DNA from: Candidatus Limnocylindrales bacterium
GTDB lineage: Bacteria > Desulfobacterota > Binatia > UBA1149 > CAITLU01
Assembly (NCBI GenBank): GCA_035571835.1
Contig: DATNBU010000039.1
Coordinates: 310,001 to 374,000, forward strand
DNA length: 64,000 nucleotides
Direction of reading: 5' to 3'
The translations under genes and the position numbers were made by a program. Shown here one piece after another: positions 1 to 64,000 of this stretch; positions within the stretch are counted from its first letter, which is position 1, and the number at the start of each line of letters is the position of its first letter. The notes below the pieces were generated by a model. That model made no database searches. It was not told where the DNA came from and saw only the letters and a list, made by a program, of their open reading frames with translations.

Positions 1-817
1 CGACGCGGGAGATTTCCTCGACGTGTGCGCGCAGCTGATCGGGGCCGAGCGCGCAGTTGAGCCCGATCGAGATCGGCTGCGAATGGCGCACCGAGTAGCA
101 GAACGCGGCCGGCGTCTGGCCGGACAGCGTTCGCCCGCTCGCGTCGGTGATGGTTCCCGAGATCATCAGCGGAAGCCTCACGCCGCGCTTTTCGAAGACC
201 TCTTCGATCGCGTACAGGGCAGCCTTCGCGTTGAGCGTGTCGAAGATCGTCTCGACCATCAGGATGTCGGCGCCGCCTTCGATCAGGGCGTCGGCAGCTT
301 CGATGTAGGCTTCGACGAGCTCCTCGTACGTGACGTTGCGGAACGACGAGTCCGAGACGTTGGGCGACATCGACGCGGTACGGTTGGTTGGACCGAGCAC
401 GCCGGCCACGAAGCATGTCCGCCCGGGACTGCGCGCGGCAACGTTGGCGGCGGCCTCGCGCGCGACCTCGGCACCGCGGCGGTTGAGCTCGTAGACCAGC
501 GACTCGGCCCTGTAGTCGGCCTGCGAGATGCTCGTCGAGTTGAACGTGTTGGTCTCGACGATGTCGGCGCCCGCGTCGAAATACGCCTCGTGAATCGCGC
601 GCACGATGTCGGGCCGCACGAGCGTCAGCAGGTCGTTGTTGCCCTTGAGATCGCACGGCCAGTCGGTGAAGCGCTCGCCGCGAAAATCGGCTTCCTCCAG
701 GCCGTAGCTCTGGATCATCGTACCCATTGCACCGTCGAGCACGAGGATGCGCTCGCCGAGCAGCTCGGCGAAGTGGCGGGCACGGGGACTCCAGCGATGG
801 TCGATGCGAACGGTCAT
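1..817 (-). CDS. metH: Methionine synthase (cobalamin-dependent), N-terminal part, cut by window edge
   Basis: This is the homocysteine S-methyltransferase half of 5-methyltetrahydrofolate-homocysteine methyltransferase, which makes methionine in the cytoplasm. The frame reads leftward from the ATG at 817 and has no stop before base 1, so about 272 residues are present. The hallmark DGAMGTMIQ lies near residue 28, followed by [16 protein letters not shown] and [14 protein letters not shown], all typical of the Hcy-binding TIM barrel; the [16 protein letters not shown] stretch is also a MetH signature. The start is fixed by an in-frame TGA two codons upstream (TGA-CCA-ATG) with an AAAGG Shine-Dalgarno just before it. 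The folate, cobalamin and activation domains must lie beyond the left edge. Upstream, 818-1112 (295 bases) shows no recognisable SAM, SAH or cobalamin riboswitch. Confidence 0.95.
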
Positions 818-1112
818 TGGTCAGCCTTTGTCGTACTCCGTTGTCGCCGTGTCATGTGCGCCACACGCGATGACGGGAACTGGGTGTTTTAGCACGTCTG
901 GTGGTCGTTGCGACCATTGCCAATCCGGCCGCTCCTGAACGTCGACACTGCGACGGGCCCGGCCTGGCACGCGTTGCCCCGCGATCCGGGTCGAGCACGC
1001 GCCGGCTCGTGCATCGTAGACGGCCGCGCCACCCCTGCGCGATTCGCGTGATCACGCGTACGATGGAAAGCTCCCGCTCCGACGCGGCAGCCGCGTCCCG
1101 CAGGAGGTCGTG

Positions 1113-1574
1113 ATGATCATCGAAATCGAGCCCATCGGATACGTACGCGGCGGCCGGGCCGAGGCCATTGACGACGACTGGGGCAAGGTGAAGGCTCGCA
1201 TCGAGCTCGATGCGTCGCGCTTCGCGCCCGAGTCACTCGCGGGACTCGAGGATTTCTCTCACCTCGTGATCGTCTACCACTTTCACCTCGCCGATCCGCT
1301 CAAGGTCGAGCTCACGGCGCGTCGCCCGCGCAACAATCCCGACTGGCCGAAGGTGGGTATTTTCGCGCAGCGCGGGAAGAACCGGCCGAACCACCTCGGC
1401 GTTTCGACCTGCGCGATACTCGGAGTCGAGGGAACCAGCATCCTCGTGCAGGGTCTCGACGCGATCGACGGCACGCCGGTACTCGATCTCAAGCCGTACT
1501 TCCGCGAGTTCGAGCCGCGCAACGTCGTACGCGAGCCGGCGTGGGTAGCCGAGCTGATGGCACAGTACTGGTGA
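1113..1574 (+). CDS. trmO: tRNA (N6-threonylcarbamoyladenosine37-N6)-methyltransferase TrmO
   Basis: A 153-residue protein of the TsaA/YaeB/TrmO family, which methylates t6A37 in Thr-tRNAs using SAM. Visible family features are the N-terminal IGYVRGGR, the DWGKVKARIEL segment, the LVIVYHFH strand and the GIFAQRGKNRPNHLGVST block that forms the SAM site, then a DGTPVLDLKPY C-terminal block. The length matches short bacterial TrmO proteins that lack the C-terminal extension found in E. coli. The ATG at 1113 has an ideal AGGAGG five bases upstream (1102-1107); a GTG directly before it (1110) is too close to that site. It stands alone, divergent from metH. Confidence 0.9.
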   Translation: MIIEIEPIGYVRGGRAEAIDDDWGKVKARIELDASRFAPESLAGLEDFSHLVIVYHFHLADPLKVELTARRPRNNPDWPKVGIFAQRGKNRPNHLGVSTCAILGVEGTSILVQGLDAIDGTPVLDLKPYFREFEPRNVVREPAWVAELMAQYW

Positions 1575-1695
1575 TGCTGGCCCGCAGGATCGCGTAGATC
1601 GTCATTCATCCCCGGATTCCGCGGATCGTCACGTTACGACCTCACCACCGTGGCGAAGCCGTCGGAGATGCCGCTCGCCCGCCCGCTGTTGCCAA

Positions 1696-1716
1696 ATATA
1701 TCGTCTCGTTGTATAT
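1696..1716. promoter_or_regulatory. AT-rich inverted repeat upstream of the MarR gene (candidate operator)
   Basis: ATATA (1696-1700) and TATAT (1712-1716) form a perfect 5+11+5 inverted repeat in an otherwise GC-rich region, 19 bases before the MarR start codon. MarR proteins usually repress their own operon by binding a palindrome near the promoter, so this is the obvious autoregulatory site. AT-rich arms could also simply be promoter sequence. Confidence 0.45.
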
Positions 1717-1734
1717 CTTTCGTCGCATTCACTC

Positions 1735-2157
1735 ATGCCCGTCAAACAGCATTTCGTCGCGCTGTCGGAATTTCGACATCGCCTGACAAAATTCCTGCGC
1801 TTCAGCGAGGACCTCTGTCGCGGGCAGGATGTCAGTCCGGCACAGTATCTTCTGCTGCTGCACCTTCACGGCTATCCGGACCGCGACTGGGCCACCGTCG
1901 GAGAACTGGCTACGCGGCTGCAGGCGAGCCATCAATCGACGGTGGCGCTGGTTCAGCGCTGCGAACGCAAAGGCTGGGTCACCAAGCGGAGCAGCCCCGA
2001 CGATGCGCGTGTCATCCGTGTCAGCCTGACCGCGCGTGGCCGTGCAAAGATCGAACGAATCGCGATGCTGCACCGTGACGAGCTCCACCGTCTCGGGCAC
2101 GTCCTCAGCGAAGCCCGGGCGTTGGGATTACTCTCGGTCGCACCCAAAGCCCGCTGA
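1735..2157 (+). CDS. MarR family transcriptional regulator
   Basis: A 140-residue winged-helix regulator. After an N-terminal dimerisation helix the helix-turn-helix is seen at about residues 50-80 (VGELATRLQASHQSTVALVQRCERKGWV), followed by the MarR wing RSSPDDARVIRVSLTARGRAKI, where the Asp-Asp-x-Arg pair is the family signature. It lies eight bases ahead of the ClC gene, and the shared promoter contains an AT-rich palindrome at 1696-1716. The likely role is to repress this two-gene operon in response to a small ligand or an acid/halide-related signal; the ligand cannot be read from the sequence. Confidence 0.88.
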   Translation: MPVKQHFVALSEFRHRLTKFLRFSEDLCRGQDVSPAQYLLLLHLHGYPDRDWATVGELATRLQASHQSTVALVQRCERKGWVTKRSSPDDARVIRVSLTARGRAKIERIAMLHRDELHRLGHVLSEARALGLLSVAPKAR

Positions 2158-2164
2158 TTCGTCC

Positions 2165-3886
2165 GTGCACAAGCGCGATTTTTCGGCCAACAACCGCCTG
2201 CTGCTGCTTTCGGTGTTCGCGCTCGCCATAGGCGTGATCAGCAGCATCGGGGCGTGGGCGCTGCTCGCGACGATTCGTTTTTTCACGAATCTTTTCTTCT
2301 ATCAGACGATCTCGCTGGTGGCGCGTTCGCCGGCCGACAACCGTCTCGGCGTGTGGGTGGTCCTTGTTCCCGTCGCCGGCGGCCTCGTCGTCGGCCTCAT
2401 GGCCCGATTCGGCAGCGAGAAGATTCGCGGACACGGCATTCCCGAAGCACTCGAGGCGATCCTGTTCGGCAAGAGCCGCATGTCGCCGATGGTTGCGGCG
2501 CTCAAGCCGCTGGCGTCCGGTATCGTCATCGGCAGCGGCGGGCCGTTCGGTGCCGAAGGTCCCATCATCATGACCGGCGGCGCGGCGGCATCGCTGCTCG
2601 CGCAGGCGTTTCACCTGAGCTCGGTCGAACGCAAGGCGCTGCTGGTGGCGGGCGCCTGCGCCGGCATGACCGCGGTGTTCGGAACGCCGCTTGCGGCAGT
2701 GCTTCTTGCCGTCGAGCTCCTTCTGTTCGAACTGCGACCGCGCAGCCTGCTGCCGGTCGCGCTGGCTTGCGCGGTCGCCGGCTTTCTCCGTCCGGTCTGG
2801 GCCGATGCAGGGCCATTGTTTCCCCTCGCAACGGCCGAGCCGACTTCCATTGCAATGCTTTCGTGCATCATCGTCGGCCTCGCGTCGGGTCTGGTTTCCT
2901 CCGCAATGACGATGGCGCTGTATCGGATCGAGGACGGCTTCGCGCGGCTGCCGGTCCACTGGATGTGGTGGCCGGCGCTCGGCGGCATCGCCGTCGGTCT
3001 CGGCGGCCTGATCGAACCGCGTGCGCTCGGCGTCGGCTACGACGTCATCGGCGACCTGCTGGCAAACCGGTTGCTGCTTTCGACGGTGGTGCCGCTGCTG
3101 CTGGTCAAGATCGTCATCTGGGCAATCGCGCTGGGCTCCGGCACGTCGGGCGGAGTGCTCGCACCGCTGCTGATGATCGGTGCCGGCGTCGGATGCGTTC
3201 TCGCGCCGTGGCTGCCGGGCGGCGATCCCGGCCTCTGGGCGCTCGTCGGCATGTCGGCCACACTCGGCGGAACGATGCGGACACCGCTGACCGCCGTCGT
3301 ATTCGCGTTCGGTCTCACGCACGACGCAAATGCGTTCCTGCCGACACTGCTCGGCTGTGTGGTCGCGTACGGTTTTTCGGTCATCGTCATGCCGCGCTCG
3401 ATTCTCACGGAAAAGATCGCGCGCCGAGGCCATCACGTGTACCGCGAGTACGGCGTGGATCCGCTCGAGCGCCAGTTCGTCGATGAAGTCATGACGCAGG
3501 ATGTGATTGCCATCCCGGCCGACCTGACGGTTTCCGCGGTACTTGCGGACTATTTCGGTGCCGGACAGCGGCACCGTGCATATCCGCTCGTTGCGGGGCA
3601 GCAGTTCGTTGGTCTGATCGATCGCGAAGCGCTGCAGGATCTGCCTCCAGGATCGCTTCACGATGCGGCCGGAAACCTGCTTGCGAAAGTTTCATCGGAT
3701 TACGCGCTTCCCGGGGAAACCTGTCGCAGCGTCGCGTTGCGGATGGCAGCGCATGACCTTGAGCGGCTCGCGGTCGTTGACTCCATCGACTCGCGCCGCC
3801 TGGTCGGGATTGTCAGCCGCAGCGATCTCCTCAAGCCGTCGCGGCAGCTTCACGACGACGAGATTCGTCGCGAACGGTTTCTGTGA
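2165..3886 (+). CDS. ClC-type chloride channel/antiporter with C-terminal CBS pair
   Basis: A 573-residue inner-membrane protein with about ten hydrophobic segments (residues ~12-400) followed by two CBS repeats (~430-560). The ClC selectivity elements are all visible: GHGIPEA (motif 1), GSGGPFGAEGP with the gating glutamate (motif 2) and GTSGGVLAPLL (motif 3, GxxxP). It should move chloride, alone or in exchange for protons, with the CBS domains sensing adenine nucleotides or ionic strength. The chosen GTG lies eight bases after the marR stop and fits the predicted N-terminus VHKRDFSANN; upstream in-frame codons overlap marR and do not look conserved. No good Shine-Dalgarno is present, so translation is probably coupled to marR. 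Confidence 0.92.
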   Translation: MHKRDFSANNRLLLLSVFALAIGVISSIGAWALLATIRFFTNLFFYQTISLVARSPADNRLGVWVVLVPVAGGLVVGLMARFGSEKIRGHGIPEALEAILFGKSRMSPMVAALKPLASGIVIGSGGPFGAEGPIIMTGGAAASLLAQAFHLSSVERKALLVAGACAGMTAVFGTPLAAVLLAVELLLFELRPRSLLPVALACAVAGFLRPVWADAGPLFPLATAEPTSIAMLSCIIVGLASGLVSSAMTMALYRIEDGFARLPVHWMWWPALGGIAVGLGGLIEPRALGVGYDVIGDLLANRLLLSTVVPLLLVKIVIWAIALGSGTSGGVLAPLLMIGAGVGCVLAPWLPGGDPGLWALVGMSATLGGTMRTPLTAVVFAFGLTHDANAFLPTLLGCVVAYGFSVIVMPRSILTEKIARRGHHVYREYGVDPLERQFVDEVMTQDVIAIPADLTVSAVLADYFGAGQRHRAYPLVAGQQFVGLIDREALQDLPPGSLHDAAGNLLAKVSSDYALPGETCRSVALRMAAHDLERLAVVDSIDSRRLVGIVSRSDLLKPSRQLHDDEIRRERFL

Positions 3887-3908
3887 ATGTCGGAAGTTTA
3901 ACGGTGCG

Positions 3909-3948
3909 GCTCCGGCGCGCCTGCCCCCCGAGGAGGCCGCGCCGGAGC
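3909..3948. terminator. Stem-loop between the convergent ClC and lipoprotein genes
   Basis: GCTCCGGCGCG (3909-3919) and CGCGCCGGAGC (3938-3948) form a perfect 11-bp stem, with an inner CCT/AGG pairing in the loop. It sits between two convergent stop codons, where a bidirectional terminator is expected. There is no T-run on either side, so intrinsic termination would be weak. Confidence 0.5.
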
Positions 3949-3961
3949 TCTGCTGCCTGAA

Positions 3962-5137
3962 TCAGAACGGCGCGTCGTTCGGCGTCGTCCTGCTGCGTTC
4001 CTCGCCCGTAGAAGAGCGCCGCGTGCGTTCCGGCTGCTCGGCCGGCGTGGTTACGCGATGGTGCTGCGTCGAACGAGCGGCCGGGGCGCTTCGCCGCGAC
4101 GGCTGCTCGGTACGGTGCACCGTGCTGGCAGGTGGGGCAGACCGTGTCGGTCGTTCCACCGTGGTGCTGTGCGTGGTGCTGCGCCGCTCTTCCACGCGGC
4201 TCCGGCTGGCCGGCGCCGGCCGTTCAACCGTCGTGCTGCGCTGTTCTTCCACGCGACTGCGGGTGGTCGGCCTCACCTCGCGATATTCGCGCTGATACTC
4301 GCGCGTATTGCGATCCGCGGGGCGTACCGTGCCTGCAGACTCGCGACGCTCATCGTATCGGGTGCGACCTTCGTAGCGGTCGGTCGACGACGCTTCGCGA
4401 GGAGCGGATGTTTGAGGGGTCGATGCTTCGCGCTGATAGACGCGACGGCCGTCGAGGTACTCCCGATCGCGCCGGGATCGGTCGTCCGACGTATAGGAAT
4501 TGCTGCGCTCGTCGTAGCGGCGTTCGTCGTAGCGATGGTCGTCGTATCGGCGGTCGTCGACGCGACGCTCGTCGTATCTACGGTCGTCGGCGCGCCTCTG
4601 GTCATAGCGGCGAGCATCCGACACGTTGTCGCGGCGATACCTGTCACGCGAGCTCGCCCATCGGTCGTCGCGCCAGTAGCGCTCCCGTTTCCACTTGTCC
4701 CAGTGCGTGACGGCTTCGTCGCGCGAGACGTGGTAGTAGTCCCACGGCCTGCCGCGCCAGCGGTGATTGTAATAGTCGTCTCGCCAGCCGTGCGGGATCG
4801 ATCGATAGAAATACGGCGCGCTGCTGACCAGCGTCCAGTCGCTGCCGTAATGACGTGACCGGTACCAGTGGCCATGCGAGGGCCGCCACCACCAGCCGTC
4901 GGAGAAATACACTTCAACGGACGGTGCAGCATAGACATCGGTACCCGGCAGAACGACCAGCTCGGGCGGTGCCTCGTAGCCGGGAGCTACGCCCGCGGTG
5001 TCGTACCTGTATCCGTCGTCGTATCCGTATCTGTCGTCATATCCGTACCTGTCATCGTAGCGTACGCCGGCCGCACAGCCCGCAACTGCCGCAAGCGCGA
5101 CGACCGCAACTGGCAGGAGAATCTGTTTGGTCTTCAT
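3962..5137 (-). CDS. Arg/Asp/Tyr-rich repetitive lipoprotein of unknown function
   Basis: A 391-residue predicted lipoprotein. The ATG at 5137 has GGAGGAG upstream and starts a signal peptide ending in the lipobox AVAGC (Cys ~21). After it come three degenerate YDDRYGYDD repeats, then an aromatic block at ~80-150 (DGWWWRPSHGHWYRSRHYG, PYFYRSIPHGWRDDYYNHRW). The rest is low complexity: RRYDERR-type repeats (~170-215), then a Ser/Thr/Arg tail with repeated RSRVEEQRSTTVERP units. The aromatic core resembles a loosely defined family of cell-surface proteins in deltaproteobacteria-like genomes. The highly charged tail suggests binding to a polyanion such as LPS, peptidoglycan or nucleic acid, but that is inference. 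Confidence 0.75.
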   Translation of the reverse strand: MKTKQILLPVAVVALAAVAGCAAGVRYDDRYGYDDRYGYDDGYRYDTAGVAPGYEAPPELVVLPGTDVYAAPSVEVYFSDGWWWRPSHGHWYRSRHYGSDWTLVSSAPYFYRSIPHGWRDDYYNHRWRGRPWDYYHVSRDEAVTHWDKWKRERYWRDDRWASSRDRYRRDNVSDARRYDQRRADDRRYDERRVDDRRYDDHRYDERRYDERSNSYTSDDRSRRDREYLDGRRVYQREASTPQTSAPREASSTDRYEGRTRYDERRESAGTVRPADRNTREYQREYREVRPTTRSRVEEQRSTTVERPAPASRSRVEERRSTTHSTTVERPTRSAPPASTVHRTEQPSRRSAPAARSTQHHRVTTPAEQPERTRRSSTGEERSRTTPNDAPF

Positions 5138-5566
5138 GACTCCTCCGTGGCGCTCCGAGCAGTCTCGAACGCGCATAACGTTTGTGAATGAGACGAACGG
5201 TCACGCGCATGTTTTCGCGCTTCGTAAGCGCTCTCGTCAATAACGTCCTCTGGCGGGTCTTTCGTCAACGCTATTGGCGAATACTTTGACCCGGGAGCGT
5301 GACAACTCTTCTGGATCACGCGGATCGCTTTTGCGTGATGGGCCTGCGGAATGCGCACAAGAGTTCGGGTGGAGCGCAAACGGGGAAGCGCTCTGGCTCG
5401 AGCCGCACGGTCCGCGCGGAGCTCGACTAAGCCAACTGATGCGTCGCCCGACGGCTGTCCAGGCGCAGGAACAGCGTCGCAGTTCGTCCATTTCCGCACG
5501 TTCCTTGTGAAATCGCCGCTCATCCCGCGACTTGAACTCGCGGCGTGACGCGGGTTTGACGTCCGC
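5138..5566. other. Intergenic region between lipoprotein and thioredoxin-like gene
   Basis: About 430 bases without a convincing gene. On the minus strand, ahead of the lipoprotein, two copies of TTGACGA-AG (around 5240 and 5270) could be alternative -35 boxes or repeats for a regulator. The right half holds the leader of the exported thioredoxin-like gene. No structured RNA was recognised. Confidence 0.4.
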
Positions 5567-6121
5567 ATGAAGCTTTCCGTCGCGGGCGCTGCTGCAATGA
5601 TTGCGTTCACCATCGCCGCAGGCCGTGCATCGGCCGCCGATGTTCCTCCGCCCGGTCTGCCAGGCGCCGACGCCCCGGCCGCACACAAAGGGCTCGAGCT
5701 CGTGCCGGCATCCGCAGCCGACGTGCTCACTGCTGTCAAGGCCCCGGGAACGACCGTGACGGTCGTCAATCTGTGGGCGACCTGGTGCACGCCGTGCCGC
5801 CAGGAGTTTCCCGATCTCATGCGTTTTTACCGTGCGTACAAGGACAAGGGCGTCGCGCTCGTGCTCGTCTCCGGGGACTTTGCGAGCGAGACCGGCCCCG
5901 CAAGTGAATTCCTCGCCTCGCAAGGCGTCGACTTCCGGACGTTCCTGAAATCGCAGAAAGACGAAGAGTTCATCAATGCGTTCGATCCGGCCTGGACCGG
6001 CGCGCTGCCGGCAACGTTCCTCTACAACGCCAGCGGCGAGAGAAAGCATTCGTTCCTTGGCCCGATCACGTACGAGTCGCTCGAAAAAGAAGTCGCGCCG
6101 CTGCTGGCTGCCAAACCCTGA
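5567..6121 (+). CDS. Exported thioredoxin-fold protein (TlpA/ResA-like)
   Basis: A 184-residue protein with a cleavable signal peptide (cleavage near ASA-AD, residue ~23) and one thioredoxin-fold domain. VVNLWATWCTPCRQEFPDL carries the WCTPC active site at residues ~70-74; the cis-Pro is in GALPATFLY. It probably reduces periplasmic disulphides, for example during cytochrome c maturation or in redox repair, and this genome encodes several c-type cytochromes nearby. Fifteen bases separate it from the next thioredoxin-fold gene, so the two are likely one operon. Confidence 0.85.
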   Translation: MKLSVAGAAAMIAFTIAAGRASAADVPPPGLPGADAPAAHKGLELVPASAADVLTAVKAPGTTVTVVNLWATWCTPCRQEFPDLMRFYRAYKDKGVALVLVSGDFASETGPASEFLASQGVDFRTFLKSQKDEEFINAFDPAWTGALPATFLYNASGERKHSFLGPITYESLEKEVAPLLAAKP

Positions 6122-6136
6122 ACCGGAGGAAACCCC

Positions 6137-6754
6137 ATGCGTCCGAAATCCAGTCTCGCCCAGCTTCCCCTGACCGCCATTTTCTCCGTCGTCGCGCTGC
6201 TCGTTCCGGTTCATGCGCTCGCGCTTTCGATCGGCGACCCGATTCCGGCCAAGAGCGACCAGCTCAAGGACGTCGACGGCCGCGACATCAAGATCGCCGA
6301 CGTTTCCGGCGCCAAAGGCACGCTGGTCATCTTCACCTGCAACCACTGTCCGTACGTCAAGGCGTGGGAAGACCGCATCGTCGCGCTCGGCAACCAGTAT
6401 TCGGAGAAGGGGATCGGCGTCGTTGCGATCAATTCGAACGATCCGAAGGCTGCGCCCGACGACGGCTACGAGCAGATGCAGGCACGGGCGAAGGAAAAGG
6501 GCTTCAAGTTCCCGTATGCGGTCGATGAGACGTCCGCTGTCGCGAAGGCGTTCGGCGCAAGCAAGACTCCCGAAGCGTTCCTGTTCGATGCATCGGGCAA
6601 GCTCGCCTACCACGGCGCGATCGACGACAACTCCGAGGACGCGAACGCGGTCAAGGATCATTATCTCGGGGATGCGCTCGCCGCCGTCGAAGCCGGTAAG
6701 CCCGTCGCGAAGGCCGAAACCAAGGCGCTCGGCTGCGGGATCAAGTTCCGCTGA
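6137..6754 (+). CDS. Exported thioredoxin/AhpC-like protein with CNHC motif
   Basis: A 205-residue thioredoxin-fold protein with an N-terminal signal peptide (to about residue 31). The active site is FTCNHCPYVKAWED, a CxxC of the type found in the thioredoxin-like proteins often annotated as peroxiredoxin-like; the cis-Pro is in KTPEAFLF. Its substrate is unknown. The start has a strong GGAGG site (CCGGAGGAAA) and follows the previous gene by 15 bases. A single cysteine also sits at the extreme C-terminus (LGCGIKFR). Confidence 0.85.
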   Translation: MRPKSSLAQLPLTAIFSVVALLVPVHALALSIGDPIPAKSDQLKDVDGRDIKIADVSGAKGTLVIFTCNHCPYVKAWEDRIVALGNQYSEKGIGVVAINSNDPKAAPDDGYEQMQARAKEKGFKFPYAVDETSAVAKAFGASKTPEAFLFDASGKLAYHGAIDDNSEDANAVKDHYLGDALAAVEAGKPVAKAETKALGCGIKFR

Positions 6755-6831
6755 ATCTCGACGACTTTCAGAGGGCGCTTCTCGACCCGACAGCACCGAT
6801 CCCGGCAAACTGGCCGGGCGGCTGGCGCGGC

Positions 6832-7356
6832 GTGCTGCTGTTGTTCCTCGTGCCCGTCGGCGGCGGCATTCCCGCAGGAGTGCTGATGGCCCACGCTCGC
6901 GGCGTCGGCTGGCCGGTCATGATGGGCCTGTACTTCGTCTCGGATGTCATTCTGGCGTTCGTCTTCGAGCCGATGATGCGGGCGCTTGCCGCCGTCGCTC
7001 GTCGCGTACCCGCGCTCGGCCGCGTCGTCACGATCTTCCGGGAAACGGCTCAGCGCTCCGCTGCGCAGTATGGGAGATCCGGCGGTGCACTGGCGCTCGT
7101 CCTCGTGAGCTTCGGTGTCGATCCCATGACGGGTCGCGCGGCCGCCGCCGCCGCGGGGCACGGGTTCGTGCCGGGATGGGCGATCGCGATCACAGGCGAC
7201 ATGTTCTACTTCGCCCTTCTGATGGTGACGACGCTCTGGGTCGGCAGCACAGTCGGCGATGATCGCATGACGATCGTCATCATGCTGGTGGTGATGTTCG
7301 TGCTGCCGTCGCTGCTCAGGCGCTGGCGCGGCAAAGCCGCACCAGCCGCAACCTGA
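6832..7356 (+). CDS. Small integral membrane protein, function unknown
   Basis: At least 174 residues with four hydrophobic segments (about 1-20, 27-55, 75-100 and 105-160). I do not recognise the family with certainty. The first standard start codon in frame is the GTG at 6832, but the frame stays open upstream and encodes a plausible N-terminus (DDFQRALLDPTAPIPANWPG) back to a CTG at 6751 that overlaps the previous stop codon. The protein may therefore be 27 residues longer with a rare CTG start. The neighbours suggest a link to the exported thioredoxin pair, but no functional motif supports this. Confidence 0.65.
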   Translation: MLLLFLVPVGGGIPAGVLMAHARGVGWPVMMGLYFVSDVILAFVFEPMMRALAAVARRVPALGRVVTIFRETAQRSAAQYGRSGGALALVLVSFGVDPMTGRAAAAAAGHGFVPGWAIAITGDMFYFALLMVTTLWVGSTVGDDRMTIVIMLVVMFVLPSLLRRWRGKAAPAAT

Positions 7357-7394
7357 ACCGACCACTGCGGAGCACGACGAACGTCGCGCGCCGG

Positions 7395-8195
7395 TCAGCG
7401 CGGCTCGATCGATTCGCGCGCGCGCGCGAGCAGCTCGGGCGACGCCGCGGCGACGACAGGAAAGCTCCGGTCGGCGTAGGCGTGGTCCGCAACGAGTGGA
7501 AACGGCTCGCTGCCGTCGATCGTCGCAACCACGCCGCCGGCTTCCTCGACGAGACACCAGCCGGCGGCCAGATCCCAGATCTTCGGGCGCGTCTCCATGC
7601 CGATCGACGCGCTGCCTCGAGCGACGCACGCCAGCGTATAGGCGGCCGATCCGAACACGCGCACCTTCATCGGCAGATTGACGTGATAGTGGCGCGGAGT
7701 GCGCGCACAGCACGCGAGCATTCCGACCAGACGCGCGTCGGCTTCGTCGCGCACGTGGATCGCAGAACCGTTCATCGTCGCGCCGGATCCGCGGGAGGCC
7801 ACGTACATCTCTCCGAGCGCAGGAAAATACAGCACGCCGACGTCCGGGCCGCTGCTGTCCGTGCGCGCGATCGATACGCCCCAATGCTGCACGCCGAGCG
7901 AAAAGTTGGTGGTCCCGTCGAGCGGATCGACGATCCACGTATGGGCCGAACGGCGCGCGGCTTCGAGCGCGGAAGTGGGCGCCAGCTCTTCGCTCAGGAT
8001 CGCATCCGACGGGAAGTGCTCTGCAAGCCCGGACGCAATGAGCCTGTCGGCGGCGACGTCGGCTTCGGTTACGATCGAATAGTCGTGCTTCCAGTCGCTG
8101 GTGACGTTCCCTTCGCGAAAATAATCGAGCAGGAGGTTTCCGGCGCGCTCGGCGATCTCCGCCGCGATCATCGATGCCGCAGCCGCCGAGCTCAC
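7395..8195 (-). CDS. Inositol monophosphatase family protein (SuhB/CysQ/HisN type)
   Basis: A 266-residue Mg-dependent phosphatase. Family motifs are ILSEEL (metal-binding Glu), WIVDPLDGTTNFSLG (motif A, catalytic and metal-binding Asp residues) and IWDLAAGWCLVEEAGG (motif B, third metal Asp). Possible substrates are inositol-1-phosphate, 3'-phosphoadenosine-5'-phosphate or histidinol phosphate; the sequence does not decide. The GTG start at 8195 overlaps the nudC stop (GTGA), with a GAGG site upstream, so the two are translationally coupled. Confidence 0.9.
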   Translation of the reverse strand: MSSAAAASMIAAEIAERAGNLLLDYFREGNVTSDWKHDYSIVTEADVAADRLIASGLAEHFPSDAILSEELAPTSALEAARRSAHTWIVDPLDGTTNFSLGVQHWGVSIARTDSSGPDVGVLYFPALGEMYVASRGSGATMNGSAIHVRDEADARLVGMLACCARTPRHYHVNLPMKVRVFGSAAYTLACVARGSASIGMETRPKIWDLAAGWCLVEEAGGVVATIDGSEPFPLVADHAYADRSFPVVAAASPELLARARESIEPR

Positions 8196-9100
8196 AAGTC
8201 GGCCTCGACCCAGACGTCGCAGAGCCGCCGTCCGATCGCCATGGCCGGCGGAAGGAACAGCTCGGACGCATCGGTCTGGTTGCGGCATGCGCGCAGCACG
8301 ACGTCGCGCGGGAACCAGCGGACGTCCTCGACCTCGTGCACGTCGATCGTGATCTGCTCGGTCACGGCTTCGGCAATGCATCCGATCATCAGCGACGACG
8401 GGAACGGCCATGGCTGCGACGAATGGTAGGAAACCTCGCCGACCTCGATACCGGATTCTTCGCGCACCTCGCGGCGCACCGCTTCCTCGATGGTCTCGCC
8501 GGTTTCGACGAATCCGGCGAGCGTCGAAAACATTCCGCGCGGCCATCCGGCCTGGCGTCCGAGCAGGCATTTGTCGCCGCGAACGACGAGCATGATGACG
8601 ACCGGATTCACGCGCGGAAAATGCTCGGCGGAACATTTCGAGCAGCGCCGCAGCGCGCCGCCCTGCCCTACGGTGGTCGTGCTTCCGCAGCGCGCACAGA
8701 ACGGATGGGTTGCGTGCCAGTCGACGAGCGCGCGTGCCTGCGCGACGATTCCGCTGTCTTCGCCGGAGAGCTGCGCGGCAATTGCGCGCACATCGTTGAA
8801 TTCGGCAACGCTGGCCAGGCCGAGCTCGGTGGCCGGATCGGCAAGGCTCGAGACGTCGACGGCATAGTGCGCGACGCCGTCGCGAAGTCCGAGCAGGATC
8901 GGCTGCGCATCCGGACCGGCTTTATCGAGCAGGCCGCGTCGTGCCCACGCGAGGCCGCCGCCGTCTTTCTTTACGAGCACGTCCAGACGCCACAGCGGAA
9001 GAAACCGGCTGCGTGCGTCCTCGACGTTTCTCGAAAGCCAATCCTCGTCGAGCCGCTCGGCCTGGGCGCGATCGAGCGGGTTGCCGGCAAACACATTCAT
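8192..9100 (-). CDS. nudC: NAD+ pyrophosphatase / mRNA de-NADding Nudix hydrolase NudC
   Basis: A 302-residue NudC. It has the N-terminal FAGNPLDR segment, a zinc ribbon with two Cys pairs (FCARCG and RRCSKCS, residues ~135-160), the Nudix box GFVETGETIEEAVRREVREE at ~195-215 and the NudC-specific SQPWPFPSSLM that separates it from other Nudix enzymes. It hydrolyses NADH/NAD and removes NAD caps from RNA. The ATG at 9100 starts at MNVFAGNP, where homologues begin; a TTG at 9115 is less likely. It overlaps the downstream phosphatase gene by four bases. Confidence 0.94.
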   Translation of the reverse strand: MNVFAGNPLDRAQAERLDEDWLSRNVEDARSRFLPLWRLDVLVKKDGGGLAWARRGLLDKAGPDAQPILLGLRDGVAHYAVDVSSLADPATELGLASVAEFNDVRAIAAQLSGEDSGIVAQARALVDWHATHPFCARCGSTTTVGQGGALRRCSKCSAEHFPRVNPVVIMLVVRGDKCLLGRQAGWPRGMFSTLAGFVETGETIEEAVRREVREESGIEVGEVSYHSSQPWPFPSSLMIGCIAEAVTEQITIDVHEVEDVRWFPRDVVLRACRNQTDASELFLPPAMAIGRRLCDVWVEADL

Positions 9101-9384
9101 GGGGCAGGCGCGCAACTATCCCGAACGCAACGGGTGTCCAAGACGAGCACCGTCGCCGCGATCGAGTCAGCTTCGCGGGAACGCACTGCCGAAACGCTTC
9201 CCCGGTGCGGCGCGAGATCGTATGGTCTGCGTTGCCGGAGGGCCCGCAACGACACGCGGCCAGGCAACGCGACGCCGGGAAGAAGTCGGCCAGGGGTGGA
9301 CGGTAAGGAAGAGGTAACGCAGCACGGCAAGGGGGAACACACGCGCTCCGGGACGCAGTGCGCCGGAGCACGAGGAGGCTCTCG

Positions 9385-10710
9385 ATGGTCGAACGCCGCA
9401 TCGAAGAACTGAGGCAGAATTTCGCCAACCTGTCGGACCCTTGCGGAGCTCTGGCCTGTCTCGTCGAAGTCGCGCCGTGTGCGATCGCCCTTTACGATGC
9501 CGGCGGCCAGTGCGCGGGCGCCAACGCGGCGTATCGCGAGCTGTTCGGCCGCGAGCCCGAACCGGCGCGCGAGCTTTCCGAGGACGACGTGCTGGGCAAG
9601 AGCGGCGTGCTTTTCTGGCTCCGTCGCGCGTTTTCCGGCGAGACCATCGCAACCCCGACCTTCTGGTACGAACACCAGAGCCTGCCGCATCCCGAAGCGC
9701 GTCGGCGCATCGCACTTTCCGCACGGGCGTTTCCGATGCGCGACGCCGAAGGCGAGATCGAGCTGGTCGCGATCGCATTCCGCGACGAGACCGATGCGAT
9801 GCTGCTGGCAGATCGTCGCCGCCTCGACGCCGATGAGCCGCGGCACTGGCTCGAAGAGGTGCGGCGCGCCGATTTCGAGCGCCGGACCAACGAGGAACAG
9901 TTCCGTGCAGTGTTCGAGCACTCGGCCGATGGCGTCATGCTGACCGACGATGCCGGCCGTGTGCTCGACATCAACCCGTCGGGTTGCCGGATCCTCGGCC
10001 GGCGCCTGCAGGACGTCGTCGGGTCGCGGTACTGGGACCATATCGGAGACACCGCCGACTCGCGCGAGCTCCGCGAGAAACTGATCCGTGACGGCGCCGG
10101 GACGGCGGAGGTCTGCCTGCGGCGCGCCGACGGCGAGCTTCGCGAGCTCGAGCTGCGCTCGGTCGCCAATTTCCTGCCGCACCGGCACTTGACGACGTTC
10201 CTCGACGTCACCGAACGCAACTCGAGGCATCGCCGCATCGCGCGCCGTGAATCGCACCTGGCCGAATCCCAGCGCATCGCGCAGGTCGGAAGCTGGGAGG
10301 CCGAGCTCGACGACAGCAACGCCGACCTGGAGACGTGCCTGCTGCTCTGCTCGGAGGAATGCCTGCGCATCTTCGGCGTGAATCCGGACTCGGTAATGAC
10401 GCTCGCAAAGTCGCTGGCTCTCGTCCATCCGGACGACCATACGGGCGTCGTCGCGGCGCTCCGGCATTCGATCGACACGCACGGCGCGTACTCGAGCGAG
10501 CACCGGATCATCCAGCCCGATGGAACGATCCGCAGGGTACGCGCGCGCGCCGAGATCATCGCCGAGGAGCCCGACGAGTTTCCCGTGCGCATGGTCGGTA
10601 CCCTGCAGGACATCACCGACCGCGCGCGGCGCAGGCCGAAGGCGATCGGCACGCGCTGGGCGGCCCGCAAGCAGGCGGCCTCGCACGCGACGACGTCGGT
10701 TCCCGGGTAA
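9385..10710 (+). CDS. PAS-domain protein without an output domain
   Basis: A 441-residue cytoplasmic protein made of three PAS domains (about 20-140, 165-285 and 295-420). The second has FRAVFEHSADGVMLTDDAGR and ends with a PAC-like FLDVTERNSRHRR; the third has AQVGSWEAELD, LVHPDDH and a PAC end GTLQDITDRARR. No histidine kinase, GGDEF, EAL, HTH or methyl-accepting segment follows; the protein ends about 25 residues after the last PAC. The ATG has a perfect AGGAGG seven bases upstream. It may be a diffusible sensor that docks on a separate kinase, or the C-terminus may have been lost. Confidence 0.85.
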   Translation: MVERRIEELRQNFANLSDPCGALACLVEVAPCAIALYDAGGQCAGANAAYRELFGREPEPARELSEDDVLGKSGVLFWLRRAFSGETIATPTFWYEHQSLPHPEARRRIALSARAFPMRDAEGEIELVAIAFRDETDAMLLADRRRLDADEPRHWLEEVRRADFERRTNEEQFRAVFEHSADGVMLTDDAGRVLDINPSGCRILGRRLQDVVGSRYWDHIGDTADSRELREKLIRDGAGTAEVCLRRADGELRELELRSVANFLPHRHLTTFLDVTERNSRHRRIARRESHLAESQRIAQVGSWEAELDDSNADLETCLLLCSEECLRIFGVNPDSVMTLAKSLALVHPDDHTGVVAALRHSIDTHGAYSSEHRIIQPDGTIRRVRARAEIIAEEPDEFPVRMVGTLQDITDRARRRPKAIGTRWAARKQAASHATTSVPG

Positions 10711-10717
10711 AAGACCT

Positions 10718-11833
10718 TCAACGACCGGCGAGCGTGCGGGCCTCTTCGGCGATCGCCCATGCGAGAGCCTTGCATGTCATCGCGAACGGGCGGCCGCCGG
10801 TGAAGGCGCCGGCGATCGCGAGCAGGACCTCGGGCGAGAAACGTGCGCGATCGGTCACCGCGTAGAGCGGTTCCCAGTTCTCGGGTCTCAGCTTGGATTT
10901 GAACGCGTCGAGGCCCTCGAAGTTGTAGAAGCGCCGGCCGTGCGCGCGCAGCCATCCGAACAGCAGCCGCAGCCACATCGCGGTGTCGACTTCGCCGTCG
11001 TGCGTGTGCCGCGACAACGGCGCGAGGCCGAGCGTGACGTATGCGGCGTGTCTGCCGGCAAGCGATCGCATCGCCGCATCGACGAGCAGCTCGCTGGTGC
11101 CGTTGACCGCGCCTTCGCCGCGAATGATCTGCTCGATCAGCCACCCGTTTCGCCGCGGCACCGGCGAAGCAATGAGGAAGCCGACGACCGACCCGTTGCG
11201 TTCGGCCACGAACAAGCGGCGATCTTCGAGTGCGCCGAGGGTGTCGGGCTCGACGAGGAAGTGCATGGTCGGCGCCCGCCGCGTACGCAGCCATTCGGCG
11301 AGGCAGCGCTGCAGCCCGTCGTGCCGACCGGCGGTGTCGGCAGATCCGGTCCATTCGCGAACCGAGACGCCCTTGTTGCGCGCACGGCGGAACTGGGCGC
11401 GAAGCGACGGATGCTCGTCCACCGCCGCGGCCCATGCCGCCGGATTCCAGACTGGCTGCGCGCCGAGCCCGACCATCGAATGCGACGGAGAAGCCCACAG
11501 GCGTGTGGCAAAGCGCGACTGCACGCCGAAATAGCAGACGCGCAGCTGCCTCTGCCGAATGTCGATCTCGAGCTCGCGGGTGACGGGATCGAGGCGCTCC
11601 TCGCTGCAGACCGGCGCGCCGGCGACGACCAGGAACCGGCCGTGCCGAACGTAGCCGGCGACCGCGTCGCCGTCCCGTGAAAACCAGTGCCGGAATCCCG
11701 GATTGAGGATCTGGTACGCGTTCGCACCCCACCCATGCGCCAGCACGAGCGCGCGGGCTGCCTCGAAATCCGCCTCCGCCATCTCCCGCCATTGGATCTG
11801 TTCACGAGCTTCGTGCAAATCCTCGCTGCGCAA
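10718..11833 (-). CDS. DUF2156 (MprF-type lysyltransferase C-terminal) GNAT-fold protein
   Basis: A soluble protein of about 371 residues with the double-GNAT fold of the catalytic C-terminal domain of phosphatidylglycerol lysyltransferase. Recognisable blocks are HGRFLVVAGAPVCSEE, FRRARNKGVSVREW, FLVEPDTLGALEDRRLFVAER and RFYNFEGLDAFKSKLRPENWEPLYAV, the last being the most conserved DUF2156 segment. The membrane flippase half of MprF is absent, so it may transfer an acyl or aminoacyl group to a soluble or membrane acceptor. Start choice is uncertain: an ATG at 11782 would cut off the first beta strand (IQWREM), so I prefer the TTG at 11833, although it lies only 14 bases from the divergent neighbour. 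Confidence 0.82.
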   Translation of the reverse strand: MRSEDLHEAREQIQWREMAEADFEAARALVLAHGWGANAYQILNPGFRHWFSRDGDAVAGYVRHGRFLVVAGAPVCSEERLDPVTRELEIDIRQRQLRVCYFGVQSRFATRLWASPSHSMVGLGAQPVWNPAAWAAAVDEHPSLRAQFRRARNKGVSVREWTGSADTAGRHDGLQRCLAEWLRTRRAPTMHFLVEPDTLGALEDRRLFVAERNGSVVGFLIASPVPRRNGWLIEQIIRGEGAVNGTSELLVDAAMRSLAGRHAAYVTLGLAPLSRHTHDGEVDTAMWLRLLFGWLRAHGRRFYNFEGLDAFKSKLRPENWEPLYAVTDRARFSPEVLLAIAGAFTGGRPFAMTCKALAWAIAEEARTLAGR

Positions 11834-11847
11834 TCGTGAGGTGAGAG

Positions 11848-12792
11848 ATGATCAAGTTCGGAGTGACGCTTCCGCAGATCAAGAAGTCCTGGGCTGATAC
11901 GAAGGCTGCTGCCGCCGAGATCGACTCGGCCGGCTTCGACAGCGCGTGGGTGTGCGACCATCTCTACGGCGTACCGATGCCGAACATCCCGATTCTCGAA
12001 GCGTACAGCCTGCTCGCCGCGGTTGCCGCGGTGACCTCCAGAGTCCAGCTCGGCGCGCTGGTCACGCCGCCGTTTTTCCGCAATCCGGCCGTCCTCGCCA
12101 AGCAGATCGCCACCATCGCCGAGATCGCCGGTGACGGTCGCGTGATCGCCGGGCTCGGCTCGGGATGGTTTGCGTCCGAGTTCGAAGGCTACGGTTGCGA
12201 CTTTCCGGAGGTCGGGACGCGCCTCGCCGCTCTCGACGACACCTGCGAGATCCTGCGACGCATGTGGACCGAAGAGCAGCCGAGCTGGCGCGGCAAGATC
12301 TATCGCATCGAAGACGTCTATTGCGAGCCGCGGCCGGCGGTGCGGCCGCGCATCCTGATCGGAGGCGGCGGAGAAAAGGTCCTGCTCAAGCTGGCGGCGC
12401 GCCACGCCGACATCTGGAACAACCTTGCCGTCAACCAGAGAGAATTCGCGCGCAAGCTCGACGTGCTCCACGGACACTGCGACCGCGAAGGCCGCGACCC
12501 GGCGGAGATCGAGATCTCGCAGCAATGCCTCGTCGTCATCATGCCGACGCAGGAGGAGGCCGAAGTGGCGATCGGCAAGGCCGAGAAAGTCTATGGCGGA
12601 CACATGGGCGCCGGGCTGCGCGAGCACGGAATCTGGGGATCGCCGGACGTCGTCATCGAGAAGCTCGAAGCCTTCGCGGCCAACGGCTGCCATCACTTCG
12701 TCATGGAGATGTTCGGGCGCGACGTGCGCGAGCCGGCGGCGCTGTTCGCTTCGAAGGTGCTGCCGCATTTCCAGAGCCGGCGGGCGGCCTAG
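11848..12792 (+). CDS. LLM-class flavin-dependent oxidoreductase (F420 or FMN)
   Basis: A 314-residue luciferase-like TIM-barrel protein. Typical elements are MIKFGVTLPQ, WVCDHLY near residue 34, LLAAVAAVTSRVQLGALVTP, the RNPAVLAKQIATIAEIAGDGRVIAGLGSGW block and PRILIGGGGEKVLLKLAARHAD. The pattern matches enzymes that use coenzyme F420 or reduced FMN on an unknown organic substrate. It starts at an ATG with TGAGGTGAGAG upstream, divergent from the DUF2156 gene. F420 dependence is family-based inference. Confidence 0.9.
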   Translation: MIKFGVTLPQIKKSWADTKAAAAEIDSAGFDSAWVCDHLYGVPMPNIPILEAYSLLAAVAAVTSRVQLGALVTPPFFRNPAVLAKQIATIAEIAGDGRVIAGLGSGWFASEFEGYGCDFPEVGTRLAALDDTCEILRRMWTEEQPSWRGKIYRIEDVYCEPRPAVRPRILIGGGGEKVLLKLAARHADIWNNLAVNQREFARKLDVLHGHCDREGRDPAEIEISQQCLVVIMPTQEEAEVAIGKAEKVYGGHMGAGLREHGIWGSPDVVIEKLEAFAANGCHHFVMEMFGRDVREPAALFASKVLPHFQSRRAA

Positions 12793-12897
12793 CGGCGGCG
12801 CTCCGGCGAGCGAGCTCGGACGGCCGCACGTTCCCGCGGCGCGCGTGCGGCTTCGCTACGGAACCGGAGACGCGTAGCATCGCAGCGTGGCTCGGCG

Positions 12898-13923
12898 ATG
12901 AACTGGAAAGAAGCCTGGACCGGCGGACAGTACAGCGCGATCCGAATCGCTGCCGCCGGCACGATCGCGATCGCGATGGCCGTCTCGATTTTCTCCGGGG
13001 ACGAGATCGATTTCGTGCCCGCAGTGCTGGCCGCCACGTCGCTGGCGGTTGCGGCGGGAATCGATGTCGGCGGGCGCACGCTCGCCGCGATCCTCGCGAG
13101 CGCGGTTGCGATCTACGGCGGCAGTCTCGGATCGGCCGCATCCCAGTTCGCATCGCTGTGGCTTTCGGCGCACGTGCTGATGCCCCGCAAGCCGTACGGA
13201 AGCCTCGGCGCGCTCGGCAGGCGCGACCCGGGGGGCGGCTGGAAAGTACCGTCGTGGTATCCGTATTTCTGCGTGCTGCTGTTCGTCGGAGCGCGCTCGC
13301 TCGCCGCGGCGCACGCCGTGATGGACGGGCACGAAATTCTGGCCGGCTGTTTCCTGTTCGTCGCCGCGCTGTTCCTGTTTCCGACTGCCGCCCTGGTCGC
13401 CTGGTTGTTTTCGCTCGGGCTCGGGATCGCGCTCGCGGTCACGGGGCATGGAAGCTTCAGCGCAGCGTGGCTCCTTCATCTGCTGACATTCCAGCCGGCA
13501 TGGATTCCGCCGCGCCGCACGGGCGCGCCGGACACGGTGTTCTACGACGGCACGTGCGCGCTCTGCCACGGCGCCGTGCGCTTCGTGCTCGCCGAGGACG
13601 TCGGCGCGCGGCTGCGAATCTCTCCGCTCGGCAGTGCGCTCTTCCTGTCGCTGGTCCCTGCAGCCGAACGAGAGCGTCTGCCGGACAGCGTCATCGTCGT
13701 CCGCGGACGTCAGATCTTCGCGCGCAGCGCGGCGGCCATCGAGATTCTCGACACGCTCGGCGGAGTCTGGTGGGTCATTGCGCTGGTGATGCGGATGTTC
13801 CCGGCGGGATTCCGCGACGCGACGTACGACGCGATTGCGTCGCGCCGCTACCGCTGGTTCGGACGCCGCAGCGAGGCATGCCCCCTGATGCCGCCGGAGC
13901 TGCGCGGGCGCATCGAGGCCTGA
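12898..13923 (+). CDS. Membrane protein fused to a DCC (DUF393) thiol-disulphide domain
   Basis: A 341-residue protein with two parts. Residues ~12-200 contain five or six transmembrane segments with no known signature. Residues ~208-335 are a DCC-family domain: VFYDGTCALCHGAVRF carries the DxxCxxC motif after which the family is named, followed by LRISPLGSALF, RQIFARSAAAIEILDTLGG and a C-terminal RYRWFGRR. DCC proteins are predicted thiol oxidoreductases; here the CxxC would face whichever compartment the last membrane helix leads to. Most DCC proteins are about 130 residues and stand alone, so the membrane fusion is noteworthy. Confidence 0.82.
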   Translation: MNWKEAWTGGQYSAIRIAAAGTIAIAMAVSIFSGDEIDFVPAVLAATSLAVAAGIDVGGRTLAAILASAVAIYGGSLGSAASQFASLWLSAHVLMPRKPYGSLGALGRRDPGGGWKVPSWYPYFCVLLFVGARSLAAAHAVMDGHEILAGCFLFVAALFLFPTAALVAWLFSLGLGIALAVTGHGSFSAAWLLHLLTFQPAWIPPRRTGAPDTVFYDGTCALCHGAVRFVLAEDVGARLRISPLGSALFLSLVPAAERERLPDSVIVVRGRQIFARSAAAIEILDTLGGVWWVIALVMRMFPAGFRDATYDAIASRRYRWFGRRSEACPLMPPELRGRIEA

Positions 13924-14075
13924 CGGCCCCAGCGGGGATTCCTCGGTCGCCACCGTCTTTCGATACGGGCAGAAATCGCCCATCGTGAGTACCGAGTCCG
14001 GGACGTTCCCGGGTCAAGCGATGCGGGTTACCCGATTGTGTTTCACCCGGGACGCATCGAAACGCACGGGACCAG

Positions 14076-14714
14076 ATGGACGCGCTGTACAAATACATGA
14101 GCACCGCGAGCCTCGACGAATTGCTCGACGGCGGGCGCATTCGAATCGGCACCCTCGATGAGTATCGCGACACGTGCAGCCACTCCGACGAAGTCGCCGA
14201 CCGAAAGGAAGGCAGCCGCCGCATCGTCGTCGACGTGTCCCCCGGCGCAAACCCGCGCGCGGAGGCCGAGCGCGTCGTTCGCGACCACCGCCTCGACGAG
14301 AATGACAACTCGGACGTGCGTGTCGAAAATCACCGCGACAGCGTCGTCGTCGAAGCGCGCTCGCCGAACCTTTACCTTTTTTCTGCGTCGCTGCGCTGCG
14401 ATCGTGACCTGATGTCCACGCTCGGTTACGACGCGTGCGTAAAAATCGCGTCACCGGAGAAATTCTTCCGCTCGCTTACCGGTGCGATGAGCGGCGTGCG
14501 CAGCTTCCTCGGATTCCGCGAGGTCATCTATGAAGACCCGCATTGTCCAAAGGCGCGCGCGGCCGGGGTGCATCCCGCGTTTTTCAAACGGGCCGACTAT
14601 TCGCACCAGGCCGAAGTGCGCGCGCTCTGGGAACCCGACGCGCCGCGGATCGAACCCGTCATCGTTTCGTGCCCGGAGGCAGCCGGATTATGCGAGCTGT
14701 GCCTTTCCCGATAG
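14076..14714 (+). CDS. Hypothetical protein (weak DUF2971 resemblance)
   Basis: A 212-residue soluble protein with no clear signature. The beginning (LYKYMSTASLDELLDGGRIR followed by a TLDEYRD segment) is like the opening of DUF2971 proteins, which often occur near defence or accessory genes. The C-terminal part has FFKRADYSHQAEVRALWEP, also seen in that family. Base composition and codon choice match the neighbours. It precedes the AlkB gene by 30 bases in the same direction, so they may be co-transcribed. Confidence 0.65.
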   Translation: MDALYKYMSTASLDELLDGGRIRIGTLDEYRDTCSHSDEVADRKEGSRRIVVDVSPGANPRAEAERVVRDHRLDENDNSDVRVENHRDSVVVEARSPNLYLFSASLRCDRDLMSTLGYDACVKIASPEKFFRSLTGAMSGVRSFLGFREVIYEDPHCPKARAAGVHPAFFKRADYSHQAEVRALWEPDAPRIEPVIVSCPEAAGLCELCLSR

Positions 14715-14744
14715 TGCCGGGGTGTGAGGCCAGCTCCTGAGAGG

Positions 14745-15383
14745 ATGGTCGTGGCAGATCAGACCGAGCTGTTCACCGCCGCAAGCCTGCGGCGCGAGGA
14801 ATCGACGGAACGACTGCCGGAAGGCTTCGAGTATCGCCCCGAATTCATCAGCGCGGCCGAGGAATCCGAGCTCGTCGGCCTCATCCGCGAGCTCCCGCTG
14901 CAGGAAGCACAGTACCGGCAGTTTACCGCGCGGCGACGAATCGTCAGTTTTGGAGGCAGCTACGATTTCCTACACCATGAGCTGCTGCCGGCCGGCCCGC
15001 TTCCGGAATTTCTGCTGCCGATCCGGGCGAGGATCAGTGCGTGGACGTCGATTCCCGCCGAGGCCTACACACACGCTCTCGTTGCGGAATACCAGATCGG
15101 CACGCCGCTCGGCTGGCATCGCGACGTTCCGGACTTCGAAGCGATTGCAGGACTGTCGCTGGCCGGATCGGCACGCATGCGGCTCCGCCCGTATCCGCCG
15201 GCCAAAGGCCGCCGCGATCTGACGATCCGCCTCGATCTCGAGCCGCGCTCGGCATACGCGATTGTCGGCGTCGCGCGGTGGCGCTGGCAGCACGCGATCT
15301 CGCCGACCAAAGAGCTTCGCTATTCGATCACGTTCCGCACGCGCCGCAGCGGGACCGCTGCGGCTTCAGGAGCCGACCGCTGA
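14745..15383 (+). CDS. AlkB-family 2-oxoglutarate/Fe(II) dioxygenase
   Basis: A protein of about 212 residues that should repair alkylated nucleic-acid bases by oxidative demethylation. Iron ligands are visible as GWHRDVPDF (HxD, residues ~129-131) and QHAISP (distal His); 2-oxoglutarate is held by the RYSITFRTRR arginines. YQIGTPLGWH and the SFGGSYDF loop are typical of AlkB proteins of the AlkB/ALKBH type. Start choice: the ATG at 14745 abuts GAGAGG, while a GTG at 14751 has better spacing to the same site; they differ by two residues. Convergent with the following SDR. Confidence 0.88.
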   Translation: MVVADQTELFTAASLRREESTERLPEGFEYRPEFISAAEESELVGLIRELPLQEAQYRQFTARRRIVSFGGSYDFLHHELLPAGPLPEFLLPIRARISAWTSIPAEAYTHALVAEYQIGTPLGWHRDVPDFEAIAGLSLAGSARMRLRPYPPAKGRRDLTIRLDLEPRSAYAIVGVARWRWQHAISPTKELRYSITFRTRRSGTAAASGADR

Positions 15384-15390
15384 GGGCGAC

Positions 15391-15415
15391 GGAACGGCCT
15401 CTACCACGCCGTTCC
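15391..15415. terminator. Hairpin between convergent AlkB and SDR genes
   Basis: GGAACGGC (15391-15398) pairs perfectly with GCCGTTCC (15408-15415) over a nine-base loop, with further pairing outside across one bulge. It is placed between two convergent stop codons. No T-run follows on either strand, so its terminator role is tentative. Confidence 0.4.
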
Positions 15416-15436
15416 GCCGTCCGCTTTGCTGCGGCT

Positions 15437-16228
15437 TCAGTGCTTCCGCGCCGTTCCCGGCTCGGCTTTCTTGCGGTGCTGCTCGGCAAGAATGCCCGCC
15501 GGCGTGACGTTTGCGATCGTGGTCTCGAGCTTGTTCTTCCACCCGGCAACGACATCGCCTTCGCCGTTGAGCATGGCCTCGAACCCGACGCGCGCGACAT
15601 CGGCCGGATCGTCTTTTTCCTTGGTGCCGACATAGGTGTCGAGCATGTCGGCGCGCTCGAAGAAGTTGGTTTCCGTCTCGCCCGGCATCAGGCACGTGAC
15701 GGTGATCTCGGTGTCCTTGAGCTCGTTGCGCAGTGCGAACGAGAACGAATTCAGGAACGCCTTGGTGCCGTTGTAAACGGCCTGAAAAGATCCCGGCAGG
15801 TAACCAGCGATCGAGCCGGTAATCAGGATGCGGCCGCAGTTGCGCTTCAGCATTGCGCGCCCGACCTTCTGAATGAGGTAGATCGTGCCCGTGATGTTGG
15901 TGTCGATCACGTGACGGACCTTCTGAAAATCCTGCTCGAGGAATGCGTGCCCGAGGCCGTGGCCCGCGTTGGCGAGCAGCGCATCCACGTCGCGGCCGGA
16001 CGCACGCGCACAGAGCTGGTCGACGCCTTCGAGCGTCGCCAGGTCGGCCTGCACCGAATCGACGGCACCGCCATATTCGCGCAACGATCGGGCGGCCTCG
16101 TGAATCTCGGGTTCGTCGGCGGCAATCAGAAGATCATAGCCGCCCTTGGCACAGCATTTCGCGAGCTCGAAGCCGATCCCGCTCGAGGCTCCGGTCACGA
16201 TTGCGAACTGTCGCGTGGATGCACTCAT
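15437..16228 (-). CDS. Short-chain dehydrogenase/reductase
   Basis: A 263-residue classical SDR. The cofactor motif TGASSGIG is at ~13-20, LLANAGHG is the NAG motif, and the catalytic Ser and Tyr-x3-Lys are in ILITGSIAGY and YNGTK. A PGETETNFF segment is the usual PG motif. The substrate is unknown; the closest look is to the cluster that contains the YqjQ/DltE-like enzymes. The start has GAGGAGG seven bases upstream. A second SDR and a CrtI-like enzyme are found within 4 kb. Confidence 0.9.
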   Translation of the reverse strand: MSASTRQFAIVTGASSGIGFELAKCCAKGGYDLLIAADEPEIHEAARSLREYGGAVDSVQADLATLEGVDQLCARASGRDVDALLANAGHGLGHAFLEQDFQKVRHVIDTNITGTIYLIQKVGRAMLKRNCGRILITGSIAGYLPGSFQAVYNGTKAFLNSFSFALRNELKDTEITVTCLMPGETETNFFERADMLDTYVGTKEKDDPADVARVGFEAMLNGEGDVVAGWKNKLETTIANVTPAGILAEQHRKKAEPGTARKH

Positions 16229-16415
16229 ATGGACCTCCTCGTCGTCCTTGTCGTCAACGTTCTTGTCGTCATCGTTGTTCCAACGTGACGCGAGGAATGC
16301 GCAGCCATTCGACGGGCGCCTGCAAAACGGTGCACGTGGGGCCTGAAACGGCTGGACGCAACGCCCGCCCTGGTGCGCGCGTTTTCCGACGTCCCCATGT
16401 CTGGGGGCGCCGGCG

Positions 16416-17933
16416 TTACAGGACGCGCAGGAACGCCACCAGGTCTGCTTTCTCGACGTCGGTCAGGTTGTCGCCGAGCACGAGGTTGAAGAACTCGACG
16501 GTGTCTTCGAGCGTGAGCAGGCGGTCGTCGTGCAGATACGGCGGGGACTCCTTGATGCCGCGCAGCGGGAACGTCTTGATCGGGCCGTCGGCGGCAGCGG
16601 CGACTCCGTTGATCATCTGGCCCTTGTAGAAGCGCTCGACCTGCAGATTGTGCATCAGGTTGTCGGTGTAATACGGCGGGATGTGGCATGTCGCGCACTG
16701 GCCCTTGCCGAAGAACACCGCCTGTCCGCGTTTTTCACTGTCGGTCGCGCGGCTCTCGTCGAGCTTTCCGAATACGTTTAGCTTGGGCGCCGGCGGGAAA
16801 TCCAGAAGCTCCTGGAACTCGCCCATGTCGTGCACCTGGCTGCCGCGGTCCAGAAAGTTCACGCCCTTCTTCATCGCGATGACCGGGTCCCCGTCGAAGT
16901 ACGCCGCGCGCTGTTCGAACTCCGTGAAATCCTCGACCGTCTTCAGCGCGCGCTGTGATCCGAACAGGCGCTGCACGTTCACGCCGCGCAACGACGGCGT
17001 ATCGATGCGGTGGCGGAAATGCTGCGGCCGGGCGTCGCCCGCCAGATGCGTCGCAGCGTTGGTATGTCCATTGGCATGGCAGTCGAAGCACGCGACGCCT
17101 TCGTGCGGCTGTACCGACTTGCGATCACTCGTAAGATTGAACTGCTGCTGTGCGAACGGCGAAACCAGCAGCCGCAGCCCATCGAGCTGTTTCGGATTCA
17201 GGATGCCGCTGAACAACTCGTAGAAGTTGTGATTCGTGACGAGCTTGCCCTGCGACACATCTCCGAGATCCGGCCGCATCGTCAGATACATCGCCGGCGG
17301 AAACTCCGGCAGGAAGTGCGCAGGAATGTCGAAATCGAGATCGAAGCGCGTCAGGTCGCGGCCGGTCTGGCGCTTGACCTCGTCGATCTCCTGCTTCGGG
17401 AACACCATGCCTCCCTCGCCGTGATTCGGGTGCGACAGCGGCAGGAACCCGGCGGGAAACGCCCCCTTGGTGCGGATGTCTTCGGCCGTCATGGATGCGA
17501 GCTGCTGCCACGTCGTTCCCGCCGCGAGCTTGACGCGGATTCCGGTCTGGATGGGTTTGCCGCGCGACATCGTCACGTCCGGCGCCGGCTTGTCAGACAG
17601 GTCGTAGCGACCCTGAAGCAGCGTCATCTGCCGCTGCATGACCGACGGCTTGTCGCCGCTCATGCGTTTTACGAGCGCATCGAAGTTCTCTTCCTTCGAG
17701 ACAGGCTGGAAGCTGCTTTCACCGCGCAGCGCTATTCCGGCTGCTCCGAGCTCCTGCCGGATGCGACTGCTTTCACTTCGGTCCTGTCGGGGAAGCTGCG
17801 GATCACCGCTGCCGCTGGAAACACCGGCAGCGGCTTTTTGCCCTTCTTCGTCCTGCCCGTACGCAGGAAACCCCGCGAGCACCGACGCGGTGAGAACGAA
17901 AGACACGGCAAGGACGAAGCTGCGTTGCGCCAT
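16416..17933 (-). CDS. Exported di-haem cytochrome c peroxidase-like protein
   Basis: A 505-residue periplasmic protein with a signal peptide cleaved near AYG-QD (~26). Two CXXCH haem sites are present: CFDCH at ~281 and CATCH at ~411, followed by the family ending LRGIKESPPYLHDDRLLTLEDTV and the LGDNLTDVEKADLVAFLRVL cytochrome c helix. Di-haem peroxidases and MauG-like enzymes normally have the first haem near residue 50; here about 250 residues without any CXXCH precede it. It may reduce peroxide or oxidise a substrate. AAGGAG lies just before the ATG. Much longer upstream reading in the same frame is spurious. Confidence 0.85.
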   Translation of the reverse strand: MAQRSFVLAVSFVLTASVLAGFPAYGQDEEGQKAAAGVSSGSGDPQLPRQDRSESSRIRQELGAAGIALRGESSFQPVSKEENFDALVKRMSGDKPSVMQRQMTLLQGRYDLSDKPAPDVTMSRGKPIQTGIRVKLAAGTTWQQLASMTAEDIRTKGAFPAGFLPLSHPNHGEGGMVFPKQEIDEVKRQTGRDLTRFDLDFDIPAHFLPEFPPAMYLTMRPDLGDVSQGKLVTNHNFYELFSGILNPKQLDGLRLLVSPFAQQQFNLTSDRKSVQPHEGVACFDCHANGHTNAATHLAGDARPQHFRHRIDTPSLRGVNVQRLFGSQRALKTVEDFTEFEQRAAYFDGDPVIAMKKGVNFLDRGSQVHDMGEFQELLDFPPAPKLNVFGKLDESRATDSEKRGQAVFFGKGQCATCHIPPYYTDNLMHNLQVERFYKGQMINGVAAAADGPIKTFPLRGIKESPPYLHDDRLLTLEDTVEFFNLVLGDNLTDVEKADLVAFLRVL

Positions 17934-18110
17934 GACGGGTTGCTCCTTGATCGAGGCGCTCCGATGCGCCTGGGAAGTGTGGTGGCCAGTCTGACGCGTC
18001 GGCGTGCGGGCTGTCCAGAAGTTTCGTCGCGCGTGCCGCGGCGACGTTCCATCCGCGCAAAACCGGCATCGGCAGCGAACATTCACAGGCCGCGGAAGTC
18101 TTGGTGAACC

Positions 18111-18848
18111 ATGAAGAACCTCGCAAAAAAGATCGTCGTCGTGACCGGCGCATCTGGTGGTCTCGGTCGCGAGACGGCTGTGCAGTTCGCAGCGCTCGGT
18201 TGCCGCGTCGTGGTTGCGGCGCGCCGCCGCGAGAGTCTCGAGGAAACGGCGCAGATGTGCCGCAGCGCCGGTGGGGAGGCCCTGGTGCACGTCGCGGACG
18301 TCACCAGCGAGGCCGACATCGAAGCGCTGGTGGCCGCCACGATCGCCAGGTGGGGACGGATCGACGTGTGGGTAAATAATGCCGGTGTGACTCTGTTCGC
18401 ACTTCTTGAACAGGGGCCGTTCGAAATGCACCGGCGCGTCATCGAAACCAATCTGTACGGGCCGATGTACGCGGCGCGCGCCGTCGTTCCGCGCTTTCGC
18501 CGCCAGCGAAGCGGCGTCATGATCAACGTCGGGTCGATCCTCAGCAAGGTGGGGCAGCCGGCTGTGCCGTCTTACGTGATCAGCAAGTTTGCCCTTCGCG
18601 GCCTTTCCGAAGCGCTTCGCATGGAGATCGCCGACGATCCCGACATTCACGTCTGCACGATCCTCCCGTACGCGATCGATACGCCGCATTTCCAATCGGG
18701 GGCCAATGAGCTGGGAGTCGCGGCGTTCGCAATGCCGCCGCTGCAGAAGCCCGAGAAGGTCGCGCGTGAAATCGTAAAGCTCGCCGCCAATCCCCAGCGC
18801 GAATGTCACGTGCCGCGAATCGCGACGCTGGGCCTCGCCGTACGCTAG
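18111..18848 (+). CDS. Short-chain dehydrogenase/reductase, C-terminus probably frameshifted
   Basis: A 245-residue classical SDR with TGASGGLG (~13-20), WVNNAGVT, the catalytic Ser in VGSILS and Tyr-x3-Lys in YVISK, and a region LPYAIDTPHF. The frame ends at a TAG (18846-18848), but a +1 reading from about 18850 stays open with strong GC bias at codon position three. It encodes a sensible tail (LGFAAWAVADLLWMQARTVW) ending in TGA at 18970-18972, only seven bases before the next gene. This points to a frameshift, either natural or from assembly. The substrate is unknown; the next gene encodes an FAD-dependent desaturase-like enzyme. Confidence 0.85.
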   Translation: MKNLAKKIVVVTGASGGLGRETAVQFAALGCRVVVAARRRESLEETAQMCRSAGGEALVHVADVTSEADIEALVAATIARWGRIDVWVNNAGVTLFALLEQGPFEMHRRVIETNLYGPMYAARAVVPRFRRQRSGVMINVGSILSKVGQPAVPSYVISKFALRGLSEALRMEIADDPDIHVCTILPYAIDTPHFQSGANELGVAAFAMPPLQKPEKVAREIVKLAANPQRECHVPRIATLGLAVR

Positions 18849-18979
18849 CACGCTCGGGTTTGCCGCGTGGGCCGTCGCCGATCTTCTGTGGATGCAGGCG
18901 CGCACCGTCTGGAAATGGACGAGCCCCTGGATTGCCCACCGGCCCGAGCGGGCGCAGACCGCCACGGAATGAGGCTTCG

Positions 18980-20449
18980 ATGAGCGTGGACGCAGCGATC
19001 GTCGGCTCGGGCCCGAACGGCCTCGCGGCCGCGATTGCGCTTTCGGGCGCCGGCCTCGAAGTCGAGGTCCTGGAGCAGCACGACACTGCGGGCGGCGGCA
19101 TGCGCACGATGCCGCTGACGCTGCCGGGATTTCATCACGACGTGTGCTCGTCCGTGCATCCGCTCGCAATCGCATCTCCGTTTTTTCGCACGCTGCCGCT
19201 CGAAAGCTACGGCCTGTCGTGGATCGAGCCGCCGGCGCCGGTGGTTCACGTGCTGGCCGACGGCAGGGCCGTTGCGCTCGAACGATCCGTAAACGAGACC
19301 GCTCGCGCGCTCGGAAGCGACCGCGATTCCTACGTCGCGACGTTCGATCCGTTCGTGCGACGTTTCGACGAATTGATGGAGATGATTCTCGGGCCGCTTC
19401 GCACGCCGTCGTCGCCACTGCTGCTCGCGGGCTTTGGCCTGGCCGGTCTCGGTTCGGCCAATGGGCTGCTCGAGCGTCGTTTCGCAACGGCCGAGGCGCG
19501 CGCGCTGCTGGCGGGAATTGCCGCGCATGCGATGCTGCCGCTCGACAGCCTCGCAACGGCATCGTTCGCGCTGGTCCTCGCGATTTCGGCGCACGCGGTC
19601 GGCTGGCCGATCGCACGCGGCGGTTCCGGCGCGATCGCGGAAGCGCTCGCGTCGCATCTTCGTGCGCTCGGCGGCCGCATCGTTACCGGTCGAAACATCG
19701 CGCACGTTGCCGATCTGCCCGCGGCACGCGCGTACGTCTTCGATGTGACGCCGCGCCAGCTGCTGTCGATTGCACGCAGCGAGCTGCCGGCGTCGTACTG
19801 TCGCAGGCTCGAGCGCTATCGGTATGGCCCCGGTGTCTGCAAGATGGACTGGGCGCTCCGGCAGCCGATTCCGTGGCGGGACGCCGGGTGCGCGCGCTCG
19901 GCCACCGTCCACCTTCTGGGAACCTGGCAAGACGTCGCACGCGCCGAGGCGGCCGTGCAGAATGGAACCGTCGCCGAGCATCCGTTTGTGATCCTCGTGC
20001 AGCCGACGCTTTTCGACACCAGCCGCGCGCCCGACGGGATGCACATCGCGTGGGCGTACTGTCACGTTCCCAACGGCTCGACCATGGACGCATCAGCGAT
20101 GATCGAAGAGCAGGTCGAGCGCGCCGCGCCCGGCTTCCGCGACGTGATCCTCGCGCGCTCGGTACGGACGGCTCCGGAGATGGAGCGCTACAATCCGAAC
20201 TACGTGGGTGGCGACATCAACGGAGGCGCCGCCGACCTTGCGCAGCTCTTCTTCCGGCCGGTCGCGCGCGTCGATCCGTACTCGACGCCGAATCCGCGCA
20301 TTTTTCTGTGCTCGTCGTCGACGCCGCCGGGCGGCGGCGTGCACGGGATGTGCGGCTTCTGGGCCGCGCAGAGCGTGTTGAGACGCCTCCGCGATGCCCG
20401 TAAGGAACGGCCGGCTCAGCAGGCCGGACAAACGAGCGTGACCGGCTGA
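18980..20449 (+). CDS. CrtI/PYROXD2-like FAD-dependent oxidoreductase
   Basis: A 489-residue enzyme of the phytoene desaturase/amine oxidase superfamily. The Rossmann motif VGSGPNGLAAAIALSGAG starts at residue ~8, the LEQHDTAGGGMRT segment binds the FAD ribose, and the C-terminal STPPGGGVHGMCGFWAAQSVLRR closes the FAD site. The presence of HHDVCSSVHPLA and NYVGGDINGG is typical of the PYROXD2-like subgroup rather than true carotenoid desaturases. The ATG has GAGG seven bases upstream. Its last 34 bases overlap the end of the convergent secreted-protein gene. Confidence 0.85.
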   Translation: MSVDAAIVGSGPNGLAAAIALSGAGLEVEVLEQHDTAGGGMRTMPLTLPGFHHDVCSSVHPLAIASPFFRTLPLESYGLSWIEPPAPVVHVLADGRAVALERSVNETARALGSDRDSYVATFDPFVRRFDELMEMILGPLRTPSSPLLLAGFGLAGLGSANGLLERRFATAEARALLAGIAAHAMLPLDSLATASFALVLAISAHAVGWPIARGGSGAIAEALASHLRALGGRIVTGRNIAHVADLPAARAYVFDVTPRQLLSIARSELPASYCRRLERYRYGPGVCKMDWALRQPIPWRDAGCARSATVHLLGTWQDVARAEAAVQNGTVAEHPFVILVQPTLFDTSRAPDGMHIAWAYCHVPNGSTMDASAMIEEQVERAAPGFRDVILARSVRTAPEMERYNPNYVGGDINGGAADLAQLFFRPVARVDPYSTPNPRIFLCSSSTPPGGGVHGMCGFWAAQSVLRRLRDARKERPAQQAGQTSVTG

Positions 20450-23106
20450 CCGACGCTGAACTTGAGAATGAACAACGCATCCTGCGACGTGACTGCACCG
20501 GAGCTGTTGGTATCGCAGACGCACAGCGCGCACGTAGCGGTGCCGACGGCGACTTTCAGCGCGAGCAGCGCATCGGTAGCGGTGACGGCATCGTTGAGCG
20601 TCGCGTCGCCGCACAGCGGAGCCGGCTCGACCACCTCCGCGCACGACGAGAATTCCGAAGTATCGCCAGACTCAAGGTCGGTCGCGGTGGCGGTAATCTG
20701 CTCGCCCGGCTGTACGACGACCGGAAGACTGATCGAGAAATCCTCGTCGTCGCCGGAAAGCTCGAAGTCGGCCGCGCCGAGAAACACCGCGCCTTCTCCG
20801 TTTCCGGACGCGTCGCAGGTCGCATTCTTGAAGACGCGGATCACGTAATCCCGGTGGTCGACCTGCGCCGGCACGTCGAGCGTACCGTCGATGTCGAGAG
20901 TGGCCGAGATGGCCGTAAGCGACGTGAGCACCGGGAAGTTCTGCAGGAAATTGCCACCAGCTACATCCGCGTCGTCGGTGTCATTCGGGGTGACGCCGGC
21001 GCCGAGATCGGTCTCGAGCAGCTCGATGCCGAGCTCGCCGTTGTCGTGGATGCTGTTTGCGAGGATCGCGATGCCGAACGCATCGCTGGCAACCTCGACT
21101 CCGTTTGCGCCGTTGCCGGAAATCACGTTTGCGAAACCCGGCTTGTCGCCTCCGATCACGATCTGGCTGCCGGAAGCGGCAATTCCGGAAAGGGTGTTGG
21201 CGAGCGGGGTCAGGCCCGATGCGTCGGCTCCGATGATGTTGTTGACGATCACGGTTGCGGAGCCGGCGTCATCGATCCCCGAAAGGTCGTTGCCGGAGAT
21301 GAGATTGCGATGCCCCACGGATGGTCCGCCGATGTGGGTGCGGGCCGAGTCCAGCTCGTCGATGCCGCTGGTCATGTTCTCGATGCCGTTCGCCTTGTTG
21401 CCAAGGTCGACGTGCCCGGTGGCATCCGTTCCGATGAAACTGCCGAGCAGCTCGAGGGCCGCGTCCTCGTGGACGAGAATTCCGCTCCCCGGAGCGCTGT
21501 GAACCGCAAGACCCTGGATGACTGCCCGCGTACCGGAAACCGTGAGCGCTGCGCCTTCGTCCAGCCCGGATCCGTCGATGGCGATGCGAATGGCCGCGTT
21601 GGTTCCGTCGGCAAGCGTGTTGGGTGCCGATCCGGCCTGCGTGTACCCGTCGAGGATGACCGGCGCGGTGATCGAAAGACCGGTGAGCGGCTTGATCGTG
21701 TGCACGCCGGTTCCGGCAATGATGAAGACGATCGTGTTCGGATCGGGCTGGCTGTTGGCCTGCTCGATTGCAGCGCGCAAGGATCCGGCCCCGCTGTCGC
21801 TGGTATTGAGGACCACGAGCTCTGCGCCGCCGATTTCGGCTTCGATCGCGCGCGAGAATTCGCTGGTTTCCAGCAACTCGAGATCCTGGACCGTGGATGT
21901 GACGAAGAACGGCGTCGTCACTTCGGTTCCCAGCTCGACGAGGGCCGTGAACGCGGCAAGCTCTTTGCCGTCGGGAATGACAACTACTGCGGTACCGAGG
22001 AAGCGCTCGCCTTCGCCGAATCCGCTCGCATCCGGCACGGCGTTCGAGAAGAACTCCACCTGGTACTCGCCGGGCGGGGCTTCGAGGAAACCCTGAACGC
22101 GAAGCCTGGTGCCGTTGATCCGTGCCGACGTCAGCTCCGGATAGTTCAGCAGGTCGTTCGGACCGGCGTCGGCGTCGCCGGTATCGTTTGGCGTAACGCC
22201 GTCGGCGCCGAGATCGATGCCGAGCGCGCCGTTGCCGTAGATGCGGTTGCGCTCGATGCGGTTGCGGCGGCCGCTGCCCGCGGCCAGCACGATGCCTTCC
22301 TCCAGATTTCCGGCGATGATGTTGGCTGCATTCTCGGCATCACCACCGATCACGGCTTCCTTCGAGTTCGTAGTCTCGAAGCGGATCCCTGTTCCATTCG
22401 GGATCGTGGGCGCACCGGTCTTGTCGGTACCGATCAGGTTGTTCTGTACGACCGACTGCGGGCCGATGAGCCGGATGCCGGCCCCGTCATTGCCCGAGAT
22501 GAGGTTGCGATCCTCGGGCGACGGAGTGCCGATGATCGCCGTGCCTTCCACGACGATTCCGTCCGCGTGCGTCGAATCGCTGAATCCGGTCGGAGTGGTT
22601 CCGATGAAGCATCCGCGGATCGCAACGCCGGCCGCGTGCTCGGTGATGAGAATCGCACTCCCGGTTGCCTTGACGTTGTTGATGACGATCCCGCGAATCG
22701 TCGTCTGGCCGCCGCTCACCGTCAGCACGGCGTCGCCGGTTTTCGCGGTCGCGCCGTCGAGCCGGATACGCAGCACGGCGTTGGTCGAGTCGCCGGTTGC
22801 AGTGTTGACGCTCGACGTCGGCTGCGTGTAGCCGTCGATGGTGACGGTCTTCGTGATGGTCGGCAGGCTTCCGCCGATCGTCAGCACGCCGATGCCCGGG
22901 ATGTTGAATTCGATGGTGTCCGGAGCCGGGGTCGCGTTGGCGTCGAGAATTGCCTGGCGAAGCGAGCCGGCGCCGTTGGTGCTGGTGCTGGTGACGACGA
23001 ACGTCTCGGCTTCGGCACGCCTGCCGGCGAGAACCGTCAGCGAGGCGAGGCAGGACAGGCCGGCAAGGATCACACGGGCGAGCGGGCTTCTTGAAGTGGA
23101 CACCAC
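20416..23106 (-). CDS. Large secreted beta-helix protein with CSLREA-type repeats and dockerin-like C-terminus
   Basis: An 896-residue secreted protein. After a signal peptide (cleavage near AEA-ET, ~33) there are two homologous halves, each opening with a CSLREA-like motif (TNGAGSLRQAILDAN and SGAGSLRAAIEQAN), then a right-handed parallel beta-helix with repeated NLISGND, NNIIG and GIELLETDLG turns. The last ~65 residues are a duplicated Ca-binding module (CGDATLNDAVTATDALLALK and CDTNSSGAVTSQDALFILK), like a dockerin. The start is a GTG pair at 23106/23103 behind GGAG. It is likely an adhesin or surface-attached protein. No catalytic site is evident. Confidence 0.85.
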   Translation of the reverse strand: MVSTSRSPLARVILAGLSCLASLTVLAGRRAEAETFVVTSTSTNGAGSLRQAILDANATPAPDTIEFNIPGIGVLTIGGSLPTITKTVTIDGYTQPTSSVNTATGDSTNAVLRIRLDGATAKTGDAVLTVSGGQTTIRGIVINNVKATGSAILITEHAAGVAIRGCFIGTTPTGFSDSTHADGIVVEGTAIIGTPSPEDRNLISGNDGAGIRLIGPQSVVQNNLIGTDKTGAPTIPNGTGIRFETTNSKEAVIGGDAENAANIIAGNLEEGIVLAAGSGRRNRIERNRIYGNGALGIDLGADGVTPNDTGDADAGPNDLLNYPELTSARINGTRLRVQGFLEAPPGEYQVEFFSNAVPDASGFGEGERFLGTAVVVIPDGKELAAFTALVELGTEVTTPFFVTSTVQDLELLETSEFSRAIEAEIGGAELVVLNTSDSGAGSLRAAIEQANSQPDPNTIVFIIAGTGVHTIKPLTGLSITAPVILDGYTQAGSAPNTLADGTNAAIRIAIDGSGLDEGAALTVSGTRAVIQGLAVHSAPGSGILVHEDAALELLGSFIGTDATGHVDLGNKANGIENMTSGIDELDSARTHIGGPSVGHRNLISGNDLSGIDDAGSATVIVNNIIGADASGLTPLANTLSGIAASGSQIVIGGDKPGFANVISGNGANGVEVASDAFGIAILANSIHDNGELGIELLETDLGAGVTPNDTDDADVAGGNFLQNFPVLTSLTAISATLDIDGTLDVPAQVDHRDYVIRVFKNATCDASGNGEGAVFLGAADFELSGDDEDFSISLPVVVQPGEQITATATDLESGDTSEFSSCAEVVEPAPLCGDATLNDAVTATDALLALKVAVGTATCALCVCDTNSSGAVTSQDALFILKFSVGQPVTLVCPAC

Positions 23107-23197
23107 AATCTCCAGTTCCGCCGCGGTTGCGGAAAGCTGCGGCCTGTCAGGCCGAGGCCGATCGTGAAAGGTGTAGGACGCGGGCCGGCTTGTCCAT

Positions 23198-23233
23198 CAT
23201 GTTTCTGGCTGCGCGCATGTTTCTGGCTGCGCG
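23198..23233. repeat. Two copies of an 18-bp tandem repeat
   Basis: CATGTTTCTGGCTGCGCG occurs at 23198-23215 and again, identically, at 23216-23233, between the secreted-protein gene and the TetR gene. A third, degenerate copy may follow (CAAGTTTGCG). No function is evident. Confidence 0.7.
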
Positions 23234-23331
23234 CAAGTTTGCGTCGCGGCGGGCGCCTGACTGTGGTTGCGGGCGTGCTTCCGGACGCGCGCCTGATTCC
23301 GCTTCGCGGAGCCGGCGATTCCGTCCCGGGC

Positions 23332-23976
23332 TTAAGGCAGGCCGCCGCGTCCCGACGAGGCGAGCAGCGACTCGACGGTTCGGATCATCGTCGTGCGCGC
23401 GTCGGCGATCTCGAGCTCCAGATCGTGGCGCAGGATACGCCAGCCCTGGAATCCCATCGCGGCGCGAAGCGCATAGAACAGCACGGCGTCACCGGCGAGC
23501 TCCGGCGGAAGCACCGCCTCGAGCGACATCTTCTCGAGCATCAGGTGCTGGCTGTAGTCGTTGGCGAGGTAGGGCGACTGGTAACGCCGCAGGTCGGCGG
23601 AAATCTTGAACGGCAGGATCGCCTCGTAAAGGTCGATGCGCCGGTCGAGGAGCTCGAAAAGCCTGTCCTTCCACGCGTCGGACTCGTACGGCCGGAAAAA
23701 TGCCGGGAGCACGCGCGTCTGGACCGATTCGGCGATCTCCTTGTAGAGCGAATCCATCTCTTCGAAGTGCCGAAACACCGTGCGAAGGCTGACGCCGGCG
23801 AGCTCGGCAACCTTGGCCGCGCCGGGCGTGACCGTGCCTTCGCGGATGAGCTGCAGCATCGCGTCCACGATGCGCGTCCTGCTGGTGCTGCCGCGCCGCC
23901 GCCGCCCGTCGAGCTCTTCTTCGCGCTCGACCGAAGCCATCTTTGCTGTCGTGCTCATGCCCCGCTCGTCCTTCAC
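23332..23976 (-). CDS. TetR family transcriptional regulator
   Basis: A 214-residue repressor-type protein. Residues ~33-80 form the TetR DNA-binding domain: RTRIVDAMLQLIREG, then VTPGAAKVAELAGVSLRTVFRHFEEMDSLYKEIAE with the typical HTH. The C-terminal helical domain contains YEAILPFK and a hydrophobic ligand-binding core. It lies downstream of two membrane-protein genes in the same direction, whose promoter carries a clear palindromic operator (25376-25405), so it may repress that group and itself. An internal ATG at 23958 is an alternative start. Confidence 0.88.
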   Translation of the reverse strand: MKDERGMSTTAKMASVEREEELDGRRRRGSTSRTRIVDAMLQLIREGTVTPGAAKVAELAGVSLRTVFRHFEEMDSLYKEIAESVQTRVLPAFFRPYESDAWKDRLFELLDRRIDLYEAILPFKISADLRRYQSPYLANDYSQHLMLEKMSLEAVLPPELAGDAVLFYALRAAMGFQGWRILRHDLELEIADARTTMIRTVESLLASSGRGGLP

Positions 23977-24187
23977 TGCCCTTCCCCGGACATTTCAGTG
24001 AGGCGGAGGTCGACCCGGACTGGTCGATTCCACCTGGCGGCGTTGGCCCCCTTGATAGATTTCCATCGCGCGAAACTGACCGTTTCGCAATCGGCCAGCG
24101 CCCTGCGCGAGGCCCTTTATAGTCCGATGGCGCGGTTGTGACGACCGCGGCGCGTCCCGAAGCGGCAGCGATGAAGAAGAGGGGCCT

Positions 24188-24661
24188 TCAGCCGGCAGCA
24201 GGCAGCCGATTCGCCCCGGAGGCAGGCCGGATCGATCGGAACAGGAAGAACACGAGCACCGGCAGCAGCACGAGCGTTGCGTAGACCTCCGGCGGGCGAT
24301 GCCCCTCCACGCCAGGCTTGAGGATCCACCAGTTGAGAGTCATCACGATGCGCTCGAGCAGAACGAGCGCAAGGTAGAGGGGGATGAGCGTCCGGTAGCG
24401 CAGCGCGACGGCGAGCATCGACAGGCCGTGTGCGATCTGCGTCGCGCCGGCCCATGCGAACGCTCCGATGATCGTCGCGCCGGAATGGCTGAGATCGAGG
24501 CCGGCAATCGACCCGGCGCCTCCGTCGGGAAGAAACGCGTGAATCGCACCGGGAAGGATGGTCAGGATCGCAGCGACGGCAAGGAACGTTCCTGCGGCGA
24601 GCGACCCGCGATACTCACCGTTGGTGCTGGCAGGGAACAACGATCTGCCGAAATCATCCAT
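24188..24661 (-). CDS. Hypothetical four-helix membrane protein
   Basis: A 157-residue protein with four transmembrane segments (about 22-45, 60-85, 85-105 and 122-142), without a known domain. The family resembles small uncharacterised inner-membrane proteins such as DoxX-like or DUF4345-like proteins, but I cannot assign it. The ATG at 24661 is preceded by AAGGA. It is 50 bases downstream of another membrane protein gene and probably in one transcript with it. Confidence 0.7.
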   Translation of the reverse strand: MDDFGRSLFPASTNGEYRGSLAAGTFLAVAAILTILPGAIHAFLPDGGAGSIAGLDLSHSGATIIGAFAWAGATQIAHGLSMLAVALRYRTLIPLYLALVLLERIVMTLNWWILKPGVEGHRPPEVYATLVLLPVLVFFLFRSIRPASGANRLPAAG

Positions 24662-24711
24662 GCCGGTCCTTCCGCGCGAGCTCGCGTTCGCCCGCTGCGC
24701 GCGCGCAGCGT

Positions 24712-25338
24712 TCAGCGCGCAAGAAGCACTCCAATCTGTGCAAACGACGCTACGATGAGGATCACCAGCCCGATCCATACGCGCGGGCTCGCAAACAGCA
24801 TCAGGTCCGGACGGGTCGGAAACGAGAACGTCTCGGCGGTTCCGGCCATTTTGAACGGATGCATGGCGAGGAACCGCGGCTGCAGGACGAGCTTCATCAT
24901 GTCGCGCCGGCTGCGGTAGCGCATGTAGCCCATCATCGTCCATCCCGGGTCGTCGGGAACATGCCATGCGTCGACGTAGCCGCCGATCTTGCGGCCGACG
25001 ATCGCGGGATGACCGCCGCGTCGCAGCAGCGCGGGCATGAACGAGCGAATGTATTGCTGAAGCAGCTCGGGCCCCGGCGTAGGCACGCCGGTTGTCGGGT
25101 GCGGCACGTCGCCGCGCTCGACGCGCACGAGATTGAGCATCACGAACTCGCGGCCGTCGTCGTGTTCGAGAAAGTCGCGCACGACCGCGAGGTCGTTCTT
25201 CTCGGCCGAGCTCGTGCCCTGCATGCTGCGCATGAACGAGTCGATCTCGTCGCGCCGCAGCGGTCCGCGCCAGTTGTCGTACCACGCGCGGAAAAGCGCG
25301 TAGACGACAGCCGCCGCGAGCCAGATCCACCAGCTCAC
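24712..25338 (-). CDS. Membrane-anchored protein of unknown function
   Basis: A 208-residue protein with one transmembrane segment at each end (residues ~2-22 and ~185-206) and a soluble middle of about 150 residues. The middle contains REFVMLNLVRVERG and GGYVDAWHVPDDPGWTMMGYMRYRS, reminiscent of ferredoxin-like DUF1330/NIPSNAP folds, but I do not recognise it firmly. The GTG at 25338 has GGAG with ideal spacing and starts directly at the first membrane helix; a TTG further upstream would overlap the operator palindrome. Confidence 0.65.
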   Translation of the reverse strand: MSWWIWLAAAVVYALFRAWYDNWRGPLRRDEIDSFMRSMQGTSSAEKNDLAVVRDFLEHDDGREFVMLNLVRVERGDVPHPTTGVPTPGPELLQQYIRSFMPALLRRGGHPAIVGRKIGGYVDAWHVPDDPGWTMMGYMRYRSRRDMMKLVLQPRFLAMHPFKMAGTAETFSFPTRPDLMLFASPRVWIGLVILIVASFAQIGVLLAR

Positions 25339-25375
25339 CGCAATGCTCCGGGCCGGCTGCGCGCTCCCCGCATGC

Positions 25376-25405
25376 GCCAATATATTGGCATCTGAAGTGC
25401 CAATA
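25376..25405. promoter_or_regulatory. Triple TTGGC-type operator upstream of membrane-protein genes
   Basis: Two overlapping palindromes share one half-site. GCCAATATATTGGC (25376-25389) is a perfect 14-bp palindrome, and TATTGGCA (25383-25390) with TGCCAATA (25398-25405) is a perfect 8+7+8 inverted repeat. They sit 38 bases before the GTG of the membrane-anchored protein gene. This layout is typical for a repressor operator; the TetR gene at the end of the same gene run is the best candidate partner. Confidence 0.6.
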
Positions 25406-25449
25406 CAAGGGACGGCGCAGCTGCGGTCGGTGCGCTCGGGTTCTGCCGG

Positions 25450-26298
25450 CTAAAGCATCGGCAGCGAGCGTGGCCGGCGGCCGAGCGGGAACGCCGCGTC
25501 GATGCGGGCGATGTCGGCCTCGCTCAGGCGAAGCGTTGCGGCGCCCGCATTCTCGGTCGTATGGGCCAGCTGCGATGCCTTGGGGATCGCGAACGTCGAT
25601 CGGTCGCGCACGAGAAAGCGAAGTGCAACCTGCCGCGGCGTCGCGCCGTGCCGCTCGGCGATCTCCGCGAGCACGCGGCCTCCTTTCGACTTCGGTCCGG
25701 GAAAGGCCCCGGGGCCGAACGGCGTGTACGCGACGACCGCGACGTTGTTCGTCCGGCACCATGGGATCACGTCGTGCTCGATGGCGCGCTCGCCGAGATG
25801 GTACAGGACCTGGTTGCACGCGATCCGCCCGGGCCCGGCGATGGCCAGCGCCTCCGCCAGATCCTCGGTATCGAAGTTGCTGACTCCCCACGACAGGATC
25901 TTTCCGTCATCCGAAAGCTGCTCGAACGCAGCAATGGTTTCTTCGAGCGGATGGCTTCCCCGCCAGTGCAGGAGGTAACAGTCGAGCCGGTCCGTCTTCA
26001 GGCGTGCGAGCGAGCGTTCGCACGCCGTAACCGTTGCGGCACGGGATGCGTGCTGCGGGAGCACCTTGGAAACCAGAAACACTTCGTCGCGCCGGCCGGC
26101 GATGACATCGGCGATCACGACTTCGGCGTCGTCGTACATCTCGGCGGTATCGATGTGCGTCATGCCAAGGTCGAGGCCATGGCGCAGGGCAGCTTCGGCC
26201 GGTTTGCGCACGGCGGTGCTGATCCGCCAGGTGCCCTGCCCGATCACGGCGACCTTGCGTTTCGTGCAGCCGAAGGTTCGTTGATCCATCCTGCTCAT
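25450..26298 (-). CDS. Aldo/keto reductase
   Basis: A 282-residue NADPH-dependent reductase with the (beta/alpha)8 fold. The active-site tetrad is visible: Asp in HIDTAEMY, Tyr in the same segment, Lys in LVSKVLP and His in YLLHWRG. WGVSNFDTEDL, QVLYHL and the cofactor segment FAIPKASQLAHTTENAGA follow. It is of the family that includes YeaE and 2,5-diketogluconate reductases. AAAGG lies eight bases before the ATG at 26298; an ATG at 26289 is possible. It is divergent from the redox-sensor fusion gene. Confidence 0.92.
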   Translation of the reverse strand: MSRMDQRTFGCTKRKVAVIGQGTWRISTAVRKPAEAALRHGLDLGMTHIDTAEMYDDAEVVIADVIAGRRDEVFLVSKVLPQHASRAATVTACERSLARLKTDRLDCYLLHWRGSHPLEETIAAFEQLSDDGKILSWGVSNFDTEDLAEALAIAGPGRIACNQVLYHLGERAIEHDVIPWCRTNNVAVVAYTPFGPGAFPGPKSKGGRVLAEIAERHGATPRQVALRFLVRDRSTFAIPKASQLAHTTENAGAATLRLSEADIARIDAAFPLGRRPRSLPML

Positions 26299-26406
26299 GT
26301 TCCAACCTTTATCCTGTCGGCTGCTGTTTGGAATGAGCCCGGGGGCCACCAGTCGGGTGAAACGGGCGCGAGTATCCGCGCACGGCCTGCGCTAGTCAGG
26401 TTCCGC

Positions 26407-28095
26407 ATGACGGACGGAGACCGCAGCCGGGGAAACCCGCCCACGCCGCTCTCCGCAAGCGACGAGCGGATGTTCCCGACGCTGACGCCGAAGCAGATGA
26501 AACGGATCACGGCGCGCGGAAAAACGCGGTCCGTTCGCGCCGGAGAGATCCTGGTCGAAGCAGGACAGGAAATCCTGTCGTGCTTCGTGGTGATCGCCGG
26601 CCATCTCGAAATCGTCCGAAGCTACGCGCTCGGAGAGACGCTGGTGACGGTTCTCGGGCCGGGACAGTTCACGGGCGAGGTCTCGATTCTTTCGGGCCGG
26701 CCGTCGCTCGTTCGCATCCGCGCGCTGGAAGCGGGCGAAGCCGTCGAGCTCGACCGTGAACATCTTCTCGCGCTCGTTCAGGTCGACGCCGAGCTGAGCG
26801 AGCTCGTCATGCGCGCGTTCATCGTGCGCCGCGTGCAGCTGATCGCAAGCGGCCTCGGCGACGTCGTGCTCATCGGCTCGAACTATTGTTCGGCGACGTT
26901 AGGGGTCAAGGAGTTCCTGAACCGCAACGGTCATCCGTACTCCTACGTCGATCTCGATCGCGACCCGGACGTCCAGCAGCTGCTCGACCGGTTTCACGTC
27001 ACGGCCCACGACGTGCCGGTGCTCATCTGCCGCAATGAAGCCGTGCTGCGAAATCCCACCAATCGCCAGATCGCCGAATGCCTGGGTCTCAACGAAGCCG
27101 TCGATGCGCTGCGCATGCGTGACGTGATCGTCGTCGGCGCCGGTCCTGCGGGGCTGGCTGCAGCGGTCTACGCGGCGTCCGAAGGCCTCGACGTGCTCGT
27201 GCTCGAGACCAACGCGCCCGGAGGCCAGGCCGGTTCGAGCTCGAAGATCGAAAATTATCTCGGTTTTCCTACCGGCATTTCCGGTCAGGCGCTGGCAGGA
27301 CGAGCCTTCACGCAGGCGCAGAAGTTCGGCGCCCACGTGATGGTCGCGAGCGGAGCGGTGCGCCTCATCTGCGATCGTTCGCCGTACGTGATCGAGGTCG
27401 ATGGTGGCGAACGCCTACGCGCACGGACGGTCGTGATTGCCACCGGAGCGCAGTACCGAAAGCCACCGATCGAAAATCTGCCGCTGTTCGAGAATGCCGG
27501 CGTGTACTACGGCGCAACGTTCATGGAAGCGCAGCTCTGTCACAGTGAGGAAATCGTGGTGGTCGGCGGCGGCAATTCCGCCGGGCAGGCCGCAGTCTTT
27601 CTCTCGCAGACAGCCCGCCACGTTCACATGCTGGTGCGTTCGTCGGGATTGTCCGAGACGATGTCGCGCTACCTCGTTCGCCGCATCGAAGACAACCCGT
27701 CGATCACGCTGCACGCGCACACCGAGATCGTGGCGCTCGAAGGCGACGAGCATCTCGAGAAGATACAGTGGCGCAACACGATGGACGGCCATGTCGATTC
27801 GCATGCCATCCGGCACGTTTTCATGATGACCGGCGCCGTGCCGGCGACGGCGTGGATCGACGGCTGCATCACGCTCGACACCAACGGCTTCGTCAAGACC
27901 GGCCCGGACCTGTCGCCGGAGGACATGGCGGCGCAGCACTGGCCGCTCACGCGTGCCCCATACCTGCTGGAGACCAGCCGGCCGGGAATCCTCGCCGTCG
28001 GCGATGCACGCTCCGGCAACATCAAGCGCGTGGCATCCGCAGTCGGCGAAGGCTCGATCGCCATCGCATTCGTCCACCGCATCCTTCATGAGTAG
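26407..28095 (+). CDS. cNMP-binding / glutaredoxin-like / thioredoxin reductase-like fusion
   Basis: A 562-residue three-part protein. Residues ~25-140 are a cyclic-nucleotide-binding domain (AGEILVEAGQEI, GQFTGEVSILSGRPSLVRIRA). Residues ~150-225 look glutaredoxin-like (VVLIGSNYCSATLGVKEFLN, VPVLIC), with a single Cys. From ~235 on there is an FAD/NAD(P) module of the thioredoxin reductase type (IVVGAGPAGLAAAVYA, ETNAPGGQAG, VVVGGGNSAGQAAVFLS, ILAVGDARSGNIKRVASAVG). The CxxC of real thioredoxin reductases is missing; the matching place reads YYGATFMEAQLC. It may couple a nucleotide signal to an NAD(P)H-dependent redox reaction. A UBP zinc-finger gene follows. Confidence 0.88.
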   Translation: MTDGDRSRGNPPTPLSASDERMFPTLTPKQMKRITARGKTRSVRAGEILVEAGQEILSCFVVIAGHLEIVRSYALGETLVTVLGPGQFTGEVSILSGRPSLVRIRALEAGEAVELDREHLLALVQVDAELSELVMRAFIVRRVQLIASGLGDVVLIGSNYCSATLGVKEFLNRNGHPYSYVDLDRDPDVQQLLDRFHVTAHDVPVLICRNEAVLRNPTNRQIAECLGLNEAVDALRMRDVIVVGAGPAGLAAAVYAASEGLDVLVLETNAPGGQAGSSSKIENYLGFPTGISGQALAGRAFTQAQKFGAHVMVASGAVRLICDRSPYVIEVDGGERLRARTVVIATGAQYRKPPIENLPLFENAGVYYGATFMEAQLCHSEEIVVVGGGNSAGQAAVFLSQTARHVHMLVRSSGLSETMSRYLVRRIEDNPSITLHAHTEIVALEGDEHLEKIQWRNTMDGHVDSHAIRHVFMMTGAVPATAWIDGCITLDTNGFVKTGPDLSPEDMAAQHWPLTRAPYLLETSRPGILAVGDARSGNIKRVASAVGEGSIAIAFVHRILHE

Positions 28096-28212
28096 TCGCA
28101 GCAGGCGCAGCCGTGAGTAGTTGGAAAACGCGCAGCTGTGAGTACTCGGAAGACGCGCAGCCATGAATCGTCGCAAGAGGCGCACCCGTGATAGTCCGAA
28201 GACGCGCAACGG
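28089..28212. repeat. Five imperfect 25-bp tandem repeats
   Basis: Units start at 28089, 28114, 28139, 28164 and 28189 (the last is 24 bp). Consensus: TGAGTA-TCG-AAGACGCGCAGCCG. Copies 2 and 3 differ at about five positions. The first copy overlaps the end of the fusion gene and supplies its stop codon. The period is not a multiple of three, and each copy brings TGA, so no frame crosses it. It fills the whole gap before the UBP zinc-finger gene. Confidence 0.85.
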
Positions 28213-28221
28213 GAGTTACCA

Positions 28222-28491
28222 ATGAAGGCAATGGCCTGTGACCACATTGACGCGATTTCGAAGGTTCGATTGCCGGAACGAAGGGAGTGCGAGGAATGCG
28301 TCAGGATCGGCAGCGGCTGGGTTCACCTGCGAATCTGCCAGGAGTGCGGCGCGACGCGGTGCTGCGATGACTCGCCGAACCGGCATGCGACCGCGCATGC
28401 AAAAGCAACCGGGCATCCGGTGATCGCGTCGGCCGAGCCGCTCGAGCAGTGGCTGTACTGCTATCCCGACGACGCGTTCGTCGAGTACTAG
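28222..28491 (+). CDS. UBP-type zinc-finger protein
   Basis: An 89-residue protein consisting of one ZnF-UBP domain: CDHID, ECEECVRIGSGWVHLRICQECGATRCCDDSPNRHATAHAKATGHPV, with the Cys/His ligands in the order of ubiquitin-protease zinc fingers. In eukaryotes such domains bind free ubiquitin C-termini; bacteria with no ubiquitin also have them, often beside FAD/cNMP redox proteins as here, with unknown role. GGGAG precedes the ATG. The next gene starts 20 bases later. Confidence 0.9.
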   Translation: MKAMACDHIDAISKVRLPERRECEECVRIGSGWVHLRICQECGATRCCDDSPNRHATAHAKATGHPVIASAEPLEQWLYCYPDDAFVEY

Positions 28492-28511
28492 AACGTAAGG
28501 AGCGAGAGGCC

Positions 28512-28910
28512 ATGCTCGAAGGCTCGTGCCTGTGTGGAAGCATCCGCTACGAAATCCGCGGTGAGCCGATCGTGATGTACCACTGTCACTGCGGCACGTG
28601 CCGCGCGGCTTCCGGTGCATCGTTCGCAACCAACATCCTGGTGGCCGCCGATGCGTTCTCGGTGATCGACGGGCGCGACAAGCTTTCGTCTTACGAATCG
28701 AGCCCGGCCAAGCGCCGCTGGTTCTGTTCGAGCTGCGGCTCGCCGATCTACAGCCACGCGGATGCGACGAGCCATGTCGTCAGCGTCCGGTGCGGTACCC
28801 TCCGGTCGGATCCGGGCGTGCGCCCGTCATGGCACGCGTACGTGGCAACGAAGGCGCCGTGGACCGAGCTTTGTGACGAACTTCCGCAGATGCCGGAAGG
28901 CGCGGGCTGA
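28512..28910 (+). CDS. GFA family (glutathione-dependent formaldehyde-activating/CENP-V-like) protein
   Basis: A 132-residue zinc protein. GSCLCGSIRYEIRG, HCHCGTCRAASGASF and FCSSCGSPIYSHADA provide the two zinc sites of the GFA fold. Family members bind glutathione-formaldehyde adducts or have unknown roles. The ATG at 28512 begins exactly at the family N-terminus (MLEGSCLCG) and follows a GAGAGG site; an upstream extension into the zinc-finger gene is spurious. It is probably in one transcript with the UBP zinc-finger gene. Confidence 0.88.
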   Translation: MLEGSCLCGSIRYEIRGEPIVMYHCHCGTCRAASGASFATNILVAADAFSVIDGRDKLSSYESSPAKRRWFCSSCGSPIYSHADATSHVVSVRCGTLRSDPGVRPSWHAYVATKAPWTELCDELPQMPEGAG

Positions 28911-28965
28911 AACTTCGTTTTCGCCTCTTGTTCGCCGGAAAGGGCTCTGCTAAACGGGCCGGGTT

Positions 28966-29772
28966 ATGGAAGCCCCTGTCCCGAACGCACTGCCTCTGCT
29001 GTCCGATCCCGGCGAATCCCGGGCGGAATCCGTGCAGGCGGCACTGGTCCGGAATCTTTCGGCCCCGCCCGTTCAAGACACTTCGATCGCGGCCGTCTGG
29101 GAGCTTTCGGCTCTGGCAGGACGTCTCGTCGAAATCACCGGCGGATCGGTTTCGATGCCGGCAACCAGCATGGCCTCCAGCAGCAATGCTTCCGCCGGTG
29201 AGCCGCGTACCCGCGCAACCAGCATCTGGGACATCGACGAATCGCGCCGCTACGGCAGCGCCGCACTGACGGTCGCGGCCGGCCTTGTCTGGAAGGCCCA
29301 GCAGCTCGGCGAGCCGGTAGCCTGGATCAACGTTCGGTCTTCGAGTTTTTTTCCACCGGATCTCGACGCAGCCGGCATCGACTTGGCGGCGCTCGTCGTC
29401 GTTCGCATCAACTCCAACCGGCCTGACGGCCTGACGGACGCGCGGGCAGCGGCGCGCGCAGCCGACAAGCTGCTGCGGTCCGGAGCGTTCGGTCTCGTCA
29501 TTCTCGACCTCGGTGCACAGGCCGATGTGCCGTCGCCTCTTCTCAGCCGCCTGCTCGGACTCGCGCAGAAACACCACGCCGCGGTGGTGTTCCTGACCGA
29601 ACGATCCGCCGACAGTTCGCTCGCACCGATCGTCTCGCTGCGGGTCGCGGCTTCGCGCCGGCAGCTCGGCGCCGGCCGTTTCGCGTGCACGATCGAAGCA
29701 CGCAAAGACAAGCGACGCGCTCCCGGCTGGACCCATGAGGAAACCTTCCGTGGACCGCCGGGCCTGCGTTGA
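28966..29772 (+). CDS. imuA: ImuA-like mutasome protein (RecA-fold)
   Basis: A 268-residue protein, first of the imuAB pair. It has the degenerate RecA-like fold expected of ImuA: SIWDIDESRRYGSAALTVAAGLVWKAQQLGEPVAWINVR in place of a true Walker A region, and FGLVILDLGA in place of Walker B. The last part, with VSLRVAASRRQLGAGRFACTIEARKDKR, matches the L2-like region of RecA relatives. It is thought to assemble ImuB and DnaE2 on RecA-DNA filaments during DNA-damage-induced mutagenesis. Its 3' end overlaps imuB. I saw no standard LexA box in the short upstream gap. Confidence 0.82.
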   Translation: MEAPVPNALPLLSDPGESRAESVQAALVRNLSAPPVQDTSIAAVWELSALAGRLVEITGGSVSMPATSMASSSNASAGEPRTRATSIWDIDESRRYGSAALTVAAGLVWKAQQLGEPVAWINVRSSSFFPPDLDAAGIDLAALVVVRINSNRPDGLTDARAAARAADKLLRSGAFGLVILDLGAQADVPSPLLSRLLGLAQKHHAAVVFLTERSADSSLAPIVSLRVAASRRQLGAGRFACTIEARKDKRRAPGWTHEETFRGPPGLR

Positions 29773-31369
29773 CGTTCCTGCGCTGGCGCTGCAGCTGCTG
29801 CTTCGCGCGCATCCGGAATGGAACGCACTTCCCGCTGCGGTCGTCGATGCCGACGAGCCGAACGGCAAGCTCCTCTGGCTGAACGAGCGCGCATGGCGCG
29901 GCGGGCTGCGCGCCGGCATGCGCTATGCGTCGGCGCTCTCGCTCGACGGACGCCTGCGTGCCGGTGTCGTTGTCAAAACCGAGATCGACGCGGCGGCGGC
30001 CGCGATTCTGGAGACGCTGCGGCTGCACACGCCGAACATCGAGCCGTCGCGCGAAGAGCCCGGCGTGTTCTGGCTCGATGCCAACGGTCTCGAAAGCCTC
30101 TACGCGAGCATCGAGGCATGGGCGCGAGCGGTGGCGCGCAGCCTGCACGCAGCTGGTTACGATGCGCGCGTTGCCGCCGGCTTCACGCGCTTCGGAACCT
30201 ATGCCCTTGCGAAAACGCAGAAACGCCGCGTGCTCGTCTGCCACAGCGAAGAAGAAGAGCGCCGCCGCGCACGCGATGTCACGCTCGAGCGTCTCGGCAT
30301 CGATCCCGACCTGCTCGGCAAGCTCTCGCGGCTCGGCGTGCGTACCGTCGGCGGTTTCCTCGACCTGCCGGCCGACGGGATCCGACGGCGTTTTGGCAAC
30401 GACGCGTGGCTGCTGCATCGCCGTGCACGCGGAGACGCATGGGATCCGCTGGCTGCGCGCGCGGCAGAAGAGCCGCTGCGGCGCACGCTTCTTCTCGAAG
30501 ATCCGGTGAGCGACTCCGGCATCGTGCTGTTTCTGGTGCGTGGCCTGCTCGGCCTGCTTCTCGCTTCGATGGCCGCGCAGGGGAAAGCGGTCGCTCTGCT
30601 TGCGATCTCACTTCATCGCAGCCTGCGCCGCGACCGTCCTTCCGTTGTATTCGATGTTCGCGCCGCCGAGCCGACGCTCGACGAAGCGGTGCTCATCGAT
30701 CTCGTACGACTTCGTCTCGAGACAGAAATCCGGCGCGAGCTTGCGGGTTCGTCGATCATCGAAATCGAAGTCGAGGCGCAGGCGGCCGCAGCCGGCGCCG
30801 ATCAGCTTCGCCTGTTCCATGACCGTACACGCCGCGACCTTGCCGCCGGCGCGCGCGCGATCGCGCGCGTGAAGGCCGAGTTCGGAGAAAGCTCGGTCGT
30901 GCGCGCGGTGCTGCGCCAGGGACATCTTCCCGAAGCGGGCTTTGCGTGGGAGACGTTGGAGAACCTCATTGCTCCATCGCCGCGCGTCGTGCTGCGCAAA
31001 CCGCTCGTGCGCCGCCTCGAGCAGCAGCCGCTCGCGCTGCCGCCGAAACCGTTTCGCGAGCGCGACGACTGCTGGATCGCGTCGCCGGCAACCGGCCAGC
31101 GGCGCGCATTGCGCGCCAAAGCGCGTACGTATGAGCAGGATGCACAACGACCGGCTCCGCCGGAGGTGCGCGAAAGTGCCGCGGCCGGGCGCGGCACGGC
31201 TCACGGTCGCGTCGAGAACATGGCGGGGCCGTACATCGTCTCCGGCGGATGGTGGAATCGCGAGCTGCATCGCGAGTATCATTACGCGAGCACCGAGAGC
31301 GGAGAGATCCTGTGGGTCTATTATGACCGGCAGCGGCGACGGTGGTTTCTTGCGGGGAAGGTCGAGTAG
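29750..31369 (+). CDS. imuB: ImuB, inactive Y-family polymerase of the mutasome
   Basis: A protein of about 539 residues that bridges the beta clamp and DnaE2. It opens with RRACVDVPALALQLLLRAHP, has a Y-family body (HTPNIEPS, FWLDANGLESLY, GFTRFGTYALAKT, LSRLGVRTVGGFLDLP) and lacks the complete acidic triad of active Y-family polymerases. A likely clamp-binding motif QLRLF occurs at about residue 351, and the ImuB-specific end (GGWWNRELHREYHYASTESG) is intact. The GTG at 29750 is favoured by an AGGAAA site; an ATG at 29735 is the alternative. It overlaps imuA. Confidence 0.88.
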   Translation: MDRRACVDVPALALQLLLRAHPEWNALPAAVVDADEPNGKLLWLNERAWRGGLRAGMRYASALSLDGRLRAGVVVKTEIDAAAAAILETLRLHTPNIEPSREEPGVFWLDANGLESLYASIEAWARAVARSLHAAGYDARVAAGFTRFGTYALAKTQKRRVLVCHSEEEERRRARDVTLERLGIDPDLLGKLSRLGVRTVGGFLDLPADGIRRRFGNDAWLLHRRARGDAWDPLAARAAEEPLRRTLLLEDPVSDSGIVLFLVRGLLGLLLASMAAQGKAVALLAISLHRSLRRDRPSVVFDVRAAEPTLDEAVLIDLVRLRLETEIRRELAGSSIIEIEVEAQAAAAGADQLRLFHDRTRRDLAAGARAIARVKAEFGESSVVRAVLRQGHLPEAGFAWETLENLIAPSPRVVLRKPLVRRLEQQPLALPPKPFRERDDCWIASPATGQRRALRAKARTYEQDAQRPAPPEVRESAAAGRGTAHGRVENMAGPYIVSGGWWNRELHREYHYASTESGEILWVYYDRQRRRWFLAGKVE

Positions 31370-31427
31370 TACGACGCCGTCCTGTGAACGCATTGTGACC
31401 GGCAGACGTCGCGACCCGGCTGATTCC

Positions 31428-33014
31428 TTACGGAGCCTTCGCTTTGAAAAGTTCCGCCGTGTTGGTGTCGGCGTCGGCGAACTCGCTCGACCAGCACTGG
31501 TAAGACTGAACCACCTGCACCGTCACGTCGCTTTCCTGGTTGAACATCCGGTCACCACTGTAGGGAAGCGGCATCGGGACGTTCTCGCCCTTCGCCAGCA
31601 ACTGCGCCGACGGACGAGCTCCCAGGCCGTTGAGCAATCGGAATTTGGTGATTCCGTCCTGCGCTCCTGCAGGATCGGCGAATACATAACTCGAATACAG
31701 CCCGTCATTCACGGGTCTCCATCCGTCGGCGCCGACACCCAGCTCTGCCGCCAGCGTGTGCTGACCTGCCACGGAATCGTACACGCACATCATTGCGTCC
31801 TGATCAGTTGCGTAAATCGAGGCGTCGCCGGCGCCGCGCCAGTTCCAGAGTATCCGGTCGCCCGAATCGACGGCTGCCTTCTTCACTCTGAGCGATACGC
31901 GCACAGCGGGCACGCAGGAATTCAGCGGCTCGGACGGACAAAAAACGCCGTGCTGATTACCCGCAATCTGACCGGAAGAGTTGATTGCGACGCCGACGCT
32001 CGTCTTCGCTCCTTCCAGCAGTGAAACGTCGGTGGTCACACCGCCGGCATAGACAACGGCGTGATCGGTGGCCAGCGCCATGACCTGCCCGTTGTCGTTG
32101 ATCGATTGCGGCTCGAAATTGCCGATGTCGGTCATGATCCCGCCGTCGTAGAGAAAGCCGTGCGTGTTTCCCGACACCGTCGACGAGCCGACGATCTGAC
32201 CCGCGCTGTTGATTGCAACCGCCGCCGATGAGTCGGCGGCAGTGCCGCCGAGTGTCCCGAGATCGGTCATGACGCCACCCTGGTAGAGGAACGCGTGATC
32301 GACGCCTCCCGCAGTCTGCGAAACTCCCACGACCTGGCCGGCATCGTTGATGGCGCGTGGAAAGGTGTCGCCGCCCAGCGTTCCAAGGTCGGTCATCACG
32401 CCGCCGGAGTAAAGAAAACCGCGCGTAGCTACGTAAGAGACGGAAACGCCAACCACTTGTCCGGAGCTGTTCATCGCGACCGGAGAACTGCTCAGATCCG
32501 AGCCCAGCACCCCGAGATCGGTCATCACGCCTCCTTCATGGAGAAAGGCGTGCCTGCCCTGGGGCGCATCCGTCTCGCCGGCAACCTGGCCCGCATCGTT
32601 GATCAGAAGGGCGCGGCTGGAGCCTGGACTGAGCGTTCCGAGATCCGTCATGACGCCGCCGCTGTAGCGGAACGCTCGCGGGAGCCCATAATCGAAATTC
32701 GCCATCCCGACGACCTGACCGGCGTTGTTGACGTCGAATCCGACGCTCGCGATCGTCGATCCACCCAGATCCGTCATCGTTCCGGCGGAATAGAGAAACG
32801 CGTGACCGGAGATGTTGCTGCCGGGCGCGAAAGTGGAATGCCCGGTGATCTGGCCGGAATCGTTCATGGCGTACGCATAGCAGTCGACGCCGCCGAGCGT
32901 TCCCAGCGACGACGACGACCCGCCCGAGGAAAGAAAACAGTCCTTGTTCGCGTTCGCCTGCGCCGGGATCAGTGCAAGAAGACAGAGGGTGGGCAGCGCA
33001 AGGCGAGATTGCAT
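31428..33014 (-). CDS. Secreted HAF-repeat protein
   Basis: A 528-residue exported protein with a signal peptide (cleavage near ANA-NK, ~23). Residues ~35-330 are HAF-family repeats with the pattern HAFLYxGGVMTDLGTLGG...AINDAGQVVG, named for the His-Ala-Phe that opens them. The remaining ~190 residues (from about VRVSLRVKKAAVDSGDRILW) form a different domain without a known match. HAF repeats probably fold into a beta-propeller-like structure; the function is unknown. AAAGGAG precedes the ATG at 33014. It faces inward, against the direction of the mutasome genes. Confidence 0.85.
   Translation of the reverse strand: MQSRLALPTLCLLALIPAQANANKDCFLSSGGSSSSLGTLGGVDCYAYAMNDSGQITGHSTFAPGSNISGHAFLYSAGTMTDLGGSTIASVGFDVNNAGQVVGMANFDYGLPRAFRYSGGVMTDLGTLSPGSSRALLINDAGQVAGETDAPQGRHAFLHEGGVMTDLGVLGSDLSSSPVAMNSSGQVVGVSVSYVATRGFLYSGGVMTDLGTLGGDTFPRAINDAGQVVGVSQTAGGVDHAFLYQGGVMTDLGTLGGTAADSSAAVAINSAGQIVGSSTVSGNTHGFLYDGGIMTDIGNFEPQSINDNGQVMALATDHAVVYAGGVTTDVSLLEGAKTSVGVAINSSGQIAGNQHGVFCPSEPLNSCVPAVRVSLRVKKAAVDSGDRILWNWRGAGDASIYATDQDAMMCVYDSVAGQHTLAAELGVGADGWRPVNDGLYSSYVFADPAGAQDGITKFRLLNGLGARPSAQLLAKGENVPMPLPYSGDRMFNQESDVTVQVVQSYQCWSSEFADADTNTAELFKAKAP
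32131..32900. repeat. Tandem DNA repeats encoding HAF units (about 126-134 bp period)
   Basis: The motif GTCAT-ACGCC (encoding the VMTDLG strand on the minus strand) recurs at 32131, 32265, 32392, 32521, 32647 and 32773, giving spacings of 134, 127, 129, 126 and 126 bases. The nearly constant period shows duplication of a ~42-residue unit. Divergence between copies is high enough that recent expansion is unlikely. Confidence 0.7.
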
Positions 33015-33121
33015 CGAAGCTCCTTTGTACGGGATCACAATGGTCGGAGCTTATACCACCGGATGTCACCGCCGGGTCAATGCGGAATTTGTTTCTCGCG
33101 GAGGACGTCCAACAGCGTGGG

Positions 33122-33949
33122 TCAGTCCAGATCGCACACTCCCCAGTTTTGCACTGCACCGGTTCCACCCGGCCACTGCACGGTCGCGCTGGTATCGCAC
33201 GAAGACGAGTCGAGCTTCGGGCGCGATTCGCCGAACAGGTCCGCGCAGATTTCCGTCGTGCACCTCGGGTCGGCGTCATTGCCGGTCACGGTCGAATGAA
33301 TGAGCTTGGTATGCGGGCCGACGACTCCGGCTTTGCCGTTTCCGGAAATGTGCGAGTCCGTGACGCGTGCCTTCAGCTGCGCGACCAATGCCGTTCCGGA
33401 AAGAAGGCCATTGTCACCTATCCCGTTGCCGGTCAGCTCCGAGCTTTCAACGATCGCGTAAAAACTCCAGACTCCGGAATGGCGATTTCCGCTGATGACT
33501 GCATCCTGAAGACTGACTCGACGAGCAACGACGCCTTTGGAGCCGCCGGTGATGGTTGCTCCGATGACTTCGACACGGGTTCCGGACCATTGGTACGGCG
33601 GCGTACCGACAACCCCGCCGTCCCCATTCGGAGAACCGACGATGGTGCCTGGGCCGAGGATCGTACAGCGTGGATCGCACACGACCGTCGGAACGTCTTC
33701 GCTGGCGCGACTCGTCAGCGTGAAGCCTCGAAGGTCAACGATGCCATCCGATCCCACGGTCAGTGTGGGCTCGTCGGTGGTGTCACCCAAGCAATCGAGA
33801 TCGGCGGACAGATAGCCGCCGCCCTCGAGAACCTGTCCGCAGGAATTGATCTCGACCGAATTCGCCGCGTGGGCGTTCGAACCGGGCGATAGAATTGCGC
33901 CGGCAGTAAAGAGCACAAGGAAGACTCGTGACGCCATTCTGGGTTTCAT
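33122..33949 (-). CDS. Secreted right-handed beta-helix protein
   Basis: A 275-residue exported protein with a signal peptide (cleavage near AHA-AN, ~30). The body has short repeats typical of parallel beta-helices (VVDLRGFT, GPGTIVGS, VIGATITGG, SLQDAVISGNRHSGV, VESSELTGNGIG, VTDSHISGNGKAGVVG). The opening INSCGQVLEGGGYLSADLDCLG pairs two cysteines as a helix cap. No catalytic residues of pectate lyases were identified. GGGAGG precedes the ATG at 33949. Together with the HAF gene it forms a minus-strand pair placed between imuB and the HNH gene. Confidence 0.8.
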   Translation of the reverse strand: MKPRMASRVFLVLFTAGAILSPGSNAHAANSVEINSCGQVLEGGGYLSADLDCLGDTTDEPTLTVGSDGIVDLRGFTLTSRASEDVPTVVCDPRCTILGPGTIVGSPNGDGGVVGTPPYQWSGTRVEVIGATITGGSKGVVARRVSLQDAVISGNRHSGVWSFYAIVESSELTGNGIGDNGLLSGTALVAQLKARVTDSHISGNGKAGVVGPHTKLIHSTVTGNDADPRCTTEICADLFGESRPKLDSSSCDTSATVQWPGGTGAVQNWGVCDLD

Positions 33950-34562
33950 GAGTTGGGCCTCCCGCACGGCAACGAGCAGTCGCTGCAATGCGACCTTAGC
34001 GGTCCGTCCGAACTACCGCCATCGACCGGCCGGCCGCCCGCCATCGGCCTCGTGCCGATGCTGATCGAGACGTTCGAAGTGGCGGCGGGCTGAATGCAAC
34101 GGTTTCGCTCGAGGCAGGTGCAGGCGACGTTCGTTGCACGCGGCTAACGAATGCAGGTTGGCGCTCGCCGCGGCGTAAAATGAAAAAGGCTCCGCGTACT
34201 GGACGCGGAGCCTTTTCACGTTTGTTATCCCGCCTCGCGCGAACCACGCGCCAAAGGCGACGTCGCGTTACCGACAGGTGCCGCGGGTTACGGACAAGGA
34301 ATCGTGTGTGCGCGATAACATCGCGGCGCTGCGGACGGGCAAAGCGAAAGAGAAAAATGAAACCGGAGTGCGATTGCGCGCTCGTCGAACAGTGCGGGCA
34401 TTTCCGGGTCCGCCGGCGGCGGACCTGCGCGGGTCGAATCGGTAAGTGTGCCGGCCGAACCGGTTGCGCCAAGAGGGGTCGGCGTATGCGTTTATGTAAT
34501 TTCTGCGGGTTAAACGGCATTTTCCGCTTGCGGCGGACAGCGGGTTTCGCCATATTTTCGCC
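33950..34562. other. 613-base region without a convincing gene
   Basis: Between the divergent beta-helix and HNH genes. It holds a strong hairpin (34184-34216) and a smaller perfect hairpin GGTCCGCC-GGC-GGCGGACC (34407-34425). A short frame ending at 34093 (ending VPMLIETFEVAAG) has coding-like third positions and could be the remnant of a lost gene. The last 80 bases before the HNH start are locally AT-rich and probably contain its promoter. Confidence 0.5.
34184..34216. terminator. Strong bidirectional hairpin with A/T tails, not next to any gene end
   Basis: AAAAGGCTCCGCGT (34184-34197) and ACGCGGAGCCTTTT (34203-34216) form a perfect 14-bp stem with a five-base loop and an A-run before and T-run after, the classic form of a bidirectional intrinsic terminator. 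No gene ends within 200 bases on either strand. It may end a small RNA, or mark a gene that has been lost. Confidence 0.75.
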
Positions 34563-36418
34563 ATGGAGCCGGCGCTGGAACCCGTGCAGCAACGGTCACC
34601 GTCGCCACGGCGGAATGCGGATTTCCGGCATCCCGCGCGGCATTTCGATTGGTTGCTGGAGTCGCTGTCGACGACAGGTGGGAACCCGGCCGTGTGCCGG
34701 GCTGTCGAGCCGCAGCTTCCCCTCGATGACGCCGGCCTGGAGAGAATCATTCTTCAGAAAACGCGCCGGACCTCGCGGCTTCGTTTCCTGCGCGGACGTC
34801 TTGCGGCATCGATGCGATCCAAGCGCAGCTGGTGCGTTCTCGGTTACTCGCGCATCGGCGACTACAGCCGCGAGCGCCTCGGCATCGCCGGCCGTACCCT
34901 CGAGGACGATGCGCGTGTTGCCGGCGCGCTCGAGCATCTTCCCCATCTTGCAACGGCGTTTGTCGAGTCGCGTCTTTCGTGGACAAAGGTTCGTCTGGTG
35001 TCGGCCGTTGCGAGCGCGACAAACGAGCTCGGCTGGATCGGGATTGCGCAGCACTGCGATACGAGAACCCTCGCCGCGCGCGTAAGGGATCACGCCAATG
35101 CCGTGCGAAACCCGCAAGCGGCATTGCAATCAGCCGATCTTCCTTGTGTCGACCCGACCGGCGATCCCGAAGATTGCCCGGTCCGTTTCTCGGTACGTAT
35201 TTCCCGCGACGGGCGGCGGCTGTGGCGTGCGACGTGCGAGATGGCCGAGCGCAGCGCGGGCTCGTCGCTTACGCGCGCGCAGGTTCTCGAGCTCGTCGTA
35301 GCGGAAGCGGCAAGTGGAGCGCCGCTTTGTGGCGAAGTGCAGCCGGATGCGTGCGGCATGCGGCCTCCCAGGCAGCCCGCTGCTGAGGCCTCGGCAGGCG
35401 ACCAGTCATCGCAACCCGACGACGGCGGATTCGAGGCGCAGGATCTCGATCCCGCGGAGATTGCCGCATTCGACTGCGACGCTGCCACCGATCCGTTCAC
35501 CCTCGACGCACGGCTGCGCGGCATCGAGCGTGCGATCCAGCGCATCGACTGCGAGCTCGGCGGGCTGCTCGTTCTTGCGCTCGAGCGCCGCATTCATCGC
35601 GCGTTCGGCTTCACGAGGTTCGCCGACTACGTCGAAGACCGGCTCGACTTCTGTGCCCGCAAGGCGTGGCTGCTGATTGCCATCGAGCGTCAAGCTGCGA
35701 GCCATTCCGGCGAGCTGGCTTCGGCGTATCGGGAAGGCCGGCTGTCCTATCTTGCGGTGAGCGCACTGCTTCCCGTGACGGGGTCGCGCCACGACGCAGC
35801 CTGGATCGCGCGTGCGCAGGCGGTGACGCTTCGCCGGCTCGAGGACGAGGTCGAGTGGGCTCTCGACCAGCGTGATGCATCGTCCGGCAGCGAGTCGTTC
35901 GAAGCCCCTGCCCCGCCGCCGCTCGACCACGACGTTCGCGCCGAACGACTGTCGGTGCTCGAGCGCGAGCGAGTGCAAATGCGTGCGCACGGCGAAGCGG
36001 ATTCGACCGCGCGTTCGGTCGAGCTCACGCTGCGGGTTCCATCCGAAGTCGCCTCTCTTGCCGAGCAAACGATGCTCGCGCTGCGCCGCGGCGGCGAATC
36101 CCGCGGCTCGGCATTCGAGCGGATGGTCGCGCAGGCACTTCTCGAATGGATGTCGGCGCCGAAACACCGCGATCCGGTGTTCGAGCGCGACGGCTGGCGC
36201 TGCGCAGTGCCCGGTTGCCGCTCGCGTCGCAATCTTCACGATCACCATGTGCTGTTTCGTTCGCTCGGCGGCGGGAATGCGCAGGGCAACCGCATTACGG
36301 TCTGCGCGTCACACCATCTGCATGGCCTGCATGCGGGCCGTATTCGTGCGCGCGGCCGCGCACCGCTCGGGATCGTCTGGGATATGCCGCTCGGAAAGCT
36401 GTTCGGAGATCGCTACCT

Positions 36419-36422
<4 letters not shown>
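34563..36422 (+). CDS. HNH endonuclease domain protein coupled to dnaE2
   Basis: A 619-residue protein. The C-terminal HNH domain is clear: [31 protein letters not shown], with HDHH at residues ~560 and a final CASHH. The first ~500 residues are mostly helical and appear to hold two copies of a helical segment (about 60-200 and 330-450, both with [13 protein letters not shown] / [13 protein letters not shown]-like motifs), in the manner of DUF222-type HNH proteins. Such proteins are probably nucleases of mobile or intein-like origin. Its TGA overlaps the dnaE2 GTG (GTGA), so the two are coupled. Base composition matches the neighbours. Confidence 0.8.
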
Positions 36423-39460
<3,038 letters not shown>

Positions 39461-39486
39461 CTCGGTTGCTCGCGTATCTATCGTCC

Positions 39487-40224
39487 ATGCCGACGAACGT
39501 ACCGAGTCCACGCGAGATCAGCATGCTTCTCCGGCAATCGCTTCTGTTCCGGGGCCTTCAGGACGCCGAAGTCGCGCCACTCGTCGAAGCCGTAAAAATC
39601 CAGAAAGCCAAGGCCGATTCGATCATTCTGCGTCGCGGAGATCCCGGCGACACGATGCTGATCGTCGTTTCAGGCCGTGTGAAGATTATCGCCACGTCGA
39701 TGCGCGACACCGAGCTCCTGCTGACCATCGTCGAGCGGGGCCAGATTTTCGGCGAGCTTTCGGTTCTCGACGGCCGCGAGCGATCGGCCGACGCAGTGGC
39801 ACTGACAAATGTTACGCTCCTGTGCCTCGACCGGAAGTCGGTACTCGACTTTCTGACCGTCCGCACCGACGTGCTGTTCCGCGTGCTGTCGGTCGTCTGT
39901 GCAAAGCTGCGGGCCACGACCGATATGGCCGAGCGCTCGGCGTTCCTTTCCCCGCCCGCCCGGCTTTTCCGTTGTCTGCTCGATTTCGCCAAGGTGAACG
40001 GCGAAACCAGCGGCGAAGGTCTGCGGGTACTGCACCGCCTGCCCCAGCGCGAGCTTGCCTCCAGCATCACGTCGTCGCGGGAAACCGTGAACAAGATTCT
40101 CCAGCACTGGAAAAAGCTCGATCTGGTCGAAACCGGCAGCGGCTACGTCTGGATCAAGAACGTCGCCCAGCTGGCTTCGGAAGTCGGCCTCGCCGGATAC
40201 GCCGACAGCCTCGGCAACCCGTAA
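39487..40224 (+). CDS. Crp/Fnr family transcriptional regulator
   Basis: A 245-residue regulator with an N-terminal cNMP-binding-type beta barrel (~20-140; RRGDPGDTMLIVVSGRVKI, GQIFGELSVLDGRERSADAVAL), a dimerisation helix and a C-terminal Crp winged helix (LPQRELASSITSSRETVNKILQHW). It contains no Fnr-type cysteine cluster, so a small molecule rather than oxygen is likely the signal. It begins 26 bases after dnaE2, so it may be co-transcribed and link the mutasome to a second signal. It ends three bases from the convergent aminotransferase gene. Confidence 0.9.
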   Translation: MPTNVPSPREISMLLRQSLLFRGLQDAEVAPLVEAVKIQKAKADSIILRRGDPGDTMLIVVSGRVKIIATSMRDTELLLTIVERGQIFGELSVLDGRERSADAVALTNVTLLCLDRKSVLDFLTVRTDVLFRVLSVVCAKLRATTDMAERSAFLSPPARLFRCLLDFAKVNGETSGEGLRVLHRLPQRELASSITSSRETVNKILQHWKKLDLVETGSGYVWIKNVAQLASEVGLAGYADSLGNP

Positions 40225-40227
40225 CGA

Positions 40228-41847
40228 CTAGGCGGCATGCCGCTGCCGATAGCGCTCGAGGAACCTGGCGAGGCGTCCGATCGCTTCGGTCAGGTCCTCA
40301 GGGTTCGGCAGGAAAACGATCCGCAGGTGATCGGGATGCGGCCAGTTGAAGCCGGTCCCCTGCACGACGAGGACCTTCTCTTCTTTGAGAAACTCGAGCA
40401 CGAACTCTTCGTCGTCGGCGATCGGATAAATCGTCGGATCGAGCCGCGGGAACAGGTACATCGCGGCCTGCGGCTTGACGCACGAAACTCCCGGAATCGC
40501 CGTCAGCAGCTCCCATGCAAGATCGCGCTGGCGCGTGAGCCGGCCCGCGGGAGCGACGAGGTCGTCGATGCTCTGGTGGCCTCCGAGCGCCGTCTGGATC
40601 GCGTGCTGCCCCGGCACATTCGCGCATAGACGCATCGACGCCAGCATGTCGAGCCCTTCGATGTAATCCTTCGCGTGCGACTTCTCTCCGGTCACGATGC
40701 ACCAGCCCGAGCGATAGCCGCACGCCCGCCAATTCTTCGACAGCCCGCCGAATGTAAGGCACAGCACGTCGCCAGACAGTGTCGAGATCGCGGTGTGCTT
40801 CCTGCCGTCAAACAGGACCTTGTCGTAGATCTCGTCCGCGTAAATGATCAGGTCGTTGTCGCGCGCGATCTTCACGATTCCGCGCAGCACGTCGTCCGGA
40901 TACAGCACGCCGGTCGGATTGTTCGGATTGATCACGACGATCGCGCGCGTCGAAGGCGTGATCTTCGACCGGATGTCGTCGAGATCCGGGATCCAGCCCT
41001 TGTCTTCGTCGCACAGATAGTGACGCGCGACGCCGCCCGACAGGCTCACGGCCGCGGTCCACAGCGGATAGTCCGGCGCGGGAATCAGCACTTCGTCGCC
41101 GTTGTTGAGCAGCGCGTTCATCGTCATCACGATCAGCTCGGAGACGCCGTTGCCGATGTAGATGTCTTCCATCGTCACGCCGCGCACGCCCTTGAGCTGC
41201 GTGTAGTGCATGATGGCCTTGCGCGCCGAGAACAGTCCCTTCGAGTCGCAGTATCCGGACGCGTCGCGCAGGTTGTGAATGACGTCCTGGACGATCTCTT
41301 CCGGTGCGACCAGGCCGAACGCGGCCGGATTGCCGATGTTCAGCTTGATGATGTTCTGCCCGTCCTCTTCCATCTGCTTGGCGCGCGCGAGCACGGGACC
41401 GCGAATGTCGTAACAGACACCGGCAAGCTTCGCGGACTTCAGAATCGGTTGCATCGCAGTTCGCTCATGGGAAAGGACACTGGCTCGGGCATTTCGGACA
41501 TTTGGATCATGGGAAAAGACTTCCTTTGCAGCCGCCGTAGCTGCAGCCGCCGTAGCTGCGGACGCGGTAGCAGCAGCCGCCGCAGTAGCTTCGGACGCCG
41601 GCGCTGGCCCGCTACCCTTCGCCGCCACGCCGGCCGCGCCCTCGGCGCCGATGGTGCCCGCAAGCCGTTCCAGCGCGCTTGCCGGGACGCGCAGCGTCCG
41701 CCGGCCGACTCGTACCGTCGGCAGCTCGCCGCGATCGGAAAGCCGGTAGATCGATTTCAGGTGCAGTCCGGTCCGGGCCGCCACCTGCTTCATCGTCAGC
41801 AGCGTTTCGCCGTCCCCGGTCCGTTCGTCCTGCGCTTTCGTGGCCAC
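40228..41847 (-). CDS. alaA: Excisionase-type HTH fused to AlaA-like alanine aminotransferase
   Basis: One uninterrupted frame encodes two modules. Residues ~15-65 are an HTH_17/excisionase-like DNA-binding domain (LLTMKQVAARTGLHLKSIYR, then RGELPTVRVGRRTLRVPASA). An Ala-rich linker of ~65 residues follows. From ~133 on the protein is AlaA-like throughout (SAKLAGVCYDIRGPVLARAK, KLNIGNPAAFGL, GNGVSELIVMTMNALL, VVINPNNPTGVLYP, with the PLP lysine in GGLSKNWRACGYR). It makes alanine from pyruvate and glutamate. No Shine-Dalgarno precedes the internal ATG where AlaA would normally start. The exact start is uncertain (GTG 41847 or ATG 41793). Confidence 0.85.
   Translation of the reverse strand: MATKAQDERTGDGETLLTMKQVAARTGLHLKSIYRLSDRGELPTVRVGRRTLRVPASALERLAGTIGAEGAAGVAAKGSGPAPASEATAAAAATASAATAAAATAAAKEVFSHDPNVRNARASVLSHERTAMQPILKSAKLAGVCYDIRGPVLARAKQMEEDGQNIIKLNIGNPAAFGLVAPEEIVQDVIHNLRDASGYCDSKGLFSARKAIMHYTQLKGVRGVTMEDIYIGNGVSELIVMTMNALLNNGDEVLIPAPDYPLWTAAVSLSGGVARHYLCDEDKGWIPDLDDIRSKITPSTRAIVVINPNNPTGVLYPDDVLRGIVKIARDNDLIIYADEIYDKVLFDGRKHTAISTLSGDVLCLTFGGLSKNWRACGYRSGWCIVTGEKSHAKDYIEGLDMLASMRLCANVPGQHAIQTALGGHQSIDDLVAPAGRLTRQRDLAWELLTAIPGVSCVKPQAAMYLFPRLDPTIYPIADDEEFVLEFLKEEKVLVVQGTGFNWPHPDHLRIVFLPNPEDLTEAIGRLARFLERYRQRHAA
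41528..41557. repeat. Perfect 15-bp tandem duplication in the HTH-AlaA linker
   Basis: GCAGCCGCCGTAGCT occurs twice without change (41528-41542 and 41543-41557). Fifteen bases keep the frame and add five residues (Ala-Thr rich) to the linker, so the linker length can probably vary between strains without breaking the fusion. Confidence 0.85.
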
Positions 41848-41952
41848 GAAGATGGGATAGCCGTTTCCGGCCCGAGAAGAAAGTAGAAAAATGATGAAAG
41901 TTCGTGAAACGGACCGGCCCAACCGCCCGGCTGGCACGCAAAAAGGAGACAG

Positions 41953-42717
41953 ATGATGAAAATCGAAGGGAAAGCGGCGATCGTAACCGGCGGAGGCACC
42001 GGCGTCGGCCGCGCAACAGCCCTCGAGCTGGCCCGCTCCGGGTGCTCGGTCCTCGTCAACTACTCGAAGTCAAAGGACGACGCAGAGCAGACGGCCGCCG
42101 ACGCCTGCGCCCTCGGCGCCAAGGCGATTGCCGTCCAGGCCGACGTCGCCGACGACGACGGTTGCCGGCGCCTCGCCGACACCGCCGTCCGCGAGTTCGG
42201 CCGGCTCGACATCCTCATCGCTAATGCCGGCACGACCGAGTTCATCCCGCACCACGAGCTCGACCTGCTGACCCCGGAGATCTGGCAGCGCATCTTCGGT
42301 GTGAACCTGATCGGGCCGTTCCAGTGCGCGCGCGCGGTGCGTGCGGCGATGGAAACGTCGGGCGGAGGCGCGATCGTCATGACGTCGAGCATCGCGGGCA
42401 CCAACGGCATCGGCTCGTCGATCCCGTACTGTGCATCCAAGGCCGCGCTGAACAACCTGACGCTCACGCTCGCTCGCGCGCTCGCGCCGAACATCCGCGT
42501 CAACGCCGTTGCACCGGGCTTCATCCGCGGCCGCTGGCTGAAGGCCGGTTACGGCGACAACTACGAGATGCTCGAGCAACTCGCGTCGGCACGCTCGGTC
42601 CTGAAGAAAGTCTGCGAGCCCGAAGACGTCACCGATGTGATCCTCGGATTCCTCAAGGCCGACCTCGTCACCGGCCAGGTTGCGATCGTCGACGGCGGGC
42701 TCACGATCGCGCAGTAG
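41953..42717 (+). CDS. SDR-family oxidoreductase (FabG-like)
   Basis: A 254-residue classical SDR. TGGGTGVG (~13-20), DILIANAGTT, the catalytic Ser in TSSIAGT, Tyr-x3-Lys in YCASKAALNN, PGFIRG and the terminal DGGLTIAQ are present. The pattern is close to FabG-like 3-oxoacyl reductases, and acyl-CoA synthetases are nearby, but the substrate is not known. AAGGAG precedes the ATG. Divergent from the HTH-AlaA gene, sharing a short AT-rich promoter region (about 41875-41915). Confidence 0.9.
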   Translation: MMKIEGKAAIVTGGGTGVGRATALELARSGCSVLVNYSKSKDDAEQTAADACALGAKAIAVQADVADDDGCRRLADTAVREFGRLDILIANAGTTEFIPHHELDLLTPEIWQRIFGVNLIGPFQCARAVRAAMETSGGGAIVMTSSIAGTNGIGSSIPYCASKAALNNLTLTLARALAPNIRVNAVAPGFIRGRWLKAGYGDNYEMLEQLASARSVLKKVCEPEDVTDVILGFLKADLVTGQVAIVDGGLTIAQ

Positions 42718-42749
42718 AACAAGGGTGGCGTGTCGGGAGAACGTTCGCG

Positions 42750-45700
42750 TCAGTAGTCCCAGTGCCAGGTCACGCCCGCCTCGCCCTGCGCGTCCTGGCT
42801 GACGTCGCTTTCGATCGTGATGTGCTTCCACACCCGCCATTCGAGGCTGAGCTTGCTCGCGTCGGGCGTCAGGCCCTGCTGCACGCGCAGGTAGACGTTG
42901 TCGGTCAGATAGCGACCCGCCATCAGCGCCGTCTCGCCGGTGTTGCCCGATCCGATGTCGAGGCGGTCGAACCCGAGCGTACGCCCGATGTTCGACAGCA
43001 CGCCCGACCCGCCGGCAAGCGGGCTTCCGGTCAGCTCGGCGATCGAGCGCGCGAGCGCGACGCTCTGTAGCGGTGTCAGCGTCGCGGCGCTCTGCCCGAA
43101 CAGCAGTCGCGAGAGCACTTCGTCGCGAGGAAGCGACGGTTCCGAGCGCAGCTCGATGGTCGGATGCGTCGCCGGTCCGCTGACTTCGGCAATCGCCGTG
43201 ATGTCGTTCGCCTCCGCGCGCGCGGTCATCTGCAGCCACGGCACGTTTCCGCGCTCGCCGTCGAAGTGCAGCGTCGCCGACGTCACGTCGAAGCGTTTGC
43301 CGAGAAGGCTGAGCTGCCCACGCACCGACGTCACGTTGCCCTGCGCGCGCGGGTCCACGCTGGTGCCGCGAATATGCACGTCGCTCGACCACTCGGACTC
43401 GAGGCCGCGGCCGGTCACGTAAATGCGGTTGTCGCCGGTCACTTCGATGTCGAGATCGAGCGCAACCCGCTTCGGAAGTGGAAGCTGCCGGATGGCGTCG
43501 CCGGCCGTCGTGTCGACTTCGATGACATCGAGCTCGGGCACGTCGGCGACCAGGTGCTGCGGAATCTCGACTCGCGCATCCACGATCCTGACCTTGCCGG
43601 TGATCGACCCTTCGACCGAAGCGTTCAGTTCCGCCGGGCGCGAAGCCTTCACAGTCAAGGTTGCGTCCGCCTTGGTCGTCAGCAGGTCGAGCCGCGACAG
43701 GATTGCGCCGGTGGCTTCGATGTTCATCGTCGAGTCGAATTTCGGAAAGCCCTCGAAGCGGATTCCGCCGGTCGCGTGGACCTTGCCCTTCTCGCCGTCG
43801 GTCGCATCGAGCTGCCGGAGCTGGATGGACGTGCCCGCGCCTTCGAGCTCGGCATGCATGTCGCGAAGCACGAGACCCGACGTGGCATTTTCCCAGACGG
43901 CGCCGTCGAGCACCGCGCGGCCGGTCACGCGCGGCGCGGCGACCGAGCCGGAAAGTCGAAGATCGGCATCCACGCGCCCGCTCACGGTGTCTTCTCCGAT
44001 CGGAAGCAGGGCGGCGACTTCGGCAATGCTCCCCTTCCACTCGAGATCAACGACGACCGGCGCTGCCGACGACGTCGAGACCAGCGGCGCATCGACGGAC
44101 AGACGAAGCCGGGTCTCGGTAAGTCCGGCCACCGACGCCGATCCAGCAATGCGCCCGTCGCCGAGGCGAAGCGCCGCTTCGAGATCGACCGGCTCGACGC
44201 CTTCCGCCTCGAGCCCGGTGCTGGCCACATCGTGCCCATGAAGCGAAATCTCTCCTCTGGAGAGTACGACCGACGGGCCCTCGAGCTGGACCTTGCCGTC
44301 GACGGTGCCTGCAAGGTCCAGGTCCGGAATGAACGCCGACACGAGCGACAGCGGAAGCTTCGCAATCTCGGCGTCGACGCGTGTCGTACCCGAAGCACGC
44401 GCGAGGCGTCCACGCACATGACCGTCTTTTTCCAGAACGACCACGAGGGGGTCGATCGACCACGCATCGCCGCCGCGTTCGATGCGGATGCGTGCAGGCT
44501 GCTCGAGCTTCAGTGCATGGTCGTCCACGCTTGCATCGGTACGAGTCAGCGTTGCGTCGATTGCGGAACCGGCGGTGAGCGATGCACCGCCCGCAATCGT
44601 TGCGGCCGCCGACAGCTTCACTTTTTCGCCGTTGCGAACGTCGGCGGTCGTCTCGACATTCCATTCGCGTCCGTTGCCGACGGCAGTCACGAGCCCGTCG
44701 ACGAGGTTCCTGGTCCCATAGCGCGTACGCGACAGATGAACCCTCGCCGTACCGCGTGGCGTCGCACTGATTTCGACACCGTCAGCGGTCGCATCGAGTA
44801 CGTCGACGAACACTTCGGTGCCGCCGGCGAGGAACGAGCCGTTTTTCACCGACGCGCGGCCGCTCACCTGCTGGACTGCAGTGGCCGGCGAAGAGCCCGT
44901 CGCGGCGAGTGTCGCGTCGAGGTCGATCGCACCGCCGATTGCCGTGCCGGTCATCGGACGCCACAGCGAAAGATCCTGACTGCTCAGCACGACCGTCCCC
45001 GATGCCGCTCTCCGGGCGAGATCGATGTCGAGCTCGGCACTTCCGGTCGTTCGCGGCCCGCGCAGCGCGACGTTTCGAAGAAGCAGCCGGTTGTCCGACG
45101 GCATCGACACGTTCGCGTCAAGCGCGGCGTCGAGCTGCCCGTAGCGGCCCTTCGAACGCACCGTTGCCGACCACGTGTCCGGCAGTCCGTCGGCATTCAC
45201 GTCCGCCGAGAGCGAATCGAAATGAATTCCTTCGTACGAGACGCGGCTGCCGGTGACGCTGGCGACCACGCCGAAGCGGTCGCGCGTGCCGCGTGCGGTC
45301 GCCGTCGCTTCGAGACGTCCCGCAATCGCCGCGCGCGCGGGATCGGACAGCCGCGAAAGGTTCTCCATCGTCACGTGCGCATCCGCCGACAGCGTCTTTC
45401 CATCGGTCGCGACGTCGCCTTTCGCGGTGGCCGAGATGCCGATCGAGTGCAGCTCGACCTCGCCGTGCGCAGCGCCGTCGCCGACGCTCGTCAGGTCGAG
45501 GCGAAGCGACGTCGCTCCGCCGATCAGCGCGTTCCATCCGCTTTCGCCGACGGTCACGTCCGACGCGCTCGCAGAGGCGTGGACACGCGTCTCCTCCCAT
45601 CCGGACTTCATCTCCGCATCGATCTGCGCGGTGGCGCTGCCCGAGATGCTCGTGCGGTACAGGTCCGAGAGCGATCGAAGCGTCGAAGCATCCGCTCGAA

Positions 45701-47153
45701 GCGACGTCGTCATTCCGCTCCAGTCTTCGGTGATCGCGAATGGGCCTTCGATGCTCAGCTCGTTGCCGTCGACGACCAGGCGCGGGGTCGTGATCGTGCC
45801 GCGATCGATGTCGATCTTTCCCGCTGCAGCAAGATGCGCATCGCTTCCGAGCAATGGCATCACCGCATCGTTCAGCTCGAGCCGCTTCGCGTCGACGCTG
45901 AGCTCGAATCCCGGCACTCCGTCGCCCTGCGGATCCTTCGCGCGGAAGATCGCATGGACATTCTCGCTCGCCGCATCGAGCTTCCTCGCATCGGCGATGT
46001 CGAGCGTCGCTTCCAGACTGCCGCCGTCGGTCAGCACGCCATGTCCGTCGAGGCTCGCAGAAGAAAGATCGAAGAGCGTCAGATGCACCGGCTCGCCTTC
46101 GCGCTCGTGCACCAGCCGACCGCCGACGCGGAATTCCTTCGTCGCAAGGTCGAGCCGCCCATCGGCGACAAGATTCCGGCGGTCGGCCGAGAGCAGCGCC
46201 TGCTCGATGCGCAGCTCGACGTCTGGAGCCCACGCGCCCTTGGCGTGAAGCGTCATCGGTGCGCCGTCGCCGACGAGGTACTTCTTTCGCTGGGCGGGCA
46301 CCGGATCGAACGTGCCGTCGACGACGAACGGTCCTTCGGCGTTGAACGCAAGGCTCGTCCCGGCGCGCAGCACGCCGATGTTCGACGCGGTCACATCCGC
46401 CTTGGCGTGCCAGTCGCGCATCGGGCCGGAGCCTTCGACCGAGAGCGTGACCGAGCCCGAATCCTTGAGCCGCGCGAGCGCTGCCAGCGCGCCGCCCGGA
46501 CCTTCTTCGGCGTGGATCGTGCCGGCGATCTCGAGCGGCGAGCCGTGCGTCGAAAGATCGACGCGCGCGCTTCCGGTGCGGTTGTCGACGTGCGCAATGT
46601 CGAGCTTTACGCTCCCGTGGTCCCACTCTCCGAGGACTCCGCCGCCCTCGACGCGAAAGTCGGCCTGCGAGCCTCCGAGAATGCTGCCCGACAGCTCGAA
46701 GTCGTCGACGAGAAGATGTCCGATGATGAGGCGGATGAACCGGTCCCAGCGAAACGGCGTGTCGATCTCGTTCGGGCCGTCGCGCGGGAGCCGCGTCCAC
46801 TGGACGCGGCCGGCATGGATATCCTCTACGCGGATGCGCCACTTCACGAGATCGAACGCGTGGAACAGGTCGAACGGATGCCACGTCGCTTCGGCGTTCT
46901 CGACGGTCAGCCACACGCCGTAGGCATCGCCGACTTCGACCTTCCTTGCGAGAACGTGCTCCGGCAGATCGCCGCTGACGCCTTCGGCGCGGACGAAGAA
47001 CACGCCTTCCTTCTGCGCGAGGCGATCGATGATCTGCTCGAGGTAGCTCTCGAGGAGCCCTTCGCGCAGCGCGCCGTAGAAAAGTACGACGACGAGAGCC
47101 GCCAATGCGGCGACACCGAGAACAAGACGCAGCACGAACCTCAGCGCGCGCAT
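42750..47153 (-). CDS. tamB: TamB-family translocation/assembly protein
   Basis: A 1,467-residue AsmA/TamB-type protein of the envelope. It has one N-terminal signal anchor (LRFVLRLVLGVAALAALVVVLFYG), then a very long beta-rich body that would form the lipid-carrying groove, and the conserved C-terminal DUF490 end (SPLAGGSGVLSNIGRTLGF, KLSLEWRVWKHITIES, GVTWHWDY). With TamA it inserts outer-membrane proteins or moves phospholipids between the membranes. The ATG at 47153 overlaps the tamA stop (TGATG), so both are translated together. Confidence 0.93.
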   Translation of the reverse strand: MRALRFVLRLVLGVAALAALVVVLFYGALREGLLESYLEQIIDRLAQKEGVFFVRAEGVSGDLPEHVLARKVEVGDAYGVWLTVENAEATWHPFDLFHAFDLVKWRIRVEDIHAGRVQWTRLPRDGPNEIDTPFRWDRFIRLIIGHLLVDDFELSGSILGGSQADFRVEGGGVLGEWDHGSVKLDIAHVDNRTGSARVDLSTHGSPLEIAGTIHAEEGPGGALAALARLKDSGSVTLSVEGSGPMRDWHAKADVTASNIGVLRAGTSLAFNAEGPFVVDGTFDPVPAQRKKYLVGDGAPMTLHAKGAWAPDVELRIEQALLSADRRNLVADGRLDLATKEFRVGGRLVHEREGEPVHLTLFDLSSASLDGHGVLTDGGSLEATLDIADARKLDAASENVHAIFRAKDPQGDGVPGFELSVDAKRLELNDAVMPLLGSDAHLAAAGKIDIDRGTITTPRLVVDGNELSIEGPFAITEDWSGMTTSLRADASTLRSLSDLYRTSISGSATAQIDAEMKSGWEETRVHASASASDVTVGESGWNALIGGATSLRLDLTSVGDGAAHGEVELHSIGISATAKGDVATDGKTLSADAHVTMENLSRLSDPARAAIAGRLEATATARGTRDRFGVVASVTGSRVSYEGIHFDSLSADVNADGLPDTWSATVRSKGRYGQLDAALDANVSMPSDNRLLLRNVALRGPRTTGSAELDIDLARRAASGTVVLSSQDLSLWRPMTGTAIGGAIDLDATLAATGSSPATAVQQVSGRASVKNGSFLAGGTEVFVDVLDATADGVEISATPRGTARVHLSRTRYGTRNLVDGLVTAVGNGREWNVETTADVRNGEKVKLSAAATIAGGASLTAGSAIDATLTRTDASVDDHALKLEQPARIRIERGGDAWSIDPLVVVLEKDGHVRGRLARASGTTRVDAEIAKLPLSLVSAFIPDLDLAGTVDGKVQLEGPSVVLSRGEISLHGHDVASTGLEAEGVEPVDLEAALRLGDGRIAGSASVAGLTETRLRLSVDAPLVSTSSAAPVVVDLEWKGSIAEVAALLPIGEDTVSGRVDADLRLSGSVAAPRVTGRAVLDGAVWENATSGLVLRDMHAELEGAGTSIQLRQLDATDGEKGKVHATGGIRFEGFPKFDSTMNIEATGAILSRLDLLTTKADATLTVKASRPAELNASVEGSITGKVRIVDARVEIPQHLVADVPELDVIEVDTTAGDAIRQLPLPKRVALDLDIEVTGDNRIYVTGRGLESEWSSDVHIRGTSVDPRAQGNVTSVRGQLSLLGKRFDVTSATLHFDGERGNVPWLQMTARAEANDITAIAEVSGPATHPTIELRSEPSLPRDEVLSRLLFGQSAATLTPLQSVALARSIAELTGSPLAGGSGVLSNIGRTLGFDRLDIGSGNTGETALMAGRYLTDNVYLRVQQGLTPDASKLSLEWRVWKHITIESDVSQDAQGEAGVTWHWDY

Positions 47154-49048
47154 CAGAACGCCTGCCCGAGGCTGATGTAGAGCTGGAAGATGCTGTCGCT
47201 CGGCCGCGGATTGACCGGAAATCCGAAATCGAGACGGATCGGCCCGGCCACGGTGAAATAGCGGAAGCCGAGCCCGGCGGCCCACTGGATGTCATCCTGG
47301 AAATCCGGATAGCTCGGCTCGTAGATGCCGGCTCCTTCGAAGAACGGAACGATGCCGATCGTCTTGGTGACCTTCCAGCGCAGCTCGGTTCCGACCTGCA
47401 GCAGGGATCGTCCTCCGAGCGGACGGTACTTGTGCTTGTCGCTGCCGCCTCCGTCGACCCGGCAGTGCCCCTCGGCATCGAAGTTATTGATGTCGCACAG
47501 GGGGCCGACGTACTGGAACTGATAGCCGCGCACCGAGTCGCCGCCGCCCGCATAGAGCCGCTTGTCGGCCGGCGTATCGTTGCGCTCCGGTCCGATCACC
47601 GAACCGAGTGACACCCTGCTCGCCCACACGTACCTGTGCTTCTCGTCGATCGGGATGTAGATGCTCTCCGTCACGCGCAGCGCAAGCATCAGCACCTTGT
47701 CGCCGAGCACGCTGAAGTACGGCGACATGCTGGCGAGCGTGCGATGGCCGCGGCTCGGATCCAGAAGGTTGTCGCTGCCGTCGTAGCGAAGCCCGAGCGG
47801 GATGCCGAGCAGCGTGAACTGCTTGGTCTCGGCGTGCCCCTTCTCGTTGCGGTCTGCCTGGCTCTGCACGTCCGACTGCTCGACCAGCAGGCCGGCGGTG
47901 CCGACGAAATGCTTGCGGACCGCGCGCTCGAGACCGACCGATGCGCTCAGCGCATAGCGGTCATACGCCGGCGGCTTGTCCGCATCGGCCTTGGCTTCGA
48001 GCAGAAGACTCTGTCCGACGCGGTACCAGTCGGGCTTGCGGTAGGAGATTCCGCCGGTCGCGATCTGTTCGCTGTACTCCGCCTCGGTGCGCAGCTTTTC
48101 CGCGCCGCCGCGCACGTTGCGGTCTTCCCAGAACACGCGTCCGCCGGGGCCGTCGGCCGAAGAGTACTTCAGGCCGGCGCCGATCGTGTGCATCTTCCCT
48201 TCGGCGACGAGGATGTGAATCGGCGCCTCTCCGTCCGGCCCGACGTCACCGCGCTTTCCCCACGTCAGCGTAATCGCCGAGAACACTCCGGTCGAAAACA
48301 GGTCCTTTCTGGTTTCCTCGATCCTCGAAGGCGAGAACGGATCGCCGCGCGCGAACTTGAGCCGGCGCCGGACGAGATCCTCCTTGACGGTCTTCAATCC
48401 TTCGACGGTGACCTCGCCGAACTTCGCGTGCGGCCCCGCGTCCACGCGCAGGTGGATCTCCATCGTGCGCGCGAGGCGATCGATGCGCACTTCACGCAGC
48501 GGGAGCTCGGCGAATGGATAGCCGTCGGTCGCAAGCGCAACGATCAGGCGCGACTCGGCCGCGAGCACAGTCTCGGCAAGTGCCGGCTCTCCGACGGCAA
48601 GCCCGAGCGAGCTGCCCGCGTCGGGGGCGGAAAGACTGGCGGCGTCCGAAGGGATGCCCTCGATGTCGACGCGCGAGATCTTGTAGCGCTCGCCGCGCGT
48701 GACGCGCATCTCGACGATCGCCGGCTTCTTGCTCGAATCGATGTGCCAGAGGACGGTTCCGTCATAGAAGCCGCGCGAGCGCAGCACGCGAAGATAAATG
48801 TCGCGGTCGGCCTGCGTGCGCCGCCTGAGGCCCTGCAGCGTGCCGGGCGGTTCGTACTTCTTCGAGAACAGCACGGAGGACGCCTTCAGCCGCTCCTCGA
48901 GCTCGCCGCCGACGCCGACGATCCTGACGTCGTACGCGTAACCGGGACCGTACGTGAGACCGAACGGCGCGAGCGTCTTCGAGACCGTGCTGCATCCACC
49001 CACGCCGAGCGCCAGAGGGACGACCAGCAGCGGAAGCACCCGCAGCAT
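47153..49048 (-). CDS. tamA: TamA (Omp85/BamA-like outer-membrane protein), predicted lipoprotein
   Basis: A protein of about 631 residues: an N-terminal signal, three POTRA-like segments (YDVRIVGVGG, YKISRVDIEGI, AKFGEVTVEGLKTVKEDLVRRR) and a C-terminal 16-strand Omp85 barrel with GGGDSVRGYQFQYVGP, the VRGY motif of the family. The signal ends in VGGC, a lipobox, so the protein would be lipidated before it inserts, which is unusual. The ATG at 49048 gives a normal 20-residue lipoprotein signal; a TTG at 49105 is an alternative. It follows an acyl-CoA synthetase gene. Confidence 0.9.
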   Translation of the reverse strand: MLRVLPLLVVPLALGVGGCSTVSKTLAPFGLTYGPGYAYDVRIVGVGGELEERLKASSVLFSKKYEPPGTLQGLRRRTQADRDIYLRVLRSRGFYDGTVLWHIDSSKKPAIVEMRVTRGERYKISRVDIEGIPSDAASLSAPDAGSSLGLAVGEPALAETVLAAESRLIVALATDGYPFAELPLREVRIDRLARTMEIHLRVDAGPHAKFGEVTVEGLKTVKEDLVRRRLKFARGDPFSPSRIEETRKDLFSTGVFSAITLTWGKRGDVGPDGEAPIHILVAEGKMHTIGAGLKYSSADGPGGRVFWEDRNVRGGAEKLRTEAEYSEQIATGGISYRKPDWYRVGQSLLLEAKADADKPPAYDRYALSASVGLERAVRKHFVGTAGLLVEQSDVQSQADRNEKGHAETKQFTLLGIPLGLRYDGSDNLLDPSRGHRTLASMSPYFSVLGDKVLMLALRVTESIYIPIDEKHRYVWASRVSLGSVIGPERNDTPADKRLYAGGGDSVRGYQFQYVGPLCDINNFDAEGHCRVDGGGSDKHKYRPLGGRSLLQVGTELRWKVTKTIGIVPFFEGAGIYEPSYPDFQDDIQWAAGLGFRYFTVAGPIRLDFGFPVNPRPSDSIFQLYISLGQAF

Positions 49049-49153
49049 CCCGAGCGCAACGCGACCGGGCGTTCGCAAACGCGATGCGTAGCCAGGCGTT
49101 GACAACAGCGAGGCGTAGCCGAGCGTCGAAATGTCCGCTTTCCTCGTCCCGAT

Positions 49154-50776
49154 TCAGGCGCGGCCGACCAGCTCATGCATGCGCGCGGTGACACCCTTGT
49201 AGTCCATCTTGCCCGACGGCGAGCGACCCAGACTGTCGACGGCAAACACGCGCCGCGGAACCTTGTACGCGGCGAGATGCTCGCGCACGTGATCGCGAAG
49301 CTCGGCCTCGCCGGCGGACCCGCCGGGCCTCAGCACGACGAGCGAATGGATCGCCTGGCCCCAGTGCGGATCGGAAAGCCCGACGGTCGCCGCGTCCTCG
49401 ACGTCGGGATGGCGCTTGAGCACCTCTTCGACCTCCTCGGGAAACACCTTTTCGCCGCCGGTATTGATGCACGCCGATCCGCGGCCGAGAAGCCTCAGCG
49501 TTCCGTCGGTCTCCACCGTCGCAAAGTCGCCGGGCATCGAGTAGCGAACGCCGCCGATCGTGCGGAACGTCTTCGCGGTCTTCTCGGGATCCTTGTAGTA
49601 GCCGACCGGAATCGGACCGCTGCGCGCAACCAGCCCGCGCTCACCGCTTCCCGGCGCAACCTCGCGTCCGTCCTCGGTGATCACCTTGACGCGGTCGCCG
49701 ACTTTGAACGACGCAGTCTCGACTTCGATGCCCACGCCCATCACCGATGCACCGAGCCCGGTGGCCTCGGAGGACCCGAGCGAATCGAACAGCAGCATCT
49801 GCGGATGATGCGCGAGCAGCGCCTTCTTGAGCTCGATCGACCACATCACGCCGGACGAAATGATCAGCCGCAGGCTCGACAGATCGTACGCCTTTTCGTC
49901 GAGCGCCTGCACCATCGGACGCGCGAACACGTCGCCGACGATCGCGATCGCACTGACCTCGTGACGCTCGACCGCCGACCACAGCGCGTGTGCGCGAAAC
50001 GTGCGCGAGTCGACGGTCACGACGCTGCCGCCGTTCATCAGCGCATTGATTGCCGTGAACAGGCCGGTGCCGTGCATGACCGGACACGCGGGAAGCAGAC
50101 GCTGCTTGTTGGTTCCCGCGATGACGTTGGCGACGTGCTCGGCAAGCGTCGCGGGACGCCCGGCCGCGCTCAGCGGATCGGCTCCGCCTCCGAGCGTGCG
50201 GAACACGTCCTCCTGCCGCCACATCACGCCTTTCGGCATGCCGGTGGTCCCGCCGGTATAGAGCAGCAACAGGTCGTCCGGGCTGCGTTCGATCTCGAGA
50301 GGATCGGACGGCCCCGCCACCAGCGCGTCGTAATCGAGCGCTCCTTCGCAGGCAGCTCCTCCATCTTCGAGACGGACCAGCATGCGAAGCGCCGGCAGGC
50401 GTGCTGCAAGCCGCGCGGCGTTTTCGGCGAAGATTCCTTCGAACACGAGCACCACCGCGTCGCTGTTGTCGAGAAGGTACAGCAGCTCTTCGTCGCGGTA
50501 CCGGTAGTTCACGTTGACCGGCACCAGCCTTGCCTTGAAGCATGCGGCGACGGCCTCGAGCCACTCGGGCCGGTTGTAAGCGTAGATGGCGACCTTGTCG
50601 CCGGGCTTCGCGCCACCGTCGACGAAAGCCCGGGCAAGCGCGTTGGTGCGCCGGTCGACTTCTCTCCATGAAAGGATCCGCGCGCTGCCGTCGGCCGACG
50701 AGTGCACGAGCGCCGGCTCTTCGCCGAGGACCGGTCCGATCGCACTGAGAATGTCGCCGATGTTCCAGCTGCTCAT
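49154..50776 (-). CDS. AMP-forming acyl-CoA synthetase
   Basis: A 540-residue ANL-superfamily ligase. The P-loop YTGGTTGMPKGVMWRQED, the SSGVMWSIELK block, FDSLGSSEATG, PGDFATVETDGTLRLLGRGS (hinge Asp) and the C-terminal lysine in SGKMDYKG are all present. The YTGGTTGMPKGVMW form is common in mycobacterial-type FadD enzymes acting on steroid side-chain or long fatty acids; that substrate is only a suggestion. AAGGGGCG precedes the ATG. It lies 105 bases upstream of tamA in the same direction. Confidence 0.9.
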   Translation of the reverse strand: MSSWNIGDILSAIGPVLGEEPALVHSSADGSARILSWREVDRRTNALARAFVDGGAKPGDKVAIYAYNRPEWLEAVAACFKARLVPVNVNYRYRDEELLYLLDNSDAVVLVFEGIFAENAARLAARLPALRMLVRLEDGGAACEGALDYDALVAGPSDPLEIERSPDDLLLLYTGGTTGMPKGVMWRQEDVFRTLGGGADPLSAAGRPATLAEHVANVIAGTNKQRLLPACPVMHGTGLFTAINALMNGGSVVTVDSRTFRAHALWSAVERHEVSAIAIVGDVFARPMVQALDEKAYDLSSLRLIISSGVMWSIELKKALLAHHPQMLLFDSLGSSEATGLGASVMGVGIEVETASFKVGDRVKVITEDGREVAPGSGERGLVARSGPIPVGYYKDPEKTAKTFRTIGGVRYSMPGDFATVETDGTLRLLGRGSACINTGGEKVFPEEVEEVLKRHPDVEDAATVGLSDPHWGQAIHSLVVLRPGGSAGEAELRDHVREHLAAYKVPRRVFAVDSLGRSPSGKMDYKGVTARMHELVGRA

Positions 50777-51075
50777 GATCGCCCCTTCCTCGTCGCTCTG
50801 GTCTGACGGCTTTTGCAGCGGTTGCCGTCCCCCCGCCTTGGGAGGCGATCCCGTCAGGACAGGACCCGCAATCGTGCGAAATCTTTCCTCTTCTCCGAGA
50901 CCGGACGGGTTCGTAGCACGCGTGCCGCGCGTCAAAAAGTCGCCGCCCCGGCGCCGCGGCGATCGACGAACAGCCGCAAGCCGTTTCCTGGGTTGCTGCG
51001 CCCGCTCCCTTGTAGCAACTAGGGTGGCAACTTGCTTGGGCCTGGCGCGGGACGGGCCAAGGGGACTCTCTTCTG

Positions 51076-52710
51076 ATGACGGCTACCACGAGCCTCGAGT
51101 ACATCGGGCACAGCGGGCTGGCGGTTCGCCATGCCGGCAAACTGCTGCTCTGCGACCCATGGATGTCGCGGAGGGGCACCTACAACGCGAGCTGGTTCCA
51201 GTACCCGCAGTACGAGGGCGATCTTGCCGCGCTCGCGGCGCCGGACGCGGTCTACATCTCGCATGAGCACCCGGACCACTACGATCCGGAGTTCATCGCG
51301 GGCATCGACCGCAGCGTCCCCATCCTGACCGGACGTGCGCACAAGAAGCGCCTGGTCTCACGTCTTCGCCGGCTCGGATTCCAGACCATCGTCGAGCTCG
51401 ACAACTTCGAGGCGTTCGAGCTTGCTCCGGGATTCACGATCAAAATTTCGACGCCGACGTTCCACTGCCCGCCGCACTGGTTCGATTCGTGCGCGCTGCT
51501 CGAGCTCGCAGGCCACAAGATCCTCAACCTGAACGACTGCAACCTCGCGCTGCCGGTCGCCGACATCCGCGCCGAAGGCATCGACGTGCTGCTCGCGCAG
51601 GCGACTCCGGCGATCTGGTATCCGCTCGTGTACACGACCTACGACGACGAGCGGAAGAAAGTGCTCGCGGGGCAGCGTCGCGAGTCGGCGATCAGCTCGT
51701 TCGTCTCGTCCGCCAAGGCGATCCAGCCGCGACTTGCCATTCCGTTCGCCGGACCGCCGTGCTTCTTCGATCCTGAGCTCGCCGGGTACTTCTTCGGCCC
51801 CGACAGCATGTTTCCGACGCCGCCGGTCGCAGCCGAGCGTCTGGCAAAGGAAACCGAGATCCCGGGCATGATCCTGAAGCCCGGCGACAGGCTCATCATC
51901 GGCGAACGCGGCGCAGCGGACGAGTTCCGCCTCGAAGCCTGCACGGCGTACGCCGGCTTCGATTACGAGCGCGACCGCGCGTCGTATTACGACACCCATC
52001 GCGCCCGCAACGAAGAGATCGTCCGCGATGTCCTCGCCGCGATCCCGCCGGCGGGCCCCGGCCTGTTCGAGCGCTTCCGCCGGCACTTCCTTCCGTTCCT
52101 CAAGGGCCATCCGTATTTCGTCGAGCACATCGGCATCCGCGTGCTGTTTCGCGTCAGCGGCGATCACGGCGGCGACTGGGTCGTCGATTTCCGCCGCGAG
52201 CCGAAGCCGGAGCTGGTCTACGCGCTCGACGGCGAGCCGTGCCAGTACGAGTTCGACATGACGTCGCAGCTGCTCGACCAGATCATGCGCGACGAGCTGT
52301 CGTGGGAAGACGCGTTCCTGTCGCTGCGTTTTCGCGCGCATCGCGATCCCGACCGCTACAACCAGCACCTGTTCACGCTGTTCAAGATGTCGGACTCGCG
52401 CGCGCTCAACGCGATCCAGAAGGTGGAGACCGCCGACCGCGCGCACGATACGTTCGTGCTCGAGCACGCCGGACGCAGCTACGAAGTGCAGCGCTGGTGC
52501 CCGCACGGCGGCTCGGATCTTTCCGAAGCCGACGTCGAGGACGGCCAGGTCGTCTGTCCCGGCCACCACTGGCGTTTTTCGCTGTCCGACGGCGTCTGCA
52601 CGAACGCGGCGGGCCGCATCCACGTGCGCGAGCTCGACGAGACCGGCGAGCTCGGAGGCAGCGACCATCAGAAGAAGCCGACTCCTCGCGCGGCCGGAGC
52701 CAAGGCCTGA
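51076..52710 (+). CDS. Metallo-beta-lactamase-fold hydrolase fused to a Rieske [2Fe-2S] domain
   Basis: A 544-residue two-part protein. The first ~270 residues are an MBL-fold of the UlaG type (YIGHSGLAVR, ISHEHPDHYDP with the metal-binding HxHxDH, NLNDCNLALP). Residues ~430-520 are a Rieske domain: YEVQRWCPHGGSDLSEADVEDGQVVCPGHHWRF, with the Cys-x-His and Cys-x2-His ligand pairs. Between them is an ~150-residue segment that resembles the middle of CMP-sialate hydroxylase-like proteins. Those put the Rieske domain first; here the order is reversed. It may be an iron-dependent oxygenase or hydrolase. Confidence 0.85.
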   Translation: MTATTSLEYIGHSGLAVRHAGKLLLCDPWMSRRGTYNASWFQYPQYEGDLAALAAPDAVYISHEHPDHYDPEFIAGIDRSVPILTGRAHKKRLVSRLRRLGFQTIVELDNFEAFELAPGFTIKISTPTFHCPPHWFDSCALLELAGHKILNLNDCNLALPVADIRAEGIDVLLAQATPAIWYPLVYTTYDDERKKVLAGQRRESAISSFVSSAKAIQPRLAIPFAGPPCFFDPELAGYFFGPDSMFPTPPVAAERLAKETEIPGMILKPGDRLIIGERGAADEFRLEACTAYAGFDYERDRASYYDTHRARNEEIVRDVLAAIPPAGPGLFERFRRHFLPFLKGHPYFVEHIGIRVLFRVSGDHGGDWVVDFRREPKPELVYALDGEPCQYEFDMTSQLLDQIMRDELSWEDAFLSLRFRAHRDPDRYNQHLFTLFKMSDSRALNAIQKVETADRAHDTFVLEHAGRSYEVQRWCPHGGSDLSEADVEDGQVVCPGHHWRFSLSDGVCTNAAGRIHVRELDETGELGGSDHQKKPTPRAAGAKA

Positions 52711-52719
52711 GCAGACGCC

Positions 52720-53430
52720 ATGTGCGGGCGCTTCGTCCTGACGACTCCTGCCGATGCGCTCGCGCGCGAATTCGGCGTTTCCCCCGGAACCGGCGGGCTT
52801 TTGCTCGCACCGCGCTACAACATCGCCCCGATGCAGGACGTCGTCGTCGTTCGCAACGACGGCGGCCGGCGCACGCTCGCGGTGGTGCGCTGGGGACTCA
52901 TCCCGATGTGGGCCAAGGACCCGGCGATCGCATCGAAGATGATCAATGCCCGCGCGGAGACGGCGGCGAGCAAACCGTCTTTCCGTGATGCGATGCAGAG
53001 GCGGCGCTGCATCGTTCCCGCGTCCGGTTTCTACGAATGGAAAAAGGAAGGCGGCCGCAGGCAGCCGTGGTACTTCCGGTCTCGCGATCCGAGAAAGTCT
53101 CTCGCGATCGCCGCGATCTGGGAGCGCTGGCGCGATCCGGACCATCCCGAAGCCGGCATCGTGGAGACGTGCTGCCTGCTGACGACCGGCGCAAACCAGC
53201 TGTGCGCGCCGGTGCACGACCGGATGCCGCTGATCCTCGACGCGGACGGTGCGGCGCGTTGGCTCGATCCCGAGCTCACCGATTCCGCCGCGCTCACGGA
53301 TCTGCTGGTTCCGGCACCCGACGATACCCTTCGAAGCCATCCGGTCTCGACAGCCGTCAACGCCGTGCGCAACGACGACGCGCGCAACATCGAGGAAGAG
53401 CTTCCCGAGCAGACCAGCATGTTTTCCTGA
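52720..53430 (+). CDS. yedK: SRAP-domain protein (YedK/HMCES), abasic-site shield
   Basis: A 236-residue SRAP protein. The catalytic Cys2 follows the initiator Met (MCGRFVLTT), and PRYNIAP, RWGLIPMWAKD, NARAETAASKPSFRDA, RRCIVPASGFYEWKK and the active-site His in VHDRMPLIL are conserved. It covalently traps abasic sites in single-stranded DNA. It starts nine bases after the preceding gene, so both are probably co-transcribed. Together with AlkB and the mutasome it contributes to DNA-damage handling in this region. Confidence 0.93.
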   Translation: MCGRFVLTTPADALAREFGVSPGTGGLLLAPRYNIAPMQDVVVVRNDGGRRTLAVVRWGLIPMWAKDPAIASKMINARAETAASKPSFRDAMQRRRCIVPASGFYEWKKEGGRRQPWYFRSRDPRKSLAIAAIWERWRDPDHPEAGIVETCCLLTTGANQLCAPVHDRMPLILDADGAARWLDPELTDSAALTDLLVPAPDDTLRSHPVSTAVNAVRNDDARNIEEELPEQTSMFS

Positions 53431-53462
53431 ACCGGCGTTCCGTGAGGTTTCGAAAAGGGCGT

Positions 53463-53492
53463 CCCCCATCTTCGCGCAATCGTCGATGGGGG
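53463..53492. terminator. Hairpin after the SRAP gene
   Basis: CCCCCATC (53463-53470) pairs with GATGGGGG (53485-53492), extended by G-U pairing outside, 33 bases after the SRAP stop. It is a plausible transcription end; no T-run follows. Confidence 0.4.
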
Positions 53493-53544
53493 CGAGTCCA
53501 CCCCGTTGCCAGCAGCACCGGAGCGTGAGTACCGTCGCTCGTGA

Positions 53545-54168
53545 ATGAACTGCCGCACACAGCACGACCGGCGGAGTCGCCGTGAGCTCTGCATCCGCAC
53601 CGCTGTGCTGGCGGTGGTGGTCACCGTCGGCCTGCTGCCGGCGAGCCTGAGAGCAGGCAGCCCGGTCGTGATCGTCTGCGGCGATGCAACGGGCGACGGA
53701 GTCATCGCATCCTCGGACGCGCTCGTTGCGCTGCGCACCGCCGTCGGCACGAGTACCTGCGAGCCGTCCCGTTGCGACGCGAACGCGAGCGGTGCGATCA
53801 CGGCAACCGACGCGAGTACGATCCTGAAATGCGCGGTCGGCCAGGACATCGCCCTCCACTGCCCGGCGCCGGACCCGGACATCACAACGACGACATCGAC
53901 GACGGTGACTACGACGACGTCGGTCGCCGCGGTCTGCGGAAACGGAGAGCTCGAAGCCGGCGAAGACTGTGAGCCTTCCGAAAGCTTCTGCCGCGGCGGC
54001 TGCAATCTCGACACCGGTGTCTGCGTCGATTTCATGTGCAGCGACAGTTGCCGGTGCCCGCCGCCGCTGTGCGGCGACTGGCTCGTGGACCCGGGAGAGG
54101 ATTGCGACCCGCCCGGTTCACAGTGCGGCGACGGCACCTGCACGGACGGCTGCCGCTGCGAGCCGTAG
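53545..54168 (+). CDS. Secreted dockerin-like, Cys-rich protein
   Basis: A 207-residue exported protein. After a signal peptide (~residues 16-36) come two Ca-binding dockerin-like units (CGDATGDGVIASSDALVALR and CDANASGAITATDASTILK), a Thr-rich linker, and two Cys-rich repeats of the CGNGELEAGEDCE / CGDWLVDPGEDCD type known from myxobacterial and related secreted proteins. It probably binds calcium and is held in an extracellular matrix or complex. No cohesin partner was seen in this window. Confidence 0.75.
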   Translation: MNCRTQHDRRSRRELCIRTAVLAVVVTVGLLPASLRAGSPVVIVCGDATGDGVIASSDALVALRTAVGTSTCEPSRCDANASGAITATDASTILKCAVGQDIALHCPAPDPDITTTTSTTVTTTTSVAAVCGNGELEAGEDCEPSESFCRGGCNLDTGVCVDFMCSDSCRCPPPLCGDWLVDPGEDCDPPGSQCGDGTCTDGCRCEP

Positions 54169-54206
54169 CGCTCATAAGGTAACGCTCGTAACTCGTACGC
54201 TCGTAA

Positions 54207-54220
54207 CGCGAAGCTTCGCG
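54207..54220. other. 14-bp perfect palindrome between convergent genes
   Basis: CGCGAAGCTTCGCG is self-complementary and lies between the convergent dockerin-like and Coq4-like genes. Three copies of a CGTAAC-type short repeat precede it (54178-54208). It may be part of a weak terminator. Confidence 0.4.
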
Positions 54221-54248
54221 AGTATTCGGTTTCCTGAAGACGTGCCGG

Positions 54249-54989
54249 TCAGCTTGCGAGCCGCGCGACCCAGCCAACCAGCAGGACGATCGGCATCACG
54301 AGGAGCGCCGCTGCGAGACCCAGCGTTCCAAGCGCAGCCGCCGACCACAGCAGAAACAGCGCAGCATCGCTTCCCGCAAAGCTTTCGGGATCCGAATCGA
54401 GACGCAGCTGGCAGCGAAGGTCACGCACGGTGCCGCCGAGCATCGCTTCATCGAACTCTCGTTCGTAGAGATTGCGGCTTCGCCGGCCGCGCACGAACGC
54501 GCGCCACATCCGCGCCGGTGAAATGAACAGCCCCATGCCGAGCGCGAACAGGTTGAGAAGCCACGCTGCCCAGTGATCGCGGCAGTTCGACGCGATCTCC
54601 CACGCACCGATCTCGGCCTCACCGGTCATGTCGGTGTCATAGTCCGTGACCACATGGTGGAGATCGTGCAGCCTTACCGACCGGACGCGCTGCGGCGTAT
54701 TCGGAAATGCGAACGGGACCGGGCCGATCTTCACGCTGACCCACTTCGCGTCGTAGCCGCCTTCGCCGAAACCGTTGGCGTCGAAATACTGCCGGCGGGC
54801 TTCGAGGAGCGTAAGCGAATCGGCGTAGCGGGCCACGCGCGCCGTATCGCGCCGGAAAGCGAACGGGTCAAGCCCCCGCGCCGTGCCGGTCGCAGCGTTG
54901 CTGGTTCCGAGCGGCCGCGCCGGTATAAGCGTGCGCGAGAAAGGCGCCGCGCCCGCGGCGCGCCGCAGATTCCGCCACGCAAGGACCAC
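54249..54989 (-). CDS. Coq4-like membrane-associated protein
   Basis: About 246 residues. The zinc motif of COQ4 family proteins, HDxxHx11E, is matched exactly by the segment HDLHHVVTDYDTDMTGE (about residues 110-126), followed by IGAWEIAS. Eukaryotic COQ4 is a ubiquinone-biosynthesis protein of the inner mitochondrial membrane; a bacterial relative could act on a quinone or other lipid. Two hydrophobic stretches near residues 140-155 and 205-240 suggest membrane contact. The start is unclear: the GTG at 54989 lies six bases from the divergent start at 54995, and a GTG at 54836 would leave a normal promoter gap. Confidence 0.65.
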   Translation of the reverse strand: MVLAWRNLRRAAGAAPFSRTLIPARPLGTSNAATGTARGLDPFAFRRDTARVARYADSLTLLEARRQYFDANGFGEGGYDAKWVSVKIGPVPFAFPNTPQRVRSVRLHDLHHVVTDYDTDMTGEAEIGAWEIASNCRDHWAAWLLNLFALGMGLFISPARMWRAFVRGRRSRNLYEREFDEAMLGGTVRDLRCQLRLDSDPESFAGSDAALFLLWSAAALGTLGLAAALLVMPIVLLVGWVARLAS

Positions 54990-54994
54990 ATACA

Positions 54995-56698
54995 ATGACG
55001 ACCAACGCTCCTTCCATCGCCGAAGTTCACGCAAAACTGACCGCTCCCGGAGAGCTCCTCGAAATGGCGGAAGTCGTCATCCGCGGCGTTCCGACCCGCG
55101 TCTGGAAGAACGCGCCGCCGTCGCTCGCCGCCGTGCTCACGTTCAGCCGCGGACACGGCGATGCGGATTTCATGGTCTACGAGGACGACCGCTGGAGCTT
55201 CGAGCGACACTTTCGCGCATGCGCGCGGCTCGCGAACGTACTGATCGACCGCTACGGCATAAAGAAGGGCGACCGCGTCGCGATCGCGATGCGCAATTTC
55301 CCGGAGTGGTCGGTGGCGTTCTGGGCTGCATCGGCCGCGGGCGCGATCGTCGTTCCGCTCAACGCGTGGTGGACCGGACCGGAGCTCGTCTACGGGCTCG
55401 ACGATTCGGGCTCGACGGTGCTGTTCGCCGATGCCGAGCGACTCGACCGCCTCGTCCCCGAGCTCGCGCAGCTGCCGGGGCTTCGCATCATCTCGGCCCG
55501 CGACGAGCGCGATGTTCTTCCCGGCGGCGCCGAGCATTTCAACGACGTGCTCGGCGAGATTCCGGACGACGCTTCATTGCCGGACGTTGCAATCGATTCC
55601 GAAGACGACGCGACGATCTTCTACACGTCGGGGACGACCGGCCATCCGAAGGGAGTGCTCGGCACGCAGCGCAACATCTGCGGGAACCTCTTCAGCCTGC
55701 GCTTTGCAAATATGCGCGCGGCAATGCGCGGAAGCGTCACCGGCGCGAAACCCGCCGCGGCCGGTCAGGGCGTCTATCTGCTGTCGGTGCCGTTCTTTCA
55801 CGCGACCGGCTGCCATTCGATCCTGGTCGCAAACCTCGCGGCAGGTAACCGGCTCGTGATCATGCACAAGTGGGACGCCGGCCGCGCGCTCGAGCTGATC
55901 GAGCGCGAGAAGGTTGCCACGTTCGGCGGCGTGCCGGCGATGGTCTGGCAGGTACTGACGCATCCCGATTTTGCGACGCGCGATCTGTCGAGCGTGCGCT
56001 CGATCGGCTACGGCGGCGCACCGGCGGCGCCGGAGTTGGTCCGCAAGATCGAAGAGATGTTCCCCGGCCGCACTCCGAGCAACGGTTACGGCATGACGGA
56101 GACGTCGTCGGTGACGACGCTGAACATGGGCGTCGACTACATCCGCCATCCCGACAGCGTCGGCGTTCCGGTGCCGGTCTGCGACGTGAAAGTCGTCGAC
56201 GACGTCGGCCGCACGCTTCCTGCGGGTGAAGTCGGTGAGTTGTGGATCAAGGGTCCGAACGTCGTCAAGGAATACTTCCACAAGCCCGAGGCGTCGGCGG
56301 CAACGTTTACCGACGGCTGGGTGCATACGGGCGATCTCGCACGCATCGACGACGAAGGCTTCGTCTACCTGGTCGATCGCGCGAAGGATCTGCTGATTCG
56401 CGCGGGCGAGAACATTTCGTCGGCCGAGGTCGAAGCGGCGCTGTTCGAGCACCCGTCGATCGACGATGCCGCGGTGATCGGAATTCCGGATCAGGTTCTC
56501 GGCGAGGAAGTCGGCGCAGTCGTCCACCTCGCGCCGGGAACTTCGGCAACGGAAGACGAGCTGAAAGCGTGGGTGGCCAAAAGGCTCGCTGGCTTCAAGG
56601 TACCGCGCAAGGTGTGGTTCTTCGACGAGCCTCTGCCGCGCAATCCGGCGGGCAAGATCCTCAAGCGCGATCTCAAGAAGCAGTTGCTCGGGGTCTGA
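54995..56698 (+). CDS. AMP-forming acyl-CoA synthetase, class I
   Basis: A 567-residue ANL ligase for a fatty or aromatic acid. The P-loop YTSGTTGHPKGVLGTQRN, SIGYGGAPAAPELV, NGYGMTETSSV, HTGDLARIDDEGF and the C-terminal lysine in NPAGKILKRDL are intact. It differs from the ligase at 49154 in the P-loop type, so the two have separate substrates. AAGGA precedes the ATG. A possible -10 (TATAAG at 54926-54931) lies inside the frame of the divergent Coq4-like gene. Confidence 0.92.
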   Translation: MTTNAPSIAEVHAKLTAPGELLEMAEVVIRGVPTRVWKNAPPSLAAVLTFSRGHGDADFMVYEDDRWSFERHFRACARLANVLIDRYGIKKGDRVAIAMRNFPEWSVAFWAASAAGAIVVPLNAWWTGPELVYGLDDSGSTVLFADAERLDRLVPELAQLPGLRIISARDERDVLPGGAEHFNDVLGEIPDDASLPDVAIDSEDDATIFYTSGTTGHPKGVLGTQRNICGNLFSLRFANMRAAMRGSVTGAKPAAAGQGVYLLSVPFFHATGCHSILVANLAAGNRLVIMHKWDAGRALELIEREKVATFGGVPAMVWQVLTHPDFATRDLSSVRSIGYGGAPAAPELVRKIEEMFPGRTPSNGYGMTETSSVTTLNMGVDYIRHPDSVGVPVPVCDVKVVDDVGRTLPAGEVGELWIKGPNVVKEYFHKPEASAATFTDGWVHTGDLARIDDEGFVYLVDRAKDLLIRAGENISSAEVEAALFEHPSIDDAAVIGIPDQVLGEEVGAVVHLAPGTSATEDELKAWVAKRLAGFKVPRKVWFFDEPLPRNPAGKILKRDLKKQLLGV

Positions 56699-56745
56699 CT
56701 GGCACACTCGGCGAATCGTTCTCTGGGCGAGACGTTTCTCCGTAA

Positions 56746-56836
56746 GGGCGGTCGGCATGGGCATGCCCGCGCGCTCGCTTTAGTCCTCGCTTCGCTGCGG
56801 AACGACTCGCACGCGGGCACGCCCACGCCGCCCGCC
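56746..56836. repeat. Long imperfect palindrome between convergent genes
   Basis: GGGCGGTCGGCATGGGCATGCCCGCG begins at 56746, and its near-complement (GCGGGCACGCCCACGCCGCCCGCC) ends at 56836. The arms pair over about 25 bases with few mismatches, with a further small hairpin in the centre (56785-56800). It follows the acyl-CoA synthetase stop by 48 bases and could be a terminator or an extragenic palindrome of the REP kind. Copies elsewhere in the genome would decide this. Confidence 0.6.
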
Positions 56837-56994
56837 CTCGCGACGCCGTGCTTCCGTTATGTTCGTCATTGCTTTGTCTGCGCTCGCTCTGGCCGTGATG
56901 GCGGCTGTTCGTTACAGTCTGCGGACGTTCGATGACCGGTCTTTCGCCTGCATGCGGCTTCTGCCGCACCACTCGAGTGCTCTGCTTCTGGGGC

Positions 56995-57210
56995 ATGCTT
57001 CGTCCCTACGAGCCAGGGAGTCGCGTCCTGCTGTTTGCGTGCAGTCTTCTTCTCGCTGCCGGCATAGGCGTGTCATGCTGGCCACTCGACGAACAAACCG
57101 CCTCGATGTGGATACTCGGTGGCATTCTTTTCCTGGTTTCCGCGCTTGGCTTGCTGGTGGCTTTGTTCGGGTGCGAGTCGTGCGTCGTCAGGATGCGCGG
57201 CGACGTCTGA
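56995..57210 (+). CDS. Small two-helix membrane protein
   Basis: A 71-residue protein with two hydrophobic segments (about 10-28 and 38-58) and a short charged tail (CESCVVRMRGDV). It starts at MLRPYEPGSRVLLF; extension upstream is less convincing. No family is recognised and the Shine-Dalgarno (CTGGGGC) is weak. Composition and hydrophobic pattern support a real gene, but with modest confidence. Confidence 0.45.
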   Translation: MLRPYEPGSRVLLFACSLLLAAGIGVSCWPLDEQTASMWILGGILFLVSALGLLVALFGCESCVVRMRGDV

Positions 57211-57298
57211 TCCCGCTGAACCCGACCTGCATGCTCTCGGTGCGATTCACCGGCTGATGCTGAGCAATGCCGGCCGCGTGCAGGAATCCGGATAGCTT

Positions 57299-58309
57299 CT
57301 ACAGTGGGGCCGCCACATGCGTGAGTTTCCTCGACGCCAGCACCGAATACATCCTCGTGATGCGTCCGTCCGCGTCGACGTCGGCTTGCAGCACGAAGCG
57401 CCGCGCGACGCGCGCTACGTCGATCTCGGGATGATCGTCTCCGCGATCGGGAAGGTCGACGTAGAGCGCCGGCATGCCGCCGACCAGGATGCTGCGCACG
57501 CTGCCGACGCCGCCGAATTTCTGGAAGATGCCGTGGTAGAAGCGCGCGACCTTCGACGCGCCGAGGATCGGATTGAGCGCGGCGTAGAACTCGCCTCCGC
57601 CGTCGCTCATCGCGCGGCAGTCGGCGGCCAGGATGTTCTCCATGGCCCGGAGGTCGCCGGCGAGCAGGGCCTCGGTGAACTTCCACAGCGCTTCACGGGC
57701 CTGGTCGCGGGCGTCCGTGATCGACGGGTGGCGTGAGCCCTCGTAGCCTTTCATCGCGCGCCTGGCCCGAAGGTGCGCGACCTTGATGCCGCCCTCGGTG
57801 GCGCCGAGAACGGCGGCGGTCTCGCGCACGGTGTAGTCGAACACGTCGCGCAGCAGCAGCACGGCCCGCTGCCTCGGCGTCAGCGCTTCGAGCGCGACCA
57901 GGAACGCCATCGACATGCTTTCGACGAGGTCGTAGCGGCCTTCGGTGCTGACACCCGATGCGACCGCCTCCACGGCATCGATCGGCTCGGCATCGGCCGG
58001 GCCGGCAATCGGCGACGGCAGCCACGGTCCGACATACGGGCTCCGCTTGCGGCGGCGAAGGAGATCGTGCGCGAGGTTCATCGCGACGCGCACGAGCCAC
58101 GGCCGCAGCGGCCGCCCGTCCGCTTCGGGCGCGTGCTCGAGGAGTCGCACGAAGGTTTCCTGGAGCAGGTCGTCGGCGTCCGCCGCGCAGCCGGTCATCC
58201 GGTAGAGAAGGCCCCACAGGAAGCTCCGGTGCTCGTCGAACAGTGCGGCCGAACTATCTGCCATATCAAGCGAAACGTCCCGAGCTCGTGCAACGGACGA
58301 AGTCTTCAT
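57299..58309 (-). CDS. ECF41-like RNA polymerase sigma factor with SnoaL-like C-terminus
   Basis: A 336-residue sigma factor. Region 2 (RSFLWGLLYRMTGCAADADDLLQETFVRLLE) is at ~25-60, region 4 (LTPRQRAVLLLRDVFDYTVRETAAVLGATEGGIK) at ~145-180, and an NTF2/SnoaL-like domain from ~205 to the end. The motif WLPSP between regions 2 and 4 and SDGGGEF in the C-terminal domain are variants of the WLPEP and DGGGK motifs of the ECF41 group, whose SnoaL domain controls activity without an anti-sigma factor. The start overlaps the stop of the FAD oxidoreductase (ATGA), the usual layout of ECF41 with an oxidoreductase partner. Confidence 0.9.
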   Translation of the reverse strand: MKTSSVARARDVSLDMADSSAALFDEHRSFLWGLLYRMTGCAADADDLLQETFVRLLEHAPEADGRPLRPWLVRVAMNLAHDLLRRRKRSPYVGPWLPSPIAGPADAEPIDAVEAVASGVSTEGRYDLVESMSMAFLVALEALTPRQRAVLLLRDVFDYTVRETAAVLGATEGGIKVAHLRARRAMKGYEGSRHPSITDARDQAREALWKFTEALLAGDLRAMENILAADCRAMSDGGGEFYAALNPILGASKVARFYHGIFQKFGGVGSVRSILVGGMPALYVDLPDRGDDHPEIDVARVARRFVLQADVDADGRITRMYSVLASRKLTHVAAPL

Positions 58310-59730
58310 GCGACCGTGGCCATCGTATCGGCGGCATAGCTTGCGACCTCGCGAATCGCTCGCGGCAGACTTCCTTTCGCACCGGCGCCGTCCCGTTTCG
58401 ATCCCGCCATGCCTGCACGGTCGGCCGCTATCAGACCAGCGCGCCGGCCGCTCGAGACGGCGGTATCGGCGATCATCGATTCGTCTCCGACCCAGTCGCC
58501 AGCAACGACGAGCGACGGCGTTCCGGGAACGTCGGGCCCGGGCCGGCTCCTTCCAGCCTGGACGAGCGCGCCGGTGACCAGCATCTGCGGAAGGTACCGG
58601 CGCTCGACGAGCTCGCTTCGCCAGCCGGGCTGCACGACGTCGGCAAACGCTTCGAGCTCGGCCTCCACGGCCTTGGCATCGGCCGGCTCGGGTCCGAGAT
58701 ACTTCGCGACATGGACGACCGCGCCGCCTTCGGGCGCGAGCTTCGCCGACGCCGAATGCACCGAGAAATAGAACGGCCGGTCGATGCCGAGCACGAACAG
58801 CCGGCGCGGATCGGGAAGGCGCCGCAGGCCGAGATCGAGGCACGCGGCCTTGACCGGAATCGCATCGGCGGCCCACGCCTCGATGGTCGCGGCGCCCTCG
58901 CCTTTCGCGAGCGAAGCAGCCACGCCCGGCGGCACCGCCAGAACCGCCACGCGCGCACGCAGCGAAGCTTCGCCGGCGTCGACTTCGACGTGGCCGCTGA
59001 ACGTGCGCACCGCCGTCACACGCGCACCGGTGCGAATCACGGCGCCGGCATCGCCTGCGACTTTCGCGAGACCGGCCGCGAGCGTCGCCCAGCCTCCGTC
59101 CAGATAAAGGACGCCTTTGCCGAGACCGGCCTGAAGCTGCGCGACCGAAGCTTCGGCCGATGAACGCGACGGATCGTTCGCGTATGCGGTCAGCCGCATC
59201 AGTGCTTCGACGAGCGCGCGCACGGTGCGGTCGCGGAACGTGGCGTCGAGCCAGTCGCGCAGCGTGCGGCCGCGCAGCGACTTCGCGTCGATCTTCGCGA
59301 GCGAGCCGAGCACGCGGGCGAGCTCGAGCTTGCCGGAAAGACCAAGCAGGTCCGTCGTCAGCAGCGAGACGAAACCGCCGGGCAGCGCGTGCAGCGTGCC
59401 GCGATCGAATGCGAGCCCGCCGGAGGTCGGCGGCCGGCGGCCGCTGAACGACACGCCGAGCTCCGCAAACGCCTTCATCGCGGGACCGCCGTCGTAAAGC
59501 GCGTGCGGCCCGACGTTGAACCGGAATCCGTTTTCGTCGTGCGTCGCCGCGCGGCCACCGACTTCTTCGGTGCGCTCGAGGACGGTCACGCGCACGCCCG
59601 AACGGGCAGCGAACGCCGCGGCCGTAAGGCCGGCGAGACCGCCGCCGATCACGACGACATCGGTCTCACCGCGACCGGGAATGGAGCCGGCAGAGCCGGA
59701 GATGGACGTGGGGTCTGAAACGTATGCCAT
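58306..59730 (-). CDS. FAD-dependent oxidoreductase (amine oxidase/CrtI superfamily)
   Basis: A 474-residue flavoprotein. The Rossmann motif VVVIGGGLAGLTAAAFAARSG is at ~25-45, LERTEEVGGRAATHDENGF follows, and the C-terminal FAD segment is VVAGDWVGDESMIADTAVSSGRRAG. Substrate unknown; protoporphyrinogen-oxidase-like and desaturase-like enzymes share this fold. GGAGG stands nine bases before the ATG at 59730. It overlaps the ECF41-like sigma gene by four bases and is its likely target or partner. Confidence 0.88.
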   Translation of the reverse strand: MAYVSDPTSISGSAGSIPGRGETDVVVIGGGLAGLTAAAFAARSGVRVTVLERTEEVGGRAATHDENGFRFNVGPHALYDGGPAMKAFAELGVSFSGRRPPTSGGLAFDRGTLHALPGGFVSLLTTDLLGLSGKLELARVLGSLAKIDAKSLRGRTLRDWLDATFRDRTVRALVEALMRLTAYANDPSRSSAEASVAQLQAGLGKGVLYLDGGWATLAAGLAKVAGDAGAVIRTGARVTAVRTFSGHVEVDAGEASLRARVAVLAVPPGVAASLAKGEGAATIEAWAADAIPVKAACLDLGLRRLPDPRRLFVLGIDRPFYFSVHSASAKLAPEGGAVVHVAKYLGPEPADAKAVEAELEAFADVVQPGWRSELVERRYLPQMLVTGALVQAGRSRPGPDVPGTPSLVVAGDWVGDESMIADTAVSSGRRAGLIAADRAGMAGSKRDGAGAKGSLPRAIREVASYAADTMATVA

Positions 59731-59790
59731 GGCGCGTGCCTCCGCTGGTTTTGACTCCACCACGATCGGCGGCCGCCAGAGGTTACGCCA

Positions 59791-59834
59791 GAAAAAAGAA
59801 AAGCGGGAAAACCGGACGATCCCGGCTTTCCCGC
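59791..59834 (-). terminator. Intrinsic terminator of the beta-propeller cytochrome gene
   Basis: On the minus strand GCGGGAAAGCCGGG pairs with CCGGTTTTCCCGC (arms 59822-59834 and 59803-59815, one mismatch) over a short loop and is followed by a T-rich run (A-run at 59791-59802 on the plus strand). It lies 54-97 bases after the stop of the gene at 59888 and ahead of the FAD oxidoreductase gene, separating the two transcripts. Confidence 0.85.
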
Positions 59835-59887
59835 CCTATGAAAACCATCCCGGCGTCCGGCGCCCGAAGCAGGACCGCTGCGAGTGC

Positions 59888-62800
59888 CTACTTGCAGACG
59901 ATCGTGCTGCCGAGGCTCGCCGTGCTGCATTGCGGAAGCGGCGAGGGTCCGGGGAAATCCCCATCCGCGCACTGGCCCGTCGTCGCGATCGGCGTGTCGA
60001 TCACGATCGTCGCCCGCAGCGGCAGCGTCGCCGACGCAGCGGGCATCGTGAGTCCCTTTCCCTTGATCCCGATCTTGACGAAGCCCGGCGCCGCGCTGCT
60101 GGTCTTGATGCCGATACGGCCGATGCCGCCGGTCTTCGGTCCCCAGTACTTGAACCCTGACGTGCTCGTCGTCCAGCTCGCACCGCCCGCCACCGTCACA
60201 TCGAGCAGCGAGTTCCCGATCGCGTCCGAGACGATGATGCGCAGGCCGTTGGTCGCCGGATCGATCGCCGGCGACGTCGGCACCGTGGCCGAGCCTTTGA
60301 TCTTGAGCGACTCGTCTCCCGCCGGCAGCACGAGATTCTTCGCGATCAGAAGAGGCCGGTTCATTGATGCGCCGGACGTGCACGGATCGCATGCGTCGCC
60401 ATATCCGTCGCCGTCCGCGTCGGCCTGCGATGCATTGGCCCCGCCCGGGCAGTTGTCGATCGCGTCCGAGATTCCGTCGGCATCACTGTCGCCGCCGCTG
60501 CCCGACGGATGCGAGGACGCGTCGGCGGGATCGGTGCCGGCGTCGATCTCGTCGCTGTCGAACCACGTATCCTCGTCGCGATCGACGCCGAGCCGTGCCT
60601 GCGTGCCGAGCGGAACCACCGTGAACGTGATCTCGCCGCCGGCGGCGCCGCTTTGCCGGAGCGAGTTCGCCGTCGGTGCTTCGGCCGCACGGTCGGACTG
60701 GAAGACGCCCGTGCCCGCCACGTAGACCCATCCCCGCTGCTCGAGCGCCATGCGGCCTTTGGCGACGAGACCGACGTCGCCGGCATCGGCAAGCGCGATC
60801 ATCGCATTCAGCAGATTGACGGTCGCAACCGAGTTGTCGTTGGCTCCGAGAACCGTCAGCTGCGTTCCGACCGCCGCATGCGTATCGGTCGGGAACGAAA
60901 GCAGGAACGCCTCGATGTCACGACGTTCGGCATCGCCGGCCGCGCCCGCCGGGAAACCGAACTGCGGCTGCTTCAGCAGATCGAACAGCGTGTCGAAGCT
61001 GCCGTCGTGCCCGAATCCGAAGCCGCGGTTGTTGGTCAGCGACGAATAATCGAGGCCGATCTTCTTGTAGAGGTCGCGCAGCTGCGGCACCGCGATTCCC
61101 TGCGATTCGTTGATCAGATTCGGCGAGATGACGATGCCGTTGCCGCCGGTCGGCAGCGTGTGGCACGTCACGCACGCGGTCGTGCCGTTGAAGATCGGCG
61201 CGGTCATGAACAGCGTCTCGCCGTTGGCGGGATCGCCGGCGTAACCGGGGACCGTCGCGGGAGTCGCATCGTCGAACGTCCGATAAGGGTTCGGCGGGAA
61301 ATGGGTGGTCGCGAGAAACGCCTCGAGTGCATTCATCTCGGGCGTGGTCGGCGGCGTCGAAAGACCGAGCAGATCGACGAACCCGCTGGTGAACGCGCCG
61401 ATGTCCTCGCGGTCGCCGCGCCAGTGCAGCGGCTCGGTGCCGACCGACCCGATCAGCGTCTGCGTCATCATGGGGCCCTTCATCGGATGCCAGTCGGCGC
61501 AGACACCGGCGAGGCCGGTGCCGGTGTTGCACGGCTCGTCGAGCGTCTTCATTGCGCCCGACGGATCGCCGAGATCCCACGCTTCGGTGTCGCGCGTCGC
61601 GTCGATGTGGCATCCGGCGCACGCCTCGCTGCCGAGGCGCGACGTCAGGTGTGCGTCGTACAGGAACGGCCGGCCGGCCTTGATGACCTGCGGGGTCGGA
61701 TCAAAGAACGTCGTGCGGCCGACCTCGGTGTTCGCCGCCGTGTCGATCGACGAAATCGAGCCCTCGAAGCGGTTCCACACGTAGAGGCGCTGGCGCGGCT
61801 CGTCGAGCGCGAGTCCGGTCGGACCTTCGCCGACGTCGATGGTCGCGACACGCTGGCCCGAAGAATTGGCACGCATGATGTTGTTCGAGCCCATGCCGCT
61901 GATCCACACGGCAGAACCGTCGGTCTTCCACGCGATGCCGCGCGGATCGGCGACCGACATGTCGTGCTCGGCCTGCGTGACGCTGGTCTTGAGGAACTGC
62001 GGGCTCGGCGGATTCAGGAACAGGTGCGGATTGAGATCGGCGACGCCTCCGATCGCGCCGATGTTGGCCGGATCGAAGCTCGCGATGCGCTGGCGCACGT
62101 TGCTCTGCGCGCTCTGGAAGAAACGGTGCTCGTTCGGACCGTACGTGCCGACGACATACACACGTCCGTTCGCCGGATTGATCGTCATCGCGGCGTTGAT
62201 GTTGAGCAGGTTCTTCGCGTACGTCACCGAAAGATTCGACGTCTGGATCATCGCAACGTCGTTCTCGTTCAGGTTCCACGTGACCAGCGCGTCCCAGATG
62301 TGGTTGTTGTCGTCCTTCCAGTTGACGCCTTCCTTGTTGATGATCAGCGACGTCGTCGGCGGTGCCGGCAGGCCCCCTGCGATCGGCGGGTTGAACGTCG
62401 CGCCGCTGTTCGGCGGAGGATTGGCGCCGCCGTATGGTCCCGAAGGATCCGAGACGATGCTCTCGGGAAGGATCATCGAGCGATTGCCCGATTCGAAGAT
62501 CGCCGCGTAGACGCGCGTGCCGTCGGTGGCGAGCGACCGCACGTCCTTGCCGAGGATCGGAACGATCGCCGTAGGCGCCGCGAGCGACGCAGGATCGTAG
62601 ACGGCCACCTCGTTCTGCTGCGCAACGCTGATGTACGCGCGCTGCGGGCTGCCGGCGAAGACGACGTCGCACGGCTCGTCGCCCGGCGAGAACGATGTGA
62701 CGACGTTATGCGTCGTGAGATCGACGACGCTGACGGAGTCGGAGATCTTGTTGGTCACCCACGCTTCCGAATTCGTTCGGGCGCGCACCGAAACCGGCTC

Positions 62801-63136
62801 GAGGCCGACCGGGATCGAGGCCGTGTGGACCGGCAGCGCGCCGCCGAGAGTGAAGACCTCGAGGCGCGCATCTGCCGTATTGGTGACGAGAAGCCTCGTG
62901 CCGTCGGGCGTCATCTCGACCGGATGAACCGGCGGAGTCTCCCAGTTGTAGAACGATCCCTGGGAATGCGCCGGATGCGCATACGACAACACGATGCTCG
63001 CGGCGCCGAGGAGCGCGCACCCCGCGGTGCAGACGGCCGACCGAGGCCGCGAAGGTTTGGCTGTATGCCGGTTCAGCGAGCGTAGCGCTTGCCGGCTGGA
63101 GACCCCGAGGTACGCGTGCGCGCTGCGTCGAATCAT
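59888..63136 (-). CDS. Secreted beta-propeller cytochrome c with thrombospondin type-3 repeats
   Basis: A 1,082-residue exported protein. After a signal peptide (to ~58) there is a seven-bladed YVTN-like propeller (~65-430; SVSVVDLTTHNVVTSF, GLALDEPRQRLYVWNRF), then a cytochrome part with CXXCH sites CAGCH (~503) and CVTCH (~650). After it come Ca-binding type-3 repeats (GDSDADGISDAIDNC, DADGDGYGDAC) and a C-terminal beta-rich domain. The propeller-cytochrome architecture is like surface electron-transfer or methylamine-dehydrogenase-related proteins. It is probably a periplasmic or surface oxidoreductase. ATG 63136 is preceded by GGAAGAG; an ATG at 63154 is possible. Confidence 0.82.
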   Translation of the reverse strand: MIRRSAHAYLGVSSRQALRSLNRHTAKPSRPRSAVCTAGCALLGAASIVLSYAHPAHSQGSFYNWETPPVHPVEMTPDGTRLLVTNTADARLEVFTLGGALPVHTASIPVGLEPVSVRARTNSEAWVTNKISDSVSVVDLTTHNVVTSFSPGDEPCDVVFAGSPQRAYISVAQQNEVAVYDPASLAAPTAIVPILGKDVRSLATDGTRVYAAIFESGNRSMILPESIVSDPSGPYGGANPPPNSGATFNPPIAGGLPAPPTTSLIINKEGVNWKDDNNHIWDALVTWNLNENDVAMIQTSNLSVTYAKNLLNINAAMTINPANGRVYVVGTYGPNEHRFFQSAQSNVRQRIASFDPANIGAIGGVADLNPHLFLNPPSPQFLKTSVTQAEHDMSVADPRGIAWKTDGSAVWISGMGSNNIMRANSSGQRVATIDVGEGPTGLALDEPRQRLYVWNRFEGSISSIDTAANTEVGRTTFFDPTPQVIKAGRPFLYDAHLTSRLGSEACAGCHIDATRDTEAWDLGDPSGAMKTLDEPCNTGTGLAGVCADWHPMKGPMMTQTLIGSVGTEPLHWRGDREDIGAFTSGFVDLLGLSTPPTTPEMNALEAFLATTHFPPNPYRTFDDATPATVPGYAGDPANGETLFMTAPIFNGTTACVTCHTLPTGGNGIVISPNLINESQGIAVPQLRDLYKKIGLDYSSLTNNRGFGFGHDGSFDTLFDLLKQPQFGFPAGAAGDAERRDIEAFLLSFPTDTHAAVGTQLTVLGANDNSVATVNLLNAMIALADAGDVGLVAKGRMALEQRGWVYVAGTGVFQSDRAAEAPTANSLRQSGAAGGEITFTVVPLGTQARLGVDRDEDTWFDSDEIDAGTDPADASSHPSGSGGDSDADGISDAIDNCPGGANASQADADGDGYGDACDPCTSGASMNRPLLIAKNLVLPAGDESLKIKGSATVPTSPAIDPATNGLRIIVSDAIGNSLLDVTVAGGASWTTSTSGFKYWGPKTGGIGRIGIKTSSAAPGFVKIGIKGKGLTMPAASATLPLRATIVIDTPIATTGQCADGDFPGPSPLPQCSTASLGSTIVCK

Positions 63137-63553
63137 TGTCACAACTCTTCCCATGCAGGACAGGCGTGAAAAACGACGTCACGTCGTGACGTTTGGTTCG
63201 CTGCAGGGATCGGCGCGCCGCGGCCATGAATGGCCGGATCGACAGGCAGGAGGACTTTCGGCTGATCGCCCGGTGCGGAATCCGGTGACACACGTCCACT
63301 GGCGACGAGGTCACGGCTTCGAATTCGCATGATGGTTCTCCCCGTTGCGGCCGTGAGCCGCTCCCTGATTCCGTCGAACGTACGGAACCGTGGCGGAGAT
63401 GACCACGGCTGTCGCCGAGCTGGCAAGAGTTTCCACGGGTCGTGGGAAAGATCGCGTCTCAACATGTGTTCAGGATTGTTGCATCACGGGTGGCGAGCCC
63501 GTAGGAGAAAGATGGGGATTCGCCGGGCAAGCCGGCGTAGGACGAGGGGACCA
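63137..63553. other. Divergent promoter region between cytochrome gene and the right-edge gene
   Basis: 417 bases without a gene. Near the cytochrome start lies a perfect palindrome (63176-63192). The right half holds the leader of the exported Pro/Ala-rich protein; no riboswitch I know was recognised in it. Confidence 0.4.
63176..63192. promoter_or_regulatory. ACGTCAC-GTC-GTGACGT inverted repeat (candidate operator)
   Basis: Two perfect seven-base arms (63176-63182, 63186-63192) around a three-base centre, 40 bases before the start of the propeller-cytochrome gene. This is the size of a regulator site for a Crp/Fnr or GntR/MarR-like dimer. The Crp/Fnr regulator at 39487 is far away, so no partner is assigned. 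Confidence 0.45.
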
Positions 63554-64000
63554 GTGGCGGATATGGAACGCGAACCTGTGAAAGCCATCGAGCGCCGCTC
63601 GATGGCGCTGCTCCGCGCAGCGCTGCCGGCAGTTCGTGTGGCGCGGACTGCATTGCTCGTCGTGCTGCTCGCCGTCGCGATGACTCCTGACGTGATTGCG
63701 GAAGAAGCTCCCGCCGAAGGCATCGTCCCGCCGCCGGCCGGTACCGACATCGAAACGCTCCGCAAGCTGCTCGGCCTTCCCGCGCAGCCCGAGACGCACC
63801 ATACGCCGCCGGCTGCACCTGCTCCGGCGCCCGAAGCACAGGCGCCGCCGCCGGTTCCCGAGCCGCAGGCCGAAGCGCCTGCCGCGCAGCCCGAAGTCAA
63901 AACGCCCGAGCGCGGCAAGCCGTACGTCAAGCCGAAGGCGGTCGCGAAGCCGGTCATCAGGCGCGCGCCGCGGCCGGTCGTAACAGCCGAACCGCAGGCC
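63554..64000 (+). CDS. Exported Pro/Ala-rich protein, cut by the right window edge
   Basis: The frame from the GTG at 63554 (GAGGGG four bases upstream; ATG 63563 is an alternative) is open to the end, 149 residues so far. It starts with a short cytoplasmic tail, one hydrophobic segment (TALLVVLLAVAMTP) with a possible cleavage at VIA-EE, then a long stretch of Pro-Ala-Glu-Lys repeats (QAPPPVPEPQAEAPAAQPEV, KPYVKPKAVAKPV). Such spacers occur in TonB-like, peptidoglycan-spanning and secretion-system proteins; the domain that would decide lies outside the window. Confidence 0.65.
   Translation, partial: MADMEREPVKAIERRSMALLRAALPAVRVARTALLVVLLAVAMTPDVIAEEAPAEGIVPPPAGTDIETLRKLLGLPAQPETHHTPPAAPAPAPEAQAPPPVPEPQAEAPAAQPEVKTPERGKPYVKPKAVAKPVIRRAPRPVVTAEPQA

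What the first reader, a model, noticed from the sequence alone, without database searches (positions are those of the whole stretch)
40228..41847. Excisionase-type HTH fused in frame to an AlaA-like alanine aminotransferase
A HTH_17/excisionase-like DNA-binding domain (LLTMKQVAARTGLHLKSIYR) is followed in the same frame by a long Ala-rich linker and a full AlaA-like aminotransferase with intact PLP lysine. Fusion of a DNA-binding domain to an aminotransferase is known for MocR/PdxR (GntR-type), but those use a degenerate aminotransferase as sensor. Here the HTH is of a different class and the enzyme part looks active. It could sense alanine or pyruvate and regulate genes, for example the divergent SDR. 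No Shine-Dalgarno precedes the internal ATG, and no stop separates the modules.
Basis: partly seen in the sequence, partly recalled or inferred. Interest (0 to 1): 0.75.

Follow-up and report, generated by a model that had tools for sequence, protein, structure and literature searches.

The report
DNA-binding domain fused to alanine aminotransferase
In two species of one bacterial genus, the gene for an apparently working alanine-making enzyme (AlaA) carries an added excisionase-type DNA-binding domain in the same reading frame, so the enzyme may also act as a switch on its own gene; everywhere else we looked, AlaA lacks this domain.

Summary
One open frame (40228-41847, minus strand, 539 aa from GTG) encodes an HTH_17/excisionase-type winged helix, a disordered linker and a full AlaA-type alanine aminotransferase. 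The only other species of the genus held here (G001) has the same in-frame fusion: HTH 78% and enzyme 87% identical, linker of different length and sequence, no stop. The HTH is under purifying selection (dN 0.13, dS 0.69). The enzyme keeps every AlaA catalytic residue checked (64% identical to E. coli AlaA, 4CVQ). About 90 non-fused AlaA relatives, including three in the same family, lack the HTH. The fusion plus a Crp-like gene sits inside an ancestral SDR/dnaE2 junction, so it arose with the genus. A 15-bp element occurs once in each genome, 28 nt before the GTG in both; it is a candidate operator or promoter. Most likely this is an active enzyme-regulator of local or autogenous scope, working in principle like BirA or PutA. 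It is not a MocR protein: the DNA-binding fold is Xis/BldC-type, not GntR. DNA binding, target and effector are untested inferences. I file it as a new variant of a known kind, narrow in distribution.

The parts
40228..41847 (-). Fusion gene: GTG start at 41847, TAG stop at 40228; 539 aa
   Evidence: Open frame. The GTG aligns with the only plausible start in sister G001, where an in-frame TGA lies just upstream.
41656..41808 (-). HTH_17 winged-helix DNA-binding domain (about residues 14-64, ETLLTMKQVAARTGLHLKSIYRLSDRGELPTVRVGRRTLRVPASALERLAG)
   Evidence: PF12728 and TIGR01764 above cut-off. The model has a winged-HTH topology and is closest to phage Pukovnik Xis 4J2N and BldC 6AMA/6AMK. dN/dS about 0.19 against G001.
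41455..41658 (-). Linker of 68 residues, low confidence in the model; contains an Ala-rich ~15-nt repeat array (41527-41603) and a 22-nt direct repeat with 42-nt spacing (41457-41520)
   Evidence: pLDDT < 50 over residues 67-116 and 118-127; repeats; 33 unrelated residues in G001.
40231..41454 (-). AlaA-type alanine aminotransferase domain (408 aa; fusion residue = AlaA residue + 131)
   Evidence: 4CVQ E. coli AlaA: phmmer 4.6e-182, and structural match 64% identity, rmsd 1.0. All catalytic residues examined retained, including PLP Lys240 = fusion K371.
41876..41890 (-). 15-bp conserved element TTTTCTACTTTCTTC (imperfect heptad direct repeat TTTCTAC/TTTCTTC); candidate operator or promoter of the fusion gene
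   Evidence: Identical in G001; one copy in each genome at up to 1 mismatch. 28 nt before the GTG in both genomes (positions).
41953..42717 (+). Divergent SDR-family oxidoreductase: neighbour and possible, unproven, target
   Evidence: 77% identical and also divergent in G001. Present in the other genera of the family without a neighbouring HTH.

Best explanation
This is a genuine two-domain protein in which an excisionase/BldC-type winged helix was added to the N-terminus of an active AlaA alanine aminotransferase in the ancestor of one genus. Because AlaA is a homodimer, each molecule would carry two tethered DNA-binding domains. It most likely binds AT-rich DNA next to its own start (candidate: the 15-bp element at 41876-41890) and regulates its own transcription, with the level of active or substrate-loaded enzyme as the signal. 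The HTH is tethered to AlaA's N-terminal arm, the segment that in E. coli AlaA forms part of the dimer interface and is fully ordered over the active site when a substrate mimic is bound; this offers a plausible route for coupling. Shown here: the fusion, its conservation, selection on the HTH, intact catalytic residues, predicted folds, a conserved single-copy element at fixed spacing, and recent origin. Inferred: translation from the GTG, DNA binding, autoregulation, and sensing of alanine, pyruvate, glutamate or cofactor state.
For: The same in-frame fusion is in both genomes of the genus, although the linker has diverged to 68 versus 33 residues, a difference that keeps frame. The HTH has 12.3 nonsynonymous changes in 100 sites versus 19.7 synonymous in 44 (Fisher P = 2e-5). 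The model shows two folded domains joined by a disordered linker. The HTH is nearest to Xis and BldC, both DNA-binding. The 15-mer occurs once per genome, with the same 28-nt spacing to the GTG in both genomes; under neutral per-site identity of 0.5-0.6 a run of 15 in 100 bp has P about 0.001-0.016. The role of the N-terminal arm in AlaA is from PMC4094517. Enzyme residues are intact.
Against: Only two genomes of one genus carry it. No direct evidence exists for expression, DNA binding or effector response. The 15-mer could be a promoter or a pyrimidine-rich 5'UTR element rather than an operator; no canonical sigma-70 site was found. The long disordered linker may decouple the domains allosterically. 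The GTG has no Shine-Dalgarno in the window, and an AlaA-only product from the internal ATG is not excluded. The HTH model rests on six sequences (pLDDT 74).
Confidence: 0.5

Rival explanations
1. The fusion protein is made, but the HTH only tethers or positions a housekeeping AlaA on DNA, or is a conserved structural add-on, with no metabolite-responsive gene regulation.
For: The enzyme is fully intact, the linker is long, disordered and poorly conserved, and no regulon is seen: the candidate site is unique in the genome.
Against: The HTH is held by selection almost as strongly as the enzyme, and a single-copy conserved element lies just upstream of its own start.
Confidence: 0.2
2. Two products: a regulator-enzyme fusion from the GTG and a stand-alone AlaA from the internal ATG at 41454, so bulk metabolism is done by the short form and regulation by the minority long form.
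For: An ATG sits exactly at the AlaA N-terminus in both genomes. The last 24 codons of the window linker have low GC3 (0.42 versus 0.84 in the enzyme), as if a former 5' leader.
Against: No Shine-Dalgarno before the internal ATG in either genome. The methionine belongs to the conserved enzyme N-terminus, so its retention is expected anyway.
Confidence: 0.2
3. The HTH and the enzyme merely lie in one open frame by chance in GC-rich DNA or by assembly error, and are expressed as separate proteins.
For: GC-rich DNA gives long spurious frames (many).
Against: Two separately held, diverged genomes share it with no stop after the HTH; the linker length differs by 35 codons, a multiple of three; HTH_17 is above curated cut-offs in both. 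Without a stop, a separate HTH protein cannot end before the enzyme.
Confidence: 0.05
4. The HTH controls mainly the divergent SDR gene, with AlaA as the sensor.
For: The SDR is divergent and adjacent in both genomes.
Against: The SDR exists in the other genera of the family without any such HTH next to it. The conserved element keeps its spacing to the fusion start rather than to the SDR start.
Confidence: 0.15

Closest known systems
E. coli AlaA glutamate-pyruvate aminotransferase (PDB 4CVQ; PMC4094517)
   Same: 64% identity over the enzyme domain with all catalytic and plug residues checked (Y15, I17, R18, Y68, Y129, N179, D207, Y210, S239, K240, R248, R378) retained
   Different: AlaA has no N-terminal DNA-binding domain. 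The fused enzymes share A183V and Y242W at positions invariant in 88 non-fused relatives, and N236G at a position with N in 86 of 88.
MocR/GabR/PdxR regulators
   Same: N-terminal HTH plus fold-type-I aminotransferase domain with PLP lysine; architecture from PMC4944035 and PMC5320631
   Different: HTH is HTH_17 (Xis/BldC type), not GntR. The enzyme is an AlaA ortholog with an intact active site, whereas in GabR Tyr281 is believed to block transamination-like catalysis (PMC6917764).
BldC and HTH_17 excisionases (phage Pukovnik Xis 4J2N, RdfS)
   Same: Same winged-helix fold and family; best structural and sequence matches. BldC binds direct repeats head to tail (PMC5859096).
   Different: Those are small single-domain proteins; here the domain is tethered to a dimeric enzyme.
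Enzyme-regulators with a DNA-binding domain on an active enzyme (BirA, PutA)
   Same: [quoted passage not shown] PutA from general knowledge)
   Different: Unrelated enzyme and unrelated DNA-binding fold; regulation not shown here.

Membership tests
AlaA alanine aminotransferase | High identity to AlaA over the full enzyme, with PLP lysine and substrate/PLP-binding residues | tested here: met
   4CVQ 64% identity, rmsd 1.0; all checked residues retained
AlaA alanine aminotransferase | Alanine:2-oxoglutarate transaminase activity | not testable with these tools
   Needs enzyme assay
HTH_17 / excisionase-family DNA-binding domain | Score above curated cut-off of PF12728 / TIGR01764 | tested here: met
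   PF12728: 37.9 bits in the window fusion, 33.6 in G001 (cut-off 27); TIGR01764: 34.5 in the window (cut-off 28.8)
HTH_17 / excisionase-family DNA-binding domain | Winged-HTH fold like Xis/BldC | tested here: met
   AlphaFold model: best hits 4J2N and 6AMA/6AMK, rmsd 1.0-1.4, Foldseek E about 0.004-0.01 with probability 1.00
MocR (GntR-type HTH + aminotransferase-like sensor) | GntR-family wHTH (PF00392) | tested here: not met
   The only HTH families found are HTH_17 and weak related MerR/AbiEi_4 hits; no GntR hit at E <= 1
MocR (GntR-type HTH + aminotransferase-like sensor) | Aminotransferase-like domain binding PLP | tested here: inconclusive
   Residues for PLP binding are present, but by sequence the domain is an AlaA ortholog; PLP binding not measured
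Enzyme-regulator ('trigger enzyme') class | Same polypeptide has enzyme activity and regulates transcription | not testable with these tools
   Architecture and a conserved cis element are consistent; activity not measured

The most novel reading that the evidence does not exclude
An active alanine aminotransferase that reads its own substrate or cofactor state through the N-terminal arm and transmits it to a tethered excisionase-type winged helix, giving a PLP-enzyme regulator that arose independently of MocR without losing catalysis.
Probability: 0.3. Interest if true: 0.72.

Novelty: new variant of a known kind. Interest (0 to 1): 0.5.

Why it matters
MocR regulators are thought to descend from aminotransferases, but the step at which an active enzyme gained a DNA-binding domain is not preserved there. 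Here a young fusion (one genus) of a full-strength AlaA with an unrelated DNA-binding domain is caught early, with non-fused relatives in the same family for comparison. If it regulates, it would be an independent case of the same evolutionary step and a simple system in which to test how an enzyme becomes a regulator. I found no paper describing an HTH_17-aminotransferase fusion in the held library, which is not proof that none exists.

Tried and rejected
Chance open frame or assembly artefact: rejected because G001 has the same fusion. MocR membership: rejected on the HTH class. Degenerate enzyme: rejected, all catalytic residues checked are intact. Split-gene ancestor (separate HTH gene upstream of alaA or divergent from the SDR in related genera): searched around alaA and SDR in the family and not found. 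Fusion elsewhere: HTH query against 148 genomes of the class and 395 of the phylum gave no other frame long enough to hold both domains, and alaA orthologs in class, phylum and about 80 Betaproteobacteria and other Pseudomonadota carry no HTH upstream. Shine-Dalgarno analysis was uninformative for choosing the start. The sigma-70 promoter scan found nothing. Placing short HTH fragments in the full alignment failed (A1), so they were left out of the model alignment.

Full report
The observation. The minus-strand frame 40228-41937 is open for 569 codons. From the GTG at 41847 it reads 539 residues: a short N-terminus, an HTH_17 domain, a 68-residue linker, and a 408-residue aminotransferase. HTH_17 and the NCBI 'excise' model score above their curated cut-offs, and Aminotran_1_2 is strong. 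The Ala-rich linker is an array of about 15-nt repeats followed by a 14-codon imperfect duplication.

It is a real fusion. The only other genome of the genus held (G001) has the same architecture in one frame with no stop: HTH 78% and enzyme 87% identical, but a 33-residue linker of unrelated sequence. HTH dN 0.134 and dS 0.688, enzyme dN 0.088 and dS 0.702, linker dN 0.75 and dS 1.14 (the linker alignment is uncertain). The excess of synonymous over nonsynonymous change in the HTH is significant (Fisher P = 2e-5). A linker that changes freely yet keeps frame, between two constrained domains, is what a translated fusion predicts.

Start codon. The GTG aligns in the two genomes and in G001 is preceded by an in-frame TGA a few codons upstream. 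Neither the GTG in the window nor the internal ATG (41454) has a convincing Shine-Dalgarno; several non-fused alaA genes also lack one.

The enzyme. It is an AlaA ortholog: 64% identical to E. coli AlaA 4CVQ with 1.0 A rmsd. Tyr15, Ile17, Arg18, Tyr68, Tyr129, Asn179, Asp207, Tyr210, Ser239, Lys240, Arg248 and Arg378 are all present (roles from PMC4094517). The two fused enzymes share Y242W and A183V, at positions where all 88 non-fused relatives have Tyr and Ala, and N236G where 86 of 88 have Asn. These may mark altered kinetics; that is inference.

The DNA-binding domain. The model is a winged helix (pLDDT 74), closest to mycobacteriophage Pukovnik Xis and Streptomyces BldC by fold and by profile. 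BldC binds 9-bp direct repeats head to tail (PMC5859096), and RdfS, another HTH_17 protein, forms filaments (PMC11963761). In the full-length model the two domains fold and the linker does not.

Distribution and origin. AlaA orthologs are patchy in the class (14 of 143 genomes) and fall among Pseudomonadota sequences in a tree with weak deep support, suggesting horizontal spread. None of the other orthologs has an upstream HTH: about 80 genome-contig loci, the rest of the family and class, and five further phylum members. In G002, another genus of the family, the SDR lies about 0.4 kb from dnaE2 with nothing of this kind between; in this genus the fusion and a Crp-like gene sit between them. 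The arrangement therefore arose with the genus.

Cis element. Between the SDR and the fusion, the two genomes share the 15-mer TTTTCTACTTTCTTC, an imperfect repeat of TTTCTAC/TTTCTTC. It occurs once in each whole genome at up to one mismatch, exactly 28 nt before the GTG in both (positions), whereas its distance to the SDR start differs. A run of 15 identical bases in 100 at neutral identity 0.5-0.6 has P about 0.001-0.016. It is a candidate operator, promoter or 5'UTR element of the fusion gene itself.

How it most likely works. AlaA is a homodimer whose N-terminal arm contributes to the dimer interface; the arm was fully ordered over the active site in a crystal with a bound substrate mimic (PMC4094517). 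Here an HTH is attached to that arm through a flexible linker, so each dimer offers two DNA-binding heads. The simplest reading is an active enzyme that binds near its own promoter and adjusts its own synthesis, possibly according to substrate state. The tether, the intact active-site residues, the selected HTH and the conserved element are shown; DNA binding, autoregulation and ligand coupling are inferred. The flexible linker is the main argument against tight allosteric coupling.

Comparison with known systems. It resembles MocR in overall plan but fails the defining GntR HTH and, unlike GabR, where a tyrosine is believed to block further transamination (PMC6917764), shows no sign of enzyme degeneration. 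It works, if the reading is right, like BirA or PutA: an active enzyme carrying its own DNA-binding domain. The literature searches found no described HTH_17-aminotransferase fusion.

Verdict. A genuine, young, selected fusion of an excisionase/BldC-type winged helix with an apparently active AlaA; new variant of a known kind. Interest is moderate because distribution is narrow and the regulatory role is untested.

Noticed in passing
41457-41520 (window, minus strand): 22-nt direct repeat with 42-nt spacing (82% identical) at the 3' end of the linker, giving VFSHDPN / VLSHERT; low GC3 there suggests a recent duplication or former leader DNA.
   Followed up: partly
39403-40224 (window) and L115: A Crp/Fnr-type regulator convergent with the fusion gene is part of the same genus-specific insertion between SDR and dnaE2; best matches in other genera of the family are only 36-47% identical and lie elsewhere.
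   Followed up: partly
fusion residues 314, 367 and 373 (AlaA 183, 236 and 242): Three substitutions shared by the two fused enzymes at positions otherwise invariant or nearly so, two of them within four residues of the PLP lysine.
   Followed up: no
L058 upstream of 4001; probably also L035, L053, L090: In L058 a second aminotransferase (AlaC-like by eye) is read directly upstream of alaA; double-length matches in L035, L053 and L090 hint at a similar tandem arrangement.
   Followed up: no
G000:C8:169466-169693 (L114): A second, weaker match to the HTH and linker (37% identity, interrupted by a TAA) elsewhere in the same genome; possibly a related or decayed HTH gene.
   Followed up: no
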